NCBI GenBank assembly: GCA_024280895.1
Contig: JAJRPI010000072.1
Span: 1 to 64,000, forward strand
DNA: 64,000 nt
From: Alphaproteobacteria bacterium
Lineage (GTDB): Bacteria > Pseudomonadota > Alphaproteobacteria > Rhizobiales > JAKIUO01
Reading direction: 5' to 3'
Shown in pieces: positions 1 to 64,000 of this stretch; positions within the stretch are counted from its first letter, which is position 1; every line of letters starts with the position of its first letter. Both the position numbers and the translations under genes were made by a program. The notes under the pieces are model-generated. The model was not told where the DNA came from. It saw only the letters and a program-made list of their open reading frames with translations, and did not search any database.

Positions 1-2634
1 CTGGCTGCCAACAACAAATCAAGGATGATCAACTCACCCTTGATCTATACATTATCCCTCACGGTCTATTGTACATCCTGGACGTTTTATGGGGCGGTGG
101 GATCGGCAGCACGCAACGGGCTTGAATTCCTGACGATCTATATTGGCCCGTCCCTGGTTTTCTTTGGCTGGTGGTTTATTTTGCGCAAGCTGGTGCGCAT
201 CAGCAAATCTCATCATATCACCTCGATTGCCGATTTCATCTCCTCGCGCTATGGCAAGAGCGCGCGCCTGGCCGCTTTGGTGACCATTATGGCGGTGATC
301 GGCACGACCCCCTATATCGCCTTGCAGCTTAAAGCCGTTGCCACCAGTTTCAATGTCATCACGCAAGGGCCAAACCTGCCAATTATCGCCTCTGATGTCG
401 CTCACAGTTTTTATTCCGATACGGGCTTTTGGGTCGCCGCCTCGATGGGCATTTTCCTTGTCTTGTTTGGCACCAGAACCGTTGGCGTTGAAGAACATCA
501 CCACGGGGTCGTGGCAGCCATCGCTATTGAGTCACTGGTCAAACTATTCGCCTTTCTCGCCGTTGGCATTTTTGTGATGTTCAGCGTGCGAGCGCCGGGC
601 GGCGGCAATGTGTTATCCGCCATCGCACTTGACCCAGCTCTCTCAGAGCGTTTTTCGTTTCCCGATCAGTTCGGGCCACGCTGGTTGACCATGCTGATCC
701 TGTCGGCCTCGGCGATCATCTGCCTGCCGCGCCAGTTTCAAATCACCGTTGTGGAAATTGCCAATGAGCGCAATCTGCAAAAGGCCTCCTGGCTGTTCCC
801 TCTATATCTTTTGCTGATCTCCTTGTTTGTTATTCCCATCGCGGTGGCCGGTCTAACCATTTTGCCCGCTGGCTCCAACCCCGATCAGTTTTTGCTCACC
901 GTTCCCATGGCTCTTGGCTATGAAGAGCTCTCCTTGCTGGCCTTTATCGGCGGCTTCTCATCGGCAACCTCCATGATGATGGTGGCCAGCATGGCCTTAT
1001 CGATCATGATCTCCAATCATCTTGTCATGCCGCTCCTGCTGCGCCTTCGTCACACAGAGCTGGAGCGGGGCGCGGATTTTACCGGCATCTTGCTGACCAT
1101 CCGGCGCATCAGCATCGCCGCCATCCTCATACTGGGCTATATCTATTATCGCTTCAGCACCGGCTCAGACGCGCTGGCCTCCATCGGCCTTATTGCCTTT
1201 GCCGCCTCTGCGCAGTTTTTGCCCGTTATCATTGGCGGCATCTTTTGGAAAAATGGCACGGAGCTTGGTGCCTTTGTCGGCCTCAGCGCCGGCTTTATCG
1301 TCTGGGCTTTCACCCTACTCTTACCAGTGTTCGAACATGCAGGCCTGATCAACGGCATACTTGAAAACGGCCTCTATGGCATCGCCTTTTTGCGCCCCGA
1401 AGCTTTATTTGGGGCGACCGGCTGGGACCCTTTGGTGCATTCCTTGTTCTGGAGCTATTGCGCCAATATCGGCATTTATATTTTCATCTCGCTGACCCTG
1501 AAGCCTGGGGCGCTGGAGCGATTGCAAGGCTCCTTGTTTGTCGATGCGTTCAAAACTCCGTTTAACCCGGACGTTCATCTTTCTGGTCGCTCGGTGCGCT
1601 CTGGCGAACTGGTGGCCCTTAGCCAGCGCATCCTTGGTACCGGCCCAACACAAAAACTGTTTCAAGAGTTTTCAAAAAAGCAAGGGGTCACAGGTTTGCC
1701 AGAACCCGATGCCTCGCTTGTCGCCGCTGTTGAACGCCAAATGGCTGGCAGTATTGGCGCGGCGTCCGCGCGCATCATGGTCTCACGTGTTATTGAGGGC
1801 GAAGAAATCGGCATTGATGAAATGATCGAGATTCTGGATGAGACGCAGCAGGTCATTGCTTACTCGCACCAGCTGGAACAAAAATCGCAACAGCTGGAAG
1901 AAACCACCGCCCGCCTGCGCGCCGCCAATGATCAGCTCAAACGCATGGATCGGCACAAGGATGATTTTTTGAGCCATGTCTCCCATGAGCTGCGCACCCC
2001 CATGACCTCGATCCGCAGTTTTTCGGAAATCCTGCTCGACACCGACAATCTGGACGGGCAAAAACATGAACAGTTCTTGAAAATCATCGTGTCTGAAAGC
2101 CAACGCCTGACACGCTTGCTCGACGAGATCCTTGATATCAATCTGCTCGAAAATGATTATGGTATGTGGGAAGCCAAATCCATCCAACCCTCGATTATCC
2201 TGCGAGAAGCCATTGCCTCTCTGGATGGTCTTGTACAGCAAAAAAATGTCACGCTAACCGACCGTTCAACCCCCAGCAGCTGGTCAACTCATGCCGACCC
2301 TGATCGTCTGAAACAGGTCTATATCAACATATTGTCCAACGCCATCAAGTTCAGCGACCAAAAACAGCCGCGCGTCTCTATCGATACGAGGGTCGAAAAT
2401 GGCAGTTTCAGCACTATCATTGCCGATAATGGCCCCGGCATCGCGCTCGACGATCAAAACGCCATCTTCGCTAAATATCAGCGCAAACAGCCAAGTGCAC
2501 AGGGCATTGGCCTGGGGCTAGCCATTTCCAAACAGATCATCACGCGCATGAAAGGCTCGATTGATGTTAGCTCCAAGCAAGGGCATGGCGCCGTCTTTAC
2601 GGTGACCATTCCCAATATTCGGGCAACCAAATAG
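1..2634 (+). CDS. Sodium:solute symporter-domain sensor histidine kinase (CbrA/CrbS-like), 5' truncated by window edge
   Basis: Frame is open to base 1 (LAANNKSRMINSPLIYTLSLTVYCTSWTFYGAVG...). N-terminal multi-TM SSS-like region; C-terminal HisKA 'DDFLSHVSHELRTPMTSIRSFSEIL' and HATPase 'NILSNAIKFS', 'IADNGPGI', 'GIGLGLAISKQI'. No receiver domain after the kinase. Confidence 0.9.
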   Translation: MAANNKSRMINSPLIYTLSLTVYCTSWTFYGAVGSAARNGLEFLTIYIGPSLVFFGWWFILRKLVRISKSHHITSIADFISSRYGKSARLAALVTIMAVIGTTPYIALQLKAVATSFNVITQGPNLPIIASDVAHSFYSDTGFWVAASMGIFLVLFGTRTVGVEEHHHGVVAAIAIESLVKLFAFLAVGIFVMFSVRAPGGGNVLSAIALDPALSERFSFPDQFGPRWLTMLILSASAIICLPRQFQITVVEIANERNLQKASWLFPLYLLLISLFVIPIAVAGLTILPAGSNPDQFLLTVPMALGYEELSLLAFIGGFSSATSMMMVASMALSIMISNHLVMPLLLRLRHTELERGADFTGILLTIRRISIAAILILGYIYYRFSTGSDALASIGLIAFAASAQFLPVIIGGIFWKNGTELGAFVGLSAGFIVWAFTLLLPVFEHAGLINGILENGLYGIAFLRPEALFGATGWDPLVHSLFWSYCANIGIYIFISLTLKPGALERLQGSLFVDAFKTPFNPDVHLSGRSVRSGELVALSQRILGTGPTQKLFQEFSKKQGVTGLPEPDASLVAAVERQMAGSIGAASARIMVSRVIEGEEIGIDEMIEILDETQQVIAYSHQLEQKSQQLEETTARLRAANDQLKRMDRHKDDFLSHVSHELRTPMTSIRSFSEILLDTDNLDGQKHEQFLKIIVSESQRLTRLLDEILDINLLENDYGMWEAKSIQPSIILREAIASLDGLVQQKNVTLTDRSTPSSWSTHADPDRLKQVYINILSNAIKFSDQKQPRVSIDTRVENGSFSTIIADNGPGIALDDQNAIFAKYQRKQPSAQGIGLGLAISKQIITRMKGSIDVSSKQGHGAVFTVTIPNIRATK

Positions 2635-2675
2635 CGAGCCGACAACTGCCTCGCGACTACACCTAAACTTCAACA

Positions 2676-4862
2676 TCAATCCCTTTGCTTGGCCTGTATG
2701 CGCATGGCGTGCAAAATGGGTTCGGTATAGCCGCTTGGTTGCTCGCAGCCCTTGAAAACGAGATCGCAGGCGGCTTTAAAAGCGAGACTACCCTCAAAGT
2801 CATCGGCCCCATTCTTTTGATTTACAAGCGCTCGATAAGTCGGATCACCAGCATTTTGCTGATCGACCACACGCGCCATGCGCTGCATGCTTTCCATGAT
2901 CTGCTCGCTCGTGCAAATACCATGATGTAGCCAGTTGGCCATATGCTGCGAAGATATCCGCAAGGTAGCGCGATCTTCCATCAAACCTACATTATGAATG
3001 TCCGGCACTTTCGAACAGCCAATGCCAGCATCAATCCAGCGCGACACATAGCCAAGAATACCTTGGGCATTATTATCAAGCTCAAGCGCTATTTCGTCGG
3101 CGCTCCATGAGGGGTTTGCGGCAACAGGAATTTCCAAAAGCTGATCGAGCGTCGCGCGGCTTTGCCCTTGCAGAGCGGCTTGGCGATCCGCGACCAGCAC
3201 CTCATGATAATGAAGAGCATGCAAAACCGCAGCTGTTGGCGAGGGCACCCATGCGGTGTTGGCGCCAGCCTTTGGATGCGCGCCTTTTTGCTCCAGCATA
3301 TCAGACATCAAATCCGGCATGGCCCACATGCCCTTGCCGATCTGCGCATGCCCCGGCAAGCCACAAGCCAGTCCCACATCCACATTCCAGTCTTCGTAGG
3401 CACCAATCCAGGTAGCGCTTTTCATATCGCCCTTGCGCACCATCGGTCCCGCTTCCATCGAAGTGTGGATCTCGTCGCCCGTGCGATCAAGAAACCCGGT
3501 ATTGATGAAAAAGATACGTTCACTAGTTGCGCGGATACATTCCTTCAGGTTCAGCGTCGTGCGCCGCTCTTCATCCATGATGCCAATCTTGATGGTATTG
3601 GTCTCTAGCTCCAGCAATTGCTCTATGCGTGAAAATAGCTCATGGGTAAAAGCCGCCTCACGAGGGCCGTGCATTTTCGGCTTGACGATATAGATAGATC
3701 CCGCGCGACTATTCCGCAGGCCCCCTGGCCTGTCCAGATCATGAAGCGCCATAAGGCTGGTAAAGATGCCATCAAGGATCCCTTCAAAAACCGGGTGCCC
3801 GCGCTCATCACGCAAAATATCTATGGTCATCAGATGCCCCACATTGCGCACCAGCATCAAGGCACGCCCGCTCAACGTGAAGCGCCCCCCCTCGCAACCT
3901 CGATAAACGCGGTCATCATTCAGCGTGCGCGTAATAATCTCGCTTTTTTTCTCGATCGTTTGCGATAGATCGCCCTTCATAAGGCCAAGCCAGTTACGAT
4001 AAACGCCAATTTTGTCACTGGTATCCACTACCGCCACACTGTCTTCGCAATCCATGATGGTTGAAAGGGCAGCCTCGACCACCAGATCCGCGATACCGGC
4101 ACGGTCCTGCTTGCCAATCAACGAGTTCCGATCGATACGAATTTCCACATGCAAGCCGTGATTGCGCAGCAAAATGCCGCGAGGATTTTTAGAACTTCCC
4201 CGATAGCCCGCCAGCTGCTTGTTGTCCGCAAGAGTGGTTGCCTGCCCGTCGGACAATTCAACCATTAGCGCTCCATCGACAATCGTTAGGGAGGCCGCAT
4301 CTGCGTAAGACCCCAATGCGAGAGGAAAAGAGCGATCCAGGAAGCGTCGCCCAAAGGCGATCACTTTTTCACCCCGCTCTGGAACATAGTCACCAGAGGG
4401 AGCTTGCCCATCGTAAGGAATGGCATCGGTGCCATATAGTGCATCGTACAAACTACCCCAGCGCGCATTGACAGCATTGAGGGCATATCTCGCATTGCTC
4501 ACCGGCACGACGAGCTGCGGACCGGCAATGTCGGCGATCTCCACATCGACATTTTTTGTCGTAACGCTAAAATCTTCACCCTCAGCTTCCAGATAGCCGA
4601 TTTCCAGCAAAAAGCTGCTATAGGCGTTTGCATCAATAGGTTGGTTTTTATGCGAGAGATGCCAGGCGTCAATTTTTGTTTGCAGGGCCTCTCGCTCTTC
4701 CAGCAATGCCTTATTGACCGGCGTAAGATCATTGACGATCTGCGCGACGCCTTGCCAAAATTCGCGCTCGTCAATCGGCAGACCCGGCAAAGCTTCATCC
4801 TTGATGAAAGCGGCAAATTCTGGATTGATAGTAAGACCTTCAACGGTCAATTCTCGTGTCAT
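2676..4862 (-). CDS. glcB: Malate synthase G
   Basis: 728 aa from [36 protein letters not shown]; malate synthase G-like throughout ([48 protein letters not shown]). ORF track start at 5087 is an over-extension into the upstream regulator. Confidence 0.95.
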
Positions 4863-4902
4863 ATCACGATCCCTTATTGTTATTATTATTTGAGTTGGGC
4901 GA

Positions 4903-6318
4903 TTAGGCGGAGATATAAGCTGAGGCACCACGCCTGTTAGCGTCAAGATTGAGCTTATGATGAGCGGGCGGGAAAGCGCGCTCGGAACACTCAAGCCGCG
5001 GACATACCCGGCATGAAATACCAATCGGCACGATATTGCGCGCATCATCGAGTTGAATACCGTCCGAATAAACCAGCTGCCTGGCATATTCTATATCGAC
5101 GCCAAGGCCGATGGACAAATGACGCATCTGTGCGCCATAGCGGTTTTCACCTTTGACAATGGTGCGCGCGATACAAAAGAACCGCTTGCGGTCAGGCATC
5201 TCGGAAATCTGCACATTGATATTGCCGGGATGCAAAAATGCCGTATAGACATTCCAGCGTGGACAGGCACCAGAATGACGCGGAATATGGATACCGGACA
5301 AAGAAAAACGCTTGGAAATATTGCCGGCAATGTCCGAGCGCACCATATGAAAAGGCAAGCCCTTGGCACCGGGTTTTTGCAAGGTGGTGAGGCGATGACA
5401 TGTTTGCTCGAAGCTGACAAAAAACTGCTGCGATAGCAGATCAATATCATATCGCACACTCTTTGCCGCTGACAAAATCTGTTCATAGGGCATCAAGATC
5501 GCCCCAGCGCAATAATTGGCGAGCGCCGTTTTAGCAAGAATTTGCGCATCCATGCTGGGAAAATTACCTTCACTGACAAGGGTCTCGATCTCATGCTCAC
5601 CCGCCAGTAACGCGGTTTGTACCGCCACTTGAAACGCCCGGCTACGCGAAGACAGGTTTTGCGCAATCTCCAGCTTGCGGCTAGAGGGATCAAAACGCCG
5701 CGCCAAACGATTTGGCAGACCGACAAATCTGGTGTGAACATCAAACGCGTTGAGCAAAAACGTCACCAACCCCTGCATGCGCTCATCGTCAGATTGAGCA
5801 AAATCCGAGCGCACTCTTGTGGCGACCTTTTCCAGACTTGGAAAAAAATTGGAATTGGCCTGTAAAAAATCCGACACCGGCTCACTTGCCAAGCCAGGCT
5901 GTTCGCCCTCTTCTTCGCTTGCACTCTCACTACTTGCGCCATTTTTTTTCAACCGCTGAAAGCTGTCATAAAGATGCAATAGAGCCTTGGCGATGGCCGG
6001 ATTTGAGCTCACCACATCGCGCACATCCATATTGGTAATATCGATATCAGCGAAAATATCGTCGCCAAAACACTCCATCAGATCATTGGCCACACTGGCC
6101 TCGTCGCCCTCAGACAGATCGGTAATTTCGAGACCAAAATAACCCGCCAGCTTCAATAAAAGCGGCACCGTGACATTGCGCCGATTATGCTCAATCAGAT
6201 TGAGATAGCTGGGAGAAATACCAAGGGCGGAGGCCAGATCAGACTGGTTCATGCTGCGCTGGCGACGCAAGCGCCTGATCTTCCCGCCAATGCGGGGTTG
6301 GGCCGAAACATTTGCCAT
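4903..6318 (-). CDS. XRE-family transcriptional regulator, RamB/ScfR-like (short-chain fatty acid / glyoxylate regulator family)
   Basis: N-terminal HTH '[37 protein letters not shown]' plus long C-terminal domain with clustered cysteines ([16 protein letters not shown]) typical of this regulator family; next to glcB and aceA. Confidence 0.85.
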
Positions 6319-6409
6319 ATCTTCTCCTCAGGGCAATGATCACGACAGGCGCATGATCAAACATTCAACATGTATAATTTTCAAACTTTACAAAATAGAC
6401 CGGATTGAC

Positions 6410-6424
6410 TGTAAATTATTTACA
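6410..6424. promoter_or_regulatory. Perfect palindrome TGTAAAT-T-ATTTACA within a cluster of TTTACA motifs; candidate operator
   Basis: 7+1+7 perfect inverted repeat; additional TTTACA at 6387, 6427 and 6479, in the divergent intergenic region upstream of the XRE regulator. Confidence 0.45.
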
Positions 6425-6592
6425 CCTTTACAAGCGCTATAGCTGAATTATCTTGCGCTTTACTTTGGATGTCAATATTTTACAGACATGATGTTAATTC
6501 AGGCAACAAGCCGTGTGAGTAACAGTTCTGATCTCTAAAGCTGATAAGCACATGAGGTTATGTCAAAGCAAGTCAATTAAAGGAATGACAAG

Positions 6593-6850
6593 ATGACACT
6601 TCAGGAAACCACGACCCCGCAGACTTCTCCTTTGCAAAACGAGTGCATTACAATTATTGCCCGCAGTCCCGGACAAGCTCTTAAAGAGTTTCACCGTCGC
6701 GGTCTTGGTAAGCAGGGTTATGCGATTTGCGGCCGTGTGGTTCCCCACAAATTTGAAGTGATCAATGATGATGGCGCGTCCGAAGAGCTGTTCAATGGCG
6801 AACATTTTTATTCGGCGACGTTTTTCCGCAGGGAAGAACAGCCCCGCTAG
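6593..6850 (+). CDS. Small hypothetical protein (85 aa)
   Basis: ORF 'MTLQETTTPQTSPLQNECITIIARSPGQALKEFHRRGLGKQGYAICGRVVPHKFEVINDDGASEELFNGEHFYSATFFRREEQPR' preceded by 'aaaggaatgacaag'; between the divergent regulator and aceA. Confidence 0.7.
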   Translation: MTLQETTTPQTSPLQNECITIIARSPGQALKEFHRRGLGKQGYAICGRVVPHKFEVINDDGASEELFNGEHFYSATFFRREEQPR

Positions 6851-6933
6851 TCTCGCGTAGATTTCTCTCTGAGTGATTTTGCGGCATCCAAACTGGGAAA
6901 TCACTCTCCTCTCTTCCTTCCAACTAAACCTCT

Positions 6934-6961
6934 CATCAACAGCTCTTGCGAGTTTTTGATG
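6934..6961 (+). promoter_or_regulatory. Hairpin in the intergenic/leader region upstream of aceA
   Basis: CATCAACAGCTC-TTGC-GAGTTTTTGATG: 12-bp stem with two mismatches and a 4-nt loop, one of three inverted repeats between 6851 and 7062. Confidence 0.35.
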
Positions 6962-7095
6962 GAAGGTTTCTTTTTGCCTTTCCACTTGATTTGGAAGTGG
7001 GGCCATTTGGCTTGGAAGAGCAACCGCACAGCCATCAATATTCTTAAAGAATCGAAAATCCCATGAAGCCAATGATCTTATCCAAAGACCAAACC

Positions 7096-8691
7096 ATGTC
7101 GCAATATCAAGACGACATCAAAAACACATCGACCCTGAAAGAGGCACAAGGTAAATCCTGGGATGCTATCAGCTCCCAATCTGTCGCCCGCATGCGCGCG
7201 CAGAACAGATTTAAAACGGGGCTGGATATTGCCCAATATACCGCTGACATCATGCGCGCCGATATGGACCGATATGATGCAGATAGCGCCAACTACACCC
7301 AATCGCTTGGATGCTGGCACGGCTTTATCGGCCAACAAAAAATGATCTCTATCAAAAAGCATTTTGGTGGCCAGACCGATGGCCGCTATTTGTACCTGTC
7401 GGGCTGGATGGTGGCGGCGCTGCGATCGCAGTTTGGCCCCCTGCCCGATCAGTCCATGCACGAAAAGACATCTGTGGCAGCACTGATCGCTGAGCTTTAC
7501 ACCTTCCTTCGCCAAGCAGACGCGCGGGAGCTGGGAGGCTTGTTCCGCGAACTGGATGCAGCCAAAGCCGCTGGCGATAGCGCCAAAGAAAAAGTTACAC
7601 AAGAGGCTATCGATGGCCATGTCACCCATGTAGTGCCGATCATTGCAGATATTGACGCGGGCTTTGGCAATGCGGAAGCAACCTATCTCATGGCCAAGCA
7701 GATGATTGAAGCTGGTGCCTGTTGCATCCAGATCGAAAATCAGGTGTCGGACGAAAAACAATGCGGCCATCAAGATGGCAAGGTCACCGTGCCTCATGTC
7801 GATTTTATCGCCAAGCTGCGCGCCGTTCGTTACGCCTTTCTTGAACTTGGCATTGATAATGGCATCATCGTCGCGCGCACAGATAGCCTGGGCGCTGGCC
7901 TCACCAAACAAATCGCCGTCACCAGCGAACCTGGAGATCTTGGCGACCAGTATAACGCTTTCCTTGATTGCGAAGAAATATCACAAGAGAGCATGAAAAA
8001 TGGCGATGTCATTCTCAAGCAGAACGGCAAACTGGTGCGTCCAAAGCGTCTTCCCAGTAATCTGTTCCAGTTCAAGCAAGGCACTGGCGAAGCACGCTGC
8101 GTGCTTGATAGCATCACCTCTTTGCAAAATGGGGCCGACCTTTTGTGGATCGAAACGGAAAAACCTCATATCGAGCAAATCGGCGGTATGGTCAATGCAA
8201 TCCGCGAGGTCATTCCTAACGCCAAGCTGGTCTACAATAATAGCCCCTCGTTCAACTGGACCCTCAACTTCCGTCAGCAAATGTTTGATGCCATGAGTGA
8301 GGCCGGTGAAGATGTCTCGGCGTATAATCGGGATGATCTGATGGATGCCAAATATGATGAAACAGATTTGGGCATGCGGGCCGATGATAAAATCCGTACC
8401 TTCCAGGCCGATGCGGCACGTGAAGCAGGGATCTTCCATCACCTCATCACGCTACCGACCTATCACACTGCGGCACTCTCAACCGATAATCTGTCAAAAG
8501 AATATTTCGGCGAGCAGGGTATGCTTGGCTACGTCCTTGGGGTGCAGCGCAAAGAGATCCGCGAAGGCATCGCCTGCGTCAAACATCAAAACATGTCAGG
8601 TTCCGACATCGGTGATGATCACAAGGAAGCGTTCTGCGGTGATGCTGCGTTAAAAGCTGGCGGTAAAGACAACACCATGAACCAGTTCTAA
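7096..8691 (+). CDS. aceA: Isocitrate lyase (long, Pseudomonas-type)
   Basis: Starts MSQYQDDIKNTSTLKEAQG; contains QSLGCWHGFIGQQK, catalytic 'DEKQCGHQDGK', 'IVARTDSLGAGLTKQIAVTSEPGDLGDQYN', 'NSPSFNWTLNF'; about 531 aa. ORF track start at 7063 possible but less likely. Confidence 0.95.
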   Translation: MSQYQDDIKNTSTLKEAQGKSWDAISSQSVARMRAQNRFKTGLDIAQYTADIMRADMDRYDADSANYTQSLGCWHGFIGQQKMISIKKHFGGQTDGRYLYLSGWMVAALRSQFGPLPDQSMHEKTSVAALIAELYTFLRQADARELGGLFRELDAAKAAGDSAKEKVTQEAIDGHVTHVVPIIADIDAGFGNAEATYLMAKQMIEAGACCIQIENQVSDEKQCGHQDGKVTVPHVDFIAKLRAVRYAFLELGIDNGIIVARTDSLGAGLTKQIAVTSEPGDLGDQYNAFLDCEEISQESMKNGDVILKQNGKLVRPKRLPSNLFQFKQGTGEARCVLDSITSLQNGADLLWIETEKPHIEQIGGMVNAIREVIPNAKLVYNNSPSFNWTLNFRQQMFDAMSEAGEDVSAYNRDDLMDAKYDETDLGMRADDKIRTFQADAAREAGIFHHLITLPTYHTAALSTDNLSKEYFGEQGMLGYVLGVQRKEIREGIACVKHQNMSGSDIGDDHKEAFCGDAALKAGGKDNTMNQF

Positions 8692-8736
8692 AACAAGGTT
8701 TTCGCTCAATAATAAGAATGAGGCCAAACAACCTTG

Positions 8737-8765
8737 GGGCCGGTTCATTTGAACCGGCCCTTTTT
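8737..8765. terminator. Rho-independent terminator downstream of aceA
   Basis: GGGCCGGTTC-ATTT-GAACCGGCCC-TTTTTC: perfect 10-bp stem, 4-nt loop, T-tract; between convergent aceA and the helicase gene. Confidence 0.9.
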
Positions 8766-8773
8766 CTTTTGTT

Positions 8774-10942
8774 TTAGTCGTCTTTCTTGCGTTTACGCGT
8801 GTCCGTGCCTGCCTTTGCAACTTGCTCCGCCCTGGAGGCGGCCTCGCCGGCGTTGGATGGCAGCTCGCCTTTCAGTCTCAACTGCTCGCGCGCAGCGGCT
8901 CTTCGCAACTTGCTGGGGGATTTCTTCTTGGCAGCATCTTTGCCTTTTGGCTTGCCGGTCGAGCCTGCGGGTTTGAGGCGGCGCGCTTTGCCCCCTGGGC
9001 CTTTTGCGGAGCTGTCTCGTGGGTCCCATTTGGCCTGCGCTGGCTTGTCAGCTTTTGGCGCGGCTTTATGCGTGGATACTGCGTGCGGTTTCTCCTCGCT
9101 TGCGGGCCGCTGCTTGCGTGCTTCCTTGACCCATGCGGCGTCTTTTGGAGCTACCTCTTTTTTGGGACCATCCTGACGTGGCCGATCCTTTTTATCCCAT
9201 TCTTTTTTGGGAGCACGCTTTTTGAAATCGTCTTTTTGATCTCTGCGTTGAGGCTTTGAGCCTTCATATGGTTTCTTGTCACCATAGGGTTTTCGCTTGC
9301 CCTCTCTGGAGGGGGGCGCACGACGCCCTCCCTTGGGGGGACCATCCATGCGATTGATGACGATATTTTTTTCAACCGTCCTATCTGGACCAAGGGTCTC
9401 TAGAAACCGGTCAACGCATTTGGGATCGATCTCCACACTGGTTTCGCTTTGATCAATGCGGATCGCGCCAATATCGCGTTTGGTGATGCCCCCGGCGCGG
9501 CAGATCATTGGTAATAGCCAACGTGGTTCGGCATTTTGCTTGCGCCCGATCGACATGGAAAACCACACCCCATTGGCGAAATCATCGCGTCCACGCGACG
9601 AGCGCTCACCGCGACCACGTTCCATCGGGGCATTATCCAGCAATTCTTCTGGAGCCGTTTGCTCTTTGCGGTACAGGCGTACAAATGCAGCCGCAATCTG
9701 CTCGGCTCCGTGTTCAGAGAGCAATTTAGCCGCCAGAATCTGTTCTTTCTCATTGGCCTCTTCGCTTAAGCTACTGTCTTCCAGCAGGCGCTCATCGTCA
9801 CGCGCAATGATCTCTTCGATGGTTGGCGGCTTGGCCCATTGGGCTGTAATCTTGGCGCGCTGCAACAGACTTTCGGTGCGTCGGCGCTGATTATGAGGAA
9901 CAATGAGCGCGCAAACCCCCTTGCGTCCCGCGCGCCCCGTACGCCCGGAGCGATGCACGAGGCTCTCCTTGCTCTTTGGAATATCGGCGTGGATCACCAG
10001 CTCAAGATTTGGCAGATCAATGCCGCGCGCCGCCACATCGGTGGCGATACAAATTTGCGCCCGGCCATCGCGCATGGCCTGCAAGGCGTGCGAGCGCTCG
10101 TTCTGGCTCAATTCACCAGACAGAGCAACAACGGCAAAACCTCGATTTGAGAACCGTGAGGTCATATGGTTGACCGTGGCACGCGTCGAACAAAACACCA
10201 GTGCATTTTTTGGTTCAAAATAACGCAACACATTAACAATAGCATTTTCGCGATCATTGGGAGCAACCATCAAGGCCCGATATTCAATATCAAGATGCTG
10301 TTTTTCTTCAGATTTGGTAGAGACCCGCACGGCATCGCGCTGATAGCGCTTGGCCAGAGCGGCAATCGTGCGCGGCACGGTCGCGGAAAACATCAAGGTG
10401 CGCCGCTCCTCTGGCGCCGCACCAAGAATATATTCCAGATCGTCGCGAAAGCCCATATCGAGCATTTCATCAGCTTCATCCAGAATGATCGCACGCATCT
10501 CGCTCATATCAAGCGAGCCGCGCTCAATGTGATCGCGCAGCCGGCCGGGTGTACCAACAACGATATGAGCCCCTCGCGCCAGTTCACGGCGCTCGGTGCG
10601 CATATCCATGCCACCAACGCATGACGCACAAATGGCACCCGTACTCTCATAGAGCCATTCCAACTCACGCTTAACCTGCAATGCCAGCTCTCTGGTCGGC
10701 GCCACGGCGAGAGCCATAGGGGCCTTGACGCGTGCCAGTTTATCATCGCCTTGCAACAAGGTCGGGGCAATGGCAATGCCAAAGGCCACCGTCTTGCCAG
10801 AACCGGTTTGCGCCGATACCAGCAAATCCTTGTCAATGAGCTTTGGATCAAGCACCGCTTGCTGGACCGGGGTCAGCTCGCTATATCCACGTTTTGCGAG
10901 CGCTACACCGAGCGCTTCGACAACACCTTCAAATTCAGTCAT
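8774..10942 (-). CDS. DEAD-box ATP-dependent RNA helicase with DbpA-type RNA-binding domain and Lys-rich C-terminal tail
   Basis: 'SAQTGSGKTVAFGIA', 'PTRELALQV', 'DEADEMLDMGF', 'SATVPRTI', 'ATDVAARGIDLP', 'HRSGRTGRAGRKG'; then 'GAIRIDQSETSVEIDPKCVDRFLETLG' and a long K/P/R-rich tail. Confidence 0.95.
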   Translation of the reverse strand: MTEFEGVVEALGVALAKRGYSELTPVQQAVLDPKLIDKDLLVSAQTGSGKTVAFGIAIAPTLLQGDDKLARVKAPMALAVAPTRELALQVKRELEWLYESTGAICASCVGGMDMRTERRELARGAHIVVGTPGRLRDHIERGSLDMSEMRAIILDEADEMLDMGFRDDLEYILGAAPEERRTLMFSATVPRTIAALAKRYQRDAVRVSTKSEEKQHLDIEYRALMVAPNDRENAIVNVLRYFEPKNALVFCSTRATVNHMTSRFSNRGFAVVALSGELSQNERSHALQAMRDGRAQICIATDVAARGIDLPNLELVIHADIPKSKESLVHRSGRTGRAGRKGVCALIVPHNQRRRTESLLQRAKITAQWAKPPTIEEIIARDDERLLEDSSLSEEANEKEQILAAKLLSEHGAEQIAAAFVRLYRKEQTAPEELLDNAPMERGRGERSSRGRDDFANGVWFSMSIGRKQNAEPRWLLPMICRAGGITKRDIGAIRIDQSETSVEIDPKCVDRFLETLGPDRTVEKNIVINRMDGPPKGGRRAPPSREGKRKPYGDKKPYEGSKPQRRDQKDDFKKRAPKKEWDKKDRPRQDGPKKEVAPKDAAWVKEARKQRPASEEKPHAVSTHKAAPKADKPAQAKWDPRDSSAKGPGGKARRLKPAGSTGKPKGKDAAKKKSPSKLRRAAAREQLRLKGELPSNAGEAASRAEQVAKAGTDTRKRKKDD

Positions 10943-11115
10943 ATTGTTTCTTTCAAAATGTCTGGCGCGAAAGCGCGAGATCATCTTTAGGGGGGATTGT
11001 TCGCGGCATCATAGACCGATGAAGCGCATATTGGAAGAAATGATCATATCATCCTGAAAAGGCAAGCGATTTAACTGATATTTTGATTAATCACGGAGCG
11101 AACCCAATCCGCTTC

Positions 11116-11517
11116 TCAAGCCCATACGAGATGACGCAGGGCGGGTTTTGGTGTTTTATCGCCATAACGGCTGGAAGCTGAAGCCCGCGCATCCTTGCGG
11201 CGCACACTAGCAGCGTTTTTACCTTCATACTGACTTACCAACTGGGCTAAAAAAACCGATCGCGCCGCTACATTGGCGCGTTTTTCAAAGGCTGGCGGGG
11301 AGATGGAGCGCTCTGGCAAAACGGGGCGATCGGGTTGGCGCAAATCAGCAGAGGAATAAGCAAGTACTAATGCACCACCTTTACCCATTTTTTGCTGTTG
11401 TTTGCGCAAACTCATTTTATTTTGTTCCAATATGAAGCAATAATCGACGATTAAACTGTTCTCTTGCCCCAGATCTCGCAAAAACGGGGCCAAACTGCTC
11501 GGCTTGAGGAAAAACAA
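11116..11517 (-). CDS. Hypothetical protein
   Basis: 133-aa ORF (internal start at MSLRKQQQKM possible); composition (RANVAARSVFLAQLVSQYEGKNAASVRRKDARASASSRYG) looks like a real basic small protein; no strong family signal. Confidence 0.45.
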   Translation of the reverse strand: MFFLKPSSLAPFLRDLGQENSLIVDYCFILEQNKMSLRKQQQKMGKGGALVLAYSSADLRQPDRPVLPERSISPPAFEKRANVAARSVFLAQLVSQYEGKNAASVRRKDARASASSRYGDKTPKPALRHLVWA

Positions 11518-11661
11518 TCATTTCCCAATCGCCAAACCGGTTACCGAAATCTTAACCACTGACACCTATGGTTTTCAAGTTCCCTGCCTGTTGATGCCCT
11601 CGTATTGTGGAAAACAGCCACTCATATTGAGATCTGAAAAAATTGCTACATTGCCAGAGGC

Positions 11662-13416
11662 ATGACACCAATAAGAAAGACACCTACGCCGATGGCGCCA
11701 AAAAACGATCATCAAGCCGCCGGCGGATCCAAAGAAGCTGAATTCAGCCTCAATGCGATTTTGACCGCTGCTGGCGAAACGGCCTATTACTGGGACCTAA
11801 CCTCCGACCGCATCGTTTGGGCTCCCAATGCTCCCACCATTCTTAATGTCAAAGACATCAATCTTTTGCGCACTGGCTATAGCTTCGAAACTCTTATTTC
11901 GCAAGGCCTTACAAAATCGCGCCGCGACACACTGCTCGCAGCAAACCGCAAGCTAGACCAGCAAGACGCCCTGTTTTCCATTCAATATGCCCTTGGTAAA
12001 GGTGCAAACGGCAACCCAATCTGGATTGAAGATCACGGACGCTGGACCACCGATAACAATGGCAAGCCCACCGTCGTAAAAGGGGTGGTACGCTTGATTT
12101 GTGAGCGCTATGAAAAAGAACAAAAACTGGATTTCCTGTCACGCCATGACCAGCTCACCGGCCAAATCAATCGCGGCGAACTATGGGAAGCTATTTCTGA
12201 CGCCTTTTTGATCAGCGCTGAATCAGAGGACACTTACGCCTTGCTGGTTATTGGCATCAATAATCTGTTGATGATCAATGATGCTTTTGGATTTGATACT
12301 GGCGATGAGGTGATCGCAGCGATTGCCAGGCGATTGCGCTCGCAATTGCGCGACACCGATATTATCGGGCGTTTTTCCAGCAACAAGTTTGGACTATTGC
12401 TTACTGACACCAGCCCCGCTGCAATGGCTGGTACCGCTGAACGCCTGCTACGCTCGATCCGCGATGAAGTCATCGAGACCAGTCTTGGCCCTGTTGCGGT
12501 GACCATTTCCATTGGTGGCATTATGGTCCCCGAACAGGCTGATAACGTTTCTGAAGCCTTTGGTTTTGCGCTCGAATCCCTCGCCAAAGCCAAAGCCAAA
12601 TCCTATGATCTGTTTGTAGCCTTTGATCCAAGCGAAGACAAAAAAGAAATTCGCAAACGTAACCGCGACATCGCAGATGAACTGATCCTCGCTCTTCGCC
12701 AGCAGCGTCTGGTTCTGGCCCTGCAGCCGATCGTGCACTCTGATACGCTAAAAACAGAAATCCATGAATGTCTTTTACGTATCAAAAAACCCAATGGAGA
12801 AATCGTTTCGGGCGGCGACTATATTCCAGTGGCCGAAAAACTCGGCCTCATTCGCCTTGTCGATTACCGCGTGCTGGAACTGGCCATTGATGTGGCGCAT
12901 CATCACCCCGAACTGACCTTGACCATTAATGTCTCTGGCCTCACCGCCACCGATAATAACTGGCTGGATTTGCTAAGATCTTTGACAAAGGGCGATCTCT
13001 CCTTGACCAATCGCCTGATTATCGAGATCACGGAAACCGCCGCCATTCAAGACGTCGAAGAAAGCTGCCTGTTTGTCAAGCGCGTCAAGGAACTTGGCTG
13101 CCGGGTCGCCATGGATGATTTTGGCACGGGATATAACTCGTTCCGCAATCTGCAATTGCTTGGCATTGATATGGTCAAGATTGATGGCTCTTTTATCGAG
13201 AATATGCTCGAAAACAAAGATGATCAGCTATTTGTCAAACTGCTCGCCGATCTTGCCAATGCCTTTGATCTGGAAATGGTCGCCGAATGTGTCGGGGACG
13301 AAAAAACCATCAATATGCTGCGTGATATGGGTGTCAAATATCTGCAAGGCTATCATCTGGGCAAACCTATCCTTGCCTTGCCCGAAGAATATCGCAAAAC
13401 TCGAGACCAGGAATAG
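11662..13416 (+). CDS. PAS-like / degenerate GGDEF / EAL domain protein (putative c-di-GMP phosphodiesterase)
   Basis: GGDEF position reads 'GRFSSNKFGLLL' (degenerate); EAL 'ALQPIVHSDTLKTEIHECLLRI', 'IIEITETA', 'MDDFGTGYNSFRNLQLLGIDMVKIDGSFI', 'VAECVGDEKT', 'LQGYHLGKP'. No evident TM segments. Confidence 0.9.
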   Translation: MTPIRKTPTPMAPKNDHQAAGGSKEAEFSLNAILTAAGETAYYWDLTSDRIVWAPNAPTILNVKDINLLRTGYSFETLISQGLTKSRRDTLLAANRKLDQQDALFSIQYALGKGANGNPIWIEDHGRWTTDNNGKPTVVKGVVRLICERYEKEQKLDFLSRHDQLTGQINRGELWEAISDAFLISAESEDTYALLVIGINNLLMINDAFGFDTGDEVIAAIARRLRSQLRDTDIIGRFSSNKFGLLLTDTSPAAMAGTAERLLRSIRDEVIETSLGPVAVTISIGGIMVPEQADNVSEAFGFALESLAKAKAKSYDLFVAFDPSEDKKEIRKRNRDIADELILALRQQRLVLALQPIVHSDTLKTEIHECLLRIKKPNGEIVSGGDYIPVAEKLGLIRLVDYRVLELAIDVAHHHPELTLTINVSGLTATDNNWLDLLRSLTKGDLSLTNRLIIEITETAAIQDVEESCLFVKRVKELGCRVAMDDFGTGYNSFRNLQLLGIDMVKIDGSFIENMLENKDDQLFVKLLADLANAFDLEMVAECVGDEKTINMLRDMGVKYLQGYHLGKPILALPEEYRKTRDQE

Positions 13417-13430
13417 GCCGCCCCCGAAAA

Positions 13431-13709
13431 TCAATCCGTTTCAAATTCCAGATATTGTTCCGGCACTTCCAGATCCTCACCGCACCCAGCTTCAACAATA
13501 TACATCAAGCAGCCGATGGGCTCGTCAAACTTTTGCGCAATGGCCTCATCTTTGACAACAAAAAAACCGCAAATATCGCCAGATTCAATGGCCAGATATT
13601 TGTCCGGTGCGTTAGCCTTGACCCAAACATAGTCTCCTAATTCAAACTTTTGGTTCACCGGCTCCTCTTTGGTCATCGTCAATCTCCCGCTGGCATGAAT
13701 TTTACTCAT
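13431..13709 (-). CDS. Hypothetical protein (92 aa)
   Basis: ORF overlaps mutS stop by ATGA (13706-13709); alternative start at MTKEEPVNQKFELGDYVWVKANAPDKYLAIESGD. Confidence 0.65.
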   Translation of the reverse strand: MSKIHASGRLTMTKEEPVNQKFELGDYVWVKANAPDKYLAIESGDICGFFVVKDEAIAQKFDEPIGCLMYIVEAGCGEDLEVPEQYLEFETD

Positions 13710-16405
13710 GGCTTGTCTTCCAGATCTTTTAGCGCATAGAGCGCATCAAGGGCCTCTTTGGGGGTCAGCTCATCAAGATGCAGCTCTTTGAACGCAAGCT
13801 CCAGAGCGCTGTCATTGGCACTTGGGCCTACGCTTTTAGGGCGCGTTGCGGCAAACAGGGGCAGCTCTTCAATCATCTCCGCTGGTTTTTTACGATCACT
13901 TGCCTGCTCAAGCAAAGCCAGAACCTGCGACGCGCGAGCAATCACACTGACAGGCAATCCCGCCAGACGCGCCACCTGAATACCGTAAGAGCGATCCGCC
14001 GTGCCAAAATTCACCTTGTGCAAAAAAATGATCTCGTCCCGCCATTCCTTGACCGATACCGTCACATTGGCGGCCCGCGCCAGCTTTTGTGTGAGCGCCG
14101 TCAGTTCATGATAGTGGGTGGCAAACAGGGCGCGGCATTTATTAATCTCGTGCAGATGTTCGATGGTCGCCCAAGCAATTGACAAACCATCATAGGTCGC
14201 CGTCCCACGGCCGATTTCATCCAGAATAACCAGGGATCGCTCGCTGGCCTGATTAAGAATGGCGGCGGTTTCCACCATCTCCACCATAAAGGTCGAGCGC
14301 CCGCGCGCCAGATCATCTGAAGCCCCAACCCGTGAGAACAACCGATCGACGAGGCCGATATGGGCGTTGTTTGCAGGCACAAAACAACCCGCCTGCGCCA
14401 TCACGACGATCAAGGCATTTTGCCTCAAGAAGGTCGATTTACCCGCCATATTGGGGCCGGTCAGCACCCATAGACGGCCCCGCATATCATCGCGGTCCCC
14501 TTCGGCAAGCACACAATCATTTTCAATAAATGGCCCGTCATTTTCCTTCACCAAAGCATGTTCAACAACGGGATGACGGCCCCCATCAACAGCAAAGGCC
14601 AAACTATCATCAATCTTTGGGCGCACATGGCTTTGCTCTTCGGCCAGTTGCGACAAACCCCCATAGACATCCAGTTCCGCCAGCCCATGAGCGGCCGCGC
14701 CAATCACCGCTTGCGCCGCCAGAATATTATTTGTGAGATCACTGAACAGATCCAGTTCAATGGCCAGTGCGCGCTCACGTGCTGTGGTGATCTCTTGCTC
14801 GGCCTTGGATAATTCAACCGTTGTAAACCGAACCGCATTGGCCAGTGTCTGCCGGTGCACATATGTTTCGCTCAAGGGCGGCTCCATCAAGCGCTGGCCA
14901 TTGATGGCTGTCACCTCGATAAAGAAACCAAGCACATTATTGTGGCGTACTTTGAGGCTCTTAATATCGGTATCTTTTGCATATTTGGTTTGCAGTTCCG
15001 CAAGCACCTGACGACTTTCATCGCGCAAGCGGCGCACTTCATCCAGTTCAGGTCGATAGCCCTCAGCGATAAAGCCGCCTTCACGCGTCAAAATTGGCAA
15101 TTCGTCCACCAGCGCACGCGACAATTCATCGAGCAATCGCTCATCCAGTGCGCCAAGACGCGTGACAATGTTCGTCAAGGTTTCTGGCAAACCGATGCAC
15201 TGCGACAAACGTGAGGCGATATTGGCGGCTTGCGCCAGCCCTTTCAAAACCACGCCCAGATCCCGCGGCCCACCGCGCGCCACAGAAAGCCGTGCAATGG
15301 CACGCGCCATATCAGGAGTAGATTTGAGCTGGGCCCGCACATCATCGCGCAACCTTGTATCCTCAAACAAAAACGAAACGCCATCAAGGCGGCGCTCGAT
15401 CAGATCAACCTCCATCAAGGGGGCGGACAAACGTGAAGCCAGCTCCCTTGACCCTGCCCCCGTCAAGGTCCGGTCCATTGTGCCGAGCAGGCTGACGCGC
15501 CGATCTCCTTTTAGTGAAGACAATAATTCGAGATTGATACGGGTGGCAGCATCAATCACCATCGTGCCTTGCCTACTACGTCGGCGCGGCACGCCAAGCA
15601 CTGGAAAATGCTCGATCTGGGTGAGTTCCACATAACGTAACAGAGCAGCCGTCGCGGCGAGTTCAAGGCGCGAAAAAGCTCCAAAACCATCGAGCGCCCC
15701 CACCTGCAAATGCTTTTTTAACTGAGCGGTACCGGTGCGGCTGTCAAATGAGATGGCCGGTTGGGGTGACAAGGTGGCATTGATCTGGGTGGCGATGGCA
15801 TCTAGATCAAGCGCACTCTGGCTGCCTGCCAGCTCCTTGTCAGAGAGCAGTATCTCACGCGGCATCAAGCGTACCAGCTCGCCTGACAGATCCGCCACGC
15901 CAGACAAGCAGATTTCGAAATCGCCCGTTGAAATATCAAGAGAAGCAAGCGCCACCTGATCGCTGCTTTTACCGCGAAAAATCGCCGTCAGAAAATTGTT
16001 GGCGCTATTGTCCAGCAGATTTTCTTCAGTGATGGTGCCAGGGGTAACAAGGCGCACCACATCGCGCTGCACCACCGCCTTGGCGCCGCGCTTTTTAGCC
16101 TCGGCTGGATCTTCCATCTGCTCGCAAACCGCGATCTTGAAGCCAGCTTTAATGAGTTTTTGCAAATAACCATCGGCAGCCCGCACCGGCACCCCGCACA
16201 TGGGGATGGCTTCCCCCATATGCTTGCCTCTGGTGGTCAAGGTGATACCTAGGGCCTGCGAGGCAATTTCCGCATCACCAAAAAACAGCTCATAGAAATC
16301 CCCCATCCGGTAGAATAAAAGACTATCCAGATTAGCCGCCTTGATCTCCAGAAACTGCGCCATCATGGGCGTCGTCTGGGCGTCAGTTTTTTTTGCTACA
16401 GTCAT
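13706..16405 (-). CDS. mutS: DNA mismatch repair protein MutS
   Basis: 'LLFYRMGDFYELFFGDAEIAS', 'TGPNMAGKSTFLRQNALI', 'ILDEIGRGTATYDGLSIAWA', 'CRALFATHYHELT'. Confidence 0.97.
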   Translation of the reverse strand: MTVAKKTDAQTTPMMAQFLEIKAANLDSLLFYRMGDFYELFFGDAEIASQALGITLTTRGKHMGEAIPMCGVPVRAADGYLQKLIKAGFKIAVCEQMEDPAEAKKRGAKAVVQRDVVRLVTPGTITEENLLDNSANNFLTAIFRGKSSDQVALASLDISTGDFEICLSGVADLSGELVRLMPREILLSDKELAGSQSALDLDAIATQINATLSPQPAISFDSRTGTAQLKKHLQVGALDGFGAFSRLELAATAALLRYVELTQIEHFPVLGVPRRRSRQGTMVIDAATRINLELLSSLKGDRRVSLLGTMDRTLTGAGSRELASRLSAPLMEVDLIERRLDGVSFLFEDTRLRDDVRAQLKSTPDMARAIARLSVARGGPRDLGVVLKGLAQAANIASRLSQCIGLPETLTNIVTRLGALDERLLDELSRALVDELPILTREGGFIAEGYRPELDEVRRLRDESRQVLAELQTKYAKDTDIKSLKVRHNNVLGFFIEVTAINGQRLMEPPLSETYVHRQTLANAVRFTTVELSKAEQEITTARERALAIELDLFSDLTNNILAAQAVIGAAAHGLAELDVYGGLSQLAEEQSHVRPKIDDSLAFAVDGGRHPVVEHALVKENDGPFIENDCVLAEGDRDDMRGRLWVLTGPNMAGKSTFLRQNALIVVMAQAGCFVPANNAHIGLVDRLFSRVGASDDLARGRSTFMVEMVETAAILNQASERSLVILDEIGRGTATYDGLSIAWATIEHLHEINKCRALFATHYHELTALTQKLARAANVTVSVKEWRDEIIFLHKVNFGTADRSYGIQVARLAGLPVSVIARASQVLALLEQASDRKKPAEMIEELPLFAATRPKSVGPSANDSALELAFKELHLDELTPKEALDALYALKDLEDKP

Positions 16406-16607
16406 AGGCCCCCATCAAAGCACGTCCTTTATTGCCAACTCTTAACCTATTGGGGGCAGCAACAAAAAGAGAAAAACAAAAAAGCTGCAAGCGGTGCCAG
16501 AGATAATTAATCTCATGGCTTCTCAATGGTTGAGCTTTCCACAGGCTGGTCCTATGGTGGCTGCGATTAGATTGATAAAAAAGCCAATAATTATACGCGA
16601 GAACATT

Positions 16608-18887
16608 ATGCCATCACGCAAAGACAAACTTGGATGTACCGACGAAGACGCCCTTAATTTCCATACCATGCACGGCAAACCGGGCAAGCTGGAAATCTGC
16701 CCGACAAAGCCCATGGCAACGCAACGCGATTTATCGCTTGCCTATTCCCCAGGCGTCGCGGCCCCGGTGCGGGCCATAGCGGCGGATCCTGGCAAAGCCT
16801 ATGACTATACCAATAAGGGTAATCTCGTTGCCGTCATCACCAATGGCACCGCTATTCTTGGCCTTGGTGATCTGGGGGCATTGGCCTCCAAGCCGGTGAT
16901 GGAGGGCAAGGCCGTCTTGTTCAAGCGCTTTGCAGATGTCGATAGTATCGATATTGAAGTGGATACCAAAGACGCCGAACAGTTTATCAATTCGGTACGC
17001 TATCTGGGCCCAAGTTTTGGCGGCATTAATCTCGAAGATATCAGTGCGCCCGATTGCTTCATCATCGAACAAAAACTGCGCGAAGTGATGGATATCCCGG
17101 TTTTTCATGACGATCAGCATGGCACGGCGATTATCTCGGCTGCCGGCCTCATCAATGCCATTGACCTCACTGGACGCAATATCAAAGACATTCGCATGGT
17201 CGTAAACGGCGCGGGAGCTGCCGCTATTGCCTGCATTGAGCTGGCCAAAAGCATGGGCGTACCCCACCAGAATGTGACGCTATGTGATAGCAAGGGGGTC
17301 ATCTACAAAGGGCGCCAGGAGGGCATGAACCAATGGAAATCAGCCCATGCCATTGAAACCGACGACCGTACGCTGGAAGAAGCTATGACCGGCGCTGACG
17401 TGCTGTATGGCCTCTCGGTGGCCGGAGCTATCTCGGCTGAAATGGTGGATAAAATGGCGCAGCGGCCGATTATTTTCGCAATGGCCAATCCCGATCCTGA
17501 AATCACCCCTGAAGAAGTGCTGGCGGTCCGCCCTGACGCTATCATGGCAACCGGGCGCTCGGACTATCCCAATCAGGTCAATAATGTGCTGGGCTTTCCC
17601 TATATTTTTCGCGGTGCCCTCGATGTACGGGCCAGCGCCATCAATGACGCCATGAAAATTGCCGCCGCCCAGGCCCTCGCCGAACTGGCGCGCGAAGATG
17701 TGCCAGACGAAGTGGCCGTCGCCTATCAGGGAGAGCGTCCTCATTATGGCCCGGAATATATTATTCCAGCCCCGTTCGACCCCCGCCTGATCGCAAAAAT
17801 TCCCGCAGCTGTGGCGCGAGCTGCCATGGACACCGGTGTCGCCAGAAAACTGATCATTGATATGGACGCCTATGAAGCGCGCCTGTCAGCACGCCTTAAT
17901 CCCGCCGCCTCAACCCTGCAATCGATCTTTGCCAAGGTCAGACGCGACCCCAAACGAGTGGTGTTTGCTGAAGGGGAAGAAGAACAGGTGGTACATGCCG
18001 CCTATGCCTTTTTAAATGCCGGGCTCGGCCAGCCGGTGCTCGTTGGACGCGCTGAAAAAATCGAACAAGCCTTTGAAAAGGCCGGTATCAAGCGCCCGCA
18101 AGAAATCGAAATCCAAACGGTGGAAGCGGGAGAGAGCAACAAGCAATATGTTGATTTTTTCTATGAGCGTAACTGGCGCAAAGGCTTCCTTTACCGCGAT
18201 TGCGCCCGTCTGGTGCGCCTTGACCGTAACGTATTCTCTTCTTGCATGGTGGGCATGGGCCATGCCGACGCCATGATCACCGGCCTCACCCGCAACTGGT
18301 ATATCTCCTATAAAAATGTCCAATATGCTCTTGATCCAAAACCGGGCCGCACAGTTATTGGCGTCACCTTGGTGATCAATAAGGGGCGCACCGTGTTGCT
18401 GGCGGACACCGCTATTCACGAGACCCCCAGCCCAGAGCAGCTCGCTGATATCGCCATCGAGGCCGCCAGGGCGGCCCGCCGCTTTGGTTATGAACCTCGC
18501 GTGGCTCTTCTGGCTTATTCAACTTTTGGTTATCCCAAAGGACAAAGCGCCGGGCGTATGAAAGAGGCCATTAAAACCCTCGATCAGCGCGGCGTCGACT
18601 TCGAATATGACGGGGAAATGGCCGCCGACGTGGCCCTGTCTGCCGAGGCCATGTCACTCTATCCCAATTGCCGCTTGTCCCAGCCCGCCAATGTATTGAT
18701 TATGCCGGGGTGGAACTCGGCCTCTGTTTCCATGAAAATGCTGGAGACCCTTGGCGGTAGCACCGTCATTGGTCCAATGCTGGTGGGACTGGAAAAACCG
18801 GTGCAAATCGCCAAATTTGGAGCAAGTGATAGCGACCTGGTTAATCTGGCCGCCATTGCCGCCTATGACGCCGCGGACAAATCCTGA
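16608..18887 (+). CDS. maeB: NADP-dependent malic enzyme with C-terminal phosphotransacetylase-like domain
   Basis: Start MPSRKDKLGCTDEDALNFHTMHGKPGKLEICPTKPMATQRDLSLAYSPGVAAPV; malic enzyme core 'VFHDDQHGTAIISAAGLINA', then PTA-like 'RRDPKRVVFAEGEEEQVVHAAYAF'. Confidence 0.93.
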   Translation: MPSRKDKLGCTDEDALNFHTMHGKPGKLEICPTKPMATQRDLSLAYSPGVAAPVRAIAADPGKAYDYTNKGNLVAVITNGTAILGLGDLGALASKPVMEGKAVLFKRFADVDSIDIEVDTKDAEQFINSVRYLGPSFGGINLEDISAPDCFIIEQKLREVMDIPVFHDDQHGTAIISAAGLINAIDLTGRNIKDIRMVVNGAGAAAIACIELAKSMGVPHQNVTLCDSKGVIYKGRQEGMNQWKSAHAIETDDRTLEEAMTGADVLYGLSVAGAISAEMVDKMAQRPIIFAMANPDPEITPEEVLAVRPDAIMATGRSDYPNQVNNVLGFPYIFRGALDVRASAINDAMKIAAAQALAELAREDVPDEVAVAYQGERPHYGPEYIIPAPFDPRLIAKIPAAVARAAMDTGVARKLIIDMDAYEARLSARLNPAASTLQSIFAKVRRDPKRVVFAEGEEEQVVHAAYAFLNAGLGQPVLVGRAEKIEQAFEKAGIKRPQEIEIQTVEAGESNKQYVDFFYERNWRKGFLYRDCARLVRLDRNVFSSCMVGMGHADAMITGLTRNWYISYKNVQYALDPKPGRTVIGVTLVINKGRTVLLADTAIHETPSPEQLADIAIEAARAARRFGYEPRVALLAYSTFGYPKGQSAGRMKEAIKTLDQRGVDFEYDGEMAADVALSAEAMSLYPNCRLSQPANVLIMPGWNSASVSMKMLETLGGSTVIGPMLVGLEKPVQIAKFGASDSDLVNLAAIAAYDAADKS

Positions 18888-18904
18888 GAGTAAAACCTGC
18901 GCCA

Positions 18905-19576
18905 ATGCCTCTTATCGTTTATGACGCAAAATACACAGACGCGAACGGAGCGGAGACAACCACCATCTGCAATGATGGAACCTTATTGCAGATGACACTG
19001 CGCGGGGTGGAATTTTTGGGGCAGGACTATGATCAGTTCTACCCTGCCAAGAAGATCGATGCCCATCGGTTAGAATCATTCGTCCTGAACAATGGGGATC
19101 TGTGCTCTTGCACCCTCAACTGGCAGGTCCCCATACCAATCCTTGATCATGGCACCAAAGCTCAAGGGGTGCTGGATCTCAAACTTGTCCTTGGTGAGCC
19201 AACAACCAATGGGGGCCTTGATCAAGAAGAGCTGGCGATCGCGCTTGCTTACAAAGATCAACAATTCAAAAGCGCGCGGACATTTGGCTATTTCGAGCAG
19301 GCCCTGCTTGATCTGGGAGCCAGACTTCCCGCCAATGTCGAACTCAAATCCTGCTTCACCTGCCAATATTCAGATTACAGCCCGTTTGGCAACGGCCTGT
19401 TTGGAGACATGTTGTGTTTTCGTAAGCACAAACAAGACTATCTGACGATCAAAAACAAGCTTGATCTTCTTGAGTTTCTCGATCTCCACCCGATCTCTCA
19501 AGAACAAAATACGCAAGAAACAGGGCTGTGCCGGGAGTTCTCAAAACGCCGAACCGGTACAGGCTATCGCGGCTAA
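18905..19576 (+). CDS. DUF6304-like protein of unknown function
   Basis: 'CFTCQYSDYSPFGNGLFGDMLCFRKHKQDYLTIKNK' and C-terminal 'LCREFSKRRTGTGYRG' resemble the DUF6304 signature as I recall it. Confidence 0.6.
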   Translation: MPLIVYDAKYTDANGAETTTICNDGTLLQMTLRGVEFLGQDYDQFYPAKKIDAHRLESFVLNNGDLCSCTLNWQVPIPILDHGTKAQGVLDLKLVLGEPTTNGGLDQEELAIALAYKDQQFKSARTFGYFEQALLDLGARLPANVELKSCFTCQYSDYSPFGNGLFGDMLCFRKHKQDYLTIKNKLDLLEFLDLHPISQEQNTQETGLCREFSKRRTGTGYRG

Positions 19577-19677
19577 ACACGCATTGGTGATCTGCAAAAT
19601 TCAATTTTAGATTGACTCTTATAATAGATCAGAGCAAAAGAACAATAAAAGAACATTTAAGAAAAGAGAAACCCGAT

Positions 19678-20388
19678 ATGCTTGAACTTCACCAGTTTGC
19701 TCCTCAATTTGGCCTCCCGAACCCCAGCCCGTTTTGCATGAAAATCGAGGCCTATCTGCGCCTTGCAGGAATAGAATATGAAACAAAGCCAATAACTGAC
19801 CCTGGTAAAGGCCCAAATGGCAAAGCCCCTTGGATCGTTGATGATGGCAAGACTATTCCTGATAGCCGTTTTATTATGGAATATCTTAATCGCAAGCATG
19901 GCTATCCTTTGAAAGGGGATTTAAGTGAAGAACAGCTCGCTCGTCACCACGCTCTGCGGCGCATGCTCGATGAAAGCACTTACTGGGCCGTTGTCTATGA
20001 ACGATGGATCGTCCCCGAAAATGCTCCCACTATCCGTGACGCCTTTTTTAGCTCCATTCCCGCTCCCATGCGCAAGCTGATATTTACGGTTGCCCAACGG
20101 GGTGTCAAGCGTGCTTTGTTTGGTCAAGGGACAGGGCGTCTGTCTCGCGATGAAATCAATCACCTAGCGAAATTGGATATCGAAGCGATGTCTCAGATCC
20201 TAGGTGATCGGGACTATTTCGGCGGTGAAAAAGTGGCTGAAATCGATGCTACAACCATGTCTTATATTGCCAGCCTCATTCAATCACCTGTCCGCTCCGA
20301 AACCTGCGACTATATCAAGACCAAAGATAATCTTGTCGCCTATCACGAGCGTATGATGAAAGAGGTGTTCCCTGATTATGCGTCGTAA
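19678..20388 (+). CDS. Glutathione S-transferase / Faxc-metaxin-like thioredoxin-fold protein
   Basis: Start MLELHQFAPQFGLPNPSPFCMKIEAYLRLAGIEYETKPITDPGKGPNGKAPWIVDDGKTIPDSRFIMEYL. Confidence 0.85.
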   Translation: MLELHQFAPQFGLPNPSPFCMKIEAYLRLAGIEYETKPITDPGKGPNGKAPWIVDDGKTIPDSRFIMEYLNRKHGYPLKGDLSEEQLARHHALRRMLDESTYWAVVYERWIVPENAPTIRDAFFSSIPAPMRKLIFTVAQRGVKRALFGQGTGRLSRDEINHLAKLDIEAMSQILGDRDYFGGEKVAEIDATTMSYIASLIQSPVRSETCDYIKTKDNLVAYHERMMKEVFPDYAS

Positions 20389-20394
20389 AACGAC

Positions 20395-20425
20395 AAAGGG
20401 ACCTGAATAGCTTCAGGTCCCTTTT
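20395..20425. terminator. Bidirectional Rho-independent terminator
   Basis: AAAGGGACCTGAA-TAGC-TTCAGGTCCCTTTT between convergent genes; 13-bp stem, T-tract on + strand. Confidence 0.85.
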
Positions 20426-20450
20426 GAATTTTAATGCCCAATGCTGGCAA

Positions 20451-21797
20451 TTACGCCGCATTGACCTCTGCCAGAAACGTATTGACACTTTCGCTTAATT
20501 GCTCACCCTGCCTGGAAAGACCTGCAACCGAGACTAAAAGCTCATCAGATGCGTCTGCGTTTTGTGCGGCAGCTTGTGAAACATTCCCAATATTTTCGGT
20601 AATTAGGCTAGTGCCTTGAGCAGCATCCTGAGCGCTGCGAGCAATTTCACTAGCAGCTGCATTTTGCTCTTCAACGGCGGCAGATACCGCGACCGTTGCT
20701 TCATTGATCTCACCAATCGCTTCACCGATCGTCGCGATGGCGGTCACAGCGTCATTGGTCTCCGTTTGCACGCGTTGAATATGAGAGGCAATGTCCTGGG
20801 TTGCCTTGGCGGTCTGATTGGCCAGCGATTTGACCTCTTGCGCAACCACTGCAAACCCTTTGCCAGCGTCCCCGGCCCTAGCGGCTTCAATCGTTGCATT
20901 TAGCGCCAGCAAGTTGGTTTGTTCAGCAATATCTTGAATAAGCACCGTCACCTCGGATATTTTTTCCGCTGCCTCAGCCAGATTACGGATCTGCTCATTG
21001 GCACTATCAGCTTTGCTCACCGCATCATTTGCCCGCTCGCTCGAATGGCTTAGCTGACGGCCGATTTCGGCAATAGAGCTGGTCAGCTCTTCAGCTGCCG
21101 CTGCAACTGTTTCCACATTACCTGTCGCCATTCCAGCCGCATCAGAAACCTGTCCCGTGCGCGCGCTGTTTTCCGCAGACACGTCTTTCATAGAGTTGGC
21201 CGTTGTCTCCATTTGGCTGGTCGCCGCCGCAATTTCTTGTGCAATCGACCCAATACTCTGCTCGAAATTAGCTGAAAGCTGTTGCATAGTTCGCTCTTTC
21301 TCAGCTTCCCCTTCCGCCAGATAGATAGAAATAGCAAAATCCATATCGAGCATGGCAGCTTTGGTAACAGCACGAATGGCTTCTTGGCGTTTTTCAACAT
21401 TACCAGAACCAAAAGTGCTCGAAAATTGCTCAGCCAAAATGGCTGACAGCTCTCCAAGGATCATCGAATAGCCGGCAATATACCAACGTGGTTCAAGGCC
21501 GATCTTGTGATGGATCAAGCCAATGCGCTGCACCGCCGACACATAGCTCCCATCAAAACGGCCTGTCAAAATATTCGCCCAATGGCTTGATTGGGCGTTT
21601 TTTGCTCCCTCAATCATCGCGTTCGAGGAAAACATGTTGCTGACTTCAGGATAACTTGAAATATGATCATAAAATGCACTGAGTATTCGCGGCAATTCTG
21701 GCTCCAGAATTGGTTTGATTTCAGCAAGTAGGTCTCGGGTTTTTTGATCTATTTTCAGAAACTGCAGTCGCTGGTCGAGCTGAATATCATTGGTCAT
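20451..21797 (-). CDS. Globin-coupled methyl-accepting chemotaxis protein (soluble, protoglobin N-terminus)
   Basis: N-terminus '[40 protein letters not shown]...[22 protein letters not shown]'; MCP signalling tip '[51 protein letters not shown]'; no TM segments. Confidence 0.9.
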
Positions 21798-22140
21798 GGA
21801 TTGCCCTATTCGATTGTATTATTTATTTCTACACTTTATGGCTGAATGATTAACGAAGTATGATCGTCAACCACGCTCTGCGATGAATTTTGTTGCCTAT
21901 CACATTGACTGCTTCGCAATTACCATCCCGTTAAGAATTGAACGCAGCATCCTAACAAGCACTTCCTTCATAAAATTCCCCAATAAGCGCTGCAAACATG
22001 ATATTTTATCGGCCATCGCTTTTTATTATTTTGGTATTCAATATTCGCTTTTGTACCAGGATCCAAAAAGGCCATAACTTGGAGCCATAGTGCATTAATG
22101 TCCCCAATGGATGAAAAGCAGTTCTCGCTCAACAAACAAA

Positions 22141-22175
22141 AACGCCCTTCCCGATTTTCACGAGAAGGGCGCTTT
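22141..22175 (-). terminator. Rho-independent terminator downstream of nhaD
   Basis: Minus strand GCGCCCTTCTCGTGAAAATCGGGAAGGGCGTTTTTG: GCCCTTC/GAAGGGC stem with T-tract. Confidence 0.8.
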
Positions 22176-22198
22176 AGTTTTGTCTGGGCCTGCCAGTC

Positions 22199-23731
22199 CT
22201 AGCTGCCATTGAGCCAGATATGCACCCAAATGCTGGCTGCATAACCAAGAGCGATGGCGGGCATCCATTTTAGATGGCCACCAAAGGTGTAAAACCCGCG
22301 AGCCTGTCCCATGAGGGCCACACCGGCCGCCGAACCAATGGAAAGCAGCGAGCCACCGACCCCAGCCGTTAATGTCACCAGCAACCACTGGGCGTGGTTC
22401 ATTTCCGGCTGCATGGTTAGCACCGCAAACATCACAGGGATATTGTCAACAATGGCCGACAAGATGCCCACAAGGATATTGGCGTTGGTTGGGCCAAGAT
22501 CCGTATACATAATCTGCGACAGGCCGGACAGATAGCCGATAAAGCCAAGACCACCAACCGCCAGCACAACACCATAGAAAAACAAAAGCGTGTCCCACTC
22601 GGCCATCGCCACCTTTTCAAATACCTCAAGTGGCGCTTCTTTAACCCGTCTTTGACCCACCACCTGTTCAGTTGAGGGATCCGCCACATCGCCCGTTTCA
22701 ATCGCCCATTTTCTGGAATGGCGCTTGCCGTATATCTTGCGCAGATAAAAGCTGTAGAACTGCAGATATGCGAGACCCGTCATCATGCCCAGCATTGGTG
22801 GCAGATTGAGGAAGTTATGGAAGGCAACAGCCGTTGCAATCGTCAGCAAAAACAAGAACACTATCGTTAGCGCGCCTGGCTTCATATGGGTTGCTTCTTC
22901 TCCATCTGTAGCCTTGGGCTTAGAATCAGGAAGGAAGAAACTCATGATCGTTGCCGGGATAATCCAGTTCACAACGGATGGAATAAAGAGCGCGAAGAAC
23001 TCTTGGAACTGGACAATGCCTTTTTGCCACACCATCAGCGTGGTGATATCACCAAAGGGCGAAAAGGCCCCTCCAGCATTGGCCGCCACAACAATATTAA
23101 TACAGGCCATCAAAACAAATTTGGGATGCACGCAGCCAGTTGTCTGGCCGCTGTCATCCTTGGTGCAATCAACCGCCATAATCACGGCACACATCAGCAA
23201 GGCGGTGGTCAGATTATCGGCAATCGGCGAGATGAAAAAGGCCAGAACGCCTGTCAGCCAGAACAATTGTTTGAGCGAAAAGCCCTTTTGTACCATCCAT
23301 GAGCGCAGCGCCATGAAGACGCGGCGCTCTCCCATGGCGTTGATATAGGTCATCGCCACCAGCAGGAACAAAAACAGCTCGGCATATTCTAGAATATTGT
23401 GCCGTACGGCCTTTTCGACCACATGGTTCATTTTGTCATCGGCGGGCAGTTGAGCATAATACCAACCAATAATGGCCCAGATGATTCCAGCCGCCAGAAT
23501 CACCGGCTTGGATTTGCGAAGATGGGTGACTTCCTCCAGCATGACAAGCACATAGGCCAGAACGAAAACGATAATTGCCGTATAGCCAACCCAGTGATTA
23601 GTCAGATCAATCGCCTTACCCGGCGCCTCGGAAGCAAACGCAATCGTGGGCACCAAACTCATGCAAAAAACAGCAATCGAATACACGAACAACTTATATA
23701 CAAGTCGCTCTCGGTCTTTGAATTGATCCAC
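22199..23731 (-). CDS. nhaD: Na+/H+ antiporter, NhaD family
   Basis: 510 aa multi-TM; 'FFISPIADNLTTALLMCAVIMAV', 'VLMACINIVVAANAGGAFSPFGDITTLMVWQKG', 'GVGGSLLSIGSAAGVALMGQARG'. Confidence 0.9.
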   Translation of the reverse strand: MDQFKDRERLVYKLFVYSIAVFCMSLVPTIAFASEAPGKAIDLTNHWVGYTAIIVFVLAYVLVMLEEVTHLRKSKPVILAAGIIWAIIGWYYAQLPADDKMNHVVEKAVRHNILEYAELFLFLLVAMTYINAMGERRVFMALRSWMVQKGFSLKQLFWLTGVLAFFISPIADNLTTALLMCAVIMAVDCTKDDSGQTTGCVHPKFVLMACINIVVAANAGGAFSPFGDITTLMVWQKGIVQFQEFFALFIPSVVNWIIPATIMSFFLPDSKPKATDGEEATHMKPGALTIVFLFLLTIATAVAFHNFLNLPPMLGMMTGLAYLQFYSFYLRKIYGKRHSRKWAIETGDVADPSTEQVVGQRRVKEAPLEVFEKVAMAEWDTLLFFYGVVLAVGGLGFIGYLSGLSQIMYTDLGPTNANILVGILSAIVDNIPVMFAVLTMQPEMNHAQWLLVTLTAGVGGSLLSIGSAAGVALMGQARGFYTFGGHLKWMPAIALGYAASIWVHIWLNGS

Positions 23732-23883
23732 CTGAAGCCCCCCAATTATTTTGTATTGCTAAAACGCGCCCCAGAACCATGCCTGATTCGCATCCAGCGA
23801 ATATGCCCCAGACTATGCCTGTTCTGCAACCAGAGATTGTTGAAGTAGTTTGGCAACCGTTGAAAACTTGCGAAAAGACAAAC

Positions 23884-23911
23884 AAAAAGGCCCGGGAAAT
23901 TCCCGGGCCTT
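23884..23911 (-). terminator. Rho-independent terminator downstream of cytochrome c gene
   Basis: Minus strand GGCCCGGGA-ATT-TCCCGGGCC followed by TTTTTG. Confidence 0.8.
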
Positions 23912-23959
23912 CAAGCATATCAGAGCGGATTTGTTCCGCGTCATCGCGTCTTGCCAGAG

Positions 23960-24394
23960 TTACTTGGCAACAAATGTTTTCAAGTAAGCAATGATATCAG
24001 CACGCTGCTGAGGTTTTTTCAAACCGGCAAAAGCCATCTTTGACTTACCTTTAGGCTTGCCACCTTTTTCAACAATAAAAGCTTTAAGTGTTTTGTTAGC
24101 ACCTTTTTTGTCGAGATATTTGTCCAGCAGGGCTTCATCCCAAACAAGACCAAGCTCGGCAGCACCCTTGACAAGTTTGGAATATTTGAATTTTTCAACT
24201 GAACCGGCTTTACGACCAATAATGCCATTCAATTGTGGGCCAACGCCGTTTTTGGCTTTGTCGCCAACCTTGTGGCAGGCTTTACATTTATTGAAGATCT
24301 TTTTGCCTTTGGCAACATCGCCTTCAGCATGAGCGACACCTGTAAACGAAAACAGAGCCAGGGCAGCAAAAGCAATTTTCACAATTTTCATCAT
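23960..24394 (-). CDS. Class I cytochrome c
   Basis: Signal peptide MMKIVKIAFAALALFSFTGVAHAEG, heme motif 'CKACH', candidate Met ligand in 'GKSKMAFAG'. Confidence 0.92.
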   Translation of the reverse strand: MMKIVKIAFAALALFSFTGVAHAEGDVAKGKKIFNKCKACHKVGDKAKNGVGPQLNGIIGRKAGSVEKFKYSKLVKGAAELGLVWDEALLDKYLDKKGANKTLKAFIVEKGGKPKGKSKMAFAGLKKPQQRADIIAYLKTFVAK

Positions 24395-24732
24395 TTGGAT
24401 TTCTCCTCCAGTGGTAAAATTCTTATCGAGGACACAAGTCGACCAGTACGACAAGATCCCCCCCAGCCAACGATACCAAATGAATGATATCAGCCAACAT
24501 CTGTTCCTAGGATAGCGCAATCAATGGAGCAGAAAAATGTCCTTACGCGCGACGAATTGATGCAGGTAAAGAAGATCATACACGAGGAGCCGTTTTTAAA
24601 AAATGCTCGTCTTGGGCAAACGGGCATGGCCTTGTTGAGCGAAGCCTCTTATAGTGAATGCTTGAAACTTGACGAATCATCATAGCCTATCCGTGCGAGT
24701 GGGCATTTTTCGAGAACAGAGCCACGAAGAAA

Positions 24733-26223
24733 ATGTCTTTCATACCCCTTCCGGATCCAGATCCAGATATTCTCAAACGGCGTGTTCAAATCGCAAAAAG
24801 CCTTGCCAAAATTGCCCCTGATGCCGTCTTTATCGAAGATGAAGAAGGGCGCCAAGCCTACGAAACGGACGCCCTTACCACCTATCGCCGCATTCCGTTG
24901 CTGGTCATACTGCCCTCGACGACCCTCGAAGTCAGCCAGCTTTTGGCTTATTGCCATAAAGAACATATTCAAGTCATTGCCAGAGGGGCCGGCACGTCCC
25001 TTTGTGGCGGTGCTGTACCCACCAATGATTCGGTTGTTATCGGCCTGTCGCGCATGCGCCAGATACTTGATTTCAACTATGAAAACCGCACCGCAAAAGT
25101 CGAAGCCGGGGTTACCAATCTTGGTATATCTGATGCCATGAGCGACCAACAGTTCTTTTATGCCCCGGATCCCTCCTCGCAAATTGCCTGCACCATTGGT
25201 GGCAATGTCGCCATGAATTCCGGCGGCACCCATTGTCTCAAATATGGCGTCACCACCAATAATGTGTTGGGGGTCAAACTGGTTTTGATGGATGGAGACG
25301 TCATTGATATTGGCGGCCAAGCGCTCGATAGCAATGGCTATGACCTACTTGGCCTGATTAATGGCTCCGAGGGGCAGCTTGGCATTGTCACGGAAATTAC
25401 CGTACGCATCTTGCGTAAGCCAGAGATGGCACGCCCCATGCTGATTGGCTTTAACAGTAACAAGGATGCGGGCAATTGCGTCACCGCTATCATTGCCAGT
25501 GGCATGATCCCTGCGGCCCTTGAGTTCATGGACAAGCGGGCTATTCACATTTGCGAAAATTACGCCAAGGTTGGCTATCCCCTTGATGTGGAAGCCTTGC
25601 TGATCGTTGAAGTGGAGGGATCGGAAAGCGAAATCAATCTGCAATTTGATCATGTCCGCGGGATTGTCCAAAAATTTAATCCCAAAACCGTTCGCGTCGC
25701 GCAAAATGATAAGGAAACCGAGAAAATCTGGAAGGGGCGCAAATCCGCTTTTGGCGCAATGAGCCAGCTTTCAGACTATTATTGCCTGGACGGCGTTATT
25801 CCTATTTCGCGCCTCGCCGATGTTTTGGGCTGGGTCGATCATATCGCCCGCCATCATGATTTCGAAGTAGCCAATGTGTTTCATGCAGGCGATGGCAATC
25901 TACACCCCCTGATCCTTTATAATGCCAATGATGAAGAAGAGCTTTTGCGCGCTGAAGCCTGCGGAGCGGAGCTATTGCGCTTGTGTGTGAAGGCGGGAGG
26001 ATGTCTGAGCGGCGAGCATGGCGTGGGCATTGAAAAACGAGATCTGATGCGCGAACAGTTCAGCGAACTTGATCTGATCCAGCAAACCCGCATAAAAACC
26101 ATTTTTGATCCCAACTGGCTGCTCAATCCAGCCAAAGTGTTTCCCCTCAACGCTCCTGGGCGAGGCGGCATTGAAGCTGACATTGCTGAAATCAGCATGC
26201 CGGGCGGGGAGAGTGAACGATGA
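24733..26223 (+). CDS. glcD: Glycolate oxidase subunit GlcD (FAD-linked)
   Basis: FAD-binding 'VIARGAGTSLCGGAVP', 'GNVAMNSGGTHCLKYGVTTNNVLG', 'HAGDGNLHPLIL', 'CLSGEHGVGIEKRDLM'. Confidence 0.95.
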   Translation: MSFIPLPDPDPDILKRRVQIAKSLAKIAPDAVFIEDEEGRQAYETDALTTYRRIPLLVILPSTTLEVSQLLAYCHKEHIQVIARGAGTSLCGGAVPTNDSVVIGLSRMRQILDFNYENRTAKVEAGVTNLGISDAMSDQQFFYAPDPSSQIACTIGGNVAMNSGGTHCLKYGVTTNNVLGVKLVLMDGDVIDIGGQALDSNGYDLLGLINGSEGQLGIVTEITVRILRKPEMARPMLIGFNSNKDAGNCVTAIIASGMIPAALEFMDKRAIHICENYAKVGYPLDVEALLIVEVEGSESEINLQFDHVRGIVQKFNPKTVRVAQNDKETEKIWKGRKSAFGAMSQLSDYYCLDGVIPISRLADVLGWVDHIARHHDFEVANVFHAGDGNLHPLILYNANDEEELLRAEACGAELLRLCVKAGGCLSGEHGVGIEKRDLMREQFSELDLIQQTRIKTIFDPNWLLNPAKVFPLNAPGRGGIEADIAEISMPGGESER

Positions 26224-27440
26224 GCGAACTTTTACTGCCGCGAGATCACAAAGATCTCAGCGACATCATAACCAGCGCCAGTCACGACAAGACCCGACTG
26301 GAAGTGATTGGTGAAAATTCCAAGCAATATATTGGTCGCCCCATGCGCGTCGACCGGACCTTGTCCACACGCCAGTTAAGCGGCATCAATTTTTACAGCC
26401 CCGAAGAGCTGGTTATTTCAGTGCGCGCTGGCACCTCGCTATCCATGGTCGAACATACCTTGCGCCATGAAGAGCAGCAGTTGGCGTTTGAACCCATTGA
26501 TTATGGCCATCTGTTTGGCTTCAAAACCGGACAGGGCACCATTGGCAGTGTCGTTGCGTGCAATCTGTCCGGCCCACGGCGCATTCGCTCCGGGGCGGCG
26601 CGCGATAGCTTGCTGGGTATTCATGGCGTCAATGGTCGCGGCGAGTATTTCCAAAATGGTGGCCGCGTGATGAAAAATGTCACCGGCTATGATCTCACCA
26701 AGGGACTATCGGGCAGCTGGGGCACGCTTTGTGTGTTTAGCGAGGTGATCTTGAAAGTGATCCCGCGCTTTGAAACCAGCGTCACCCTCGTCTTGCAAGG
26801 TCTGGACGACCGGCTGGCCATCAATGCCTTGTGTGACGCCATGAAAAGTCCCTATGAAGTCACCGGCGCTGTGCATCTGCAAAAGAAACCCGTTTCACTT
26901 CTGACAGATCCAAAAATTTCCACACTTGGCACCAGCCTTACCGCCATCCGGCTGGAGAATTTTGAAACCGCTGTACGTTATCGCAGTACAAAATTGCGTA
27001 CCCAACTGAGCTGCTATGGCGATGTGCTGGAATTTGGTGAACAGCAGACCAATAATTTTTGGCAGGACATGCAGCACCTGAAATTCCTGACCCAGTCAAG
27101 AGCCCCTGTCTGGCGCGTCTCGACTGCCCCTCAAAACGGTCCTATTCTGGTCGCTGAAATCGAACGGGTTGTGCCCGTCAGTGCCGTTTATGACTGGTCG
27201 GGAGGTCTTGTTTGGCTGGAAGTGCCAGCGACCTCTGATGTCAGCGCCTCCGACATTCGTCGCTCGCTTGCCCATTTGGGCGGACATGCAACACTCATTC
27301 GCGCCGACCGTGAAGTACGCACCAGAACCGAGGTTTTTCACCCCATCCCGGGGGCCATCGGCAAGATCACCCGCGGCATCAAAAATAGCTTTGATCCGCA
27401 CCACATTCTTAACCCGGAACGTATGTATGCTGGACTGTAA
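26220..27440 (+). CDS. glcE: Glycolate oxidase subunit GlcE
   Basis: ATGA overlap with glcD; 'GTIGSVVACNLSGPRRIRSGAARDSLLGIHGVNGRGE', 'GRVMKNVTGYDLTKGLSGSWGTL', 'DPHHILNPERMY'. Confidence 0.93.
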   Translation: MSELLLPRDHKDLSDIITSASHDKTRLEVIGENSKQYIGRPMRVDRTLSTRQLSGINFYSPEELVISVRAGTSLSMVEHTLRHEEQQLAFEPIDYGHLFGFKTGQGTIGSVVACNLSGPRRIRSGAARDSLLGIHGVNGRGEYFQNGGRVMKNVTGYDLTKGLSGSWGTLCVFSEVILKVIPRFETSVTLVLQGLDDRLAINALCDAMKSPYEVTGAVHLQKKPVSLLTDPKISTLGTSLTAIRLENFETAVRYRSTKLRTQLSCYGDVLEFGEQQTNNFWQDMQHLKFLTQSRAPVWRVSTAPQNGPILVAEIERVVPVSAVYDWSGGLVWLEVPATSDVSASDIRRSLAHLGGHATLIRADREVRTRTEVFHPIPGAIGKITRGIKNSFDPHHILNPERMYAGL

Positions 27441-27509
27441 GGGCTCAATCCAAGCAATAGCAAGAACACGGATCGAGACCACCGTTCGCGAACAAGGAAA
27501 CGCCAGTTC

Positions 27510-28868
27510 ATGAAAACGAGTTATTCAGCAGAACAGCTCAAAGATCCGCTCGTCGCACAATCCGAAGCCATTATGCGCAAATGCGTGCATTGCGGTCTAT
27601 GTACGGCGACCTGTTCCAGCTATATTGTTCTGGGGGACGAGCGCGCTTCGCCGCGCGGACGTATCTCTCTCATTAACCGCATGATGAAAAACAATGAAAA
27701 CCCGTCCAAAGCAACAGTTGGTTTTCTCGATAATTGCCTGACCTGCCTGTCTTGCATGACCACCTGCCCCTCCGGCGTCGACTATGTACATCTCATTGAC
27801 ATGGCGCGAGCTCGTATCAACAAAAAGGCGCGGCGCAAACTATCCACCAAAGTAATGCGCTCACTGCTTGCTGGATTGCTGCCTTACCCCGCGCGGATGA
27901 AAACCGCCATGAAATTTGGCCGATTGGCACGCCCGCTGACCAACAGCTTTCAAAAACTGGGGCTGACCTCGCTATCGGGCATGCTTGAAGCCCTACCACA
28001 AAAGTCGGCCCGCAGCCCTCGCTATGAAAAACGCACGCCCGCCAAAGGCAAGCGCCTGAAACTTGTCGCCATGTTGCCCGGCTGTACCAATGATCTGCTG
28101 CGCCCCTCTATCAATGAAGCCACTATTGCTCTGTTTTCGCGAATGGGGATCGAAGTGATTGTACCCTCCGGCCTTGGCTGTTGCGGGGCGATTGAACATC
28201 ATCTGGGGGAAGAAGAAAAAGCCATCCGTTCGGCCAAACGCAATGTTGATGTGCTCTCCAAATTGCATGACGAACAACCCCTTGACGCCATTATCATCAC
28301 CGCGTCTGGGTGTGGCAGCATGCTCAAGGACTACGCGCATCTTTTGCGCAATGATGAAGGATATGCCAAACGAGCTGCCGACATTGCCGGACTGACCCAT
28401 GATGTCAGCGAAGTGCTAGACGCCATCACCATGCTTGCGCCAACCCAGTGGAGCGATATCAAGATTGCCTATCACGGCTCCTGCTCCCTTGAACATGGTC
28501 AAAAAATCACTCGCGAACCGCGCTCCTTGCTCGCCAAAGCCGGTTATACGGTTCTGGAAGTGCCCGAAGGGCACATATGCTGTGGATCGGCAGGGACCTA
28601 TTCGATCATGCAGCCAGTCATTTCAAAAGCCCTGCTGGTCCGCAAGCTGAATAATATTGACAAGGTGGAACCAGATATCATCGCCGCTGGCAATATTGGC
28701 TGTATCAATCACATGGCAGCCAAATCCAATACCCCCATTGTGCACACGATTGAACTGCTGAACTGGGCTTATGGCGGAGAGTGCCCGGCTGAGCTCAAGC
28801 ATCTTGAAAAGCGCATCCAGAAAATCTCTGGCGTCATGGCCGTCTCACGCATGGATGAGTATAATTAG
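27510..28868 (+). CDS. glcF: Glycolate oxidase iron-sulfur subunit GlcF
   Basis: Two 4Fe-4S motifs 'CVHCGLCTATC' and 'CLTCLSCMTTCP', CCG-type motifs 'GLGCCGAIEHHLG' and 'HICCGSAGTYSI'. Confidence 0.94.
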   Translation: MKTSYSAEQLKDPLVAQSEAIMRKCVHCGLCTATCSSYIVLGDERASPRGRISLINRMMKNNENPSKATVGFLDNCLTCLSCMTTCPSGVDYVHLIDMARARINKKARRKLSTKVMRSLLAGLLPYPARMKTAMKFGRLARPLTNSFQKLGLTSLSGMLEALPQKSARSPRYEKRTPAKGKRLKLVAMLPGCTNDLLRPSINEATIALFSRMGIEVIVPSGLGCCGAIEHHLGEEEKAIRSAKRNVDVLSKLHDEQPLDAIIITASGCGSMLKDYAHLLRNDEGYAKRAADIAGLTHDVSEVLDAITMLAPTQWSDIKIAYHGSCSLEHGQKITREPRSLLAKAGYTVLEVPEGHICCGSAGTYSIMQPVISKALLVRKLNNIDKVEPDIIAAGNIGCINHMAAKSNTPIVHTIELLNWAYGGECPAELKHLEKRIQKISGVMAVSRMDEYN

Positions 28869-28936
28869 CTTGTTGAGCTATTTGAGTGTCGTGGCACGCA
28901 CGAAGAGCAACTATGAAAACTCACCATCCGTAAAGC

Positions 28937-31108
28937 TTATTGACCTCCAGTAAACAACGGGCGCTTGATCTTCTTTGCCTTTTCCAACATTTGCAGCGGA
29001 GCAACGAACCAGCTGCCTTTGCCAGGCGTTCGTCCTGGTACGAAGAACATGAATTCTCCCAACGGTTTTTTACCTGCCTGCATGCCTTGGCTCTGCCCTG
29101 AAGCGTTGCGTTGAGCGCTGTTGCTGCTGGCTAAACGTCCGCGCTTGGCCTGCATGGCCTGTTGCGTTTTCGCGGCGGGGGTCGCGAAGACATAAACCCA
29201 TTTATTATTCTTGCGAACCCAGATCTTCTGGTTCTTGGTCGTCTTGCGCTCACTTGCATCAGGACCTTCCGCCAATCCGGTTGCCGCTCCCGATTTTGGC
29301 GTCATTTTAGCAATCGGTTTATGCACCGTCTTTATCTTTGCACTGTTGGGCGCTTTCCCCAGATCTTTGTTTTTGGCCTTTGGCGTCGCGGTTATTGTGC
29401 TATTGCGCACAATGCCCTTTTGCACTCGTGTAGGCCCATTTGCGGCAGAACCGGATTTACCTTGCTGAGGCGCGACATAGACCCAGCGATTTTGACGCTG
29501 CACCCAACCACCGGTAACCGGCGCTTTGGCAACCTGTTCAGCCAAACCTTTCATAATAGCACCGTTCATCCGGCCGGGCTGTGATTGGGGTACAAATACC
29601 CAACGATTATTGACCCGCGACCACTTCCCGTTGCGAGCCAATTTCGGGCCAGCCTTTGCCTGCCCGACACGCTTGGTCAGCGGTTTTATCACCGCTTGCT
29701 GGCGAGGAGCTTGCGCAAGCTTTTTGCCCGCCTTTTTGATCTCTATGCCATTTTGCGACTTGGCGGGTTTTTTGGCCGCTTTGTTGATCTGGGCCTTGGC
29801 AGGCTTATCCGCATTATTTGCAATAGCAGGTTTTTGTGCAGCCGCTAATCCCGGTTTAAGCGAACCAGATTTAAGGCTAGCAACCGCTTTGCCTGACTTG
29901 GATGCCGCTTTTTTCTTGGCTTTTCCTCCCCCTACAATCGACCCATAGTTGCGGTTTTTATCAAAAACATAGACCCAGTTAGCGCCCCCGCCAACCCACA
30001 CGCCCGCATCTCCCGCTGCTTGAATTTCAGCGCTCAAGCCATAGATGCTTGGCAATATGCCACGTTTTTTAGGTGCGAAAGCCCAGCGCCCATCCTTACG
30101 GTTCAAATCACCCTTCGCGTACAATTGTTTGGCTGGTATACCCGTCAACCCGAACCTTTGTGAAAGCTCCGACCCATTATTGGGCACCCAGATATACGTC
30201 CCCTTATCATTGGCCACTAATTGTTGTTTGGATGGTTTTGTGGTCGCCGCGACGATCAGAGCGGCTGGTGCTTTTTTAACCAATGGTGTCTTGGGTTGAA
30301 CGCTTATCGCCCTAGAGGAAACATTGGAGGGAGCATTTATCGCAGCCGATTTCTTTGTCATCTGTTTTTGAGCTGTTTTTTGCTTCGCTAACCCAACCGG
30401 CTTGTGGTCTTTTGCTTTTCTGCCCGCAGATGTCAGCGGGGACGCTGGTTTTGCAGGTTTCACAGAAGCTGGCTCGTTCTTCAAAATGGGGCGCGGTGTC
30501 ACGAGAGACGAGAATTTTTCCGTTGCCGGTCGCCTGGCACTTTTCTTTTGCGCTTTGGCAATCGCTGGCGATTGAGGGCTTGGTTGCGTATGCGCTTTTA
30601 GTGGGGAGCCAGATGCCTGTTTTGTAGGCTTGACTACCTTGAGAGCGGGCTTGGCTTTTGACTGGGTTTTAAGGACAACCACACCAGCCTTTTTAGGAGC
30701 CGCCAGCTTGTTCTTGTGATCAACTACTGTTTTGCTTTCGAACCCCGTTTTGGGACTGACTGGAATGCGCGCCATCTTGTTGTCTGGCTTGATCACCTGG
30801 CCCGGCTTGACGTCCTTTGCTTTGGCAGCCTTTTTTGTATCCGCTTCGGGGAGCTTGGTAACCGGTGCAATCGTTTTATCGCCCATAGCTGGTTGCTTGG
30901 CGCTTTCCCCTTGCATTTGCGCTTTTGGCGACCAGAAATATCTGCTTAGCCCAGATATCCCTTTGCGAATATTATCAATGAACTGACCTGGATTACCGTT
31001 GTCCTGCTCGGCGGCCAGAGCCGCATTTCCTGGATAAAAGGACAAGCCAACCACAATAACAACAAAGAAGCTCAACGCTGTAAAAACGGAGCGATCAGAC
31101 ATTTTCAT
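28937..31108 (-). CDS. Exported Lys/Ala/Pro-rich protein with degenerate Trp-containing repeats (723 aa)
   Basis: Signal peptide MKMSDRSVFTALSFFVVIVVGLSFYPGNAALAAEQ; long low-complexity K/A/P linkers; motif units 'GVWVGGGANWVYVFDKN', 'GKWSRVNNRWVFVPQ', 'GGWVQRQNRWVYVAPQ', 'KIWVRKNNKWVYVFATP'. Confidence 0.8.
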   Translation of the reverse strand: MKMSDRSVFTALSFFVVIVVGLSFYPGNAALAAEQDNGNPGQFIDNIRKGISGLSRYFWSPKAQMQGESAKQPAMGDKTIAPVTKLPEADTKKAAKAKDVKPGQVIKPDNKMARIPVSPKTGFESKTVVDHKNKLAAPKKAGVVVLKTQSKAKPALKVVKPTKQASGSPLKAHTQPSPQSPAIAKAQKKSARRPATEKFSSLVTPRPILKNEPASVKPAKPASPLTSAGRKAKDHKPVGLAKQKTAQKQMTKKSAAINAPSNVSSRAISVQPKTPLVKKAPAALIVAATTKPSKQQLVANDKGTYIWVPNNGSELSQRFGLTGIPAKQLYAKGDLNRKDGRWAFAPKKRGILPSIYGLSAEIQAAGDAGVWVGGGANWVYVFDKNRNYGSIVGGGKAKKKAASKSGKAVASLKSGSLKPGLAAAQKPAIANNADKPAKAQINKAAKKPAKSQNGIEIKKAGKKLAQAPRQQAVIKPLTKRVGQAKAGPKLARNGKWSRVNNRWVFVPQSQPGRMNGAIMKGLAEQVAKAPVTGGWVQRQNRWVYVAPQQGKSGSAANGPTRVQKGIVRNSTITATPKAKNKDLGKAPNSAKIKTVHKPIAKMTPKSGAATGLAEGPDASERKTTKNQKIWVRKNNKWVYVFATPAAKTQQAMQAKRGRLASSNSAQRNASGQSQGMQAGKKPLGEFMFFVPGRTPGKGSWFVAPLQMLEKAKKIKRPLFTGGQ

Positions 31109-31259
31109 AACTCAAAAAACCTTTTAATGGGCGCGTCAACAAACCCTGTTTCAGTACGAATTTGCGGACATATCCCTGCACAGGACACAGAAGCACTTGT
31201 TGGATAAGGGACATTTTACATGAGATGGCGTGCCAACCAAGAGTAAAAGTGTAAATTCA

Positions 31260-31796
31260 TTAAAGCTGTTTAAGCTTGAAGGCCAGAGTGGTCGCGATAA
31301 ATCGCGCGATCGCACTGATATCATCGGCATAAAACGAAGGGAGATCATCTTCTGCGTGTGGATCATCACTGGCAACCGCCACAATATCGGGACGATCAAC
31401 AGACAGCTTTTGTCTGGTTTTCGCAAAACTGCTGCGCGCCTCTATCTTGGGGAAAGCCAGCTGTTTATAGCCCTCGACAAGCACCAGATCAAAGCCCTTG
31501 AACTGGTCAAGAATGGTCTCAAAATCTGGCTCTTGTTCAGGAACCAGTTCGGCCACCAGAGCCCAGCGATATTTTGAAACAACGGCGATCTGACGCGCTC
31601 CAGCTTCTCGCATCAAATATGAATCGCGCCCTTCATGGTCAATATCAAACGAATGGTGCGCATGCTTAATGGCCCCAACCCGTAGACCCAGCTGCGAAAA
31701 ATGAGCGATCAGCCGGGTCGTCAATAAGGTTTTTCCTGAATTTTTCCAGCCGGTAATCCCAAATACGGGTACCTCATAGCGACAAAAAGCGCTCAT
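31260..31796 (-). CDS. mobB: Molybdopterin-guanine dinucleotide biosynthesis adaptor MobB
   Basis: 'VFGITGWKNSGKTLLTTRLIAHFSQLGLRVGAIKHAHHSFDIDHEGRDSYLMREAGA', 'LVLVEGYKQLAFPKIE'. Confidence 0.93.
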   Translation of the reverse strand: MSAFCRYEVPVFGITGWKNSGKTLLTTRLIAHFSQLGLRVGAIKHAHHSFDIDHEGRDSYLMREAGARQIAVVSKYRWALVAELVPEQEPDFETILDQFKGFDLVLVEGYKQLAFPKIEARSSFAKTRQKLSVDRPDIVAVASDDPHAEDDLPSFYADDISAIARFIATTLAFKLKQL

Positions 31797-31985
31797 AATC
31801 TATGTAATTCCTCTGATTGAGCAAAATGAAGACTGCGACATGATACCCCGCCAAACTAAGTAGTTCTCCCAATATCTCGAAGCGCCCAACTAGGTCGTAA
31901 TGAACACCTAGGGGAGAAGGTCAAACGAGCGCAATAGTTTTATTTACCAAAAGCTACGCCGTTTTCGAGGAAGGGATCACTAGCA

Positions 31986-32744
31986 ATGGGTATCATTACT
32001 GCAATCAACACAGAACCCGCATCAACCCACCGATATTTGAACTCTGATCGTCAAAATAACGATATCCGCCAGTTCGGTGTCGCGGGCCTGATGGCCACCG
32101 CACATAGCTGCACTTACATGCGCGATATTGCCAGCAGCCGCAACCTTACGGCAGGCGAGACTTTGTTCTGGGAAGATGACCCAATCCAATATACCTATTT
32201 AATAATTGATGGCTCTATGAAAGCCTACAAGCTTTTACCCAATGGCCGCAGCCAAATCACCCGCTTCATCACAACAGGCGAAATCATCTCGTCACCCTTA
32301 ATCGATAACTACTCCTACAGCACCGAGGCACTTGGCGATTGCACCATTTTGCAATTGCCACAAAAACGCTTTGACAAAATCATGGCCAAGGATCCCGCCC
32401 TCATGAAGTCGATTTTTGGTAAATTATCGATTGAACTACAGCGGACCCAAAAGCAAATCCTCTTATTGGGACGCATGCCCGCAATTGAACGCGTATCAAA
32501 TTTTCTGCTCGATATCGCGCAACGGCAAAACCCTCAAACCGCCCATTTTGAATCCGATATGCTCATTACATTGCCAATGGCACGCGCTGACATTGCTGAT
32601 TATCTTGGTCTGACGATCGAGACTGTGAGCCGGGCTTTTTCGAAATTTCGCCGCGATGGCCTGATCGACTTGCCTCGCCCCAATCTTGTTCGCTTGCGCG
32701 ATCAAACAAGATTACGTGCGCAAAGTCATTCGCTGACGGGTTAA
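31986..32744 (+). CDS. Crp/Fnr-family transcriptional regulator (FixK-like, no Fnr cysteine set)
   Basis: cNMP-binding fold 'LTAGETLFWEDDPIQYTYLIIDGSMKAYKLLPNGRSQITRFITTGEII'; HTH 'MARADIADYLGLTIETVSRAFSKFRRDGLIDL'. Confidence 0.9.
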   Translation: MGIITAINTEPASTHRYLNSDRQNNDIRQFGVAGLMATAHSCTYMRDIASSRNLTAGETLFWEDDPIQYTYLIIDGSMKAYKLLPNGRSQITRFITTGEIISSPLIDNYSYSTEALGDCTILQLPQKRFDKIMAKDPALMKSIFGKLSIELQRTQKQILLLGRMPAIERVSNFLLDIAQRQNPQTAHFESDMLITLPMARADIADYLGLTIETVSRAFSKFRRDGLIDLPRPNLVRLRDQTRLRAQSHSLTG

Positions 32745-33075
32745 TTCTTGCCTGCAAAACTGCCCAAAATACTAGGAAAGCGCCCAAAATAAATTCACAA
32801 TATTATTTATCGTGTCGATTTTTGCACGAGATGACCTCGTTCGCCAAATTAAGGTCACGTTTTTAGTCTCCATAATAAATCAACAGTTGGGGCACATAAA
32901 AATGCCATAAAAAAAACAGGCATTCTCAACTGTAATTGCCCGACGGAAGTGCTCTAATCCAGCCGCCCGCCGGGTATCGGGAGGCTCCAAGCGCCGTCAT
33001 TTTTGACCAAGCACTGCAAGAGTTCCTTGATTTTTGAGGCAAAGTGGGCGTAAATATCCCTACCTGGAGATTTAT

Positions 33076-33738
33076 ATGTTACGTGTGATTTTCTCTTTTT
33101 TGCTGATGACCGGCCTGACAACAGCGCTCGCTAGTTGCGGCAGCATTGGACAAAGCAGCTCCACTCTTTCCTATGCCCCCAATGACGGTATTTTATCCTA
33201 TGGCGGCAAAGGCGAAGCCCGCAGATATACAGCTGAGGGGCAAAATAGCCAGCGCTCCGCGCGGCTAAGCGATAAGGTCCCGCGGGGCAAATATAGCAAA
33301 GCTCCCAAAGACGCCTTTAAAAATCGCGACTACAGCAAAACCCGGCTCAATCCAGATACCGCCAGGAAAATGATCAATTCCTATCGCGCAAGCAAAGGAC
33401 TAAAACCCCTAAAAATTAACACCAAGCTGGTGGAAGCGGCGAAAATGCACGCTAAGGATCTAGCCAGCCATGATCGTATTTCCCATTATGGATCGGATGG
33501 ATCTGACCCGCTGGTACGGGTTCAGCGCACGGGTTACCCCGTTCATCTGGCAGCTGAAAATGTCGGCACAGGGCAAGTATCGCTCGCTGAAGTGTTCAAG
33601 GGCTGGCAGCAAAGTCCCGGTCATAACGAAAACCTGTTATTGAAAAATGCCAAGGAAATGGGCATCGCCCTGATTATCGATCCAGATACTGAATATAAAA
33701 CATTCTGGACCCTGGTGCTTGGCACCAAACGCTCCTAA
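33076..33738 (+). CDS. CAP/SCP-domain lipoprotein
   Basis: Signal with lipobox 'LTTALASC'; 'MINSYRASKGLKPLKINTKLVEAAKMHAKDLASHDRISHYGSDGS', 'AENVGTGQVSLAEVFKGWQQSPGHNENLLLKNAKEMGIAL'. Confidence 0.9.
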   Translation: MLRVIFSFLLMTGLTTALASCGSIGQSSSTLSYAPNDGILSYGGKGEARRYTAEGQNSQRSARLSDKVPRGKYSKAPKDAFKNRDYSKTRLNPDTARKMINSYRASKGLKPLKINTKLVEAAKMHAKDLASHDRISHYGSDGSDPLVRVQRTGYPVHLAAENVGTGQVSLAEVFKGWQQSPGHNENLLLKNAKEMGIALIIDPDTEYKTFWTLVLGTKRS

Positions 33739-33748
33739 AAAATATTTA

Positions 33749-33976
33749 TCAGCAAATAGTTGGTTGTTCATAGCCTTCATATTGCAAGCGTGTCACCACC
33801 CGCCCCCAGGCCTCGGCCCGCACTTCATCCCCTATTATCGCCTGCTCATGGGCAAAAAAATCAGCAATCATCGCGGCATATGAGCCGTGCTGCCGCTTGA
33901 TCACTTCCGCCATCTTGATAATATCTGGCTCTGAAAAAAATAGTGCTTGCGATGGTAGCGGGGTTGCTCTGGCCAT
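33749..33976 (-). CDS. Hypothetical protein (75 aa)
   Basis: ORF 'MARATPLPSQALFFSEPDIIKMAEVIKRQHGSYAAMIADFFAHEQAIIGDEVRAEAWGRVVTRLQYEGYEQPTIC', protein-like composition, preceded by 'aggagaatgataa' on the minus strand. Confidence 0.65.
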   Translation of the reverse strand: MARATPLPSQALFFSEPDIIKMAEVIKRQHGSYAAMIADFFAHEQAIIGDEVRAEAWGRVVTRLQYEGYEQPTIC

Positions 33977-34135
33977 TTATCATTCTCCTCGATTGAACTA
34001 TCGAGGGAATAGCAAGAAGCGCACCAGAACGGATTTTGCAGCTGTTTGATGACTAAATGCCGCTAATAAGCAGTTAAATTGACCGGTTTTGATGCTATTC
34101 TTGTCGTCAATCAATGTGAAACACCAGAGGAGAGC

Positions 34136-34570
34136 ATGAGTAAATCCAATAATAAGACAATTCCCACCCTGATCTCTCCAGTAGATTTTCTAAAAAATAT
34201 CGAGCATCCACGCCGCCGCGAAGATGGTCTTGCTCTACTGGCATTGTTTAACCGTGTCACACAATTGAAACCCGTCATGTGGGGCACATCCATTGTCGGC
34301 TATGGGCGCTATCACTATAAATATGATAGTGACCGCGAGGGCGACCATCTGATGAGCGGCTTTAGCCCGCGCAAAAACGCACTATCCATCTATATCATGC
34401 CGGGATATCGCGACCTGTCTGCCATGCTTGATCGCCTTGGCAAACACAAAACAGGTAAAAGCTGTCTCTATATCAACAAGCTTGATGATGTGGAGCTGCC
34501 CGTTCTTGAAGAGATCATCCTCAATGGCCAGGCCTATATGCGTAAAAACTACCAGACATGGGAGCAATAG
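34136..34570 (+). CDS. DUF1801 (YdhG-like) protein
   Basis: Start MSKSNNKTIPTLISPVDFLKNIEHPRRREDGLALLALFNRVTQLKPVMWGTSIVGYGRYHYKY...FSPRKNALSIYIM. Confidence 0.82.
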   Translation: MSKSNNKTIPTLISPVDFLKNIEHPRRREDGLALLALFNRVTQLKPVMWGTSIVGYGRYHYKYDSDREGDHLMSGFSPRKNALSIYIMPGYRDLSAMLDRLGKHKTGKSCLYINKLDDVELPVLEEIILNGQAYMRKNYQTWEQ

Positions 34571-34598
34571 CTTGCGTCCTCCCTCCCATGTCAATCCA

Positions 34599-35165
34599 TT
34601 ACGTAATAGGCTTCCAAACACATTCCGGTTTTATCACCCGGCGCGGTTTTCCAGCTTTCAACATGATTAAACGACGACGTATTTTGAAATGATGAATGGA
34701 CTTGGTCGTGCAATAGGCGTGCGGGGCCAGTTTGTTCTTGAGGGCAAAACGGTGCGGCGTGATCGTCACCATCTTGGACATCGCCTCTTTGTTGGTGCTC
34801 TTATTATAACGAAACTCCATATGCAAAGGCCTTGCATAGGTCATACAATGACCCGTAATACTAAAAGGCTTTCCCAAATCTGCAATGGTGTCCTGTTTCC
34901 AATCGCTACAATCATTCTTTTTACTTTTATCACACCAGCGAAATTCGTATTTAATGGGTTTGATGCGGAGTTTGTTATATTCTGGGCTCACGAACAAAAC
35001 GCATTGCTTGGTTTTTTGAACTACCTTGCTTGCTTTTTGGGGAGCCTTTGCCTTTGACGCGCCTTCATTGCTGGCGTCTTTTGCCTGGGCAAAACCTTGC
35101 ATCCCAACCATCATACAAGCTGCCATTGCCAGTCCAGCCAAACTCTTTTTTGTAATGCCTGTCAT
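34599..35165 (-). CDS. Secreted/periplasmic Cys-containing hypothetical protein (188 aa)
   Basis: Signal peptide MTGITKKSLAGLAMAACMMVGMQGFAQAKD; six cysteines in the predicted mature region (CVLF, WCDK, DCSD, HCMT, YCTT, ECVW). Confidence 0.7.
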   Translation of the reverse strand: MTGITKKSLAGLAMAACMMVGMQGFAQAKDASNEGASKAKAPQKASKVVQKTKQCVLFVSPEYNKLRIKPIKYEFRWCDKSKKNDCSDWKQDTIADLGKPFSITGHCMTYARPLHMEFRYNKSTNKEAMSKMVTITPHRFALKNKLAPHAYCTTKSIHHFKIRRRLIMLKAGKPRRVIKPECVWKPIT

Positions 35166-35324
35166 TTTTCTATCCCTTGCTTGTTTATTTTGTTGCCAGC
35201 TATTGCTGACTTCAAAATAGTCAGTGGATCAACAATCAGGAGTGATGAAAATCACATTTACTTGGAATGTTAAAAGAGGGGAGCATGGAAGTGACTTTGC
35301 AACAAGCTTCATATGCAAATGATA

Positions 35325-36194
35325 TTAATGGATATTCTTTGATCTAGCCGCAAAGAACAGGGCATGAGCGGCCACTGATGCCAGCACAATAGAGCCGCCA
35401 ATCAGCGTCATCTGGCCCGGCACTTCATTGACGAATAAGAATACCCAGATGGGCGCCAAAATGAATTCCAGCAAAACCAGCAAGGTCAGCTCCGCGCCTT
35501 GCAAATAACGTGAGGCTCTCACCAGAAAAAAGTAACTGGCCCCCGATATCAGCGCCCCCCAGATCAGGCACAAGACAAGATCATGGGGGGACAGGTGCAG
35601 ATCGCCTTGTGTCATGTAAAACGCCACCCCAGCAGAAATAAGCGCCGCAACGATCAGCGAGGCCAACATATTAACGGAGCGGCCCTTGCGCAAAATGACC
35701 ACAAAGCAGGCAAAACCAAATGCCGTCATGATAGCCATCAGATTGCCAAACACGGAGCCCCGCGCAAAACCATCGCCAACCATCAGGGCAATGCCAGCGC
35801 TGGCCACCAGAATGGCAATGATTGTGATGGGCTTGACCCGTTCACCCAAAATGAACCAGGCCATGACAGCGGTGAAAAATGGAATGGCGCTCATGGTAAA
35901 AACCGTATTGGCGACCGTGGTGTGCGTGAGCGCCAGCACAAACCCCATGATTGTTGAGGCAAAGAACATGCCGCCAAGCACGCCAAGCCAGCCGATGCGG
36001 ACCATCTGTTTGATGGCCCCACCTTTATGCTCAAGGAACAAAAGCGCTGCCATGGCAACTGCCAGCCCGACCGAGCGCCAAAAAACGATTTGCCAATCAC
36101 CCGCCGCATGAAGATTGCGCACCAGCAAACCGCTAAGCGACATGACACCTGAGCTGGCGACCATCATGGCAATAGCTTTTTGATGTGTGGTCAT
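35325..36194 (-). CDS. EamA/DMT-superfamily transporter
   Basis: Ten-TM pattern; 'WRSVGLAVAMAALLFLE', 'FTMSAIPFFTAVMAWFILGERVKPITIIAILVASAGIALM'. Confidence 0.88.
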   Translation of the reverse strand: MTTHQKAIAMMVASSGVMSLSGLLVRNLHAAGDWQIVFWRSVGLAVAMAALLFLEHKGGAIKQMVRIGWLGVLGGMFFASTIMGFVLALTHTTVANTVFTMSAIPFFTAVMAWFILGERVKPITIIAILVASAGIALMVGDGFARGSVFGNLMAIMTAFGFACFVVILRKGRSVNMLASLIVAALISAGVAFYMTQGDLHLSPHDLVLCLIWGALISGASYFFLVRASRYLQGAELTLLVLLEFILAPIWVFLFVNEVPGQMTLIGGSIVLASVAAHALFFAARSKNIH

Positions 36195-36243
36195 TGCTTA
36201 AGAAGGTCCTGCAGTTAATAAATATTCAGATACACTCAAGCAA

Positions 36244-36744
36244 TTATTTTTTGCCAAGATCTCTGGCCCACCGCACAACACCCCAAAGTCCCCTGGCTCC
36301 AAACAATAGCCAAAGAGCGGCGATCAATTCAGCGATCATCGCCATAAATATCCCGGCATTGTCTTGGGTCCAGATCCACGTGATCCCCAGGTTGCGCGTT
36401 CCCAGAAATATCCCGAGCAGATAAAAACCATCGATAATAGCCTGAACCAGAAAATACAGACCCATGAGAGAACTGGCTAAATATTCAATTTTATCACTGG
36501 AAAGACCGTCGGTTTTTTTTGACTCACTCCCAACTGGAAGAAGTTTTCCAGCTAAAGTGAGGGGAAAAACAATCATCAACAAGGACGCGGCAAGCATGAG
36601 TAAAAAAGCCAGTATCATTAGCCATTGAATTTGAGACCCGCCGACCATCGATCCGATATATAGAGACCCGTTTCTCAGGGCGTAGAGACCCATCACAATT
36701 CCGGTAATCCGAACCGCCAGCGCTGTCAGTATCCTGATTGTCAT
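36244..36744 (-). CDS. Membrane protein of unknown function (166 aa)
   Basis: Four or more hydrophobic segments; no family recognised. Confidence 0.7.
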   Translation of the reverse strand: MTIRILTALAVRITGIVMGLYALRNGSLYIGSMVGGSQIQWLMILAFLLMLAASLLMIVFPLTLAGKLLPVGSESKKTDGLSSDKIEYLASSLMGLYFLVQAIIDGFYLLGIFLGTRNLGITWIWTQDNAGIFMAMIAELIAALWLLFGARGLWGVVRWARDLGKK

Positions 36745-36800
36745 GAAAATCCCTCAAGTTGAAATTAATTGTACTTAGACGATATGGACGGAGCCCTATG

Positions 36801-36842
36801 ACTCCCTCTCCCAGACGGGGAGAGGGCTGGGGTGAGGGGGTT
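36801..36842 (+). repeat. REP-like palindromic element, copy A
   Basis: ACTCCCTCTCCCAGACGGGGAGAGGGCTGGGGTGAGGGGGTT: hairpin CCCTCTCCC/GGGAGAGGG plus tail CTGGGGTGAGGGG. Confidence 0.75.
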
Positions 36843-36928
36843 GTTGGTTGAAAACGTTCGAAAGCTCGGCCCTGCACTTGTTATTTTAAAATCATTTGAA
36901 AATCGTGATGAAAGAGCTTTATGCCCTG

Positions 36929-36976
36929 CCCCCTCACCCTAGCCCTCTCCCCCCCCAAGAAAGAAGGGGGAGAGGG
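36929..36976 (-). repeat. REP-like palindromic element, copy B (inverted relative to copy A)
   Basis: CCCCCTCACCCTAGCCCTCTCCCCCCCC...GGGGGAGAGGG; reverse complement has the same tail GAGAGGGCTAGGGTGAGGGGG as copy A. Confidence 0.75.
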
Positions 36977-36993
36977 AACAAGAGGAGCGCAAA

Positions 36994-38025
36994 CTAAGCC
37001 GCTTTTTTCTTTAGCAGGCCGCGATTGATGATGGTTTCGGCGATCTGCACCGTGTTGAGCGCCGCACCCTTGCGCAGATTGTCGGAGACCACCCACATAT
37101 TAAGGCCGTTCTCAATGGTGATGTCCTCGCGAATACGCGACACATAAGTGGCGAAATCACCGGCGCATTCAGCAGGTGTTATATAGCCCCCATCTTCATG
37201 CTTGTCGATGACCAGAATGCCGGGCGCTTCACGCAGGATTTCGCGCGCGTCTTGGGGTGACAAAGGTTCTTCAAACTCGATATTGACCGCTTCGCCGTGG
37301 CCCACAAATACCGGCACCCGCACAGCTGTTGCCGTCAGATTGATTTTGGGATCAAGAATTTTCTTGGTCTCAACCATCAATTTCCATTCTTCCTTGGTGT
37401 AGCCATCTTCCATGAACACATCGATATGAGGAATGACGTTAAAAGCGATCTGTTTGGTGAATTTGGACGGATCTACTTCTTGCCCGGGCACAAACATGCC
37501 CTTGGTCTGGTTCCATAATTCGTCCATGGCTTCCTTGCCAGCCCCAGAAACAGACTGATAGGTGCTGATGACCACGCGCTTGATTTTGGCTTCGTCATGC
37601 AAAGGTTTTAGAGCCACGACAAGCTGAATGGTCGAGCAGTTGGGATTGGCGACAATATTCTTTTTTGTGTAACCCTCAACGGCTTCAGGGTTCACCTCTG
37701 GCACCACCAGCGGCACGTCAATATCATAGCGCCACGCGGAGGAATTATCGATAACGATACAGCCCTTGGCGCCAATTTTAAGCGCCCATTCTTTCGAGAT
37801 GGCACCACCTGCCGACATCAGCGCGAAATCACATTGCGAAAAATCAAACTGCTCAAGGTCCTGACATTTCAGGGTCTTGTCGCCAAAAGATATTTCGCGA
37901 CCAAGGCTGCGACGCGAGGCAATAGCAAACACTTCATCAACTGGAAATTGGCGTTCATCCAGAATGGTCAGCATTTCCTGGCCCACATTTCCCGTGGCGC
38001 CGACGATGGCGATTTTGTAACCCAT
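36994..38025 (-). CDS. asd: Aspartate-semialdehyde dehydrogenase
   Basis: 'MGYKIAIVGATGNVGQEMLTILDERQFPVDEVFAIASRRSLG', 'VVPEVNPEAVEGYTKKNIVANPNCSTIQLVVALKPLHD', 'STYQSVSGAGKEAMDEL'. Confidence 0.95.
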   Translation of the reverse strand: MGYKIAIVGATGNVGQEMLTILDERQFPVDEVFAIASRRSLGREISFGDKTLKCQDLEQFDFSQCDFALMSAGGAISKEWALKIGAKGCIVIDNSSAWRYDIDVPLVVPEVNPEAVEGYTKKNIVANPNCSTIQLVVALKPLHDEAKIKRVVISTYQSVSGAGKEAMDELWNQTKGMFVPGQEVDPSKFTKQIAFNVIPHIDVFMEDGYTKEEWKLMVETKKILDPKINLTATAVRVPVFVGHGEAVNIEFEEPLSPQDAREILREAPGILVIDKHEDGGYITPAECAGDFATYVSRIREDITIENGLNMWVVSDNLRKGAALNTVQIAETIINRGLLKKKAA

Positions 38026-38316
38026 GAGTTTTTGATACCCTCTTTAATCTCCCCTGTTTGATCTCAATGCCCACCGGGGAAGAGATCACGGGGCAAGAGG
38101 AAAGGCTACGCGGCCAATGTAATGGTGCGTTTGGTAATCTTTGGAGTTGTTGTCATAATGACCATCAAGATTTTCCGATTTAGCCTGTTGTATGCCAGTT
38201 AGTTCTTGCAATAAGCTGCTGGCTTGTTTGGAACACCAATTTTCGCCCATTGTCAAGATGATATATGCTCCCATCACTATCACCCATTCCTTTCACAATG
38301 ATAAAAAGAACATCAA

Positions 38317-39291
38317 ATGCCAGATCATTCGCAAGCCCTTCGCTCCTTGTATCCCCCGCTCGACCCCCATGAAACCGGGATGCTAAAGGTCTGCGGCGGC
38401 CATACACTATATTATGAATGCTCCGGCAACTTTAAGGGCCAACCCGTTTTGTTCCTGCATGGGGGGCCGGGCACCGGATCTTCGCCCGACACACGCCGCC
38501 TATTTGACCCAGCCCATTGCAACATCATCCAGTATGATCAGCGCGGATGCGGCAAGAGCACCCCGCATGGCTCGCTCAAAGATAACACCACCCCCCATCT
38601 TGTCGATGACATGATCAAACTGCTCGACCAGCTTGATATTGATAAGGTTCATATTGCCGGTGGCTCATGGGGCTCGACACTAGCGCTGGCGTTTGCCATC
38701 GCGCACCCCAATAGGGTGCGCTCGATTTTGATCTATGGCATTTTCTTATGCCGGACCTCAGAATTTAAAGCGCTTTATTTTGAGGGCGGCGTGGTCTCGC
38801 AGATTTATCCAGAGATGTTTGCAAACTTTATTGAGTTGCTGGCACCAGAGGACCGAGCGGACCCCATCAAGGGCTATGCCAAATTGTTTGGCAGCGACAA
38901 TATTGAGCTGCGCAACAAGGCCCTTCACATGTGGACCCTTTTGGAACAACAGGCATCAAGGCTAATGGTCGATCAAAAACGGCTGCAAACAGAAATGGCC
39001 AATCCAGATTATGTGCTATCGCACTCCCTGATCGAAAATCATTATTTTCAGCAAAATGGTTTTCTGGACGGAGACGAGTTGCTTGTAAGGGTTGGTCAAC
39101 AACTGGCGGACATTCCCACCCATATTGTCAATGGCCGCTATGATCTGATCTGCCCGATGATCACCGCCTATGAGCTGCACAAGGCAATGCCGCACGCGGT
39201 CTTGACCATTGTTCCAAATGCAGGTCATTCGTTTCGCGACCCCGGCATGAGTGACGCCATTATACGAGCCAGCCATGAGCTGCACAAATAA
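38317..39291 (+). CDS. pip: Proline iminopeptidase (prolyl aminopeptidase)
   Basis: 'VLFLHGGPGTGSSPDTRRLFDPAHCNIIQYDQRGCGKSTPHGSLKDNTTPHLVDDM', nucleophile 'GGSWGSTLAL', 'NAGHSF'. Confidence 0.94.
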   Translation: MPDHSQALRSLYPPLDPHETGMLKVCGGHTLYYECSGNFKGQPVLFLHGGPGTGSSPDTRRLFDPAHCNIIQYDQRGCGKSTPHGSLKDNTTPHLVDDMIKLLDQLDIDKVHIAGGSWGSTLALAFAIAHPNRVRSILIYGIFLCRTSEFKALYFEGGVVSQIYPEMFANFIELLAPEDRADPIKGYAKLFGSDNIELRNKALHMWTLLEQQASRLMVDQKRLQTEMANPDYVLSHSLIENHYFQQNGFLDGDELLVRVGQQLADIPTHIVNGRYDLICPMITAYELHKAMPHAVLTIVPNAGHSFRDPGMSDAIIRASHELHK

Positions 39292-39292
39292 T

Positions 39293-39706
39293 CTACAGGG
39301 GTAAGATATGCGCATCGATCAAGGGAAAAAATAAAACGCCAAGCAGGCAGCAAACCAACCAGACGAGCAAAGCTTTGGGAGTAAAGCTGTTATAGGGAGC
39401 ATGGCAGTTTTTAATGTTGTGAAACAACGAAACAAAGAGCATGCCAAGGGTCAGAACAACCAAAGCCGTATAGAGGCCGAATACTGCTTCCGGCACAGCG
39501 ATCAATACAATCAGACCACGCAACCAGAGATAGAGTGCAAACAAGAAAAGCGTACTAACCCAAAGCCCCAAAGATAGGAACATGAATTTGCGATGTCCTC
39601 GCACATCACGTTGCAATATGGTGCTGCGTGCCCGCCATATGGTCGCGATATTGAGAAGGCTCATCGCACTGAGCAAATAGGGCAGGACCGCAATCAGTGT
39701 TTTCAT
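39293..39706 (-). CDS. DUF420-like membrane protein
   Basis: Start MKTLIAVLPYLLSAMSLLNIATIWRARSTILQRDVRGHRKFMFLSLGLWVSTLFLF; multi-TM with conserved 'HRKFM'. Confidence 0.7.
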   Translation of the reverse strand: MKTLIAVLPYLLSAMSLLNIATIWRARSTILQRDVRGHRKFMFLSLGLWVSTLFLFALYLWLRGLIVLIAVPEAVFGLYTALVVLTLGMLFVSLFHNIKNCHAPYNSFTPKALLVWLVCCLLGVLFFPLIDAHILPL

Positions 39707-39726
39707 ATTGCCCCCTGCCCCTTTTT

Positions 39727-40386
39727 TTACTTGACGCCTGTTAGCTCGCTGGCCACCTGATCGCATTTTTTAGTCATGAAGCCATTGACCATCTTGACCA
39801 TCTTGCCGCCAATGAAATTAACTTGATTATCAAGTTTCACACCGGGCCAAATCAGGCCTTTGAATATGATCGGCGCTTCCACAGCACCCCAGTTCATGCG
39901 TCCCTCAACAGCCTTGCCGTTCTTGAACTTGACCTGCGGAGCGATGCCGACGGAAATTTTGTGCCACTTATTATCTTTCTTGCGGTCGACTTTGCAATTG
40001 ATGGTATGAGGCTTGATTTTTAACTCATATTCGCCTTTTGTAACAACACTGGCGAGATCTGCCTGCGCCAGCTTAAGGTCAAATTCACAATATATCTTGC
40101 CCCAGCGCCAGCCAATTTTGCCGCCGGTGACCATCTCTTTTACGGCCTTTTCGCGCATACTCTTTTTGATGTGGCAGGAAATCTGCTCACCCGAGACCTT
40201 TTTTGAGCGAAATATGCTGCAAATCTGGATCTTACATGCCTTGCGGCTTTGTTTTTCGGCCAGTTCTTCCTTGGTCAGCACAATGGCTTCCTCGGCCGCC
40301 TTGGCAGTGTTCAAAACAAGTGTCGCTAACGTAACTCCAATGACAACAGTCATGACACCGTGGCTCAAGCGCTTAATGAGATTCAA
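39727..40386 (-). CDS. Periplasmic hypothetical protein (219 aa)
   Basis: Signal peptide MNLIKRLSHGVMTVVIGVTLATLVLNTAKAAEE; Cys-containing mature region. Confidence 0.7.
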   Translation of the reverse strand: MNLIKRLSHGVMTVVIGVTLATLVLNTAKAAEEAIVLTKEELAEKQSRKACKIQICSIFRSKKVSGEQISCHIKKSMREKAVKEMVTGGKIGWRWGKIYCEFDLKLAQADLASVVTKGEYELKIKPHTINCKVDRKKDNKWHKISVGIAPQVKFKNGKAVEGRMNWGAVEAPIIFKGLIWPGVKLDNQVNFIGGKMVKMVNGFMTKKCDQVASELTGVK

Positions 40387-40471
40387 TCTCGTTCCCCTTT
40401 ATCATATGTTAAATTTACTAATGCCAAGGAGCGTAAAGATAAGGGCGGTTTTGTGGCCAAGTGACAGGCGC

Positions 40472-41737
40472 TTAATGTTGGCCGTGCAGGGACTGGGTAT
40501 CCCCATAGGCTGCATTCTCCCGGCGCGTCACAATAACTCTTTCAGGAGAGATCAGTTCATATTCGATATTGCGCCAGACCATTTTGCGTGTCAGCAGGTT
40601 TTTGACGCTGTTACATGTGGTTAACAAGGAAGCGATGGGAGCCATCAGCACATAATACCAGCGTCGCTCAAGCACAGATTGTGAAATCTCGGGCATCCAT
40701 TTTGCGCCTTTGATGATAAGCCAGTAAGTCGAAGCATAAAGAAACGGCAATAGCACAAGCCCCCCAGCACCGGCCAGATAGCTCTCCTTGCCGCTCATCA
40801 GCCAGGCCGCGAGATTGAAAAACCCATATAGCAACGTGCCGACAATGGCCGGATGTATGACAGCATTTGTCCACCAGACAAGCGGATGGTAGACGCGGGC
40901 CAGCAACATTTGCCTTGAGGTGAATTCCAGAGCCTCACCAAGCGTTAGTGTCTCATAGGTAATCGGTACGCATTCAGGCACATAACGTATTGTTAAACCA
41001 AGGTGCTTGACCGCGCGGGTCAGCGATAAATCATCACTCACCGTACTTTGCCAGGCCTCCAGCACCTTAGCTCTCGTGAAGGTTTCGCGTGTAATGGCCA
41101 TGGTCCCCCCCCAAGTAAAACTCAGCACCGGATCAGCTATGGCCAGAAACACACCGGCATTCCAGGTACTGCACAACATGCCACCAAATGTCGGGCGATC
41201 AGGTTGGCACCAGCGATAGCCGGTTGTGGCGCCAATCGAGGGGTCTTTTAGTGGCTCTAACAGATGCCGAACATACTGCTTATCAAGGTGTATATCACTA
41301 TCAAGAAACACCAGATATTCGCTGTTTTCGCTAGCCAGCTCAAGACCCGCCATCAAATTAGTTATTTTTTGAGAGCGCTCCAGGCCGATCCCCGCCACCA
41401 CCAACTGGGCTTTGGGCTTTGGCTGGTGCCGGGCGACTTCTGCAAGTGCCTGCTCGACAAAAAGATAAGCTGGGTCTTGTTCACTCTCTACGCAAAAGAT
41501 GAACTCCAGATTCGGGTGGTCTTGTGAAAAAATGGTGTCGAGATTGGCCTTTAGGCTTGGCTCTATGCCCTTTAGCGCCATGATGACGGAGGCAGAGGCC
41601 ATGTCTTTGCTGATTGGCGAAAGCTTATGGCAGCGCAGTTTTTCCAGTCGATGTGTGTGCAAAAAAGCAGTGACCAGCATGACAATGCCAAAGGCCAAAG
41701 CCAGCCAGAAAGAAATTGGCGCAAAAACCAGGTCCAT
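40472..41737 (-). CDS. GT21-like (ceramide glucosyltransferase / HpnI-like) glycosyltransferase
   Basis: 'ASVIMALKGIEPSLKANLDTIFSQDHPNLEFIFCVES', 'EYLVFLDSDIHLDKQYVRHLLEPL', 'SFTWGGTMAITRETF', 'TVSDDLSLTRAVKHLGL', 'FTSRQMLLARVYHPLVWW'. Confidence 0.85.
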   Translation of the reverse strand: MDLVFAPISFWLALAFGIVMLVTAFLHTHRLEKLRCHKLSPISKDMASASVIMALKGIEPSLKANLDTIFSQDHPNLEFIFCVESEQDPAYLFVEQALAEVARHQPKPKAQLVVAGIGLERSQKITNLMAGLELASENSEYLVFLDSDIHLDKQYVRHLLEPLKDPSIGATTGYRWCQPDRPTFGGMLCSTWNAGVFLAIADPVLSFTWGGTMAITRETFTRAKVLEAWQSTVSDDLSLTRAVKHLGLTIRYVPECVPITYETLTLGEALEFTSRQMLLARVYHPLVWWTNAVIHPAIVGTLLYGFFNLAAWLMSGKESYLAGAGGLVLLPFLYASTYWLIIKGAKWMPEISQSVLERRWYYVLMAPIASLLTTCNSVKNLLTRKMVWRNIEYELISPERVIVTRRENAAYGDTQSLHGQH

Positions 41738-41866
41738 AAACGCACACTCACCCGTGAAAATAGGGGAACTATCCCCCCATTTTCTCGCAAGTATATTGCC
41801 TGTCGCGAATTATTTCACTACAAGTATTTGTTATCATTAAGAAATATGATTACTTGCTATTTTAGG

Positions 41867-42973
41867 TCAGGTGCTCATTGCAGCCAGTTCTTCAAGGATG
41901 GCGTCTCCCATGCCACTGGTCGAAACAGCACTCATGCCATCTTGCATAATATCAGCCGTGCGTAGACCATTGGCCAAAACCTGCGTAATCGCCGATTGCA
42001 ACTGGTCGGCTTCGCGCCCCATATTGAACGAGTAGCGCAAGCACATGCCAAAGCTGTCAATCATGGCAATAGGGTTAGCCTTGCCCATGCCAGCAATATC
42101 TGGAGCTGAACCGTGCACCGGCTCATACATGGCTTTCATTTTTCCGTCTGTTCCCACCGCCCCTAATGATGCCGAAGCCAGCATGCCAAGCGATCCCGTC
42201 AACATGGCAGCAACATCTGACAAAATATCACCGAACAGATTATCGGTGACGATGACATCAAACTGCTTTGGATTTCGCACCAGCTGCATGGCGCAATTAT
42301 CAGCCAGGATATGATGCAGCTCGACGCCGCCGAAATCTTCCCCGTGAACGCTGGCGACCACCTCTTTCCACAACACGCCGGTGGCCATGACATTGTGTTT
42401 TTCCGCCGAATGCACTTTGTTGTCGCGTTTTTTTGCCAGATCAAAGGCGACGCGTGAAATGCGGTCTATTTCATAGGTTTCATAGACCTGTGTATCAACG
42501 GCGCGCTTTTGATTGCCCTCGCCGGTAATCTGCTTGGGTTCGCCAAAATAGACGCCGCCAGTCAGCTCACGCACGATCATGATATCGAGCCCCTCGACCA
42601 GTTCTGGCTTAAGCGCCGAAGCGGTCGCGAGCGCTGGGTAGCAAACGGCGGGGCGCAAATTGGCAAACAGCTCCATATCTTTACGAAGGCGCAGCAAACC
42701 CGCTTCGGGGCGCACATCATAAGGGACGCCAGCCCATTGCTCACCGCCCACCGCGCCAAACAAAACAGCATCCGCCGCCATTGCCTTGATCATCATCTCG
42801 TCAGTGGCAGGAGATTTATGAGCCTCATAGGAAGCGCCGCCAACCAGATCATCCTCGGTATTGAACTGATGTTCACTATTGTCATTGAACCAGGCGATAA
42901 TGCGCTTGGTCTGCGCCATGATTTCGGGGCCGATGCCATCTCCAGCCAGCAGCAATAGATCGTAAGTCGCCAT
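41867..42973 (-). CDS. leuB: 3-isopropylmalate dehydrogenase
   Basis: Start [29 protein letters not shown]; '[14 protein letters not shown]', '[33 protein letters not shown]', '[22 protein letters not shown]'. Confidence 0.95.
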
Positions 42974-43053
42974 ATCAAAAGCCTCATTTACTTGTGTTTT
43001 ATGGTTTGTTTTGTGAACAGGTAAAGCGAGGCGACCCAAATGGCAAGCCTGCT

Positions 43054-43389
43054 CTATTTTTCGAACTCATAGGCACGTTCAACTTTGGCAACACGCACAT
43101 AAAAATTTTTATACCACTTTTCTTTGCCAGATTGCTGGGCCTGCAAATGCTCCCCTTGTTGCTTCCAGGCCTTGATAGAGGCTTCGTCAGCCCAATAAGA
43201 CACCGTAATGCCAAAACCATCAGCGCCGCGCGTGCTGTCCGCTCCCAAAAAGCCAGGTTGCTGCTCGGCCAACTCCTCCATGCGCGCGGCCATCTGCTGA
43301 TAGCCTGCTTCATTTTCGAGCGAGCGCTGATTGGCAAATATGACGGCGTAATAGGGAGGCTTAGGCAGCTTGGCGAATTCACTCATCAA
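43054..43389 (-). CDS. Antibiotic biosynthesis monooxygenase (ABM)-like protein
   Basis: '[95 protein letters not shown]'. Confidence 0.85.
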
Positions 43390-43395
43390 ATGTCT

Positions 43396-43617
43396 CTACG
43401 AAAGTTTAAGAACCAGTGCCCCGACAAAGCTCGCGACGCCGATGACTAACAGTACGATGGCCGCTCCTGGCAAGGATTTTTGGCCTCGTGCGGCCCGCTT
43501 CATGCCAGCATAGATCACCAACATAAACATCAAGGCCGCCAGAATAAACAATCCAAGCGACAGCCCTTGTGCGATCTCTGGTGCCAGCCCCAATACGTTC
43601 GGTGCGACCATTTCCAT
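43396..43617 (-). CDS. Small membrane protein (73 aa)
   Basis: Two hydrophobic segments; located between leuD and the ABM gene, same strand. Confidence 0.65.
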   Translation of the reverse strand: MEMVAPNVLGLAPEIAQGLSLGLFILAALMFMLVIYAGMKRAARGQKSLPGAAIVLLVIGVASFVGALVLKLS

Positions 43618-43662
43618 TTTGGTTCCCCTTTAGTTCGTGTGTCTACGCCCTAAGCCCGAAAG

Positions 43663-44268
43663 TTAGAGCCAAGGTCTGCTTTGTGCTGATTTTTTCTCGA
43701 ATTTCTCGATGGCAGTGACGTTTTGCAAAGTCAGGCCAATATCATCGAGCCCTTCAATCAGGCAATGCTTGCGAAACGGGTCGATCTCGAAGTGGATCTT
43801 GCCGCCATCGGGGCCAGAGATTTCCTGCGCAGGCAGATCAATGGTGATGGTTGCATTGGCACCGCGCTGCGCATCATCCATCAAGAGGGCCACTTGTGAG
43901 GCGGGAAGTTTGATTGGCAAGATGCCGTTCTTGAAGCAGTTATTGTAAAAAATATCGGCAAAACTCTCGGCGACGACGCAGCGAATACCAAAATCCAATA
44001 TGGCCCAGGGCGCATGTTCGCGCGATGACCCGCAGCCAAAATTATCGCCAGCCACCAATATTTGCGCCGCGCGATATGCGGGCTGGTTGAGCACAAATTC
44101 CGGGCGCTCATTGCCATTGTCATCATAGCGCATTTCAGAGAATAAATGCTTGCCAAGACCAGTACGCTCAATGGTTTTCAAAAACTGTTTGGGGATGATC
44201 ATGTCGGTATCCACATTGATCAAAGACAAGGGAGCCGCAACCCCGGTAAGCCTGGTGAATTGTTCCAT
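43663..44268 (-). CDS. leuD: 3-isopropylmalate dehydratase small subunit
   Basis: Start [52 protein letters not shown]; '[45 protein letters not shown]'. Confidence 0.95.
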
Positions 44269-44470
44269 AATTATAATCCCTGTTATTATCGAGCCTATGC
44301 GCCCCGCCACCAAGCGCAAGCCAGAGATGGCACACTCGCACAATCAATGCAAACAAGACTGGCAAAAGGACGCAGGTGACAGGCGCTGCTGGATGCTCTA
44401 GAATGATTTATGCAAATGGTTTGCACCTGCATCTTTGTATGTGCGTTTCTTAAAATAAGGGAATATCTCA

Positions 44471-44782
44471 ATGAGCGGTCACAGTCATAAAATCAACTGC
44501 GAAGCCTGCGATATTGAGGATGAAGTCAAGGTCGATGGCATCATGGATCTGGCCAAGGCCCTGCCTCGCCGCTGGAAACGCCGGGTGATCAATTTTCGTG
44601 CCTATATCTTGTGTGATGTATGCGGTCATCCCCGCCAGTTCACCAAGGGCTGCTCACCCTATATTCTTGATGCGCTGGATCTGCCGCCAAATGCCACATG
44701 TGAAATCGAAGAGATAGAAGACTTTCGCGGTCATCCAGACAATGTCACCTGGCGGCGCGAGAGACAAAGAATGAAAAAATAA
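44471..44782 (+). CDS. Small putative zinc-ribbon-like protein (103 aa)
   Basis: Two CxxC pairs: 'CEAC' and 'CDVC' separated by ~40 residues; 'MSGHSHKINCEACDIEDEVKVDGIMDLAKALPRRWKRRVINFRAYILCDVCGHPRQFTKGC'. Confidence 0.7.
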   Translation: MSGHSHKINCEACDIEDEVKVDGIMDLAKALPRRWKRRVINFRAYILCDVCGHPRQFTKGCSPYILDALDLPPNATCEIEEIEDFRGHPDNVTWRRERQRMKK

Positions 44783-44819
44783 AAGCCGGTGGTTTATTTT
44801 TATCTCCCCCGGCACTAGG

Positions 44820-45188
44820 CTAGGCCAGACTATCTTGTCTGAATATATCTGTTGGTATCACCATCAAGACCAGCATCGATAATGCCAGTAGACCCAAAAA
44901 TAGCGGCAAGGGTGCCATGGCGTAGACCATGAAAAGCGTTATGAGCGTCAGTCCGACCATCGGACCTGTATCTCGCAAACGCTTCAGCACCAGATTGACC
45001 TGCACGAATGTTATAAGCGCTGCCATCGCCAGAATATCGCTTGGTGTATCGACACTTAGATCAATGATTTTTTGCTGGGCCGCCTCAAGATCCCTAAAAT
45101 CGACAACAATGCTCGACATAAGATAGAATATAAACATCAGAACGAAGACCAGCGCAATTTTGATCGAACGCAAAGAGTGACATTTCAT
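44820..45188 (-). CDS. Small membrane protein (DUF805-like)
   Basis: Start MKCHSLRSIKIALVFVLMFIFYLMSSIVV; 'VNLVLKRLRDTGPMVGLTLITLFMV' resembles DUF805 core. Confidence 0.6.
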   Translation of the reverse strand: MKCHSLRSIKIALVFVLMFIFYLMSSIVVDFRDLEAAQQKIIDLSVDTPSDILAMAALITFVQVNLVLKRLRDTGPMVGLTLITLFMVYAMAPLPLFLGLLALSMLVLMVIPTDIFRQDSLA

Positions 45189-45708
45189 GCCGATCACACG
45201 CTGTGAACTCTTCGAGTTCTTCGACAAACACCAGATCACCCACAAAACCGTTGAGCATGATGCGGCCCATAGCGTTGAACAAGCCCAAACCATTCGCACA
45301 GCATTGACCCATCAAGGCGCCCTGCCCGGCGGACACGCCAAAAACCTGTTTCTGAAATGCAAAAAAGGTTCGCTTTGGCTGGTTGTCGCGCAAGAAGATA
45401 CGCCCATTCGCCTCAACCATTTGCACAAGCTGCTGGGCTGCGGGCGTCTTAGTTTTGGGTCGGCAGAATTGATGAAAGAGGTGCTAGGCATAAGCCCTGG
45501 ATCGGTGACGCCTTTTGCGCTGATCAATGACAAGACACAACGCATTTCACTGGTACTCGATGAGCAGCTAATGAAAGAAGAGATGCTGAATTTTCATCCT
45601 CTGGACAATCGGGCTACGACGACGATCAGCCGCGAAGGTCTGCTTGTGTTCGTAAAAGAATGTGGATTTGACCCAAAAATCCTCAAACTTCCGCTAAATT
45701 CGCCATAG
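45187..45708 (+). CDS. Prolyl-tRNA editing protein ProX/YbaK family
   Basis: 'LPGGHAKNLFLKCKKGSLWLVVAQEDTPIRLNHLHKLLGCGRLSFGSAELMKEVLGISPGSVTPFALIND...VVLDEQLM...FHPLDNRATTTISREGLLVF'. Confidence 0.92.
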   Translation: MPITRCELFEFFDKHQITHKTVEHDAAHSVEQAQTIRTALTHQGALPGGHAKNLFLKCKKGSLWLVVAQEDTPIRLNHLHKLLGCGRLSFGSAELMKEVLGISPGSVTPFALINDKTQRISLVLDEQLMKEEMLNFHPLDNRATTTISREGLLVFVKECGFDPKILKLPLNSP

Positions 45709-45828
45709 CGTCTTGAAAAACTCTTGATCTGGACAACGTTCTAAGTCAGATCATAAGGGTATGCACCGCGCACCAATGAATATGGGTGACGCGTTCAAAA
45801 TTAACAGAACGACCCAATTTTCAGAAAA

Positions 45829-46428
45829 GTGTACTTCTTGCGTAAACACAGCTGGCATAAAAACTTACAACGCGGCGCCAAATACCGGCTGGTCGTCCCG
45901 TTGAAAAGATCAACCCACCCTCCCGAATTTACGGCTAGGGGCGTTGCGGTTGGTATGCTGCTGGCCATGACCCCGACCATCGGTATTCAGATGTTCATGA
46001 TCGCTGGCACCTGGCTGTTTCTGACCAAAATCGTCAAATGGGATTTTTCACTGATTGCCGGTCTTGGATGGACCTGGACCTCAAATGTTTTCACCATGAT
46101 CCCGCTCTATTACCTGTTTTATATTACCGGCCAGATCATGCTCGGCAACTGGGGTGACATTTCAGGCTTTGAACAGTTCTCACAAATGGTCGGCCAAATT
46201 AACAGCAACCCGGATTTGACATTCTGGGAAAAGACCAGCATGTGGATGGTCAATCTGTTCAAGGGCTGGGGTGTACCCATGTTTCTGGGCTCGGTCCCCT
46301 GGGCTATTCTCTCCAGCTGGCTCGGCTACAAGCTTGCCTATAATTATGTCGTCAGGCACAGAGCAAAACGGTTAGCGCGCATGAGCGAGCGAAGCCAGCG
46401 CAAAGCACACTCAAAAACCACCGTCTAA
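45829..46428 (+). CDS. DUF2062 membrane protein
   Basis: GTG start; 'PEFTARGVAVGMLLAMTPTIGIQMFMIAGTWLFL...WTWTSNVFTMIPLYYLFYITGQIML'. Confidence 0.85.
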   Translation: MYFLRKHSWHKNLQRGAKYRLVVPLKRSTHPPEFTARGVAVGMLLAMTPTIGIQMFMIAGTWLFLTKIVKWDFSLIAGLGWTWTSNVFTMIPLYYLFYITGQIMLGNWGDISGFEQFSQMVGQINSNPDLTFWEKTSMWMVNLFKGWGVPMFLGSVPWAILSSWLGYKLAYNYVVRHRAKRLARMSERSQRKAHSKTTV

Positions 46429-46436
46429 TATCATCA

Positions 46437-47384
46437 CTAAGATGTCTGCGGAATGATCAACTGGATCGGCGCATCAGACGCACTTATATCCAGCGGTGTT
46501 GTGGCCAGCCATTCGCCATCAATTTGCGTTGGCACTGGCTCACTTGACGTGATGCGCACCTTTTGGCATGGCCGGATCATGATGCCCCGGTTCTTCATCA
46601 TATGGCCAACGGGCTCGTCCCCTTCCATGAGCGGCGCACGAATATGAGCGTTGCGCCCCATCGCCAAACCGATCAGCGCCTTGACCAATCCAAAGCGAGT
46701 GACAGTCGAGAACATCACGACATGAAGATTGTTGTTGGTGAGATCTGCTTCAGGGGCCAGAACGAAACTACCCCCATAAAGACGCGCCTTGGTGACCACA
46801 ACAAATCCCGCTTCATAGCTTTTGGCGACATGCTCGTGATCATCTGGGAACTCAATTTTTAATCTACGCGGCTTTGCCGTCAGTGCTTTTAATGTTGGTC
46901 CAACATAGGCAGCTTTGCGAATACGTTGCTTGAGGTCATGATCTAGACGCTTGACAATTTGCGCATCAAATCCAGCACCTGCCATCAATAAAAACGGCTC
47001 GCCATTGGCAAGTCCTGGCGTGATGGTTTTTGTCGGTCCATTGATCAGCGTTTGAGCGATTTTTTTAGGCTTGTGCCCCAGAGCGATTTCCTGGGCCAAC
47101 ACATTGCCAGTGCCAGCCGGTATGATGCCAAGCGGCATATCGCTGCCCATCAACCCCATCGCCACACCGCGAATGGTACTGTCGCCGCCAGCAGCTATCA
47201 CGCCATCAACCTCATTGGATGCAACTGCCGCGCGGGCCAGATCGATATCCTCTTGCACGCTGGAAGCCGCTTGCAGCACAATCTGCGCTCCTTGCCGTTC
47301 AAGCTGTTTTGAAACGCTCGCAACCATCGGCGCCTTCAAGCGACCGGCCAGTTTGTTATGGATGATAAGGAATTTTTTGCGCAT
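46437..47384 (-). CDS. Diacylglycerol kinase-family lipid kinase (YegS/DgkB-like)
   Basis: Start MRKKFLIIHNKLAGRLKAPMVASVSKQLERQGAQIVLQAA; 'DGVIAAGGDSTIRGVAMGLMGSDMPLGIIPAGTGNVLAQEI'. Confidence 0.9.
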   Translation of the reverse strand: MRKKFLIIHNKLAGRLKAPMVASVSKQLERQGAQIVLQAASSVQEDIDLARAAVASNEVDGVIAAGGDSTIRGVAMGLMGSDMPLGIIPAGTGNVLAQEIALGHKPKKIAQTLINGPTKTITPGLANGEPFLLMAGAGFDAQIVKRLDHDLKQRIRKAAYVGPTLKALTAKPRRLKIEFPDDHEHVAKSYEAGFVVVTKARLYGGSFVLAPEADLTNNNLHVVMFSTVTRFGLVKALIGLAMGRNAHIRAPLMEGDEPVGHMMKNRGIMIRPCQKVRITSSEPVPTQIDGEWLATTPLDISASDAPIQLIIPQTS

Positions 47385-47410
47385 GGGGCTTGAACCTGGC
47401 TGTTGACATA

Positions 47411-47440
47411 AAAAAGGAGCGGCTGATGACAGCCGCTCCT
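47411..47440 (-). terminator. Rho-independent terminator downstream of rpoH
   Basis: Minus strand GGAGCGGCT-GTCATC-AGCCGCTCC-TTTTTT; lies between rpoH and the DAGK-like gene. Confidence 0.85.
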
Positions 47441-47494
47441 CCATTGTTTAGATCACAAAGCTTCACTCTGACAAGCGCAATAGCAAACCCACCT

Positions 47495-48376
47495 CTAGGC
47501 GTGAGCCTGGAGGGCCTGCGCTGCGGCATCCGTGACCCCTTTTTGCACCTTTTCAAAGGCCCGCACTTCGATCTGGCGAATACGCTCACGCGAGACGCTA
47601 AACTCCTGGCTCAGCTGTTCCAGCGTCATGGGATCTTCCGACAAGCGGCGCATCGTAAAGATCCTCTGCTCACGCTCGTTGAGCTCCGACATGGCGTCCT
47701 TAAGCATTTCACGGCGCTGATTCAGCTCTTGATTGTCGCCAAGTGCGGTCTCTTGATCAATATCTTCATCAACCAGCCAGTCCATCCACTCGCCGCCGCC
47801 TTCAGTATCCTTGCGCACAGGAGCGTTTAGCGAGCTGTCACCAGACAAACGCCGGTTCATGCTGATGACTTCTTCTTCCTTGACCCCAAGGCGACGAGAA
47901 ACTTCGGCCACATGTTCGTGGGTCAGATCGCCATCCTCAAGAGCATCGATTTGGCCCTTGACCTTGCGCAGGTTGAAAAACAGCTTCTTTTGCGCCGCCG
48001 TTGTGCCCATGCGTACCAGTGACCAGGAGCGCAGGATATATTCCTGAATAGCTGCCCGGATCCACCACATGGCATAGGTCGCAAGGCGAAAGCCTTTGTC
48101 TGGCTCAAAGCGCTTGACGGCCTGCATCAGGCCGACATTGCCCTCAGAAACCACCTCGTTAATCGGCAAGCCATAGCCGCGATAGCCCATGGCAATTTTC
48201 GCCACAAGGCGTAAATGGCTGGTCACCAACCGGTGTGCGGCTTGCTTATCGTCTTTTTCGCGCCAATTTTTGGCCAGCGTAAATTCTTCATCCGGTTTCA
48301 GCATTGGAAACTTGCGGATGTCCGATAAATAGCGTGACAGGCCTCCAGGACCTCTAAGACTTGGTAAATTTGCCAT
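47495..48376 (-). CDS. rpoH: RNA polymerase sigma-32 factor RpoH
   Basis: 'GYRGYGLPINEVVSEGNVGLMQAVKRFEPDKGFRLATYAMWWIRAAIQEYILRSWSLVRMGTTAAQKKLFFNLRK' (RpoH box); sigma-4 'LEQLSQEFSVSRERIRQIEVRAFEKVQ'. Confidence 0.96.
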   Translation of the reverse strand: MANLPSLRGPGGLSRYLSDIRKFPMLKPDEEFTLAKNWREKDDKQAAHRLVTSHLRLVAKIAMGYRGYGLPINEVVSEGNVGLMQAVKRFEPDKGFRLATYAMWWIRAAIQEYILRSWSLVRMGTTAAQKKLFFNLRKVKGQIDALEDGDLTHEHVAEVSRRLGVKEEEVISMNRRLSGDSSLNAPVRKDTEGGGEWMDWLVDEDIDQETALGDNQELNQRREMLKDAMSELNEREQRIFTMRRLSEDPMTLEQLSQEFSVSRERIRQIEVRAFEKVQKGVTDAAAQALQAHA

Positions 48377-48653
48377 AATACTTAATTCCCTCTTGTTTTG
48401 GATGCCTCACCCCGTATGAGTAATATAACTCACAATAAGAGCAGCGCACCGCAGCCCCTTGTCGATTAGAACAAGGCGCGTTTCCCTGTATGTCCTAATA
48501 TATGGTTGCAATTTTTGGGATTAAAAGAGCCAATCAATCACTAAAACGTGTACTTGATCATTTTACTAGGTTATTTTCATTGCTCCCAAGCTTTTTGCAA
48601 AAGAACGAAGAAAACACCCTTGGCCAAAGTGCAGATTATGGTAGAAAACACTC

Positions 48654-49883
48654 ATGAACACGCCCGAACCAACATCAACAGCTAATGTACCGCTCGAAAA
48701 TGGCCAAAACATGCCCCAAAACGCGCAAGAGAACGCTCACGCACGCCCCACTCTGATTGGTCTCGATCGCGACGAGTTAGGCGCTTCCCTGACCAAGATT
48801 GGCGTCAAGGACAAGCAGGTGCGCATGCGCGTTGAGCAGCTGTGGAACGGGCTTTATGCACGCGGTCTCACCCACTTTGACGAACTGCACACCATCTCCA
48901 AGGAACTGCGCCAGAAACTTACCGAAAACTATACCATTGAGCGCCCGCAGATCGTCACCGAGCAGCGCTCCAATGATGGCACCCGCAAATGGTTATTACG
49001 CTTCAAATCCGATATTCCCGGCAAGCCTGGTCCTGAGGCCGAAATGGTCTATATCCCTGAAGAAACCAGAGGTACCTTATGTATCTCGTCGCAGGTTGGC
49101 TGTACGCTCAATTGCCGCTTCTGCCATACCGGCACCATGCCGCTGGTGCGCAATCTAAGCGCCGAGGAAATTGTTGGACAGGTGATGCTGGCAAGAGACC
49201 GGCTTGGCGACTGGCCCTTGATCGAGGCCGACGATAAAAACGGCCTGCCAGATTCAAAGCGCATGATTACCCGCCTGGTGCTTATGGGCATGGGCGAACC
49301 CTTGTATAATTTCGATCATGTCAAAAAGGCTTCCATCTTGTTGTCAGATGATGCGGGCATCAATCTGTCGCATCGCCGGATCACGCTCTCAACCGCTGGC
49401 GTTGTGCCGATGATGGCGCGAGCTGGCGCCGAGATCGGCTGCATGCTGGCCGTCTCCCTGCACGCCACCAACGACAAACTGCGCGATGAGCTGGTGCCCA
49501 TCAATCGCAAATACCCGCTCAAACAACTGATGCAGGCCTGCCGCGACTATCCCGGCCTCTCCAATGCCCGGCGCATCACCTTCGAATATGTCATGCTGGA
49601 TGGCATCAATGACAGCCTCGAAGACGCCAAAGCGCTCGTGCAACTATTGAAAGGTATCCCCGCCAAAATCAACCTCATCCCGTTCAACCCATGGCCGGAC
49701 AGCCCCTATCAATGTTCGAAGTGGGCACAGATCGAACGCTTCGCAGACATTATCAATGACGCGGGATATGCCAGCCCGATCAGACGCCCCCGAGGCCGAG
49801 ACATCATGGCCGCCTGCGGCCAGTTGAAATCCGAAAGCGAGCGCATCAGCAATCGCGAACGCAAGGCGTTGCTGGGGGAGTAG
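48654..49883 (+). CDS. rlmN: 23S rRNA (adenine(2503)-C(2))-methyltransferase RlmN
   Basis: Radical SAM '[27 protein letters not shown]', '[20 protein letters not shown]', '[13 protein letters not shown]', C-terminal '[17 protein letters not shown]'. Confidence 0.95.
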
Positions 49884-49891
49884 GAAAAAGC

Positions 49892-50142
49892 AATGTCCTG
49901 CGCGGACAGCGCCCCTGCGCGGGGGGCGGTTAAGGGACCAGCCCCTTAACAATCCCGATTTGAGTATTTGCAAGAACCGTAGGGTGTCAATAGCGACAGC
50001 GTATTGCACCGTTGCGGACTCAAATCGGTGCAATACGCTGCGCTATTGACACCCTACCTACTCCCACTCCCCGCATCATTCTCCCACTCTCAAAACGGGG
50101 ATGAAAGGGGCTCGCCCTTTTCCGCCGTCCGCGCAGGACATT
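49892..50142. repeat. Nested inverted-repeat element in rlmN-flhA intergenic region
   Basis: Outer 16-bp perfect inverted repeat AATGTCCTGCGCGGAC (49892-49907) / GTCCGCGCAGGACATT (50127-50142); inner arms 49979-50011 and 50026-50057 pair 32 of 33 nt; further hairpin GTTAAGGG/CCCTTAAC at 49929-49950. Confidence 0.85.
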
Positions 50143-50255
50143 TTCTTCGCCGTGCGCGCGATTGATATTAACAGCACACCTCGCCACTGCCTTGCCAATG
50201 GGGATTCACAACAAGACGCGAATCACCTATGGATAAAGGTTAAGGGACCTTGAAC

Positions 50256-52451
50256 ATGAGCGATACATCTGCGGCGGGACCGCCTAAAATTGCCCCCGAT
50301 ACGCCAAACACGCCCGACCAGAAGCAGGGCGGAGCCGACCCGTTTGCGGGGATTGGCAAGGTGATTACGACCCTGCGCAACGGGGATCTGGGGCTAGCCG
50401 TTGGCGTGATCGTCATTTTGATCGTGCTTATTCTCCCCATGCCGGCCTTTATTCTTGATCTTCTGCTGGCGGTATCGATCACCTTTTCCGTGCTCATCTT
50501 GATGACGTCTTTGTTCATTCAAAAACCACTTGAGTTCTCCTCATTTCCAACGGTGCTGCTGATCGCCACCATGCTGCGGCTGGCGCTCAATCTCGCCTCC
50601 ACGCGGCTTATTCTGGCCCATGGTCATGAGGGCCCGGCGGCGGCTGGTAATGTCATCGAGGCCTTTGGCCACTTTGTCATGCAAGGCAATTTCATTATTG
50701 GCATCATTGTGTTTTCTATTCTGGTGATCGTCAATTTCATTGTCATCACCAAGGGTTCTGGACGTATCGCCGAGGTCGCGGCGCGCTTTACGCTGGATGC
50801 CATGCCCGGTAAACAGATGGCCATTGATGCCGATCTGGGCGCTGGTTTGATTAATGAAGAAACGGCCCGCGAAAGACGCACTGAACTCGAAGGCGAAAGT
50901 GGCTTCTTTGGAGCCATGGATGGTGCCTCAAAATTCGTGCGCGGTGATGCCGTTGCCGGTTTGCTGATCACCTTTATCAATGTCATTGGCGGTATCATTA
51001 TTGGCACCGCGCAAATGGGCCTGACCATGGGAGAGGCGGCACAGGCCTATACCTTGCTGACGATTGGCGATGGGCTGGTATCGCAAATTCCAGCGCTCAT
51101 TGTCTCGCTGGCCGCTGGCCTGCTGGTCTCCAAGGCGGGGGTCAAGGGATCGGCTGAAAAAGCCATTGGCACCCAGCTCACCGGCTATCCCAAAGCGCTT
51201 GGCATGTCCTCGTTTTTGATGGTGCTGATGGCGGTGCTACCCGGCATTCCTCTGGTGCCGTTCATGACCCTTGGCGTGATCACGGGGGGCCTTGCCTATA
51301 TTGCCACTAAAAGCCTCGAGGACCAAAAGGTCGAAGAGCAGGCCGTTGCTGTTGCCGAAAAAATCGAAGAAGCGGAACCCGCTGAAGAAACCATGGTCGA
51401 GACCCTGCGCATGGATGATCTGCGCCTTGAAATCGGTTATGGCCTGTTGCCGCTCATCAATGATCCCCACGGGGATAGCGACCGACTGACCGAACAGATC
51501 AAGGCCCTGCGCCGCCAGATGGCCACCGAAATGGGCTTTGTCATGCCCTCTGTGCGCATCCTCGATAATATGCAGATGCAGGCCAATGATTATGTCATCA
51601 AGATCAAGGAGATCAGCGCCGGTGAAGGACAGATTATGCCTGGTCATTATATGGTCATGGATCCGTCCGGGGCGCAGATAGATCTACCTGGCGTCCATGG
51701 AGTTGAACCAACTTTTGGCCTGCCCGCCACCTGGATCGATGCAAGCTTGCGAGAACAGGCCCAATTCAAAGGCTATACGGTCGTCGATCCTGTGACGGTG
51801 CTCTCAACTCATATGACAGAAATCATGCGCAATAATGTCTCTGATCTTTTATCCTATGCGGAAGTGCGCAAACTGCTTGATGAACTGCCCGAACATGAAG
51901 GCCGCCTGCTGGAAGAGATTGTCCCGGCGCAGGTCAGCTTCACCGCCATTCAGCGCGTGTTACAAATGCTGCTCACCGAGCGCGTCTCGATCCGCGATCT
52001 TGGCACCATTCTGGAAGGCATCGCCGAGGCCACTGGTTACACCACCAATGTGCAAATGATTACCGAGCATGTGCGCTCTCGCCTCGCCCGCCAGATTTGC
52101 TCCTCCCATACCAATCATGAAGGCTTTTTGCCACTCATCACCATGGCCCCACAATGGGAACACGCCTTTATCGAGGCCATCATCGGCGATGGCGATAATC
52201 GCGAATTGGCTATGGCGCCCTCAAAATTGCAAGAATTTATCCGCTGCGTACAAACGGCCGTTGAACAGGCCAGTAACGCTGGAGAATCCGCGGTGCTTAT
52301 CACCAGCCCTGGCGTGCGGCCCTTCGTGCGCTCCATCGTTGAGCGCTTTCGCAACCAGACCCCCGTCCTTAGTCAAAACGAAATACACAAATCAGCCAAG
52401 CTGAAAACGGTCGCACAGGTTATGATGCTTGCTGAAAATATGACTGTTTAG
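50256..52451 (+). CDS. flhA: Flagellar biosynthesis protein FlhA
   Basis: 'GDLGLAVGVIVILIVLILPMPAFILDLLLAVSITFSVLILMTSLFIQKPLEFSSFPTVLLIATMLRLALNLASTRLIL', 'GSGRIAEVAARFTLDAMPGKQMAIDADLGAGLI'. Track start at 50250 is TTG; ATG at 50256 preferred. Confidence 0.96.
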   Translation: MSDTSAAGPPKIAPDTPNTPDQKQGGADPFAGIGKVITTLRNGDLGLAVGVIVILIVLILPMPAFILDLLLAVSITFSVLILMTSLFIQKPLEFSSFPTVLLIATMLRLALNLASTRLILAHGHEGPAAAGNVIEAFGHFVMQGNFIIGIIVFSILVIVNFIVITKGSGRIAEVAARFTLDAMPGKQMAIDADLGAGLINEETARERRTELEGESGFFGAMDGASKFVRGDAVAGLLITFINVIGGIIIGTAQMGLTMGEAAQAYTLLTIGDGLVSQIPALIVSLAAGLLVSKAGVKGSAEKAIGTQLTGYPKALGMSSFLMVLMAVLPGIPLVPFMTLGVITGGLAYIATKSLEDQKVEEQAVAVAEKIEEAEPAEETMVETLRMDDLRLEIGYGLLPLINDPHGDSDRLTEQIKALRRQMATEMGFVMPSVRILDNMQMQANDYVIKIKEISAGEGQIMPGHYMVMDPSGAQIDLPGVHGVEPTFGLPATWIDASLREQAQFKGYTVVDPVTVLSTHMTEIMRNNVSDLLSYAEVRKLLDELPEHEGRLLEEIVPAQVSFTAIQRVLQMLLTERVSIRDLGTILEGIAEATGYTTNVQMITEHVRSRLARQICSSHTNHEGFLPLITMAPQWEHAFIEAIIGDGDNRELAMAPSKLQEFIRCVQTAVEQASNAGESAVLITSPGVRPFVRSIVERFRNQTPVLSQNEIHKSAKLKTVAQVMMLAENMTV

Positions 52452-52509
52452 AGAGGCAAGATGATCGCTCATGCTTTGCTCATTTCAAGAAGCATGATAG
52501 TTTCGCCTG

Positions 52510-52995
52510 ATGACCTCATCCAACGCACAAGACTTCATCGATAAATGGCACCAGATCTTTAAAAAAAATGATCCATCCTTGATGCTCCCCCTGATCCATG
52601 ACGATATTGAATTTTATTCGCCAGCCGTGTTCCAGCCAAAGCGCGGCAAGCCAATCGTCTTTGAGACCCTTGAGCGGGTATTTGGTATTTTTAAGGATTA
52701 TCGCGTCACCGATACCTGGATGAAGGGCAACGACGTCTTGTTCGAGTTCGAAACCCGTGTGGATAAATTCACCCTGCAAGGAGTGGATCGATTTACGCTT
52801 GATGAGCAAGGTAAAGTCGTGCAGATGAAAGTCTGGATCAGACCGCTCACGGGCCTCAAGGAATTGGCGCGTATCGTCGCCAAAGCAGAGATCGACGAGC
52901 ACCTCACCTCAAAAAGCGGTCCACAAAGAATGATTACCCGCGCACAAATCCGCACCACAAAACTGATCAACGGGCTCAAGGAAGGATTGAAATAA
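52510..52995 (+). CDS. SnoaL/NTF2-like fold protein
   Basis: 'FIDKWHQIFKKNDPSLMLPLIHDDIEFYSPAVFQPKRGKPIVFETLERVFGIFKDYRVTDTWMKGNDVLFEFETRVDKFTLQGVDRFTLDEQGKVVQMKVWIRPLTGL'. Confidence 0.8.
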   Translation: MTSSNAQDFIDKWHQIFKKNDPSLMLPLIHDDIEFYSPAVFQPKRGKPIVFETLERVFGIFKDYRVTDTWMKGNDVLFEFETRVDKFTLQGVDRFTLDEQGKVVQMKVWIRPLTGLKELARIVAKAEIDEHLTSKSGPQRMITRAQIRTTKLINGLKEGLK

Positions 52996-53005
52996 TAAAA
53001 CATGA

Positions 53006-53037
53006 GGAGCAAGCAGAAACTGTTTTCCGCTTGCTCC
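53006..53037. terminator. Stem-loop between convergent genes; possible bidirectional terminator
   Basis: GGAGCAAGC-N14-GCTTGCTCC, 9-bp perfect stem; weak T-tract. Confidence 0.4.
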
Positions 53038-53056
53038 ATGCAGTTTCGCTTACCAT

Positions 53057-53332
53057 CTAGTCTTCATCGACCTTGCAAATCTCATATTTGCGCAGCCAGT
53101 ATTTTTTCCCTGAACTCATATATTTTCCCTTGTAGTAAGAGCAGCTCTTCACAGAATAGGTTTTGTATTTGGTGCTTTTTGTGAACAACACATTATGATC
53201 TGTGCCTTCGGGTCCATTCCACCACAAAGGATCATATCCACCATAGCCCTTGCCACCAGCACTAGCGCTGGTTTGCATACTGGCAATGGTGATGACGCTT
53301 AATACCAGAGCGATAATCGATTTTTTCAGCAT
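53057..53332 (-). CDS. Small secreted protein, YDPxxWNGPEG family (paralogue 1)
   Basis: Signal peptide MLKKSIIALVLSVITIASMQTSASA; 'YGGYDPLWWNGPEGTDHNVLF...SCSYYKGKYMSSGKKYWLRKYEICKVDED'. Confidence 0.8.
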   Translation of the reverse strand: MLKKSIIALVLSVITIASMQTSASAGGKGYGGYDPLWWNGPEGTDHNVLFTKSTKYKTYSVKSCSYYKGKYMSSGKKYWLRKYEICKVDED

Positions 53333-53463
53333 TGTCTGTTCTCCTGACGATCCAGAGGGCCAAAGCCCGTTTCAACTGAAAAGAGGATATGAAAAAATAG
53401 CGCCGAGAAATGTGATGCAAATCACAGGTCGGGGCTTTGCAATCACAAAGCTCCCATATAAAT

Positions 53464-53763
53464 CTAGTTATCTGAGTCCAGACAGGCTTCATATCTGCGC
53501 AACCAGGACCGTCGGCCCGTTCGCAAATAATTACGGCTATATCTAGAGCAGGCTCGGCTTGCTTTATGCCGCCGAGATAATATTCTCATCAACAGGCCTG
53601 GCCGTGGAGTGCCCTCGAACAAGCCATTATAATCGGTAGAGCCTTCTGGCCCGTTCCAATAGAAGGGGTCATAGCCATAGTTGGAATTGCCAGCCACTGC
53701 AGGGCTTAAGGCGCTCAAGGACACTGTACCCAGTGTCATCAAGATGATGAATGTTTTCTTCAT
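53464..53763 (-). CDS. Small secreted protein, YDPxxWNGPEG family (paralogue 2)
   Basis: Signal peptide MKKTFIILMTLGTVSLSALSPAVAG; 'NYGYDPFYWNGPEGSTDYNGLF...ACSRYSRNYLRTGRRSWLRRYEACLDSDN'. Confidence 0.8.
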   Translation of the reverse strand: MKKTFIILMTLGTVSLSALSPAVAGNSNYGYDPFYWNGPEGSTDYNGLFEGTPRPGLLMRILSRRHKASRACSRYSRNYLRTGRRSWLRRYEACLDSDN

Positions 53764-53995
53764 TGTCATGCCTCCATGAAATTTTCCTAGCTGAATAGAC
53801 ACATTGTCCGATCAACCGCTCAATCAGTCCAGAAGAAAAATCAAATCGATCGTCGATCACCATCAATAATCGGTGATCAAAGTCCCGGGGTGTCCTTTTA
53901 GCACCTAAGACATCGTGCCCTCTTGTGTATTTTCGCTTGCCCCTCAAAGCGGGACGATCACAAGAATACCGGAGAATTCAAAATTGATCGGTGTC

Positions 53996-54379
53996 TCATT
54001 CAACAGGAAGGGGCTGGCCTTCTTTCAGATCGCCCCGATTGATAAGCTCGCGGCGATGACGCTCTTGGGCTGAAGCAGCTTGTTCCTCTTGGGTGGTCAG
54101 CTGATCTGCTGTATCTGGCGATGTCGTGGCGCCTTGAATGCCTGACGACGCCTGCATCTGTGCACTGGAATCGGGCAAATCGACAACAACCCCCTCTTCG
54201 CCCGAGGGCACAATGGAACCGGTCGTATCCGAAGCGTTTATGGTCGGGGAAATCTGGTTGTCAGGTGACACACCACTGCCGATGCCGGCAAAATTACCGC
54301 CCAGCATGGAGGGAGACACAGTGCAACCCGAGAGCATCAGCATCAAAATGATGCTAGGTACAAGCAATATCTGCTTCAT
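53996..54379 (-). CDS. Putative lipoprotein (127 aa)
   Basis: MKQILLVPSIILMLMLSGC lipobox; polar Ser/Gln/Thr-rich mature part. Confidence 0.7.
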   Translation of the reverse strand: MKQILLVPSIILMLMLSGCTVSPSMLGGNFAGIGSGVSPDNQISPTINASDTTGSIVPSGEEGVVVDLPDSSAQMQASSGIQGATTSPDTADQLTTQEEQAASAQERHRRELINRGDLKEGQPLPVE

Positions 54380-54519
54380 CTTTTGAGCAGTTCCCCACTT
54401 TCTTCAAAAACTCACACCTCTATGGGGTGATGTTCAAGAAGATTGATAAACATTCTTATGACCGGTTATTGATCGCCGGAATTTTATAAGAGAATATCAT
54501 CATAGCAAATTCAAGTGAA

Positions 54520-55191
54520 TTATTTCTGACTTGAAAAACGAAATTCAGATTGTCCAAAACTGGGCTTTTTCGCCACAGTTTCCGCTTGCGCCATTTTTGC
54601 CGCCCTGACTTCGTCAGCGCTCACTTCGTGGGACGCATTGACCCCTGAGCCATCAATAAAACCACTAAAGATCAAATCTGCTGTCTCTTCTGGTACGACC
54701 TGCGCTTTGACAGCTTGGGAGGGAACCATTTCCGCTTTGGGCGCTTTGGCAATAATCGTCGGGGTAACCACAGGGACCACTCTGGTTTGAATTTTAGGCT
54801 TCACAACAGCCTTGGCCATGACTTTTTTAGCGCGATCAGCAGAGGTTTTTTTGTCCGTGATCATCCGAGCAACAGACTTTTTACGCATCTTGCGATAGGG
54901 CCGCCTCACTGGCATGGGGGGCATCTTGGCTTTCGCATTTATGATCGGCTGCTTGGCTTCTTTATTAGCAGTTTTGGAAGCAAGCTCGGATCGCTTTTTC
55001 GCGTCCTCAGAAGTCTTGTTCGAGGGGACAACCAAGGCCGTTTCCTTGTTCTCTTGCAAGGGCGGAGGAGTCAACTGAGCACTATTTTTCAGAGCCGAAC
55101 CACTACCGGAGTTACCGCATGCAGCCAGTGTAAGCGGTAACAGAATCGCTAAACCAAAGGTAAGAAAACTTTTTTCTGATATAACAGTCAT
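54520..55191 (-). CDS. Putative lipoprotein, Lys/Ala/Pro-rich (223 aa)
   Basis: 'FGLAILLPLTLAACGNSGSGS' lipobox; basic low-complexity mature region. Confidence 0.7.
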   Translation of the reverse strand: MTVISEKSFLTFGLAILLPLTLAACGNSGSGSALKNSAQLTPPPLQENKETALVVPSNKTSEDAKKRSELASKTANKEAKQPIINAKAKMPPMPVRRPYRKMRKKSVARMITDKKTSADRAKKVMAKAVVKPKIQTRVVPVVTPTIIAKAPKAEMVPSQAVKAQVVPEETADLIFSGFIDGSGVNASHEVSADEVRAAKMAQAETVAKKPSFGQSEFRFSSQK

Positions 55192-55243
55192 TTATTCGTA
55201 CTTCATCTCGTTATACAAATTCCCAGGCAGAGAGATACGCACC

Positions 55244-56842
55244 TCATGATGCCAGTATAGTGCCAAACTGGGGGAAAAGTAAGGCAATTGCCATCGCCGC
55301 CAGCGACAAGGCAGCTATCCACAGAGCCAACTGCCCCATACGTCCGTGCTGGCGCTGGGCGCGGGCCAGTTTTTCAATGCTTTCATCGTCAAGGTGAACA
55401 CCATTTTTTGTGGCATTGCCGAGCGCTTCAACGGTGCGCGCCCCCTGTAGCAACAGGCTCGGCATATCCGTTATAATCTGCCCCATCTTGCCACTCTCGT
55501 CTCGCAACTCGCGTAATTTACCAGCGACCCCAAGAGTGCGCTCCATCCACTCCTTGACCACAGGTCCAGCGGTTGTCCACATATTGAGCTGGGGATCGAG
55601 CGAACGGGCCACCCCTTCCACCACTACCATGGTTTTTTGCAGCATCAGCAATTCAGGCCGCGTTTCCATATCGAAAACTTGCGTATAATGAAACAATTGC
55701 CCAAGTAGCCCCCCCATGGAAATCTCGTCAGCGGTGCGCCCTTGAATGGGTTCGCCAACCGCGCGTAGCGCTTGCGCAAAACTGGCGACTGAATGAAGAT
55801 CGGGAACATAGCCTGCATCAAAATGCATTTGCGCCGACCGGTTATAGTCGCGATTGATAAAGCCGTTGAGAATAAGCGCCAGATAGCGCTGCTCTTGCAA
55901 ACCAAGCCGCCCCATAATACCAAAATCAATCGCAACAATGTCGCCTTTTTTATCAATGAACAGATTGCCCTGGTGCATGTCGGCGTGAAAAAAACCGTCG
56001 CGCATGGCATGGCGCAAAAAGGATTGAATGAGATGGGCACCCAATGCCTTGGTGTCATGCCCCGCCGCTTTGACTGCCTCAACATCATGCAAGGGAATGC
56101 CGTCGATCCATTCCGTTGTCAGCACTCTTTGCGAGGTGCGCGACCATTCAATGGTTGGCACGCGAAAGCCACTATCATCGGCAATATTTTCCGACATTTC
56201 GGAGATCGCCGCCGCCTCAAGGCGCAAATCCATTTCAAGCGCCACCGAATTGGCCAGCGTATCGACAATGGCCACTGGCCGTAACCGTTTGGCTGCTGGG
56301 TCGAAATGTTCAGCCAGATGGGCCGCTTCGTAAAAGGTTTTGAGATCATTGGCGAAGCGCTTGTCGACCCCGGGGCGCAAAACCTTCACTGCCACCCAGC
56401 GCTCTCCCTTTTCATCGCGGATCAGCGCCTTGTGCACCTGCGCGATGGAAGCAGCAGCAACCGGTTCGCTAAACTCGGCAAATAATTCATCAACCGGCGC
56501 CCCAAGTTCTGCTTCAATCACAGCCATTGATTTTTGCATGGGAAAAGGCGGGAGACGATCCTGCAATTTTGTCAGCTCGCGCGCCATCTCTTTGCCGACC
56601 AGATCATCTCTGGTGGCCAGAAACTGTCCCAGCTTGACATAGCTTGGACCAAGACGCGTGAGCGCCGGCGTAATACCTTGATGCTTTTTAAACGGCCGCC
56701 ACCATAGCGGTGCCGACGCCATTTTGAGCGCATTGAAACCAGCAGGTGCCTCGATCCCGGGCGGCGGGATCGGCACGCCATAGCGCATCAGCGTGAGCCC
56801 CGCCCTTGCCAGCTTGAACATATTCGTGATGGATGCCATCAA
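55244..56842 (-). CDS. ubiB: Ubiquinone biosynthesis protein UbiB (ABC1/ADCK-like kinase)
   Basis: 'ALTRLGPSYVKLGQFLATRDDLVGKEMARELTKLQDRLPPFP', 'AAASIAQVHKA', 'HADMHQGNLFIDKKGDIVAIDFGIMGRL'. Confidence 0.94.
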   Translation of the reverse strand: MMASITNMFKLARAGLTLMRYGVPIPPPGIEAPAGFNALKMASAPLWWRPFKKHQGITPALTRLGPSYVKLGQFLATRDDLVGKEMARELTKLQDRLPPFPMQKSMAVIEAELGAPVDELFAEFSEPVAAASIAQVHKALIRDEKGERWVAVKVLRPGVDKRFANDLKTFYEAAHLAEHFDPAAKRLRPVAIVDTLANSVALEMDLRLEAAAISEMSENIADDSGFRVPTIEWSRTSQRVLTTEWIDGIPLHDVEAVKAAGHDTKALGAHLIQSFLRHAMRDGFFHADMHQGNLFIDKKGDIVAIDFGIMGRLGLQEQRYLALILNGFINRDYNRSAQMHFDAGYVPDLHSVASFAQALRAVGEPIQGRTADEISMGGLLGQLFHYTQVFDMETRPELLMLQKTMVVVEGVARSLDPQLNMWTTAGPVVKEWMERTLGVAGKLRELRDESGKMGQIITDMPSLLLQGARTVEALGNATKNGVHLDDESIEKLARAQRQHGRMGQLALWIAALSLAAMAIALLFPQFGTILAS

Positions 56843-57017
56843 TCCTCGATCCTATTTCTTGCCATGTCATTCCAAACTAACCACCCGCTCAAAGCGCGGC
56901 ATCCTATGCGGATTACAAAAAGGGTAGCCCCTGCACCCCTTTATAAAAATGGGGGGCTGGAGATTAGTCCCCAGCGCCGCCTGCGCAAGGCATTTGAGTC
57001 TTTCTTATTCACGCATA

Positions 57018-57779
57018 TTATAATTTCCAGCCAGAGTGCATCGCCGCGATACCCCCGGACAAATTACGGTATTTGACCTGCTCGAACCCGGCCTGCTCGA
57101 TCAATGACACGAAGTCATCTTGTGGTGGAAATTTACGGATACTTTCCACCAGATATTGATAGCTGTCGCGGTCCCCCGATGTCAGCTGCCCAAGATGGGG
57201 AATGACATTAAAAGAAAACAGGTCATAGACCTTGTCGAGCATAGGGACCTCAACTTTTGAAAATTCAAGACACATGAAACGTCCGCCACGCTTCAACACT
57301 CTTCGCGCTTCACTAAGGGCTCGATCAATATGAGTAACATTGCGGATACCAAAGGCAATCGTATAGACATCAAAACAATTGTCTGGAAAAGGCAGACACT
57401 CCGCATTGCCCTGCACAAAAGACAAACGCTCACTATAGCCTTGCTCAACCGCGCGTTTCTCGCCAACCCGCAGCATTTCTCCAGAAATATCGCAAATCAC
57501 CGAACGAGCCTTTGGGTTGGCCGCACCAAGCAAACGCATGGCAATATCGCCAGTGCCACCAGCCACATCAAGATGATGATAGTCTTGCGAACTTTGCGAA
57601 GGCGCCAGCCAGTTGATAAACGCCTCTTTCCACAAGCGGTGCATGCCCCCTGACATCAGATCATTCATCAGGTCGTAATTTTCCGCGACGCTCGAAAAAA
57701 CCTCATTAACAAGGCCCTGGCGCTGGTCTTCTTCAACGGTCTTGAAACCAAAGCTCGTTGTGCTGTTTGTATCTGCCAT
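57018..57779 (-). CDS. ubiE: Ubiquinone/menaquinone methyltransferase UbiE
   Basis: '[29 protein letters not shown]', '[14 protein letters not shown]', '[39 protein letters not shown]'. Confidence 0.95.
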
Positions 57780-57873
57780 ATCAATTCCATTTTAACTACG
57801 AGGCGCAACCATAGCGCAGCGGGACTGTGCGCGCTATGGTGCAGTTTGTCCATGGTTTAAATGAGGGATCAAG

Positions 57874-58737
57874 ATGCCGGAATTGCCCGAAGTTGAAACG
57901 GTTATGCGCGGTCTCATGCCGGTCCTTGAAGGCGCGCAAATTGTCCGCGTCGAGCAAAATCGCCCGGACCTGCGCTTCCCGTTTCCCAAAGAGTTCAAAC
58001 GCCGCCTTGAGGGCAAACGGGTCGGCCCCTTGAAAAGGCGCGCCAAATATCTGCTGATCCCTCTTGATAGCGCGGAAAATCTCGTCATACATCTGGGCAT
58101 GAGCGGCCGTGTGACGATCCAGAAGCCGGGTGAAAAAACGGCGAACGATCTGCCAAACCCCGCGCATGATCATGTGGTGTTTCATCTCTCCAACAAGGTG
58201 ATCATCCGCTATAATGATCCGCGCCGTTTTGGCTTCATGACACTGGTCAAGGACACCGAGCTGTCGAGCCACAAACTTTTTTGCAACATTGGCCCCGAAC
58301 CTCTTGGCAATCATTTTCATGCAAGCCATCTGGCCAGCGCCGCTCTTCGCCGCAAGATCCCGCTCAAATCATTCCTGCTCGATCAAAAAACCGTTGCCGG
58401 GCTTGGTAATATCTATGTCTGCGAGGCTCTGTTTCGCGCCGGACTGTCGCCCCTCAAAAAAGCAAGTTCCCTGGCACGCGCCAATCAAACTCCGACCATC
58501 GCGACGGAGCGCTTGACCACAGCAATCAAGGAGGTTTTGCTTGAAGCCATCGAAAAGGGTGGCTCGACTTTGCGGGATCACCGCTTGACCGATGGCACGC
58601 TTGGCTATTTTCAGCACAGCTTTGCTGTCTATGGGCGCGCAGATAGCCCCTGCACCCGGCCAGAATGCCAAGGCACCATCAAGCGCATCGCACAAGCGGG
58701 ACGCTCAACATTTTACTGCCCGAAATGCCAAAAGTGA
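57874..58737 (+). CDS. mutM: Formamidopyrimidine-DNA glycosylase
   Basis: N-terminal 'MPELPEVETVMRGL'; 'GNIYVCEALFRAGLSP'; zinc finger 'VYGRADSPCTRPECQGTIKRIAQAGRSTFYCPKCQK'. Confidence 0.97.
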   Translation: MPELPEVETVMRGLMPVLEGAQIVRVEQNRPDLRFPFPKEFKRRLEGKRVGPLKRRAKYLLIPLDSAENLVIHLGMSGRVTIQKPGEKTANDLPNPAHDHVVFHLSNKVIIRYNDPRRFGFMTLVKDTELSSHKLFCNIGPEPLGNHFHASHLASAALRRKIPLKSFLLDQKTVAGLGNIYVCEALFRAGLSPLKKASSLARANQTPTIATERLTTAIKEVLLEAIEKGGSTLRDHRLTDGTLGYFQHSFAVYGRADSPCTRPECQGTIKRIAQAGRSTFYCPKCQK

Positions 58738-58769
58738 GAAAGGCCAAAAGCTGGAAATATCGACGACAA

Positions 58770-58799
58770 TAAGCGCGCCGGTACAAACCGCCGCGCTTA
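58770..58799. terminator. Long hairpin between convergent mutM and marR-like gene
   Basis: TAAGCGCG-C-CGGT-ACAA-ACCG-C-CGCGCTTA; no clear T-tract, so terminator function is uncertain. Confidence 0.4.
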
Positions 58800-58838
58800 G
58801 TTGTTGAAAAGCAATTTCAGATCAAGCGATCAGCCTGA

Positions 58839-59312
58839 TCAGCCTTTTTGCTCTTTGTCGGCGATCTTTCTGATGGTTTCCATAATATGCACTAGAGAAA
58901 GCAGGAACTCATCACGTTCCTTTTTGGGCAATGCCTTGAGAATACGTTGGTCAGCCGTAACAGCAGCCGGTAAAGCAGACGCCAAAGCCTCTTTACCTTT
59001 TGCCGACAGGCGCACCGCATATGCGCGGGCATCTTCTCTTGTTCTCTTGCGCCGCAACAGACCTTTTTTCAGCATGCGCCGAATGATATCGGCCAATGTT
59101 GATCTGTCGATGCCTGTTTTATCCACCAGCGCGGTTTGCGACAGGCCCTCATTTTGAGAAACGGTTAGCAACACGGCATATTGCCTTGGCGTCAAGCCAG
59201 CATCGCTCATTTCTTCATGAAAGACGTCACCGGCATATTGTTCAACACGGTGCAAGAGATGGATAGGAGATCTATCAAGTCGGTTCTTGGTCATGATATT
59301 TTTATTCGTCAT
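58839..59312 (-). CDS. MarR-family transcriptional regulator
   Basis: 'DAGLTPRQYAVLLTVSQNEGLSQTALVDKTGIDRSTLADIIRRMLKKGLLRRKRTREDARAYAVRLSAKGKEAL'. Confidence 0.92.
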   Translation of the reverse strand: MTNKNIMTKNRLDRSPIHLLHRVEQYAGDVFHEEMSDAGLTPRQYAVLLTVSQNEGLSQTALVDKTGIDRSTLADIIRRMLKKGLLRRKRTREDARAYAVRLSAKGKEALASALPAAVTADQRILKALPKKERDEFLLSLVHIMETIRKIADKEQKG

Positions 59313-59549
59313 GAGATAATCAGTTTTTTCAGACGACCTGGATGGTGCGCACTTAAGGTAATGGGGGGGAACACACCAAGCTACTCGTCAGGGTTAAAGA
59401 AAACTTCCCCGTCTACACCTTGATAGTAGTACGAAACAAGCTGCGAGGTCTACGAATGTTTTTTATTTTCTACAATAAAATTAAGTAAACTGAAATAGAT
59501 ATGGTTACAATTAGTTCGTGTGCGCAGTATTTTTAGAAAGAATGAATAT

Positions 59550-60152
59550 TCACTTTTCTTCTTCTTCACTGAACTTTTGAATGATACCAACTTGCGCGAC
59601 CGCAAATACCATGGTCAGGGAGATGAACCCAAACACCTTCACCTTGATCCAGATATCGGTCGAAAAATTTCTCCACACAGCTTCATTTAACACTGCTAAA
59701 AACGCAAAAAATATCACCCAGCGCCAAGTCAGAATACGCCAACCTTCTGGTGTCAGCGAGAAAGCCTCGTCAAACATTAATTTTAAAAAGGGTCTATTAA
59801 GCCACATGCCAACTGATAGCACCACGGAAAACAAAAGATAGATGAAGGTCGGCTTCATCTTGAGAAAGGTTTCATCCGCCAGATAGAGGGTCAAACCTCC
59901 AAACACCAGCACCAGCACGGCTGTGACCAGTGGCATGGTGGGCAGTTTTTTAAAGATCGCAAAACTGGCAGCCAGCGAGACAAGCGTTGTCACCATCAGC
60001 GCAGCGGTCGCCGGAAAAAAAGCATTGCCTTTGCCAGCCACAGCTTGCGGCAGATAAGCATCAAAAGCATCAGGTTGCTTGCCGGCAATATACCAGATGG
60101 TAAAAAATACAACCAACGGTCCAAGATCAAGGAGCAGTTTTATGAGCTGCAT
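59550..60152 (-). CDS. Septation protein A / inner membrane protein YciB (IspZ) family
   Basis: 'MQLIKLLLDLGPLVVFFTIWYIAG', 'LTLYLADETFLKMKPTFIYLLFSVVLSVG', 'GWRILTWRWVIFFAFLAVLNEAVWRNFSTDIWIKVKVFG'. Confidence 0.92.
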   Translation of the reverse strand: MQLIKLLLDLGPLVVFFTIWYIAGKQPDAFDAYLPQAVAGKGNAFFPATAALMVTTLVSLAASFAIFKKLPTMPLVTAVLVLVFGGLTLYLADETFLKMKPTFIYLLFSVVLSVGMWLNRPFLKLMFDEAFSLTPEGWRILTWRWVIFFAFLAVLNEAVWRNFSTDIWIKVKVFGFISLTMVFAVAQVGIIQKFSEEEEK

Positions 60153-60177
60153 GTAAATTCACTTCCTTTAAAAATGT

Positions 60178-61407
60178 CTATATCTGCGCAATCGCTTTGG
60201 CGAATTCTTCGGCCTTGAAGGGTTGCAAGTCTTCCACCCCTTCGCCAACGCCAATAAAATGCACGGGCAGTTTGAACCGGTCCGCGATGGCCACCAGAAT
60301 ACCGCCCCTTGCCGATCCATCGAGCTTGGTCATGACCAGGCCCGTCACATCGACAGCCTCGCCAAACACCTTGGTCTGGTTGAGTGCGTTTTGGCCGGTT
60401 GTCGCATCCAGTACCAATAACACCGCATGAGGAGCGGTTTCATCCAGTTTTTTCATGACGCGGACAATCTTTACCAGCTCGTCCATCAAATGCGCCTTGT
60501 TTTGCAAGCGTCCTGCCGTGTCCATCATCAACACATCCATACCAGCAGCTTTGGCCTCTACCATGGCGTCATAGGCAAGGGAGGCGGCGTCTGAACCAAT
60601 CTCGCGCTTGACCACCGGGGCACCGGTGCGCGCACCCCAGACTTCCAACTGCTCGACAGCAGCGGCGCGAAACGTATCGCCAGCCGCCAGCATAACCTTC
60701 TTGCCTTCATCGCCAAATTTGCGCGACAGCTTGCCGATCGTCGTGGTTTTCCCCGCGCCATTGACCCCGGCCATCAAGATGACAAATGGCTTGGCCCCTT
60801 GATCAATTTCCAAAGGCTGCGCCACCGGCCCCAAAACGCTTTCAACCTCACTGGCCAAGACATCTTGCACTTCAGACGTGCTGATATCCTTGTCGAGGCG
60901 CGTTTGTGCCAGCGTGTTCGTGATGCGCATGGCCGTGTCGACACCCAGATCTGCCTGAATGAGAATATCTTCCAGCTCTTGCAGCGTGTCTTCGTCCAGC
61001 TTGCGCTTGGTGAAAATGCCAGTGATGCCATCGCTTAATCGGCTCGAAGATTTGGTTAGCCCCTGCTTGAGGCGCCCAAACCAGTTCCGCTTGGAGTGTT
61101 CAGCGTCCCCGGCAATTGGGGTTGGCTCGCGCGAGGATAAAAGTTCTTCCTCAATACTCCCCTCTTCAACCAGTGCCTGATCTGTTGCTGGCTCTGCTAC
61201 AGGCTCGATTTCGAACGCGCCTTCTGGTTTGGAGACATCGCCTGGATGGGAAGACGCCTCTTGCTCGGTTACGGCCTCAAGATCCGTTGAGACTTGTGTT
61301 TGGGTTGTAGTCTGGAGCTCTGACGATGTTTCAGCTTTATTGCCGAACATGCGACTGAACAGGCCTTTTTTGGGCTTGTCTGCACTCTTGTCTTCAGGTT
61401 CGCTCAC
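60178..61407 (-). CDS. ftsY: Signal recognition particle receptor FtsY
   Basis: GTG start overlapping mtaB stop (GTGA); acidic N-terminal domain; 'MAGVNGAGKTTTIGKLSRKFGDEGKKVMLAAGDTFRAAAVEQLEVWG', 'DTAGRLQNKAHLMDEL', 'TKLDGSARGG'. Confidence 0.96.
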   Translation of the reverse strand: MSEPEDKSADKPKKGLFSRMFGNKAETSSELQTTTQTQVSTDLEAVTEQEASSHPGDVSKPEGAFEIEPVAEPATDQALVEEGSIEEELLSSREPTPIAGDAEHSKRNWFGRLKQGLTKSSSRLSDGITGIFTKRKLDEDTLQELEDILIQADLGVDTAMRITNTLAQTRLDKDISTSEVQDVLASEVESVLGPVAQPLEIDQGAKPFVILMAGVNGAGKTTTIGKLSRKFGDEGKKVMLAAGDTFRAAAVEQLEVWGARTGAPVVKREIGSDAASLAYDAMVEAKAAGMDVLMMDTAGRLQNKAHLMDELVKIVRVMKKLDETAPHAVLLVLDATTGQNALNQTKVFGEAVDVTGLVMTKLDGSARGGILVAIADRFKLPVHFIGVGEGVEDLQPFKAEEFAKAIAQI

Positions 61408-62723
61408 GATACCCTCTCTCCCAAACCAATCTCGATGTGTGGACTTTCATCCATCACACTTTGCCCAAGCAGCATATGATCATCACTGACCCCCGTAACA
61501 AGTGCCTTGATCATTGTCCCTGCCTTTATCGTTTTTGCGTTAGCGGGCTGGTCGAGCCTGATTTCCGTGAATTGCGGCGTACGACCGATCAGCTCACGCT
61601 CCACCAGCACCTGCACGGTTTGGCCTTGTTGGGATCTCAGATATTGCTGCAGACGCTGCGCCCCTTTTGCTCGCAATCGCGCCGCACGTTGCTTGATCAC
61701 GCTACCGTTCAATTGCGGCATGCGAGCAGCCGGCGTGCCCTGTCTGGCCGAAAAGGGAAAGACATGCAAATAGGTCAAGCCGCAATCATCCACATGGCGC
61801 AAACTGTTTTCAAACATCAAATCGCTCTCGGTCGGAAAGCCAGCGATAATATCGGCGCCAAACACCATATCAGGGCGCAATTCACGGATCATGGCGCAAA
61901 ACTCCACAGCCTCGCTTGTATTGTGACGCCGCTTCATGCGCTTCAAGATCATATCGTCACCCGCCTGCAGCGACACATGCAGATGCGGCATCAAGCGAGG
62001 TTCATTTTTGATAAGCTCCAACAGGGCCTCGTCACACTCCACCGCATCAATGGAACTGATGCGTAGGCGTGGCAGCTCCGGCACCAGAGCAAGAATTTTG
62101 GCACTCAATTTGCCAAGCGTCAGACGGCCTGGAAGGTCAGCCCCATAGGCGGTAATATCAACACCCGTCAGCACAACTTCACTAAAACCCTCACCGCACA
62201 AACGGCGGATCTGCTCAACAATATCGCCCGCTGGTACCGAGCGCGAATTGCCCCGGCCATAAGGAATAATGCAAAAAGTGCAACGATGATCGCAGCCGTT
62301 TTGAATCTGCACATAGGCCCGTGCCCGCCCGCCAAATCCCTTGATCATAGGCCCGGCGGTTTCTTCGACCGCAAAAATATCGTTGACCTTGACGCGCGCC
62401 AGCGAACCGTCTTGCAAGCCGCGCCAGGTCTGGTTGTTCATCTTGTCATCATTACCAATGATAAAATCAACCTCATCCATTGCCTCATATTGACCTGGAT
62501 CGATCTGGGCCGCACAGCCAGTGACAATGATGCGCGCGTCTGGATTATCGCGGCGCAGCTTGCGGATGCTCTGACGGCTCTGGCGCACGGCCTCATTGGT
62601 TACCGCACAGGTATTGACGACGATGGCTTTTTCAACGCCCGCCTCATTCATTTTCGTGCGCATGACTTCGCTCTCAAAGCTGTTGAGGCGGCAGCCAAAG
62701 GTAATGATTTCTGGTTTGCTCAT
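61404..62723 (-). CDS. mtaB: tRNA (N6-L-threonylcarbamoyladenosine(37)-C2)-methylthiotransferase MtaB
   Basis: Start MSKPEIITFGCRLNSFESEVM; 'VVNTCAVTNEAVRQSRQSIRKLRRDNPDARIIVTGCAAQ', radical SAM 'NGCDHRCTFCIIPYGRGNSRSVP', C-terminal TRAM-like region. Confidence 0.94.
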   Translation of the reverse strand: MSKPEIITFGCRLNSFESEVMRTKMNEAGVEKAIVVNTCAVTNEAVRQSRQSIRKLRRDNPDARIIVTGCAAQIDPGQYEAMDEVDFIIGNDDKMNNQTWRGLQDGSLARVKVNDIFAVEETAGPMIKGFGGRARAYVQIQNGCDHRCTFCIIPYGRGNSRSVPAGDIVEQIRRLCGEGFSEVVLTGVDITAYGADLPGRLTLGKLSAKILALVPELPRLRISSIDAVECDEALLELIKNEPRLMPHLHVSLQAGDDMILKRMKRRHNTSEAVEFCAMIRELRPDMVFGADIIAGFPTESDLMFENSLRHVDDCGLTYLHVFPFSARQGTPAARMPQLNGSVIKQRAARLRAKGAQRLQQYLRSQQGQTVQVLVERELIGRTPQFTEIRLDQPANAKTIKAGTMIKALVTGVSDDHMLLGQSVMDESPHIEIGLGERVS

Positions 62724-62808
62724 GATGGTTATGATATGTGGTCGGAACACTCATTTTATGGCGCTCGCGACGTTGGCAACAAAACTCTTCTAAAGGAGGA
62801 TATATAGC

Positions 62809-63600
62809 ATGGAAGGTCTTTTGACACTCGATAATCTCTTCACACTGGTGATGCTGGTTTTTTTACAGATTGTACTGGGCTTTGACAACCTGCTTTATAT
62901 CTCCATTGAATCAAAAAGAGTGCGGCCGGACAGGCAGTCATATGTACGCAAAATGGGACTGGGACTGGCCATTTTGTTCCGCCTTGTGCTGTTATTTGTC
63001 ATTCTTGCGGCAGTTGATCAGTTTCAGAGCAAACTATTTGGTATTGATATTGGGGGCCTGATCACGGGATCATTCAATGTACACGCGCTGATTGTACTGC
63101 TGGGCGGCCTGTTTATCATCTACACCGCGATCAAGGAAATCCAGCATATGCTGGCGGTTGATGATATCGAACATGCCAATGGCGGCGCCAAGCGCTCGGT
63201 TGCCATGGCAATTACCATGATTATCATCATGAATCTGGTGTTCTCCTTTGATAGTATCTTGTCCGCGATGGCTCTCACAAAAATATTCGCCCTGATGGCG
63301 ACAGCCATCGTCATTTCGGGTATTTTGATGATTGTCATGGCCGACCATGTGGCTGAGTTTTTGGAGAAAAACCGCATGTATGAGGTGCTGGGGCTGTTTA
63401 TCTTGCTGATTGTCGGGGTCATGTTACTCTCTGAGGGCGGCCATCTTGCTCATCTGCATTTACTCGGCCAACCAGTCGAAGCCATGGCCAAAACCACCTT
63501 CTATTTCGTCATTATCACGCTGGTGATTGTCGACCTCATCCAGTCGAGATACCAAAGAAAGCTACTGGCGCAAAAAGACGAAGAAGTTCACAGCACTTAA
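62809..63600 (+). CDS. TerC family integral membrane protein
   Basis: 'IVLGFDNLLYISIESKRV', 'NLVFSFDSILSAMALT', 'MADHVAEFLEKNRMYEVLGLFILLIVGVMLLSEGGHLAH'. Confidence 0.92.
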   Translation: MEGLLTLDNLFTLVMLVFLQIVLGFDNLLYISIESKRVRPDRQSYVRKMGLGLAILFRLVLLFVILAAVDQFQSKLFGIDIGGLITGSFNVHALIVLLGGLFIIYTAIKEIQHMLAVDDIEHANGGAKRSVAMAITMIIIMNLVFSFDSILSAMALTKIFALMATAIVISGILMIVMADHVAEFLEKNRMYEVLGLFILLIVGVMLLSEGGHLAHLHLLGQPVEAMAKTTFYFVIITLVIVDLIQSRYQRKLLAQKDEEVHST

Positions 63601-63723
63601 TATTACTAAAAATTTAGTCTTGTTTTAGCCCCAATAACGCCTAAGATGTATTGTTAATTGAGGTCAGGAACAAGCAACTATGAGCGGTTACCGGCCGTTA
63701 AATTACTTAAGGGGCACTTACTG

Positions 63724-64000
63724 ATGAACAAACTATTCAAAGCCGCATTGGTCATCGCAACATTTGCAGGTTTCCAGCTAATGGCTGTCACTGGCGCAAG
63801 TGCCAATGATGCTGGCCTGCTGAAATATGCACAAGATCCAAGCGCCGAACAAATCATGACCTTCAAGCCATTTAAAGTGGCTGGTTGGCGCGCCCGACGC
63901 AATCGCAGGATCGCCGGAGGTGCCATTTTTGCAGGTGTTGCTGCGCTGATCATCTCGGAAGCAATTCGCTCCAAACGCCGTAGCAACCATCATTATGACG
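63724..64000 (+). CDS. Secreted hypothetical protein, truncated by window end
   Basis: ORF from ATG at 63724 open to the end (absent from the ORF track because no stop is reached): MNKLFKAALVIATFAGFQLMAVTGASANDAGLLKYAQDPSAEQIMTFKPFKVAGWRARRNRRIAGGAIFAGVAALIISEAIRSKRRSNHHYD; signal peptide, then a second hydrophobic segment. Confidence 0.65.
   Translation, partial: MNKLFKAALVIATFAGFQLMAVTGASANDAGLLKYAQDPSAEQIMTFKPFKVAGWRARRNRRIAGGAIFAGVAALIISEAIRSKRRSNHHYD

Follow-up and report, generated by a model that had tools for sequence, protein, structure and literature searches.

Putative exported Cys-hairpin proteins of a Rhizobiales genome and a CRP-type promoter linked to a regulator-cyclase locus

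Comparison with described cyclic-nucleotide modules

In Sinorhizobium meliloti, the genes of the regulator Clr and the cyclase CyaD1 adjoin smc02178; the SMc02178 protein is mainly periplasmic, has an unknown activity, and affects host infection (PMC5498481). Clr recognizes TGTTN8AACA / HGTYHCNNNNGRWACA, also written as HGTYHCN4GRWACA. In Rhodospirillum centenum, CgrA binds TGTGA-N6-TCACA with cGMP, turns on both its cyclase genes and a small ORF in divergent orientation, and controls encystment (PMC4681086). Mycobacterium CRP (Rv3676) and Corynebacterium GlxR bind GTGnnAnnnnnCACA and TGTGANNTANNTCACA (PMC4005916, PMC4254451), and both are global regulators with many sites.

The DNA analyzed here (the window, 64,000 nucleotides) carries two neighboring small genes, A and B, and a third paralogue, C, lies elsewhere in the genome. 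As in the Clr-CyaD1-SMc02177/SMc02178 system, where a Crp-family cNMP regulator and a cyclase lie beside the regulated genes for exported proteins (PMC5498481, PMC10127613), a Crp-type regulator, a class-III cyclase, and the gene for a small, putatively exported protein are clustered in this genome. By analogy, the A/C module resembles Clr-CyaD-SMc02178 in layout, but with a different regulator and operator: the site before A and C is TGTGAN6TCACA, unlike that of Clr, and the regulator, encoded on contig C39, scored far better against Mycobacterium CRP/GlxR than against Clr. Mycobacterium CRP and GlxR are its closest solved relatives and have the same operator type, whereas the exact sites of the form TGTGATN4RTCACA in this genome number only six. 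The likeness to CgrA comprises an alphaproteobacterial CRP homologue, the operator TGTGA-N6-TCACA, and a feed-forward on the cyclase; CgrA differs in its ligand cGMP and in its role in encystment, and the hairpin family described below was not found outside the order.

The gene pair and its protein family

Two neighboring same-strand genes for paralogous small secreted proteins had been proposed in the earlier note. Both were confirmed on the minus strand, with the quoted peptides as stated, and the following features were assigned to them.

53057..53332, minus strand: gene A, a 91-aa small, putatively exported protein (ORF, paralogy, dN/dS, orthologues in G002 and G004)
53464..53763, minus strand: gene B, a 99-aa paralogue of A (ORF, orthologues in G001, G002 and G004, a B-like single gene in G003)
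53204..53236, minus strand: YDPLWWNGPEG motif of A, found in this genus only
53641..53673, minus strand: YDPFYWNGPEG motif of B, found in this genus only
53075..53143, minus strand: predicted C-terminal Cys-hairpin of A, C64-x10-G75-x3-W79-x3-Y83-x2-C86 (conserved columns in 29 homologues, AF2)
53482..53550, minus strand: predicted C-terminal Cys-hairpin of B, C72...C94 (alignment, AF2)
53006..53037, minus strand: Rho-independent terminator-like hairpin just after A, with a 14-bp stem

The genes are separated by a gap of 131 bp, and a good Shine-Dalgarno sequence was found ahead of each. A and B aligned end to end with 37% identity (E = 1e-21, BLASTP, single comparison), so that their likeness does not arise by chance. 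The gene order flhA, SnoaL-like gene, A/B, lipoprotein gene is kept in the congeners G002 and G004 (two lipoprotein genes); the SnoaL-like gene, which stays beside the pair in both, occupies 52510-52995 of the window. G003 holds one B-like copy and G001 holds B only, and in the G004 copy of A the reading frame shifts close to the start, perhaps through a sequencing error in that metagenome bin. A mobile or phage origin of the pair was considered and rejected: B had no phage matches, C had no plasmid matches, and no direct repeats flanking the pair were found.

The dN/dS values among congeners (Nei-Gojobori) were 0.13 for A, 0.18-0.35 for B, and 0.13 for C, and both A and B are under purifying selection. 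The WNGPEG and Cys segments were better conserved than the linker and the signal peptide in most congener comparisons, which bears out the proposal that the two motifs are under constraint. Each protein starts with an apparent N-terminal export signal ending in an A-x-A cleavage site, as judged by eye, in line with the signal peptides noticed earlier, and the predicted mature proteins are basic (pI 9.2 for A and 9.8 for B). AF2 models were built from 29 sequences for A and 11 for B. Their overall pLDDT was low (57 and 55, respectively), with values of 76-81 in the C-terminal block of A and 76-78 in that of B, and low values elsewhere. In these blocks, two helices were predicted (64-74 and 77-90 in A; 70-82 and 85-98 in B), which are parted by a TG turn. 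The cysteines are located at the start of the first helix and near the end of the second, and this placement at the open end of the hairpin makes a disulfide across it plausible. A Foldseek search with the A model gave no match, as expected at such model confidence. The disulfide that had been suggested between the two conserved cysteines is likely, and A and B are quite probably exported disulfide hairpins.

The two motifs differ in their reach. Strong matches in a search with B were confined to the same genus, and a two-motif pattern scan of 84,980 genomes yielded 92 stretches, of which 4 encode relatives, all in same-genus metagenome bins; within the sensitivity of these searches, YDPxxWNGPEG is therefore found in this genus only. 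For the C-terminus, a profile of the first homologues matched 28 of the 298 genomes of the order, although the weakest of these (some in family f33) share the signal peptide and composition only. The matched proteins are mostly small and of exported type, with C-x2-[YFLW]...TG-x3-W-x3-Y-x2-C. Among 29 aligned members, C64, G75, and C86 (A numbering) are invariant, and W79 and Y83 are nearly so. The resulting signature, C-x10-G-x3-W-x3-Y-x2-C at the C-terminus of a protein of ~80-100 aa with a signal peptide, fits A, B, and C. In a class-wide sample of 385 genomes, of which 380 belong to other orders, the family alignment matched this genome alone; distant relatives under the threshold may be missed. 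As read from these sequences, the C-terminal motif defines an unannotated family of small, apparently exported proteins that extends over many families of one order.

The earlier note had joined both motifs into one family signature, and this part has to be revised, as WNGPEG belongs to the genus and the Cys motif to the order. The tandem pair stands as described, and C shares its Cys motif without WNGPEG. Homologues outside this strain are present in the congeners and, through the C-terminal motif, across the order. The view that no named family covers these proteins held: searches of Pfam, NCBIfam, PHROGs, and PDB sequences gave no family for A/B or their homologues, and the best Pfam/NCBIfam match of any member, to a His-motif family (E = 0.0019), was dismissed as reflecting composition. 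In the open-access literature, no description of the Cys-hairpin family or of its regulon was found.

Promoter, regulator and cyclase

The gap between B and A contains the sole perfect TGTGAN6TCACA of the window, which is followed by a putative -10 box.

53411..53426, minus strand: CRP-type operator of A, TGTGATTTGCATCACA, 94 bp upstream of the ATG, conserved before A and C orthologues
53384..53389, minus strand: predicted -10 box of A, TATCCT, 21 bp after the operator, in a class II layout

The operator lies 94-98 bp before the start of the A and C genes in G000 (the genome under study), G002, and G004, and 102 bp before that in G028, which belongs to another family. It was located at -94 to -104 before A in three genomes, before C-type genes (five), and before the homologues in G028 and G213, and was also found with one mismatch in G006. 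B and the G003 gene have no such operator, nor do most members in the order's other families, so control of this kind does not extend to the protein family as a whole. In the alignment of 14 promoters, TAxxxT begins exactly 21 bp past the operator in 12, the exceptions being those in G006 and on contig C89, and this pattern was reached in 0 of 2000 shuffles; orthologous promoters among the 14 are not independent, while those of A, C, two RTX genes (RTX1 and RTX2), G028, and G213 largely are. An operator followed at 21 bp by TAxxxT is the class II layout of CRP-dependent promoters, in which the site is centered near -41.5. This layout was found before A, C, RTX1, and RTX2, but not before B, for which CRP control was rejected on a best composite match with 4 mismatches. 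A generic sigma-70 scan detected no promoter in the A/B region, which is in keeping with an activator-dependent -10 box without a -35 box. Judging from its operator and spacing, A is very probably regulated by a CRP-type protein.

The six TGTGATN4RTCACA sites of the genome compare with 0 for the reversed control. Perfect composites of operator, 21 bp, and TAxxxT number 4 in the 3.36-Mb genome versus 0.1 expected, and they precede A, C, and two tandem genes for RTX calcium-binding repeat proteins, all of which are exported-type genes. These and further candidate sites are as follows.

G000:C64:177606 and 179386: tandem genes for RTX calcium-binding repeat proteins (L057, L058), each with a perfect composite promoter
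34599..35165, minus strand: gene for a 188-aa, apparently exported Cys-containing protein, a possible regulon member with a composite promoter 91 bp upstream
35214..35256, minus strand: one-mismatch CRP-type promoter of the 188-aa gene (predicted operator 35241-35256, -10 box 35214-35219)
G000:C39 ~18400-18640 (L156 7400-7640): remains of a second C-type gene, whose intact form is present in G001, G002 and G004

The 188-aa protein has no family match, and its promoter makes it possible that the gene belongs to the same regulon as A. Two other loci carry exact operators. L060 (G000:C89:25163) encodes a small, exported-type Cys-rich protein (MIIELIKNTAIGAVSL...) without a Pfam match and has a perfect operator with a weak -10 box. 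L061 (G000:C96:35799) holds the sixth exact operator, within a composite promoter with one mismatch, between a cystathionine-beta-synthase/cNMP-domain-like gene and an ornithine-cyclodeaminase-like gene.

Seven Crp/Fnr HTH loci above the cut-off were detected in the genome. The regulator at C39:13842-14531 matched the cNMP-binding domain (PF00027, 6.8e-21) and the Crp HTH (PF13545, 1.1e-14), and has the phosphate-binding cassette GEMGLIDEEPRSA and the recognition helix RENVSR, ARENVSRQLNRW. Among these loci, it alone pairs the GEMGLIDEEPRSA cassette with RExxxR. This helix resembles that of E. coli CRP, SRETVGR, and the best PDB matches of the protein were Mycobacterium CRP and GlxR. A FixK/FNR-like regulator gene with the HTH ETVSR is located at 32487-32720 of the window.

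Gene C lies ~0.6 kb from the C39 regulator gene, with a class-III adenylyl cyclase gene 3-4 kb away. The regulator, a C-type gene, and the class-III cyclase lie within 6 kb in G000, G001, and G002, and within ~7 kb in G004, and G028 has the regulator, cyclase, and small-protein genes in tandem. A second C-type gene in G001, G002, and G004 is transcribed divergently from the cyclase gene, with an operator in between; its G000 relic has kept the operator, -10 box, and leader, and its reading frame runs for two codons before a stop. The one-mismatch site at C39:18491 was left out of the count, as it seems to be what remains of the promoter of this lost gene. Orthologues of the regulator were found in 51 of the order's 298 genomes. 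In family f12 (L090, L091, L094), a small, exported-type Cys-pair protein of another sequence type, CGWEIVRKKRYNRWGERVIVRKKVWVCD, is encoded behind the composite promoter beside the regulator gene; in f49, the promoter precedes another exported-looking protein, and a cyclase is also next to the regulator in f30; the wider linkage survey, which covered 1.5 kb, included many loci without a promoter-regulator link. These cases suggest that the link may predate the hairpin sequence under its control in this genus. In view of its domains and gene linkage, the C39 protein is probably the regulator of A.

Proposed explanation, alternatives and meaning

In the most likely reading, a cAMP-CRP module has A among its exported outputs. 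The class-III adenylyl cyclase would form cAMP, and the CRP-like regulator would then bind TGTGAN6TCACA near -41.5 and activate class-II promoters, by which the small exported hairpin proteins A and C and the two RTX calcium-binding proteins would be made together. B would be a diverged duplicate outside CRP-type control. A and B would each combine the conserved C-terminal helix-turn-helix hairpin, with one predicted disulfide, with a basic, aromatic, lineage-specific N-terminal part, and the hairpin proteins may serve as cationic parts of the envelope or matrix, either in the periplasm or on the cell surface. We regard this explanation as a whole (an order-wide hairpin family, A and C as outputs of the module, and an envelope role) as fairly probable. 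The homology, the selection, the layout of operator and -10 box, and the gene linkage are observed, whereas export, the disulfide, the identity of the bound regulator, cAMP as the signal, and the envelope role are inferred. The envelope or matrix role of A/B, for which export, charge, and co-regulation speak, is proposed tentatively.

The identity of the signal bears on the main alternative, in which a different Crp/Fnr-family protein binds the palindrome, or the module answers cGMP, and the output follows another signal. The genome has seven Crp/Fnr HTH loci, one of which (L067, C2:134524) has an RExxSR helix and could use the site, and CgrA of R. centenum uses TGTGA-N6-TCACA with cGMP (PMC4681086). 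The C39 regulator nevertheless is the only one that combines GEMGLIDEEPRSA with RExxxR, and its gene lies with family genes that bear the operator and with the class-III cyclase, which leaves this alternative unlikely. Ordinary housekeeping envelope proteins without special regulation, with a promoter likeness due to chance or ancestral residue, would agree with the operator-free B, G003 copy, and many members elsewhere, but such an origin is quite improbable given the exact 21-bp spacing from operator to -10 box in the independent promoters of A, C, RTX1, RTX2, G028, and G213, and the excess of perfect composites over expectation.

What A and B do could also be read in two other ways. Small, cationic, Cys-bridged, and exported proteins, one of them co-regulated with RTX repeat proteins, which are often extracellular, might be host- or neighbor-directed secreted factors, such as a symbiotic signal or an antimicrobial, rather than envelope components, and the analogous Sinorhizobium SMc02178 does affect host infection (PMC5498481). 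The latter protein is itself mainly periplasmic (PMC5498481), however, and the records from this genus are metagenome bins that name no host, no link of A/B to a secretion system was found, and the strong purifying selection shows no sign of an arms race; we consider this reading improbable. The earlier note also drew an analogy to BA14K (PF07886), which likewise is exported, occurs in the same order, and has a C-terminal Cys pair, as do A and B with cysteines ~21-23 residues apart. The analogy failed: PF07886 is absent from this genus but present in 84 of 121 genomes of the order, where the model works; 0 of 29 family members matched it at E<=1; hhalign of the family alignment against BA14K, whose conserved residues are different (C-x2-RYRSYDPxSGTYLGYDGxRHxC), gave a probability of 0.1 with one aligned column; and the predicted fold of A/B is helical. 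A BA14K-type lectin-like protein is accordingly a very remote prospect, and no evidence was found for the lectin role suggested for A/B.

Returning to the cAMP-CRP module, the finding on A and B is real and larger than the earlier note held; neither A's CRP-type promoter nor the connection with the regulator-cyclase locus had been observed there. Small exported proteins are common in this order, usually without any handle on function, and a Cys-hairpin family that has no Pfam/NCBIfam entry can now be described by its invariant signature and predicted fold and be tied to a promoter, with a likely regulator and signal. It is conceivable, though somewhat short of an even chance, that a compact cAMP-CRP locus of regulator, membrane class-III cyclase, and output gene has this undescribed family as its dedicated, operator-marked output in part of the order, where it would coordinate surface remodeling together with RTX calcium-binding proteins, and that other families of the order retain the promoter layout with a different small Cys-pair protein in its place. 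If a small exported protein is the output of this cAMP module too, as with Sinorhizobium SMc02178, the best-known counterpart, this suggests a recurring design, by which the role of such small exported outputs becomes a testable question.
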